14,704 bases of DNA, from assembly GCA_030146605.1 (NCBI GenBank), contig JASLBO010000066.1, forward strand, positions 1 to 14,704, given 5' to 3'. The notes under the pieces are model-generated. The model was not told where the DNA came from, made no database searches, and saw only the letters and a list, made by a program, of their open reading frames with translations. Position 1 is the stretch's first letter. Every line of letters starts with the position of its first letter. The stretch is from Sphingomonas sp. (GTDB taxonomy: Bacteria > Pseudomonadota > Alphaproteobacteria > Sphingomonadales > Sphingomonadaceae). Made by a program: the position numbers and the translations under genes. Positions 1-14,704 of this stretch are shown here, in pieces.

Positions 1-62
1 GTAGGAAATCGGCTTGACCTGGACGGCCCCTGCTACGCAGGACGCCGAAACGGAGGATCGAC

Positions 63-539
63 ATGCGACGAGTGCTGACCATGGGACTGTTTCTGGCGCT
101 GGCCGGGTGCGGCGGCGCCGAAGAGGCGAAGGAAAAGGCCCCGCCGGTCGCGAAGCTTGCGTCGAAGCCCATGCTGGGCAGCGTTAATCTCAACCTTCCG
201 GTGCGGGCATCGGGCGCCCGCCCCGATTGGGCGATCCACATCGCGCCGGGCACGATCGCTTATGCCGACACCCCCGATATGGCGAACCCGACCGACTTCT
301 ATCCGGTGAGCCCCAGGCTGGCTGACGGCCGCGCGGTGTTCGAGACCAGGACGCCCGAGGCCGAGCGGGTGACGATCACGCTGACGGCCAGGACCTGCAC
401 CGCGGGCAAGCAGGCGCTGCCCTTGACCGCGGAGGCGCGGATCGGCGCGCGGACGCTGCGCGGCTGCGCGGGCCCGGTATCGCGCCTCGTGCGTCGCACT
501 GCCGAGACGGGCGAAGGCAATTCGGCGGAGGCAAAGTGA
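63..539 (+). CDS. Small predicted lipoprotein of unknown function
   Basis: A 158-residue protein with a short type II signal peptide: Arg-Arg at residues 2-3, a hydrophobic stretch at about 5-13 and a lipobox LAGC with the lipidated cysteine at 16. Maturation would leave a lipid-anchored periplasmic protein. After a Lys/Glu/Pro-rich linker (about 17-35) comes a small probable beta domain at about 38-145 with two cysteines (in RTCTAG and RGCAG) that could form a disulfide. The pattern of a Trp-Ala-Ile strand, a central cysteine and a late Gly-Cys resembles small COG3650-type periplasmic proteins, but this is impression only. The ATG start is supported by GGAGG at 52-56 with a 6-nt spacer. The stop overlaps the cutC start by 4 nt (GTGA), so the two are probably co-transcribed. 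Function unknown. Confidence 0.8.
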   Translation: MRRVLTMGLFLALAGCGGAEEAKEKAPPVAKLASKPMLGSVNLNLPVRASGARPDWAIHIAPGTIAYADTPDMANPTDFYPVSPRLADGRAVFETRTPEAERVTITLTARTCTAGKQALPLTAEARIGARTLRGCAGPVSRLVRRTAETGEGNSAEAK

Positions 540-1276
540 GCGCCGGACAGCCGATGCTCGAAATCTGCGTCGATAATCCGGCGGGGCTCGAGGCAGCTGT
601 TGCCGGAGGTGCCGACCGGATCGAATTATGCTCGGCGCTGGAACTCGGCGGGCTGACGCCGTCGGCAGCGCTGCTCGACCTGGCGGTGCGGACCGGATGC
701 CCCGTGCACGTGATGATACGTCCGCGCGCGGGCGGCTTCGTGGTTGCGGAGGAAGAAGCTGCGTTGATGGTCGAGGAGATCCGCCTCGCGACCACGCGCG
801 GCGCAGCGGGGATCGTGGTCGGTGCGCTGGCGGCCGATGGCGGGCTCGATCGGGACAGGCTGGCGCGTTTTCGCGACGCGGCAGGCGACGCGACGATCGT
901 GCTGCACCGCGCGATCGATCTGGTGCCCGATCCGGTGGCGGCAGTGCGCGAGGCCGCCGCGCTTGGTTATGACAAGATTCTCAGTTCGGGCGGCGCGCTG
1001 ACTGCGGTCGAAGGAATGACGACGCTGGCGGCGATGGTGGAAGCAGCCGGGGCGGGGCCGTCGATCATCGCCGGATCGGGGGTCACGCCCGACAATGTCG
1101 CGCGGCTGATCGCCGGCACAGGCGTGCGCGAGGTGCATGGGTCGGCGAGCCGCCGGGGCGCCGAACCCGATGCTGCTGCGCGAAGGCTCGGCTTCGCGAC
1201 CGGGCCGCGCCGGGAAACGGATGCGGGGATCGTGGCGGCGCTGCGAACGGCGCTGGCTGAGGGAGGACGGGCTTGA
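536..1276 (+). CDS. cutC: CutC family protein (TIM barrel, copper homeostasis annotation)
   Basis: A 246-residue CutC/PF03932 protein, full length for the family. Visible family segments are LEICVDNP at 8-15, GADRIELCSALELGGLTPS at about 25-43, VHVMIRPRAGGF at 57-68, HRAID at 124-128, ILSSGG at 148-153, GSGVTPDN at 180-187 and EVHGSA at 199-204. These fit a cytoplasmic TIM barrel. The family is annotated as copper homeostasis, but in E. coli the copper phenotype was later traced to the MicL sRNA in the cutC transcript, so the biochemical role is unsettled. The GTG start at 536 overlaps the upstream lipoprotein stop. An ATG at 554 (MLEICV) is a possible alternative start and matches where many homologues begin. 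The convergent neighbour is a DNA glycosylase. Confidence 0.92.
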   Translation: MSAGQPMLEICVDNPAGLEAAVAGGADRIELCSALELGGLTPSAALLDLAVRTGCPVHVMIRPRAGGFVVAEEEAALMVEEIRLATTRGAAGIVVGALAADGGLDRDRLARFRDAAGDATIVLHRAIDLVPDPVAAVREAAALGYDKILSSGGALTAVEGMTTLAAMVEAAGAGPSIIAGSGVTPDNVARLIAGTGVREVHGSASRRGAEPDAAARRLGFATGPRRETDAGIVAALRTALAEGGRA

Positions 1277-1280
1277 GCTG

Positions 1281-1309
1281 ATTCCTCCCCCGCTGCGCGA
1301 GGGAGGAAT
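1281..1309. terminator. Hairpin between convergent genes, possible bidirectional terminator
   Basis: A perfect 9-bp inverted repeat (ATTCCTCCC at 1281-1289 and GGGAGGAAT at 1301-1309) with an 11-nt loop lies 4 nt after the cutC stop and 17 nt beyond the glycosylase stop on the other strand. A second small dyad (TGAGC/GCTCA, 1313-1329) follows. There is no T-tract, so intrinsic termination is uncertain. The CCTCCC/GGGAGG core also resembles dispersed GC-rich palindromes of proteobacteria. Confidence 0.45.
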
Positions 1310-1326
1310 GGGTGAGCGGCTCGGGC

Positions 1327-1821
1327 TCAGCTCAGATATCGCGCCAGCGCCTGCCACTCCGGAAGCTTGGCGTCGAAGCCGATGGTGTGGAGCGGGCTGC
1401 TCGAAGGCAGGGCCACGATCGTGTAGCGGTCGGCCGCGGTGCCCAGTTGCTTGACGCCGTGGCGCAGCGCGGTGCCGCCGTTGAACGCGATCGCGCGCAG
1501 ATCGGGCAGGCCGGCGGCGAGCGCGGCCACGTCATGCCCTTCGACGTCGCGCATCGCCGCGTCCGTGCTGCCGGTGCGATGCGCGCTGGCGACGACGTCC
1601 CAGAGTCCGATCTGCGCGGCGAGCAGCGCCTCCAGACGCCGTTCGTAGGAATGGGCGGCGAGATCGCATCCGGCTGCCGGGGAGATCAGCCGCCAGAACT
1701 GGTTCTGCGGATGCGCGTAATAACGCTGCTCGGCCAGCGAGCGCTCGCCCGGAAGCGAGCCGAGGACGAGCAGGCGGGTGCGGAGATCGACGACCGGCGC
1801 AAAACTATGCTTGCGGAGCAC
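1327..1821 (-). CDS. DNA-deoxyinosine (hypoxanthine) glycosylase, uracil-DNA glycosylase superfamily family 6 type
   Basis: A 164-residue base-excision repair enzyme of the uracil-DNA glycosylase superfamily. It would remove deaminated bases, hypoxanthine in characterised family 6 members. The N-terminal motif GSLPGE at 21-26 leads into SLAEQRYYAHPQNQFW (28-43), typical of the family; the Asn of HPQN lies in the active-site motif. IAFNGG is at 111-116 and the C-terminal motif LPSSSPLH, equivalent to the usual LPSTSPAN, is at 138-145. Length is normal. The GTG start at 1821 is chosen because homologues begin just before the SFAPVVD segment. No clear Shine-Dalgarno sequence precedes it. The start overlaps the end of the antitoxin gene by 17 nt in another frame, suggesting translational coupling. 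A GTG at 1857 is a less likely start. Confidence 0.85.
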   Translation of the reverse strand: MLRKHSFAPVVDLRTRLLVLGSLPGERSLAEQRYYAHPQNQFWRLISPAAGCDLAAHSYERRLEALLAAQIGLWDVVASAHRTGSTDAAMRDVEGHDVAALAAGLPDLRAIAFNGGTALRHGVKQLGTAADRYTIVALPSSSPLHTIGFDAKLPEWQALARYLS

Positions 1822-2134
1822 GCGCTGCCGGGATGTCGGTGTGCCTGAAGTCGTCACCTTTGAACAGCAGGGACTCGTCGTACAGGATGTCCGCATGATC
1901 GATCGATAGCATGGCGCCCTCCCACCGCTCGCGGCTTCCGCGAATGAGGGCATAAAAGGCGTCTTCGCGCGCCCGAACGGCATCCGGCTGCAGGGCCTGA
2001 TCGCGTTCGACGTCGCGCAATCTCCGCCGCACAGCTTCCGTAACTGCCTCAGAAACAGTCGTACCGGTCGTACTTGCGAGGCGTTCGGCGAGTTCTCGAG
2101 CCTCCACACTTTTGATGGTGAGTTCCGCACCCAT
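1805..2134 (-). CDS. vapB: VapB-type antitoxin fused to a VapC C-terminal remnant
   Basis: A 109-residue protein. Residues 4-50 (ELTIKS, ARELAERLA, TVSEAVTEAVRRRLRD) match Rv0623-like VapB antitoxins (PSK_trans_fac), with a ribbon-helix-helix-type DNA-binding start. Residues 70-87 (RWEGAMLSIDHADILYDE) look like the usual VapB tail, which normally ends a few residues later. Here it runs directly into SLLFKGDDFRHTDI (88-101), which is the typical C-terminus of the partner VapC PIN toxin. No other VapC sequence is present. I infer a deletion that removed the toxin body and joined both ends in frame near 1873. The ATG at 2134 is chosen over the one at 2149 because GGAGG (2140-2144) lies 5 nt upstream. 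DNA binding may persist; toxin activity cannot. Confidence 0.82.
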   Translation of the reverse strand: MGAELTIKSVEARELAERLASTTGTTVSEAVTEAVRRRLRDVERDQALQPDAVRAREDAFYALIRGSRERWEGAMLSIDHADILYDESLLFKGDDFRHTDIPAARAPQA

Positions 2135-2139
2135 TTCTA

Positions 2140-2144
2140 CCTCC
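2140..2144 (-). promoter_or_regulatory. Ribosome binding site of the vapB-like gene
   Basis: GGAGG on the - strand with a 5-nt spacer to the ATG at 2134. It decides between that start and the ATG at 2149, which it would otherwise lie inside. Confidence 0.75.
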
Positions 2145-2152
2145 GGCACATC

Positions 2153-2180
2153 TTTCTACCATCACTTGCATGCGTATCAA
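2153..2180 (-). promoter_or_regulatory. Candidate sigma70-type promoter for the vapB-like gene
   Basis: On the - strand, TTGATA (2180-2175) and TAGAAA (2158-2153) are separated by 16 nt and match the -35 and -10 consensus at 5/6 and 4/6. Transcription would start near 2146, just before the GGAGG site. A GCATGC palindrome lies in the spacer. The region is the only gap between two divergent genes, so autoregulation by the antitoxin could also occur here. Confidence 0.4.
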
Positions 2181-2199
2181 AGAAGCGTAGCATCCCGCC

Positions 2200-2529
2200 A
2201 TGGCGCGCACGATCACCCGTTATGCCGATTTCTGGCCCTATTATCTGCGCGAGCATGCCAGGCCCGAGACGCGGCGGCTGCATTATATCGGAACCGCGCT
2301 GACCTTCCTGTTCCTTGCGGTCGCGCTGGTGCAGGGCGGCTGGTGGTGGCTGCTGGTGCCGCTCGCCGGCTATGGCTTTGCCTGGGGCGCGCATTTCGGC
2401 GTCGAGAAGAACCGGCCGGCGACCTTTACCTATCCCTTGTGGTCGCTGTTCTCGGATTATCGCATGTTCTTCCTGTGGCTGGGCGGGCGGCTGGGGCCGC
2501 ATCTCAAGCGCGCGGGCGTCGCCGCATAG
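2200..2529 (+). CDS. DUF962/Mpo1-like small membrane protein
   Basis: A 109-residue protein of the DUF962 (PF06127) family, which includes yeast Mpo1, an Fe(II)-dependent dioxygenase acting on 2-hydroxy fatty acids. Conserved features visible are the N-terminal [19 protein letters not shown] (11-29) with His19 and His28, two hydrophobic segments at about 30-45 and 48-64, and [18 protein letters not shown] at 65-82, with His65 as the likely third metal ligand. The protein should sit in the inner membrane. Sphingomonads make 2-hydroxy fatty acid-containing sphingolipids, so a role in turning these over is possible but is inference. It is divergent from the antitoxin gene. No good Shine-Dalgarno sequence precedes the ATG. 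Confidence 0.85.
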
Positions 2530-2575
2530 TTTCGCTTGCTTGCGGTGCGGGGGGCGGCAGCCCTATCTAGCCGGC

Positions 2576-3568
2576 ATGCATGTGACATCGGATACGCTGG
2601 CCCTCATCGGCAACACCCCGCTCGTGCGGCTCAAGGGGCCGAGCCAGGCGACTGGCTGCGACATTTTCGGCAAGTGTGAATTCGCCAATCCAGGAGCCTC
2701 GGTAAAGGACCGCGCGGCCTTGTTCATCGTCCAGGATGCCGAGGAGCGCGGGGCGATCGCGCCCGGCGGGACGATCGTCGAAGGAACTGCGGGGAATACC
2801 GGGATCGGGCTCGCGCTCGTCGCCAATGCCAAGGGCTACAAAACGATCATCGTGATGCCCGAGACGCAGAGCCGCGAGAAGATGGACACACTGCGCGCGC
2901 TCGGCGCCGAGCTGGTGCTGGTGCCGGCGGCGCCCTATTCGAACCCCGGGCATTTCGTCCACACGTCGCGCCGCATCGCCGAGGAGACGCCCAATGCGAT
3001 CTGGGCCAACCAGTTCGACAATATCGCCAATCGCCGCGCGCACATCGCCGGCACCGCCGAAGAGATCTGGAGCCAGATGGACGGCCGGATCGACGGGTTC
3101 ACTTGCGCGGTGGGTACGGGCGGAACGCTCGCCGGCGTGAGCCTCGGGCTCAAGGCGAAGGACGACAAGGTGTGCATTGCGCTGAGCGATCCCCATGGCG
3201 CGGCGCTGTATGATTATTATGCCTGCGGCGAGCTCAGGTCCGAAGGGGTGTCGGTCGCCGAAGGGATCGGGCAGGGGCGGATCACCGGCAACCTCGAGGG
3301 CGCGCTGGTCGACACCCAGTTCCGCATATCCGATCAAGAAGGACTCGAATGGATGCGGCGGTTGCTCGACGAGGAGGGGCTGTGTCTCGGGCTCTCCTCG
3401 GGGATCAATGTCGCGGGCGCAGTGCGGCTGGCGAAGCAACTCGGGCCGGGCAAAAGGATCGTGACGATCCTGTGCGACACCGGCTTCCGCTACCTGTCGA
3501 CGCTCTACAATCCCGAGTGGCTGCACGCCAAGGGCCTCCCGGTTCCAGACGGCCTGGAGGCGGCCTGA
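2576..3568 (+). CDS. cysK: Cysteine synthase A-like PLP enzyme
   Basis: A 330-residue fold-type II PLP enzyme of the cysteine synthase/cystathionine beta-synthase family, expected to make L-cysteine from O-acetylserine and sulfide in the cytoplasm. Signature parts are LIGNTPLVRL at 10-19, the PLP lysine Lys44 in NPGASVKDRAA, the substrate loop TAGNTG at 71-76 and the phosphate-binding GTGGT at 180-184. Two positions differ from E. coli CysK: the loop reads T-A-G-N-T rather than T-S-G-N-T, and the residue facing the pyridine nitrogen falls in LCDTG (299-303) rather than a Ser-rich stretch. These mark a distinct subgroup, so the exact substrate is open. The ATG at 2576 starts at the family N-terminus; the open frame extends further upstream but only as a shadow of the preceding gene. 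A hairpin follows the stop. Confidence 0.88.
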   Translation: MHVTSDTLALIGNTPLVRLKGPSQATGCDIFGKCEFANPGASVKDRAALFIVQDAEERGAIAPGGTIVEGTAGNTGIGLALVANAKGYKTIIVMPETQSREKMDTLRALGAELVLVPAAPYSNPGHFVHTSRRIAEETPNAIWANQFDNIANRRAHIAGTAEEIWSQMDGRIDGFTCAVGTGGTLAGVSLGLKAKDDKVCIALSDPHGAALYDYYACGELRSEGVSVAEGIGQGRITGNLEGALVDTQFRISDQEGLEWMRRLLDEEGLCLGLSSGINVAGAVRLAKQLGPGKRIVTILCDTGFRYLSTLYNPEWLHAKGLPVPDGLEAA

Positions 3569-3573
3569 CGGTT

Positions 3574-3599
3574 CGTCTCGACAAAGGTGGGTCGAGGCG
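3574..3599 (+). terminator. Candidate intrinsic terminator after cysK
   Basis: CGTCTCGAC (3574-3582) pairs with GTCGAGGCG (3591-3599) over 9 bp with one G-U pair and an 8-nt loop, followed by TTACATTTA. It begins 6 nt after the cysK stop. The tail is only partly T-rich. Confidence 0.5.
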
Positions 3600-3606
3600 T
3601 TACATT
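3578..3606 (+). promoter_or_regulatory. Candidate promoter for the small membrane protein, overlapping the terminator
   Basis: TCGACA (3578-3583) and TACATT (3601-3606) are 17 nt apart, matching the sigma70 consensus at 5/6 and 4/6. The predicted start is near 3613, leaving only a few bases before the ATG at 3619, which has no Shine-Dalgarno sequence. Confidence 0.3.
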
Positions 3607-3618
3607 TATGCCACAGCT

Positions 3619-3915
3619 ATGAAGTCGGGATCGCAAGACTCACAGCAGGCGATGCAGCGTGTCCGGGTTGGTATGACCGGGCTGGCGATGGTGCTGGTGC
3701 TGATCGGATTGGCCAGCGCGATCTTCTCCTCCGCCAATCGCGACGAGCCGGTTTCGGCGATCGGCGCGCCCAACGCGATGGTGGTCGCCAACATGACCGA
3801 AGAACCCGGCAACACCGCCGACAAGGGCAAGGACGAGCCGCTCGCCGAACTCGGCGTCGCGCCCAGCACTTCGTCGACCGACGCTGCATCCGAAGGGCAG
3901 CCCTCCCAAGACTGA
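3619..3915 (+). CDS. Small single-pass membrane protein of unknown function
   Basis: A 98-residue protein with a short polar N-terminus, one hydrophobic segment at about 17-38 (VGMTGLAMVLVLIGLASAIF) with Arg residues on its N-terminal side, and an acidic, Ser/Thr/Pro-rich tail of about 58 residues that looks disordered. With positive charges before the segment, the tail is expected in the periplasm. No catalytic motif is visible. It lies between cysK and the dcw cluster, with a hairpin on each side, so it may be its own transcription unit. The ATG at 3619 has no recognisable ribosome binding site; an in-frame ATG at 3652 is an alternative start. I do not recognise a named family. Confidence 0.7.
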   Translation: MKSGSQDSQQAMQRVRVGMTGLAMVLVLIGLASAIFSSANRDEPVSAIGAPNAMVVANMTEEPGNTADKGKDEPLAELGVAPSTSSTDAASEGQPSQD

Positions 3916-3955
3916 CGGGATGATCCGGGGCGCGGGGAAAGCGCATCCGTTCGGT

Positions 3956-3973
3956 CCCTGCCGAGTCGCAGGG
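3956..3973 (+). terminator. Hairpin, possible terminator after the small membrane protein gene
   Basis: CCCTGC (3956-3961) and GCAGGG (3968-3973) form a perfect 6-bp stem with a 6-nt loop, 40 nt after the stop codon, followed by GGTTTGAAG. There is no real T-tract, so termination is tentative. Confidence 0.35.
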
Positions 3974-3989
3974 GGTTTGAAGCGATTCC

Positions 3990-4017
3990 TCCGCGGTTGT
4001 CGCAGGTTCGCCGCGGA
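3990..4017. repeat. Inverted repeat in the mraZ upstream region
   Basis: TCCGCGG (3990-3996) and CCGCGGA (4011-4017) are perfect 7-bp arms around a 14-nt loop. This could be a hairpin in RNA or a dyad for a protein; nothing further indicates which. Confidence 0.4.
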
Positions 4018-4144
4018 AGCTGCTGCCGCTCAAAGATATCTCGAAAACAGAGCATCGGGGACGCCGTCGAAGGCTCGCGTCTGCGCCGGAAGAAACAAGT
4101 GAAGAACATATCACGTCCGTAAGTAAAACATCTGCTTTTGGAGA

Positions 4145-4200
4145 GGTAAAGTGGGGCAAAATCCCGTGCTGTCCCCGCATTTACCGTTGTGTCCCGGTAA
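4145..4200 (+). promoter_or_regulatory. Two mutually exclusive hairpins in the mraZ leader
   Basis: Stem A pairs GGTAAA plus GGGG (4145-4156) with TCCCC, a 3-nt bulge and TTTACC (4172-4185). Stem B pairs TTACCG (4181-4186) with CGGTAA (4195-4200) around an 8-nt loop. Both use the TTACC at 4181-4185, so only one can form at a time. As DNA, the same repeats could be operator half-sites. I find no regular series of TGGGN boxes of the E. coli MraZ type. Confidence 0.4.
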
Positions 4201-4258
4201 CGTTTGTGATCAAAGGTGGAGCTCAGGGGCACGAACCCTTTCACCGTGAGAGCAAGGG

Positions 4259-4289
4259 CCGGAGTGGCGGCAGGGAGCCGCGATTCCGG
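4259..4289 (+). promoter_or_regulatory. Two-part hairpin in the mraZ 5' leader
   Basis: CCGGA (4259-4263) pairs with TCCGG (4285-4289); after a 3x3 internal loop, GCGGC (4267-4271) pairs with GCCGC (4277-4281) around the loop AGGGA. It ends 35 nt before the preferred mraZ start. Confidence 0.45.
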
Positions 4290-4304
4290 AGGCGGGGAAG
4301 GCGT

Positions 4305-4323
4305 GCCCAAAAGGGGTTTGGGC
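4305..4323 (+). promoter_or_regulatory. Perfect hairpin holding the mraZ Shine-Dalgarno sequence in its loop
   Basis: GCCCAAA (4305-4311) and TTTGGGC (4317-4323) form a perfect 7-bp stem around the loop AGGGG (4312-4316). The 3' arm ends immediately before the GTG at 4324. The loop is the only Shine-Dalgarno-like sequence at a suitable distance (7 nt), so the structure could tune mraZ translation. If translation instead starts at the in-frame GTG at 4303, the hairpin would lie inside the gene. Confidence 0.5.
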
Positions 4324-4809
4324 GTGGCGGACAGGGAGCTCTTCGAGGGATTTGCGCTCCAGGCGGTCGACCTGAAGGGTCGCGTCGCCATTCCCGCCGA
4401 CCTGCGCGCCGCCGCCGAACGCAATTCCGACATCCGCCAGATCGTCGTCGGGCTCCATTCCGAGGATCCGTGCCTCTCCGCGCACGATCTGAGCTGGTCC
4501 AAGGAGAAATACGAGCGGATCGATCGCAAGGAAGCGCTTGCCGAGGAGCGCGGTGCCGAGGTCGACACGCGCGCCAAGCGCCGTGCCTTCGGTCAGGTCG
4601 AGAAGGCCCCGTTCGATGAGAGCGGCCGCTTCGTGATCCCGCCTTTCTTCCGGATGAAGGCGAAGATCGGCAAATGGGCGTTCTTCAACGGCAGCGGCGA
4701 GACATTCGACGTCTGGGCGCCCGAAGTGCTCCTCGCCGATGACAATGCCGATCCGGGCCTGCGCGAAATCTGCGAATATCTTTGCCAGTCGAAGGGCGTG
4801 AAGCTGTGA
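4324..4809 (+). CDS. mraZ: Transcriptional regulator MraZ
   Basis: First gene of the dcw cluster; 161 residues. MraZ is an AbrB-like, oligomeric DNA-binding protein that in E. coli represses its own operon. Both repeats carry the conserved D-x-x-G-R core: D16-L-K-G-R20 followed by VAIP, and D98-E-S-G-R102 followed by FVIP. The GTG start at 4324 gives an N-terminus (ADRELFEG) like that of sphingomonad homologues and has AAGGGG upstream. In-frame GTG codons at 4303, 4264 and 4216 are possible but less likely starts. The gene overlaps rsmH by 4 nt (GTGA). A structured leader precedes it, suggesting control at the RNA level or by an upstream operator. Confidence 0.92.
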
Positions 4810-5750
4810 GCGCCCCCCATATCCCCGTGCTGCTCGGCGAAGTGGTCGACGGGCTCGCCATCGTGCCCGGCGAGCGCCACGTCGACGCGACGTTCGGCGC
4901 GGGCGGCTATACCGACGCCATCCTCGAGCGGGGTGCCGAGGTGGCCGCTTTCGATCGCGACCCCCATGCGATCGAAGGCGGCCAAACCCTCGTCGCCAAG
5001 GCGGACGGGCGGCTGATCCTGATCGAGGCGCCGTTCAGCCAGATGGAAGGCGAACTCACCCGCCGCGGCCTGGTACCGGTCGACGGCGTGACGATGGATA
5101 TCGGCGTCTCGTCGATGCAGCTCGACCAAGCCGAGCGCGGTTTCTCGTTCCAGAACGACGGTCCGCTGGACATGCGGATGAGCCAGGAAGGGATGACCGC
5201 CGAGGAGTGGCTCAACACCGCAGACGAGGAAGAGATCGCTAACGTTTTATTTAATTATGGCGAGGAGCCCAAGTCTCGCCGAGTCGCCCGCGCGATCGTC
5301 TCCGCACGACCCCTTAAGCGGACTTCCGAACTGGCGAACGTGGTTAGAAAATCCTTAAACCATAAGCATTACGACAAGAAGGACCCGGCTACCCGGACCT
5401 TTCAGGCGATCCGAATCCACCTCAACCGCGAGCTCGATGAACTCGCGGAGGGGCTGGCTGCGGCCGAGCGCGTGCTCAAGCCTGGCGGGCGGTTGGCGGT
5501 GGTCACGTTCCACTCGCTCGAGGACCGCATGGTGAAGCGGTTCCTGCGCGAGCGGAGCGGCAGCGAGCCCGCCGGCTCGCGGCATCGTCCGATGGCCGGC
5601 CCCCGGGCCAAGCCGAGTTTCGAGACCCCCGCCAAGGCCGTCCGGCCCGGCGAGGAAGAAGTAGCGCGTAACCCGCGCGCCCGGTCTGCGACGCTGCGCG
5701 TAGCGCGTCGGACGGCTGCGGCGCCCTGGGGTAGTGAGGGAGTGAACTGA
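4806..5750 (+). CDS. rsmH: 16S rRNA (cytosine(1402)-N(4))-methyltransferase RsmH
   Basis: A 314-residue SAM-dependent methyltransferase (formerly MraW) that N4-methylates C1402 of 16S rRNA in the decoding centre. [13 protein letters not shown] opens the protein at 5-17, the SAM-binding loop [11 protein letters not shown] is at 26-36, acidic FDRDP at 49-53, [11 protein letters not shown] at 97-107, [15 protein letters not shown] at 111-125, and [19 protein letters not shown] at 226-244. Length is normal. The GTG start overlaps the mraZ stop; the in-frame ATG at 4782 would extend it into mraZ. The stop touches the ftsL ATG by one base. Around 5241-5366 the coding sequence becomes unusually AT-rich and uses codons (TTA, AGA) otherwise rare here. 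Confidence 0.95.
5344..5358 (+). promoter_or_regulatory. CtrA-like motif inside rsmH
   Basis: TTAG, exactly 7 nt, then TTAA, followed by ACCAT: one mismatch from the alphaproteobacterial CtrA consensus TTAA-N7-TTAA. It sits in an AT-rich patch of an otherwise GC-rich gene. It could control or mark an internal promoter for ftsL, ftsI and later genes, but chance is not excluded. Confidence 0.3.
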
Positions 5751-6319
5751 TGGCAGTGCAGGGCTTCAACGGACTGGGATGGTTCCTGTGCGGCGTTGTC
5801 GTGGCGCCGGCATGCTACCTCGTGAACTCGCATGGCGCCGCCGAACAGGCGCGGCTCAACGCGACCAAGCTGGCGATCATCCAGGCGCAGCGGGACATTC
5901 GCGGGCTCGAGACCGAGTTCAACACGCGCGCGAACATGGCGCAGCTCGAGCGCTGGAACGGCGACGTACTTGCGCTCGCCGCGCCCGCGCCGCAGCAATA
6001 TCTGGCGAACGAGATGGCGCTGGCCAGTCTCGGCCAGCAGCCGGCCGACATTGAAGTCGCCGCATTGGTCGTGCCGGCCGGCGCGCCCGCGATGCAGACC
6101 GCAACCCAGGTTGTGGTGCCTGCCGCTGATCCGGTGCAGGCGCTGCCGCAAGCCGTTGCGTCGACAAAGAGCGTGGCGCAGCAGGACGGAGAGCTTCGCA
6201 AGCTGATGAAGAAGGCAGACCGCCAGGCGATCGCCTCGGTGGATCGGGGCGTATTGAGCGCCTCGATGATGGACGATCTGCGCAAGCTGGCGAAGCGCGA
6301 GAAATTGGCGCTCCGTTGA
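5750..6319 (+). CDS. ftsL: FtsL-like cell division protein
   Basis: A 189-residue bitopic membrane protein in the ftsL position between rsmH and ftsI. A hydrophobic segment at about 8-26 follows a short cytoplasmic tail, then a coiled-coil-prone stretch at about 29-72 (AEQARLNATKLAIIQAQRDI and ETEFNTRANMAQLERWN), as expected of FtsL, which links FtsB/FtsQ to the FtsW-FtsI synthase. It is longer than enterobacterial FtsL (about 120 residues), with an Ala/Val/Pro-rich C-terminal extension and a charged end. FtsL diverges strongly in sequence, so the call rests on position, topology and coiled coil. The ATG overlaps the rsmH stop by one base and has GAGGGAG upstream. Its stop overlaps the ftsI TTG start. 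Confidence 0.8.
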   Translation: MAVQGFNGLGWFLCGVVVAPACYLVNSHGAAEQARLNATKLAIIQAQRDIRGLETEFNTRANMAQLERWNGDVLALAAPAPQQYLANEMALASLGQQPADIEVAALVVPAGAPAMQTATQVVVPAADPVQALPQAVASTKSVAQQDGELRKLMKKADRQAIASVDRGVLSASMMDDLRKLAKREKLALR

Positions 6320-8019
6320 TCGTCGTCGTCGCCCCGCCGGCCCGGCAGGGCCGTACGGGCGGTGCCCGTCAGGCGCTCGTCGCCGTCGCCCAGGTGCGGC
6401 TGATGATCCTGTCGCTGCTATTCGGCGCCGGCATGCTGGTGGTGATCGGCAAGCTGGCATTGCTCGCGCTGTGGGCCGAGCCGGCCGTCGCACGCGACAT
6501 GGCGCTGGCGCTGATCCCGCCGCGCGGCGATATCGTCGACCGCAACGGGGCTCCGCTCGCGCGCAGCATCGATGCATGGTCGATCGCGGTGCATCCCAAC
6601 CAGATCATCGGCGACAAGGCCGCATTGGCGCAGAAGCTCGCCGAGCTGATCCCGGACAAGAGCGCCAGCCAATATTATGCTTTGCTCAACTCGGGCGGCA
6701 ATTTCGCCTATCTGAAGCGCCGCGCGATGCCGGAACTGGTCACCGCGATCAACACGCTCGGCGAGCCGGGCATGGAATTCCAGCGCGAGCCCGACCGGCT
6801 CTATCCGCAATCGAACATGGCGGCGCACGTCCTCGGCTTCCTCGACGCGCAGGGGCGCGGCGTTTCGGGGATGGAAAAGATCCTCGAACGGCAGCTGAGC
6901 GATCCGGCGCGGCGCGGCAAGCCGGTGGCCTTGTCGATCGACACGCGCGTGCAGGCGGCACTCGAAAACGAGCTCGGCCGCGCGATGACGGATCTGCAAG
7001 CGCGGGGCGCCGCGGGGGTGATCCTCGACGTGCGCACCGGCGAGATCATGGCGATGACGTCGCTGCCCAGCTTCAATCCCAATGCGCTGCCGGGCGCGGC
7101 GCCGCCCAACAACGTCATCCAGAGCGTCTACGAGCTCGGTTCGACCTTCAAGCCCCTCGCAGTCGCCGCGGCGATCGATTCGGGCGCGATCACGTCGATG
7201 GCGCGGCGCTTCGACGCGACCAGGCCGCTGCAGGTGGGCCGCTTCACGCTCAGCGACGATCCGGGCGACGAGCAATTCCGCTGGCTCAACATCCCCGAGA
7301 CGCTGGTTTATTCGTCGAACATCGCCACTGCGCGGATCGCCGACGAACTCGGCGCACCGAGGATGCAGGATCTGTTCCGCCGGCTGGGCTTTGACCGGCG
7401 TCCGGCGATCGAGCTCGGCGGCGCAAAGCCGCTCTGGCCGACTTACTGGGGCAGAGTGACGGTGATGACCACCGCCTACGGGCATGGCATCGCCGTGACG
7501 CCGCTGCATCTGGCCAATGCCTATGCGGTGATGGTCAATGGCGGCATTTTGCGGCCGACGACCTTGCTCAAGGTCGATCCGGACAAGGTCCCCGCCGGGG
7601 AGCGCGCGCTCAAGGAATCGACCAGCCTGCGGATGCGCCAGCTGCTGCGGCTGATCGTGACCAAGGGCACCGGTCGCAAGGCCGACGCGCCGGGCTTTCG
7701 CATCGGCGGCAAGACCGGGACCGCCGAAGCGGCATCGGCGGGCGGCTATGACAAGCATCGCAACGTCTCGACCTTCGCGGCGGCTTTCCCAATCGACGCG
7801 CCGCGTTATGTGGTGGTCGCCATGCTCGATTCGCCCAAGGCAAATGCCAATACCCCCCGCACTACTGCAGGCTGGACCGCCGCTCCCGTCGTGGGACGCG
7901 TGGTCGCCCGCACCGGCGCGCTGTTGGGGGTCACCCCCGAGAATGGACGCGATATCGACGTGAGCGAAATGCTCCCGCTGATCTGGCAAGGGCCGGGCGC
8001 GGCCAAGGCAGCCCGGTGA
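6316..8019 (+). CDS. ftsI: Septal peptidoglycan transpeptidase FtsI (PBP3)
   Basis: A 567-residue class B penicillin-binding protein that cross-links septal peptidoglycan. One membrane anchor lies at about 28-52, followed by the dimerisation/pedestal domain opening with RGDIVDRNG (70-78). The transpeptidase domain shows all three motifs: S276-T-F-K279 with the acyl-enzyme serine, S333-S-N335, and K466-T-G468. Length fits the family. The proposed start is the TTG at 6316, which overlaps the ftsL stop as TTGA; it lacks a strong ribosome binding site, so coupling to ftsL translation is likely. The stop overlaps murE as GTGA. Its glycosyltransferase partner FtsW is encoded further along the same operon. 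Confidence 0.95.
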   Translation: MIVVVAPPARQGRTGGARQALVAVAQVRLMILSLLFGAGMLVVIGKLALLALWAEPAVARDMALALIPPRGDIVDRNGAPLARSIDAWSIAVHPNQIIGDKAALAQKLAELIPDKSASQYYALLNSGGNFAYLKRRAMPELVTAINTLGEPGMEFQREPDRLYPQSNMAAHVLGFLDAQGRGVSGMEKILERQLSDPARRGKPVALSIDTRVQAALENELGRAMTDLQARGAAGVILDVRTGEIMAMTSLPSFNPNALPGAAPPNNVIQSVYELGSTFKPLAVAAAIDSGAITSMARRFDATRPLQVGRFTLSDDPGDEQFRWLNIPETLVYSSNIATARIADELGAPRMQDLFRRLGFDRRPAIELGGAKPLWPTYWGRVTVMTTAYGHGIAVTPLHLANAYAVMVNGGILRPTTLLKVDPDKVPAGERALKESTSLRMRQLLRLIVTKGTGRKADAPGFRIGGKTGTAEAASAGGYDKHRNVSTFAAAFPIDAPRYVVVAMLDSPKANANTPRTTAGWTAAPVVGRVVARTGALLGVTPENGRDIDVSEMLPLIWQGPGAAKAAR

Positions 8020-9431
8020 AGCTGGGTGCGCTGACCGGCGGCGATGAGAGCGCCGCGATTACGGGCTTCGCGATCGACCACCGGAAGGTAGCCCCGGGAA
8101 CGGTGTTCGGCGCCTTCGAAGGCGCGCGGGTCAATGGCGAGGATTTCATCCCGGCGGCGGTGAAGGCAGGCGCGATCGCGATCGTGGCCCGGCCGGGTGC
8201 CGTGATCGAGGGCGCGGTGCACATCGCCGACGTCAATCCGCGCGAACGCTTTGCCCGGCTGGCGGCGACGTTCTTCGCGCCGTTTCCGGAGACTGCCGTC
8301 GCCGTGACGGGGACCAACGGCAAGACGTCCACCGTGGAAATGACGCGCCAATTGTGGCGCATGGCGGGGCATCACGCGGCGTCGATCGGGACGCTGGGCG
8401 TCACGACATCCGACGACACGGTCTCGACCGGGCTGACCACTCCCGACGTCGTGACGTTCCTGGCGAATGTCGCCGGGTTGGCGCGCGAGGGCGTGACGCA
8501 TGTCGCGTTCGAGGCCTCCTCGCACGGGCTTTCCCAATACCGGACCGAGGGGCTGCCAGTGCGGGCGGCGGCGTTCACCAATCTCAGCCGCGACCATCTC
8601 GATTATCATGGCGACATGGCAGCGTATTTTTGCGCCAAGCTCCGGCTGTTCGCGGATGTGCTCGATCTGGACGGGACGGCGGTGGTCTGGGCGGATGACC
8701 CGCACAGCCCGCGGGTCGAGGAACTTGCCCGGATGCGGGGCAACAAGCTGATCACGGTGGGTGAGCATGGCGAAACGCTCAAGCTGGTCGGGCGGGATCC
8801 GACCCTGCTGGGGCAGGGGCTGACGATCGAGGCCGGCGGCAATACGCATAAGGTGATGTTGCCGCTGATCGGCGCCTATCAGGCCGCGAACGCACTGACC
8901 GCGGCGGGGCTGGTGATCGCGACTGGCGGCGATGTCGCCGCGACGCTCGCCAATCTCGCACGGCTCCAGCCGGTGCGCGGGCGGATCGAACGTGCGGTGA
9001 TCACGCGCAGCGGTGCGCCGGTCTATGTCGATTATGCGCATACCCCCGACGCGCTGGATGCGGCGATCGCGGCGTTGAAGCCGCATACCAGCGGACGGCT
9101 GATCCTCGTGTTCGGCGCGGGCGGGGACCGCGATACCGGCAAGCGCGAGCCGATGGGGCAGGCGGCGGTGGCCGGTGCCGATGTGGTGATCGTCACCGAC
9201 GACAATCCGCGGAACGAAGATCCGGCGGCGATCCGCGCCGAAGTGCTCAAGGGTGCGCCCGGTGCGACCGAGATCGGCGGGCGGCGCGAGGCGATCGCCG
9301 CGGCGATCGGAATGGCCGAATCGGAGGATATCGTGCTGATCGCAGGCAAGGGCCACGAACAGGGGCAGATCGTCGGCGATCTCGTGCTGCCGTTCGACGA
9401 TGTGAGCGTTGCCCGGGAATGCGCCGCGTGA
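8016..9431 (+). CDS. murE: UDP-MurNAc-L-Ala-D-Glu:meso-diaminopimelate ligase MurE
   Basis: A 471-residue cytoplasmic Mur ligase adding the third stem-peptide residue. The ATP P-loop GTNGKTST is at 99-106 (Lys103). The central domain has TTPD, EASSHGL and NLSRDHLDYHGD, followed by the Ala-Lys of FCAKLRLF, which corresponds to the carbamylated lysine. The C-terminal specificity motif D396-N-P-R399 indicates meso-diaminopimelate rather than lysine as substrate. KGHEQGQ lies near the end. The GTG start overlaps the ftsI stop by 4 nt. The C-terminus looks complete; it is followed, unusually for this operon, by a 127-nt gap filled by a palindromic repeat. Confidence 0.95.
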   Translation: MKLGALTGGDESAAITGFAIDHRKVAPGTVFGAFEGARVNGEDFIPAAVKAGAIAIVARPGAVIEGAVHIADVNPRERFARLAATFFAPFPETAVAVTGTNGKTSTVEMTRQLWRMAGHHAASIGTLGVTTSDDTVSTGLTTPDVVTFLANVAGLAREGVTHVAFEASSHGLSQYRTEGLPVRAAAFTNLSRDHLDYHGDMAAYFCAKLRLFADVLDLDGTAVVWADDPHSPRVEELARMRGNKLITVGEHGETLKLVGRDPTLLGQGLTIEAGGNTHKVMLPLIGAYQAANALTAAGLVIATGGDVAATLANLARLQPVRGRIERAVITRSGAPVYVDYAHTPDALDAAIAALKPHTSGRLILVFGAGGDRDTGKREPMGQAAVAGADVVIVTDDNPRNEDPAAIRAEVLKGAPGATEIGGRREAIAAAIGMAESEDIVLIAGKGHEQGQIVGDLVLPFDDVSVARECAA

Positions 9432-9449
9432 GGGCACTTCTTCTTCTGA

Positions 9450-9557
9450 AGCCCCTCCCCTTCACGGGAGGGGTTGGGGGTGGGGCCTGTCCGTCTTACC
9501 GAGTCCATCGCCTGCGGACAGGCCCCACCCCTACCCCTCCCCTGAAGGGGAGGGGCT
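9450..9557. repeat. Large GC-rich palindromic element between murE and murF
   Basis: Left arm 9450-9493 (44 nt) and right arm 9515-9557 (43 nt) are reverse complements except for two substitutions and one single-base gap; the loop is 9494-9514. Each arm can also fold on itself (CCCCTCCCC, short loop, GGGGAGGGG-like), followed by a TTGGGGGTGGGGCC-like tail. The element fills almost the whole murE-murF gap and stops 1 nt before the murF GTG. It resembles REP/BIME-type dispersed repeats and shares its plan with the element in murD. Confidence 0.85.
9545..9555 (+). promoter_or_regulatory. murF ribosome binding site provided by the repeat
   Basis: AAGGGGAGGGG lies in the last part of the palindrome's right arm, with the GGAG core (9549-9552) 6 nt before the GTG at 9559. 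In the full palindrome this site is paired, so folding could hide it. Confidence 0.6.
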
Positions 9558-9558
9558 T

Positions 9559-10935
9559 GTGAAATCGCTTTGGACCTCCGACGAGATCGCTGCCGCTACG
9601 GCGGGCACCGCCTCGGCCAACTTCGACGTCACCGGCGTAACCTTCGACTCCCGTGAAGTCGGCTCCGGCGACCTGTTCCTGGCCCTGAACGGCGAGACCA
9701 CCGACGGGCATCGCTTCCTCGATCAGGCATTCGCGCAGGGTGCGGCGGGTGCCGTGGTGTCGGAGCAGGCCGCACACCCCAATGTGCTGGTGGACGACAC
9801 TACCGCCGCGCTCGATGCGCTGGGCATGGCCGCACGCGCTCGCATGCACGGCAAGGTGATCGGCGTCACCGGATCGGTCGGCAAGACCGGCACGAAGGAA
9901 GCGCTGTTCGCGGCGCTGGACCGCACGGATCCCGGCTGCGCGCATCGTTCGGTGAAGAGCTACAACAACCATACCGGCGTGCCGCTCAGCCTCGCGCGGA
10001 TGCCGGCGAGCACGCGTTTCGGGGTGTTCGAGATGGGGATGAACCATTCCGGCGAACTGGCGCAGCTGACCCGGCTGGTGCGCCCGCATGTCGCGATGGT
10101 GACGACGATCGCGCCGGCGCATATGGGGTTCTTCGCCAGCGAGGCGGCGATCGCCGACGCCAAAAGCGAGATCTTTCAGGGTCTCGAGCCCGGCGGTACC
10201 GCGATCGTGCCGTTCGACAGCCCGCATCGCGACCGGCTGATCGCCGCCGCCACGCCGCATGCGGCCAAGGTGGTGACCTTCGGCATGCATGACGGCGCCG
10301 ATTACCGCGCAGTCGAGATGATGCGGGTCCGCACCGGCGGGACCTTCGTCACCGCGCGGTTCGGGCAACGCGAATTGAGCTTCACGATCGCCCAGCCGGG
10401 TGCGCATTGGGTCTCGAACGCGATGGGGATCCTCGCGGCCGTCGATGCGGCGGGCGGCGACATGGAAATGGCGGGGCTGGCGCTGGCCGAGATGGGCGGG
10501 CTCGCGGGTCGTGGTGCGCGGTTCATGGCGCAGGTACCGGGCGGCGAGGCGCTGGTGATCGACGAGAGCTACAACGCCAATCCCTCGTCGATGCGCGCGA
10601 CGCTGGCGGTGCTGGCGAACGAGCCGGGGCGCAAGCTTGCGGTGCTGGGCGAGATGCGCGAGCTGGGCGAGCATTCCGACGCGTTCCATGCAGCGCTCGC
10701 CGAGCCGATCGTGGCTTCGGGTGTGAGCTATGCGATCCTTGTCGGCGAGGCGATGGCCGCGCTGGCGAATGCGCTTGAGGGTAAAGTGGAATTCGTCCAT
10801 GTGCCCGACGCCGCAACCGCGCGCGAACGGCTATTTGCCGTGCTGGCGCCGGGCGATGCGGTGCTCGTGAAAGGCTCTAACGGCGTGCGTCTCTCAGGCG
10901 TCGTGGCGGCATTGGCGGAAAGGGCGAAGGCCTGA
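9559..10935 (+). CDS. murF: UDP-MurNAc-tripeptide:D-alanyl-D-alanine ligase MurF
   Basis: A 458-residue cytoplasmic Mur ligase that adds D-Ala-D-Ala to complete the pentapeptide. The N-terminal domain begins [14 protein letters not shown] and contains [15 protein letters not shown]. The P-loop GSVGKTGTK starts at 105 with Lys109. [10 protein letters not shown] starts at 134, [10 protein letters not shown] at 158, and DESYNANP at 335-342, all typical of MurF. The GTG start at 9559 matches homologue N-termini; the open frame runs back to 9409 inside murE, but those extra residues are only translated palindrome. The stop overlaps the mraY ATG by one base. Confidence 0.95.
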
Positions 10936-12005
10936 TGCTCTACTGGATCGCGGAACAGCTGGGCTTCCCGGGCGTCCTCAATCTCATCCGCTATCTCTCG
11001 TTCCGCACCGGCGCGGCGGTCGCCACCGCTTTGCTGCTCGGGCTGATCATCGGACCGAAGTTCATCGGCTGGCTGCGCGTCCGCCAGGGCAAGGGCCAGC
11101 CGATCCGCAGTGATGGCCCGCAGAGCCACCTCGCCAAGCGCGGAACCCCGACGATGGGCGGGCTGATGATCCTGACCAGCCTGATGGTCTCGCTATTGCT
11201 GTGGATGGACCTCGCCAATCCGCTGGTCTGGGCGTGCATGTTCGTGACCTTCGGCTTCGGCGCGATCGGCTTTCTCGACGATTACGACAAGGTGAAGAAG
11301 GCGAGCACCGCGGGCGTATCGGGCCGGGTCCGCCTGCTCGGCGAGTTCGCCATCGCGGGGATCGCCAGCTGGGTGATCATCTCGCAGACCGGAACGGTGC
11401 TCTACGTACCGTTCTTTTCGTGGGTCCACCCCGATCTTGGCTGGTTCTACATCCCCTTCGCCGCGTTCACGATCGTCGCGTTCGGCAACGCAGTGAACCT
11501 CACCGACGGGCTCGACGGGCTTGCGACGATGCCGGTGGTGATCGCCAGCATGGCGTTCATGCTGATCGCCTATGTCGTCGGCAACAAGGTGTTCGCCACC
11601 TATCTCGGTATTCCGTATGTCCACGGTGCGGGCGATCTCGCGATCTTCTGCGGCGCGATGATCGGGGCGGGGCTGGCGTTCCTGTGGTTCAATGCCCCCC
11701 CGGCGGCGGTGTTCATGGGCGATACCGGCAGCCTCGCGCTCGGCGGTGCGCTCGGCGCGATCGCGGTGTCGGCGCAGCACGAGCTGGTGCTCGGGATCAT
11801 CGGCGGGCTGTTCGTCGTCGAGGCGCTCAGCGTGATCATCCAGGTGTTCTTCTTCAAGCGCACCGGCAAGCGCGTCTTCAAGATGGCGCCGATCCACCAT
11901 CATTTCGAACAGCTCGGCTGGTCGGAGCCGACGGTGGTGATCCGCTTCTGGATCATCGCGTTCGTGCTGGCGCTGGCGGGGCTCTCGACGCTGAAGCTCA
12001 GGTGA
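10935..12005 (+). CDS. mraY: Phospho-MurNAc-pentapeptide translocase MraY
   Basis: A 356-residue inner-membrane enzyme that transfers phospho-MurNAc-pentapeptide from UDP to undecaprenyl phosphate, giving lipid I. About ten hydrophobic segments are visible. Active-site signatures are present: the Asp pair D115-D116 in [19 protein letters not shown] with N188 and D191, and the HHH motif at 321-323 in [20 protein letters not shown] and the cytoplasmic PTMGG segment also fit. Length is normal (about 360). The ATG overlaps the murF stop by one base and has GAAGG upstream. The stop overlaps the murD GTG by 4 nt. Confidence 0.96.
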
Positions 12006-13369
12006 TCACGTGTCCCGCCTGGCGCGGCAAACGCTATGCGGTGCTCGGGCTTGCGCGGTCGGGGCTGGCGACGGTGCACGCTTTGCTTGCATCAGGCGCA
12101 AGCGTGGTCGCGTGGGATTCGAACGAGGTAGCGAGAGACGCTCTTTCTCCCTCTCCCCTCCGGGGAGTGGGCCGGGGAGAGGGGCCTATCGATAGCGCTT
12201 CCCACCCGCCCCTCTCCCAACCCTCTCCCCGGAGGGGAGAGGGCTTGACGCTTGCCGATCCCTTAGAAATCAATCTCACCGGTTTCGCCGGGGTCGTGGT
12301 TTCCCCTGGCGTGCCCCTCAACAAACACCCGATCGCTGCGTATGCGGCCTCTTTCGGCGTGCCCGTCATCGGCGACATCGAACTGTTCGCGCAGGCACGC
12401 CCCGAGCTTCCGCCGCACAATGTCGTCGGCATCACCGGGACCAACGGCAAGTCCACCACCACTGCGCTGATCGATCATATCGTCCGTACTGCCGGGCTTC
12501 CGAGCCTCGCCGGCGGCAATATCGGGCTACCGATCCTCGGCCGCGATCCGCTGCCCGCGGGCGGGGTCTATGTGCTCGAATTGTCGAGCTACCAGATCGA
12601 CTTGACCTTCAGCCTCGACTGCGACGTCGCGGTACTGCTCAATATCACCCCCGACCATCTCGATCGCTATGACGGTTTCCAAGCCTATGCCGATTCCAAG
12701 GGGCGGCTGTTGCGGATGCAGTCTGAAGGGCATTCGGCGGTGGTTTCCGCCTGGACCGAGGCGAGCACCGAACAGGCACATGGACTGAATCAGTTCGTAG
12801 CCTCGGTAGCCCCGGGCCATCCGGAGGATCAAAGCCGTTGGCCGGCGCTGCAAGGCCCGCACAATCTCGAAAACGCGCAGATCGCGCGCGTCGCCGCCGA
12901 ACTGCTTGGCATTCCAGGCGAAGCGATCGAGCGCGGCCTCGAAACCTTTCCCGGTCTGCCGCACCGGATGGAGCGGGTCGCCACCAGAAACGGCGTGCTG
13001 TTCGTCAACGACAGCAAGGCGACGAACGCCGATTCCACTACGCCCGCGCTCTCGGCCTATCCGCGCGTCCACTGGATTCTCGGCGGGCGGGCCAAGACGG
13101 ACAGCCTCGAGGCGTGCCGGCCCGGCTTCGGCCATGTCGTGAAAGCCTATACGATCGGCGAGGCGGGTGAATTGTTCGCTAGCCTCCTCGAAGGCGAAAT
13201 GCCGGTAGAGCGTGCGGGAGCGCTCGAAGCCGCCGTGAAAAGCGCTGCGACGAACGCCGCGCCCGGTGAGACGGTGCTGCTTTCGCCGGCCTGCGCCTCG
13301 TTCGACCAGTTCAAGGATTATGAGGCGCGCGGTCAGGCATTCCGCGACGCGGTGAGCGCGCTCGGATGA
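12002..13369 (+). CDS. murD: UDP-MurNAc-L-alanine:D-glutamate ligase MurD, with a repeat-encoded insertion
   Basis: A 455-residue cytoplasmic Mur ligase adding D-glutamate to UDP-MurNAc-L-Ala. [12 protein letters not shown] (10-21) opens the N-terminal UDP-MurNAc-binding domain. The P-loop GTNGKST is at 146-152 with Lys150. ELSSYQID and [11 protein letters not shown] mark the central domain, and [11 protein letters not shown] and GGRAKTD the later part. The GTG start overlaps mraY as GTGA. About residues 48-81 (Pro/Arg/Gly/Ser-rich) are encoded by a palindromic repeat inserted between the second beta strand (SVVAWDS) and [12 protein letters not shown]. The frame stays open and all catalytic motifs are present, so the protein is probably functional with an added surface loop. 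Confidence 0.94.
12149..12243. repeat. GC-rich palindromic element inserted in frame in murD
   Basis: Left arm 12149-12185 and right arm 12208-12243 are reverse complements over about 36 nt; the outer 19 nt match perfectly, with only three substitutions and one gap further in. The loop 12186-12207 begins with the perfect palindrome CTATCGATAG. Each arm again contains its own small CCCCTCC/GGGGAG hairpin. Translated in the murD frame it encodes PSPLRG and [12 protein letters not shown] peptide without a stop. The plan matches the murE-murF element. Confidence 0.88.
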
Positions 13370-14595
13370 GCGATGCCGCCGAGACCGAAAAGCCGCACGG
13401 CGACGTCCGTCGCCGGGTGAACAAACAGCTCGGCCGCGCCAATACGACGCGCGCGGGAATGTGGTTCTGGGAAGTCGACCGCATGCTGCTGCTGCTGGCG
13501 ATGCTGCTGATCGCGATCGGGCTTGTCGCGGTCGCCGCAGCCTCGCCGGCGACCGCGCGGCGCTATTCGGACGCGACGCACATCATGCCGGCGATGTATT
13601 ATTTCTGGCGCCAACTGATCTGGGTGTGCCTTTCGGTGCCGGTGCTGATCGGCGTGTCGATGCTGCCGCTCACCGTGGCGCGGCGCTTCGCACTGATCGG
13701 CGCGGCGTTCTTCCTGCTGCTGCTCGCATTGGTGCCCATCGTCGGCTCGGAAGCGAACGGCGCGCGGCGCTGGCTCGATCTGGGGATCTCAGATCTCCAG
13801 CCCTCGGAATTCCTCAAGCCGTTCTTCATCGTCGCGACCGCGTGGATGCTGTCGTTTCGGGCCAAGGATCCCGAATTGCCGGTGCTGGTCATCACCGGCG
13901 GGATGACCGCAGTGATTGCGGTGCTGCTGATGCTCCAGCCCGATTTCGGCCAGACGATGGTGTTCGGCACCGTCTGGCTGATTCTGCTGACGATCTCGGG
14001 CATCTCCACGCTGGCGATCGGCGGACTGCTCGGCACCGCGGTGGCCGGAGTGGTCGCGGCCTATCTGTTCTACGATACCGCGCGCACCCGCATCGACAAT
14101 TTCCTGTTCCCGACCAAGGAGGCCGCGCTCGCCGATCGCTATCAGGTCGACATGGCGCACCAGACCCTGAGCGCGGGCGGCCTGACCGGCGCCGGCCCAG
14201 GCAGCGGGCAGGTCAAGTTCAAGCTGCCCGAGGCGCATACCGACTACATCTTCTCGGTGATCGGCGAGGAGTTCGGGCTGATCTCGTGCGCGGTGATCGT
14301 GTTGCTCTATGCCGCGATCGTCATTCGGGTGTTCATGAAGATGCTCGACGAGGAGGACGCGTTCCGGCTGCTCGCCGCCTCGGGCCTCGCCGCACAGTTC
14401 GGGGTGCAGGCGATGATCAACATGGCGGTGAACACCGGCATCGCGCCGTCCAAGGGGATGACCCTGCCGTTCATCAGCTATGGCGGATCGTCGATGATCG
14501 CGCTTTCGATCGGATACGGGTTGCTGCTCGCCTTCACGCGACGAAACCCGTATCTGAAGCGCTCGCCATATACGGGTCGGTGGAGCAAGGGATGA
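13366..14595 (+). CDS. ftsW: Septal peptidoglycan glycosyltransferase FtsW (SEDS family)
   Basis: A 409-residue polytopic membrane protein that polymerises lipid II with FtsI during septation. A charged cytoplasmic tail of about 36 residues precedes some ten hydrophobic segments, beginning at about 39-60. SEDS signatures include GARRWLDLG with LQPSEFLK, LQPDFGQT, the catalytic Asp293 in EAHTDYIFSVIGEEFG (corresponding to E. coli FtsW Asp297), and GMTLPFISYGGSS at 364-376. The ATG overlaps the murD stop by 4 nt. Its stop overlaps the murG ATG (ATGA). Confidence 0.95.
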   Translation: MSDAAETEKPHGDVRRRVNKQLGRANTTRAGMWFWEVDRMLLLLAMLLIAIGLVAVAAASPATARRYSDATHIMPAMYYFWRQLIWVCLSVPVLIGVSMLPLTVARRFALIGAAFFLLLLALVPIVGSEANGARRWLDLGISDLQPSEFLKPFFIVATAWMLSFRAKDPELPVLVITGGMTAVIAVLLMLQPDFGQTMVFGTVWLILLTISGISTLAIGGLLGTAVAGVVAAYLFYDTARTRIDNFLFPTKEAALADRYQVDMAHQTLSAGGLTGAGPGSGQVKFKLPEAHTDYIFSVIGEEFGLISCAVIVLLYAAIVIRVFMKMLDEEDAFRLLAASGLAAQFGVQAMINMAVNTGIAPSKGMTLPFISYGGSSMIALSIGYGLLLAFTRRNPYLKRSPYTGRWSKG

Positions 14596-14704
14596 CGAAT
14601 TCGCGCAGCTATGTTCTGGCAGCAGGCGGCACCGGGGGGCACATGGTGCCCGCCGCCGCGCTCGCGGCGGAGCTGGCGAACCGGGGGCACAAGGTTTCGC
14701 TGGT
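14592..14704 (+). CDS. murG: UDP-GlcNAc:lipid I N-acetylglucosaminyltransferase MurG (5' part only)
   Basis: The first 37 complete codons of murG before the window ends. Translation gives MTNSRSYVLAAGGTGGH, with the Gly-rich GGTGGH loop at 12-17 that defines MurG, then MVPAAALAAELANRGHKVSL. MurG adds GlcNAc to lipid I on the inner face of the membrane to make lipid II. The ATG overlaps the ftsW stop by 4 nt and is preceded by GGAGCAAGGG. The gene is cut by the window edge, not broken. Confidence 0.93.
   Translation, partial: MTNSRSYVLAAGGTGGHMVPAAALAAELANRGHKVSL

Follow-up and report, generated by a model that had tools for sequence, protein, structure and literature searches.

Palindromic elements of several families in one loop of MurD in Sphingomonas, and the association of their arms with DUF559 genes

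The closest described systems are palindromic repeats that lie inside genes. According to PMC3733652, the Rickettsia palindromic elements (RPEs) are palindromes found in frame inside open reading frames that are likely to code for functional proteins. The same paper describes REPs of the GTAG and CGTC classes as paired inverted palindromic units that are dispersed and, in some cases, intragenic. In the sphingomonad relatives E. litoralis and S. alaskensis, intragenic REPs are reported there for tRNA synthetases and TruB, and recB of two Xanthomonas species carries REPs at about the same site (PMC3733652). The main text of that paper does not mention murD. In-frame palindromes in genes, and a recB site shared by two Xanthomonas species, are therefore already on record in that source. 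As far as the literature searched goes, two things are new: families replace one another at the same loops in three enzymes, and the repeats are tied to DUF559. A search of titles and the beginnings of abstracts returned nothing on palindromes in murD or on DUF559 with palindromes.

The locus considered here lies in a window of 14,704 nucleotides from Sphingomonas sp. (contig JASLBO010000066.1), the whole stretch of DNA that was analysed. An earlier note on this DNA had pointed to a near-perfect palindrome inside the essential gene murD and had named the RPEs as its parallel. The parallel is apt, as the murD element works like the RPEs in reading frames. The overall interpretation holds in part; what it missed is that the insert is not unique, that several families occur at the site, and that the elements have a probable partner in DUF559. 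Our preferred reading, to which we assign a probability of about 0.6, regards the murD insert as a gene-less short form of a palindrome-ended mobile element that bears DUF559, with DUF559 moving the short copies.

Two palindromic elements in the window

The features of the window that the argument needs are as follows.

12002-13369, + strand: murD; GTG start overlapping the mraY stop codon; 455 aa; TIGR01087
12149-12243, + strand: family A palindromic element; 95 bp; in frame, MurD residues 50-81
12149-12185, + strand: left arm of the family A element; small palindrome CCCTCTCCCC-TCC-GGGGAGTGGG plus tail
12186-12207, no strand: inter-arm loop of the family A element
12208-12243, + strand: right arm of the family A element, the inverted copy of the left arm
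9444-9563, no strand: family B palindromic element in the murE-murF spacer; arms 85% complementary

The 95-bp palindrome is confirmed at 12149-12243, where the comparison of the DNA with its own reverse complement gives a score of 54 and the best of 500 letter shuffles gives 22. The arm coordinates and the residue range (about 48-81) first proposed are right within a few units. All six of the CCCTCTCCCC-like sites of the window (at most one mismatch; chance expectation 1.6) fall inside the murD element, and the RNA of 12140-12252 folds at -80.4 kcal/mol (z -6.8), with none of 200 shuffles equally low. The host protein is a full-length MurD by both family score (336 bits against TIGR01087, cut-off 212) and fold; an in-frame palindromic repeat does sit in an essential wall enzyme of 455 aa. 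Four of the six frames of the 95 bp are free of stops, the coding frame of residues 50-81 included. No NCBIfam model matches the 39-aa MurD stretch with the insert at E up to 1. In a structure model, which the earlier note had suggested as a check for an exposed loop, the insert is a low-confidence loop outside the well-modelled core.

The database version of this MurD (P0001, 374 aa) seemingly begins at a TTG at 12245, directly after the insert, and the gene caller was therefore probably misled by the insert. A search of 9350-12400 against Rfam gives 39 matches, every one below the gathering score of its family; nearly all are microRNA models placed on the two hairpins, and we take them as chance. 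As for the second element, murF probably starts at the GTG at 9559-9561, and the right end of the family B element runs into this start. A long murF reading frame from 9409 passes through the element.

Occupants of the loops in MurD, MetH and IleRS

Does the insert belong to this one MurD? When 119 MurD homologues are aligned, segments of very different make-up stand at one place and are absent in others. In the genus, 197 of 201 genomes match, and 110 of these were fetched (the best 30 and 80 from further down the list); as the survey drew on higher-scoring genomes, the sample leans to relatives of the query. A recognisable element, of four families, is found in 71 of the 108 assessable sites, the full division being A (the family of the window) 30, C 28, B 12, D 1, other segments 22 and none 15. 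The labels A to D rest on peptide patterns written for this analysis and are supported by the folding energies, the fold z lying below -3 for 28 of the 32 A rows, for all 12 B, all 31 C and both D rows, and for none of the 39 rows without insert or the 24 of the other kind. The four weakly folding family A rows look like remnants. The 22 other segments may be decayed elements, an idea to which folding lends no support. Among 17 loci with other sphingomonad titles (a count that excludes L033), 16 are without insert and one (L023) has a few extra residues; L033, titled Rhizorhabdus, has a family C insert. The expectation that related MurD proteins lack the insert is thus right for some and wrong for many close relatives, which carry palindromic inserts there; nor do all relatives carry a non-palindromic segment of similar length, as alignment, genus survey and folding agree.

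The reading through the murD site is in frame and stop-free in 145 of 149 loci although the insert varies in length, a count that is favoured by our reading upstream from the conserved domain for as long as the frame stays open. A recognised family is present in 80 of the 145 (77 without duplicates). The four remaining loci comprise two that start at a contig end, one with assembly noise and one (L193) in which the frame changes, through a real shift or a sequencing error, after a non-palindromic variable segment and ahead of the conserved PGVPLN motif. In practice the inserts seem to lead gene callers astray and to break assemblies: contigs L016 and L125 are broken inside the murD insert, and at L021 5090-5420 (Sphingomonas vulcanisoli) the murD hairpin is filled with apparent assembly noise, runs of C and G. 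The insert of L179 begins and ends like family C, but the sequence of its arms is different and forms a long, nearly perfect inverted repeat, as though one arm had served as template for the other.

The occupant of the site changes often. On a MurD tree built with the insert excluded (137 rows, eight of 145 having been dropped as five same-genome duplicates and three distant outgroups), at least 54 state changes are needed, against a shuffled mean of 81; the tree is a quick build with many weak forks, and if only its well-supported branches are counted, the changes forced are 9 for A, 5 for B, 10 for C and 8 for the state without insert. The closest pair with unlike families, L137 (A) and L159 (C), is 96.1% identical outside the insert.

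The elements are not confined to murD. The family A arm palindrome is dispersed in the genomes of relatives (present in 9 of 12, with 0 to 80 exact copies per genome), which, as far as the relatives go, speaks against the possibility, raised in the earlier note, that the element occurs nowhere else in the genome; the family B palindrome is present in 9 of 16 genomes with up to 79 copies per genome, and that of family C in 13 of 16. In genome G009 we read 28 further family A elements. Two are in frame and either interrupt a Pfam domain or separate its two halves (MetH, IleRS), two are near one end of an ORF with a Pfam domain (thioesterase-like; RbfA), and the remaining 24 have no Pfam match in the spanning ORFs scanned, namely 25 of the 27 of at least 200 aa and one of the shorter ones. 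In paired copies the spacing of the units is 77 bp in 9 of 15 pairs, and the stop-free frames number four of six in 12 of 15 and three to five in the rest. The loops of different families look alike, and we considered that the inter-arm spacer might be native murD sequence; this idea is dropped because the dispersed copies carry the same kind of loop as those at murD.

The loop in MetH behaves as that in MurD does. Of 50 MetH loci (the 30 best and 20 chosen from the remainder), 15 hold an element, with six families represented (A 6, F 2, B 2, C 2, G 1, D 1) besides one mixture, and 35 hold none. Among MetH relatives of 94-98% identity the loop is A, F, G, C or empty, and one empty loop belongs to a MetH that is 98% and 94% identical on the two sides of the loop. 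The length difference between occupied and empty loops is 81 nt (counted by hand), short of the 100 bp of the element, and in a comparison by eye no clean insertion into metH with target duplication was seen. In IleRS, half of the eight closest of 30 loci (88-100% identity) carry A, three carry G and one carries F, with the peptides read by eye. At a second variable site of IleRS (about residues 310-345, L279-L308) several loci have another repeat, with RHPGESRDPL and GPGLRRGDG-like motifs.

Need the elements be mobile now? According to the main rival explanation they need not: the arrival of each family in murD would be ancient and would have happened only once or a few times, and the alleles would afterwards have been carried from species to species by homologous recombination in the flanks. 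Several observations agree with it. Family C starts 32 nt after the W codon in all 30 inserts measured (that of L179 is not measurable), family A starts at one place in 21 of 32, and the C inserts of one clade share a loop; the common C start, however, fits common descent with allele exchange as well as it fits renewed insertion. Common descent is also suggested by MurD pairs more than 90% identical, whose same-family inserts are alike as well (0.91 for A, 0.93 for C). Moreover, the flanks of A and C alleles are mixed. In a clade of nine A and six C genomes they are not sorted by insert, and the divergence between A and C is about that within A and within C; it is slightly raised only in the last 30 bp of the left flank (0.203 against 0.174 and 0.156) and in the first 50 bp of the right flank (0.186 against 0.150 and 0.177).

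Other observations are harder to reconcile with exchange. Complete association of a base with the insert reaches only to about 12 nt from the murD element, with partial association (0.6-0.9) at single bases within about 75 nt, and exchange would need recombination tracts that end within tens of bases. Over all murD loci the correlation of insert with backbone identity is weak (Spearman 0.38 for A, 0.18 for B and 0.18 for C). Within the clade, the three genes murD, metH and ileS are not matched in family: for example, they carry C, A and A in G046, A, F and F in G030, and A, C and A in G080. Finally, the murD A copies of the clade have a mean identity of 0.90 to its metH A and 0.895 to its ileS A copies and of 0.787 to the murD A of other clades; the best match is the clade's own metH or ileS copy in nine of nine cases, in one by 0.001 only. 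We hold exchange of old alleles to be a rather unlikely explanation, and it and renewed insertion may both act.

It is also conceivable that the host keeps the hairpin or the Pro/Arg/Gly loop for a use such as translation slowing or partner binding, with any family serving. That 71 of 108 sites hold an element, and that elements of several families are replaced rather than only lost, would suit such a selected loop. The peptide sequence, the length and the reading phase of the arms (two phases for the family B arms in murD) all vary, however, and no insert is present in 15 of the 108 genus sites and in 16 of the 17 loci with other sphingomonad titles. We consider selection for the loop improbable, and the loop coded within murD is probably close to neutral.

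DUF559 genes between matching arms

We turn to what could move the elements. Four arm pairs about 400 bp apart enclose a DUF559 gene; the copy in L312 is broken in frame, Pfam confirms three of the four, and no tRNA, tmRNA or Rfam RNA is found in these four loci. The domain (PF04480) is present in 23 of 23 genomes with 113 matches, fragments included, of which 70 loci were fetched (the 30 best and the 40 next listed) and 69 could be tested. Matching inverted arms stand within 190 bp on both sides of DUF559 in 56 of the 69, against 0 of 1000 for a control made of random segments rather than of other small orphan genes; 13 of 69 have no matching arms at the threshold. Some loci are shared by related genomes (L314/L318, L320/L337, L339/L342, L369/L377, L374/L382), so the 69 are not independent cases, and these near-copies also help the clustering of arm families on the DUF559 tree.

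Gene and arms are inherited together. On the DUF559 tree (53 rows, three of the 56 having been dropped for an arm fitting no family) the arm family changes 12 times, where shuffling gives a mean of 34.5 and none of 200 shuffles is as low, and the C arms form one supported clade, as do the A2 arms. DUF559-bearing copies have arms of families A, B, C or F/G or of one of three variants, and none with family D arms was seen among the tested loci. The exact palindrome patterns used for the genome counts also flank DUF559 genes. In G162 the copies L344 and L355 are 73% alike, and their similarity ends at the outer ends of the arms, where the flanks differ. Three DUF559 elements of one genome (L338, L344, L347) lie within a larger unit, about 730 bp long, that is itself repeated. 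In G003, G010 and G012, DUF559 is present and the family A palindrome is absent.

The link between DUF559 and arms probably extends beyond the genus. In a phylum-wide sample the domain is present in 25 of 80 genomes, and arms are found at 12 of 22 tested loci, or at 10 of 20 without G022, a genome of the Sphingomonas group; seven weak matches (L400-L406) and L328, seen before, were left out of 30 loci, and the controls partly overlap elements (21 of 1000 at the threshold), which makes this control weaker than the random-segment one above. In addition, among 120 listed homologues of DUF559, 64 have C-terminal residues of the arm-coded type, by patterns written for this analysis. As to the nature of the domain, its profile matches the endonuclease-like 3hrl (E 2.3e-32) and the mobile intron protein 3r3p (E 4.5e-6), with weak matches to PvuRts1I (0.005) and Vsr (1cw0, 0.017).

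Could the elements instead be REPINs, in which an IS200-like Y1 transposase (RAYT) moves pairs of inverted REP units? Two inverted palindromic units at a fixed spacing, dispersed and in some genomes present in dozens of copies, would agree with this. Yet neither GTAG nor CGTC occurs on either strand of the 95-bp murD element, and the RAYT-type domain (Y1_Tnp, PF01797) is found in none of 17 genomes of relatives, one of which has 80 palindromes; among 14 control genomes the search is positive in 5, which include E. coli and Caulobacter. We give this explanation very little credence.

A proposed mechanism and known systems

Our preferred reading, movement by DUF559, can be put as a mechanism. 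The sphingomonads would hold a superfamily of palindrome-ended mobile elements whose short form is arm, loop and inverted arm; longer copies, whose arms belong to the same families, have a single gene between them, DUF559, related to Vsr and to a mobile-intron nuclease. The short copies lie scattered in the genome, most of them away from conserved genes, and would probably be moved in trans: DUF559 would cut target or arm DNA, and repair would then copy the element in. Copies landing in frame in a tolerant surface loop would survive and be translated, and the occupant of the loop would be replaced over time. Since only in-frame landings in tolerant loops would survive, the loops in the N-terminal domain of MurD, in MetH and in IleRS would be occupied repeatedly, and homing-like cutting followed by repair would explain the renewed use of the same sites. 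The insert in murD would be tolerated because the elements are stop-free in most frames and the MurD loop bears foreign residues, and elements could replace one another because element and loop both stay open in frame.

MurD is thus predicted to be made with the loop translated. Ribosome hopping has been reported for byp elements, and a hairpin that the ribosome hops over, or that is processed out of the RNA to leave MurD without the insert, would suit the very stable fold and the position outside the well-modelled core, but this is very improbable given the stop-free frame kept in 145 of 149 loci of variable insert length, since DNA that is skipped has no need of an open frame. On the same ground we reject an intein or bypass element.

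Whether these are a new class of bacterial mobile element, in which DUF559 homing-like nucleases in cognate palindromic arms go with swarms of gene-less hairpins that recolonise the loops of core enzymes, seems to us an even call. DUF559 would then have the part for these repeats that RAYT has for REPINs. Many orphan palindromic repeats of Proteobacteria, a large group, would thereby gain a candidate enzyme, and a domain of unknown function a role. The loops of MurD, MetH and IleRS are also natural replicates: in enzymes that are nearly identical they have been filled, emptied and filled again by different hairpins, so that what a strong hairpin or a foreign loop costs a core protein is directly measurable.

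How does the system compare with those already described? Like the RPEs, the murD element is a palindrome in the open frame of a functional gene; it differs in its host, in that close relatives have different families at a single site, and in that nuclease-bearing long forms exist. From REPs it differs in having no GTAG or CGTC tag, in the result of the Y1 transposase search in the 17 relatives, and in arms that are tied to DUF559. As with MITEs, short gene-less copies share inverted ends with a longer, gene-bearing element; here, however, the partner is a Vsr-like nuclease and not a transposase of the usual type. In the occupied and empty MetH loops, compared by eye, no clean target-site duplication was seen. 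The likeness to Vsr (1cw0) and to EDxHD homing endonucleases, of which we take 3r3p to be one, lies in the matches of the DUF559 profile; in contrast to these, DUF559 here stands without an intron, between palindromic arms.
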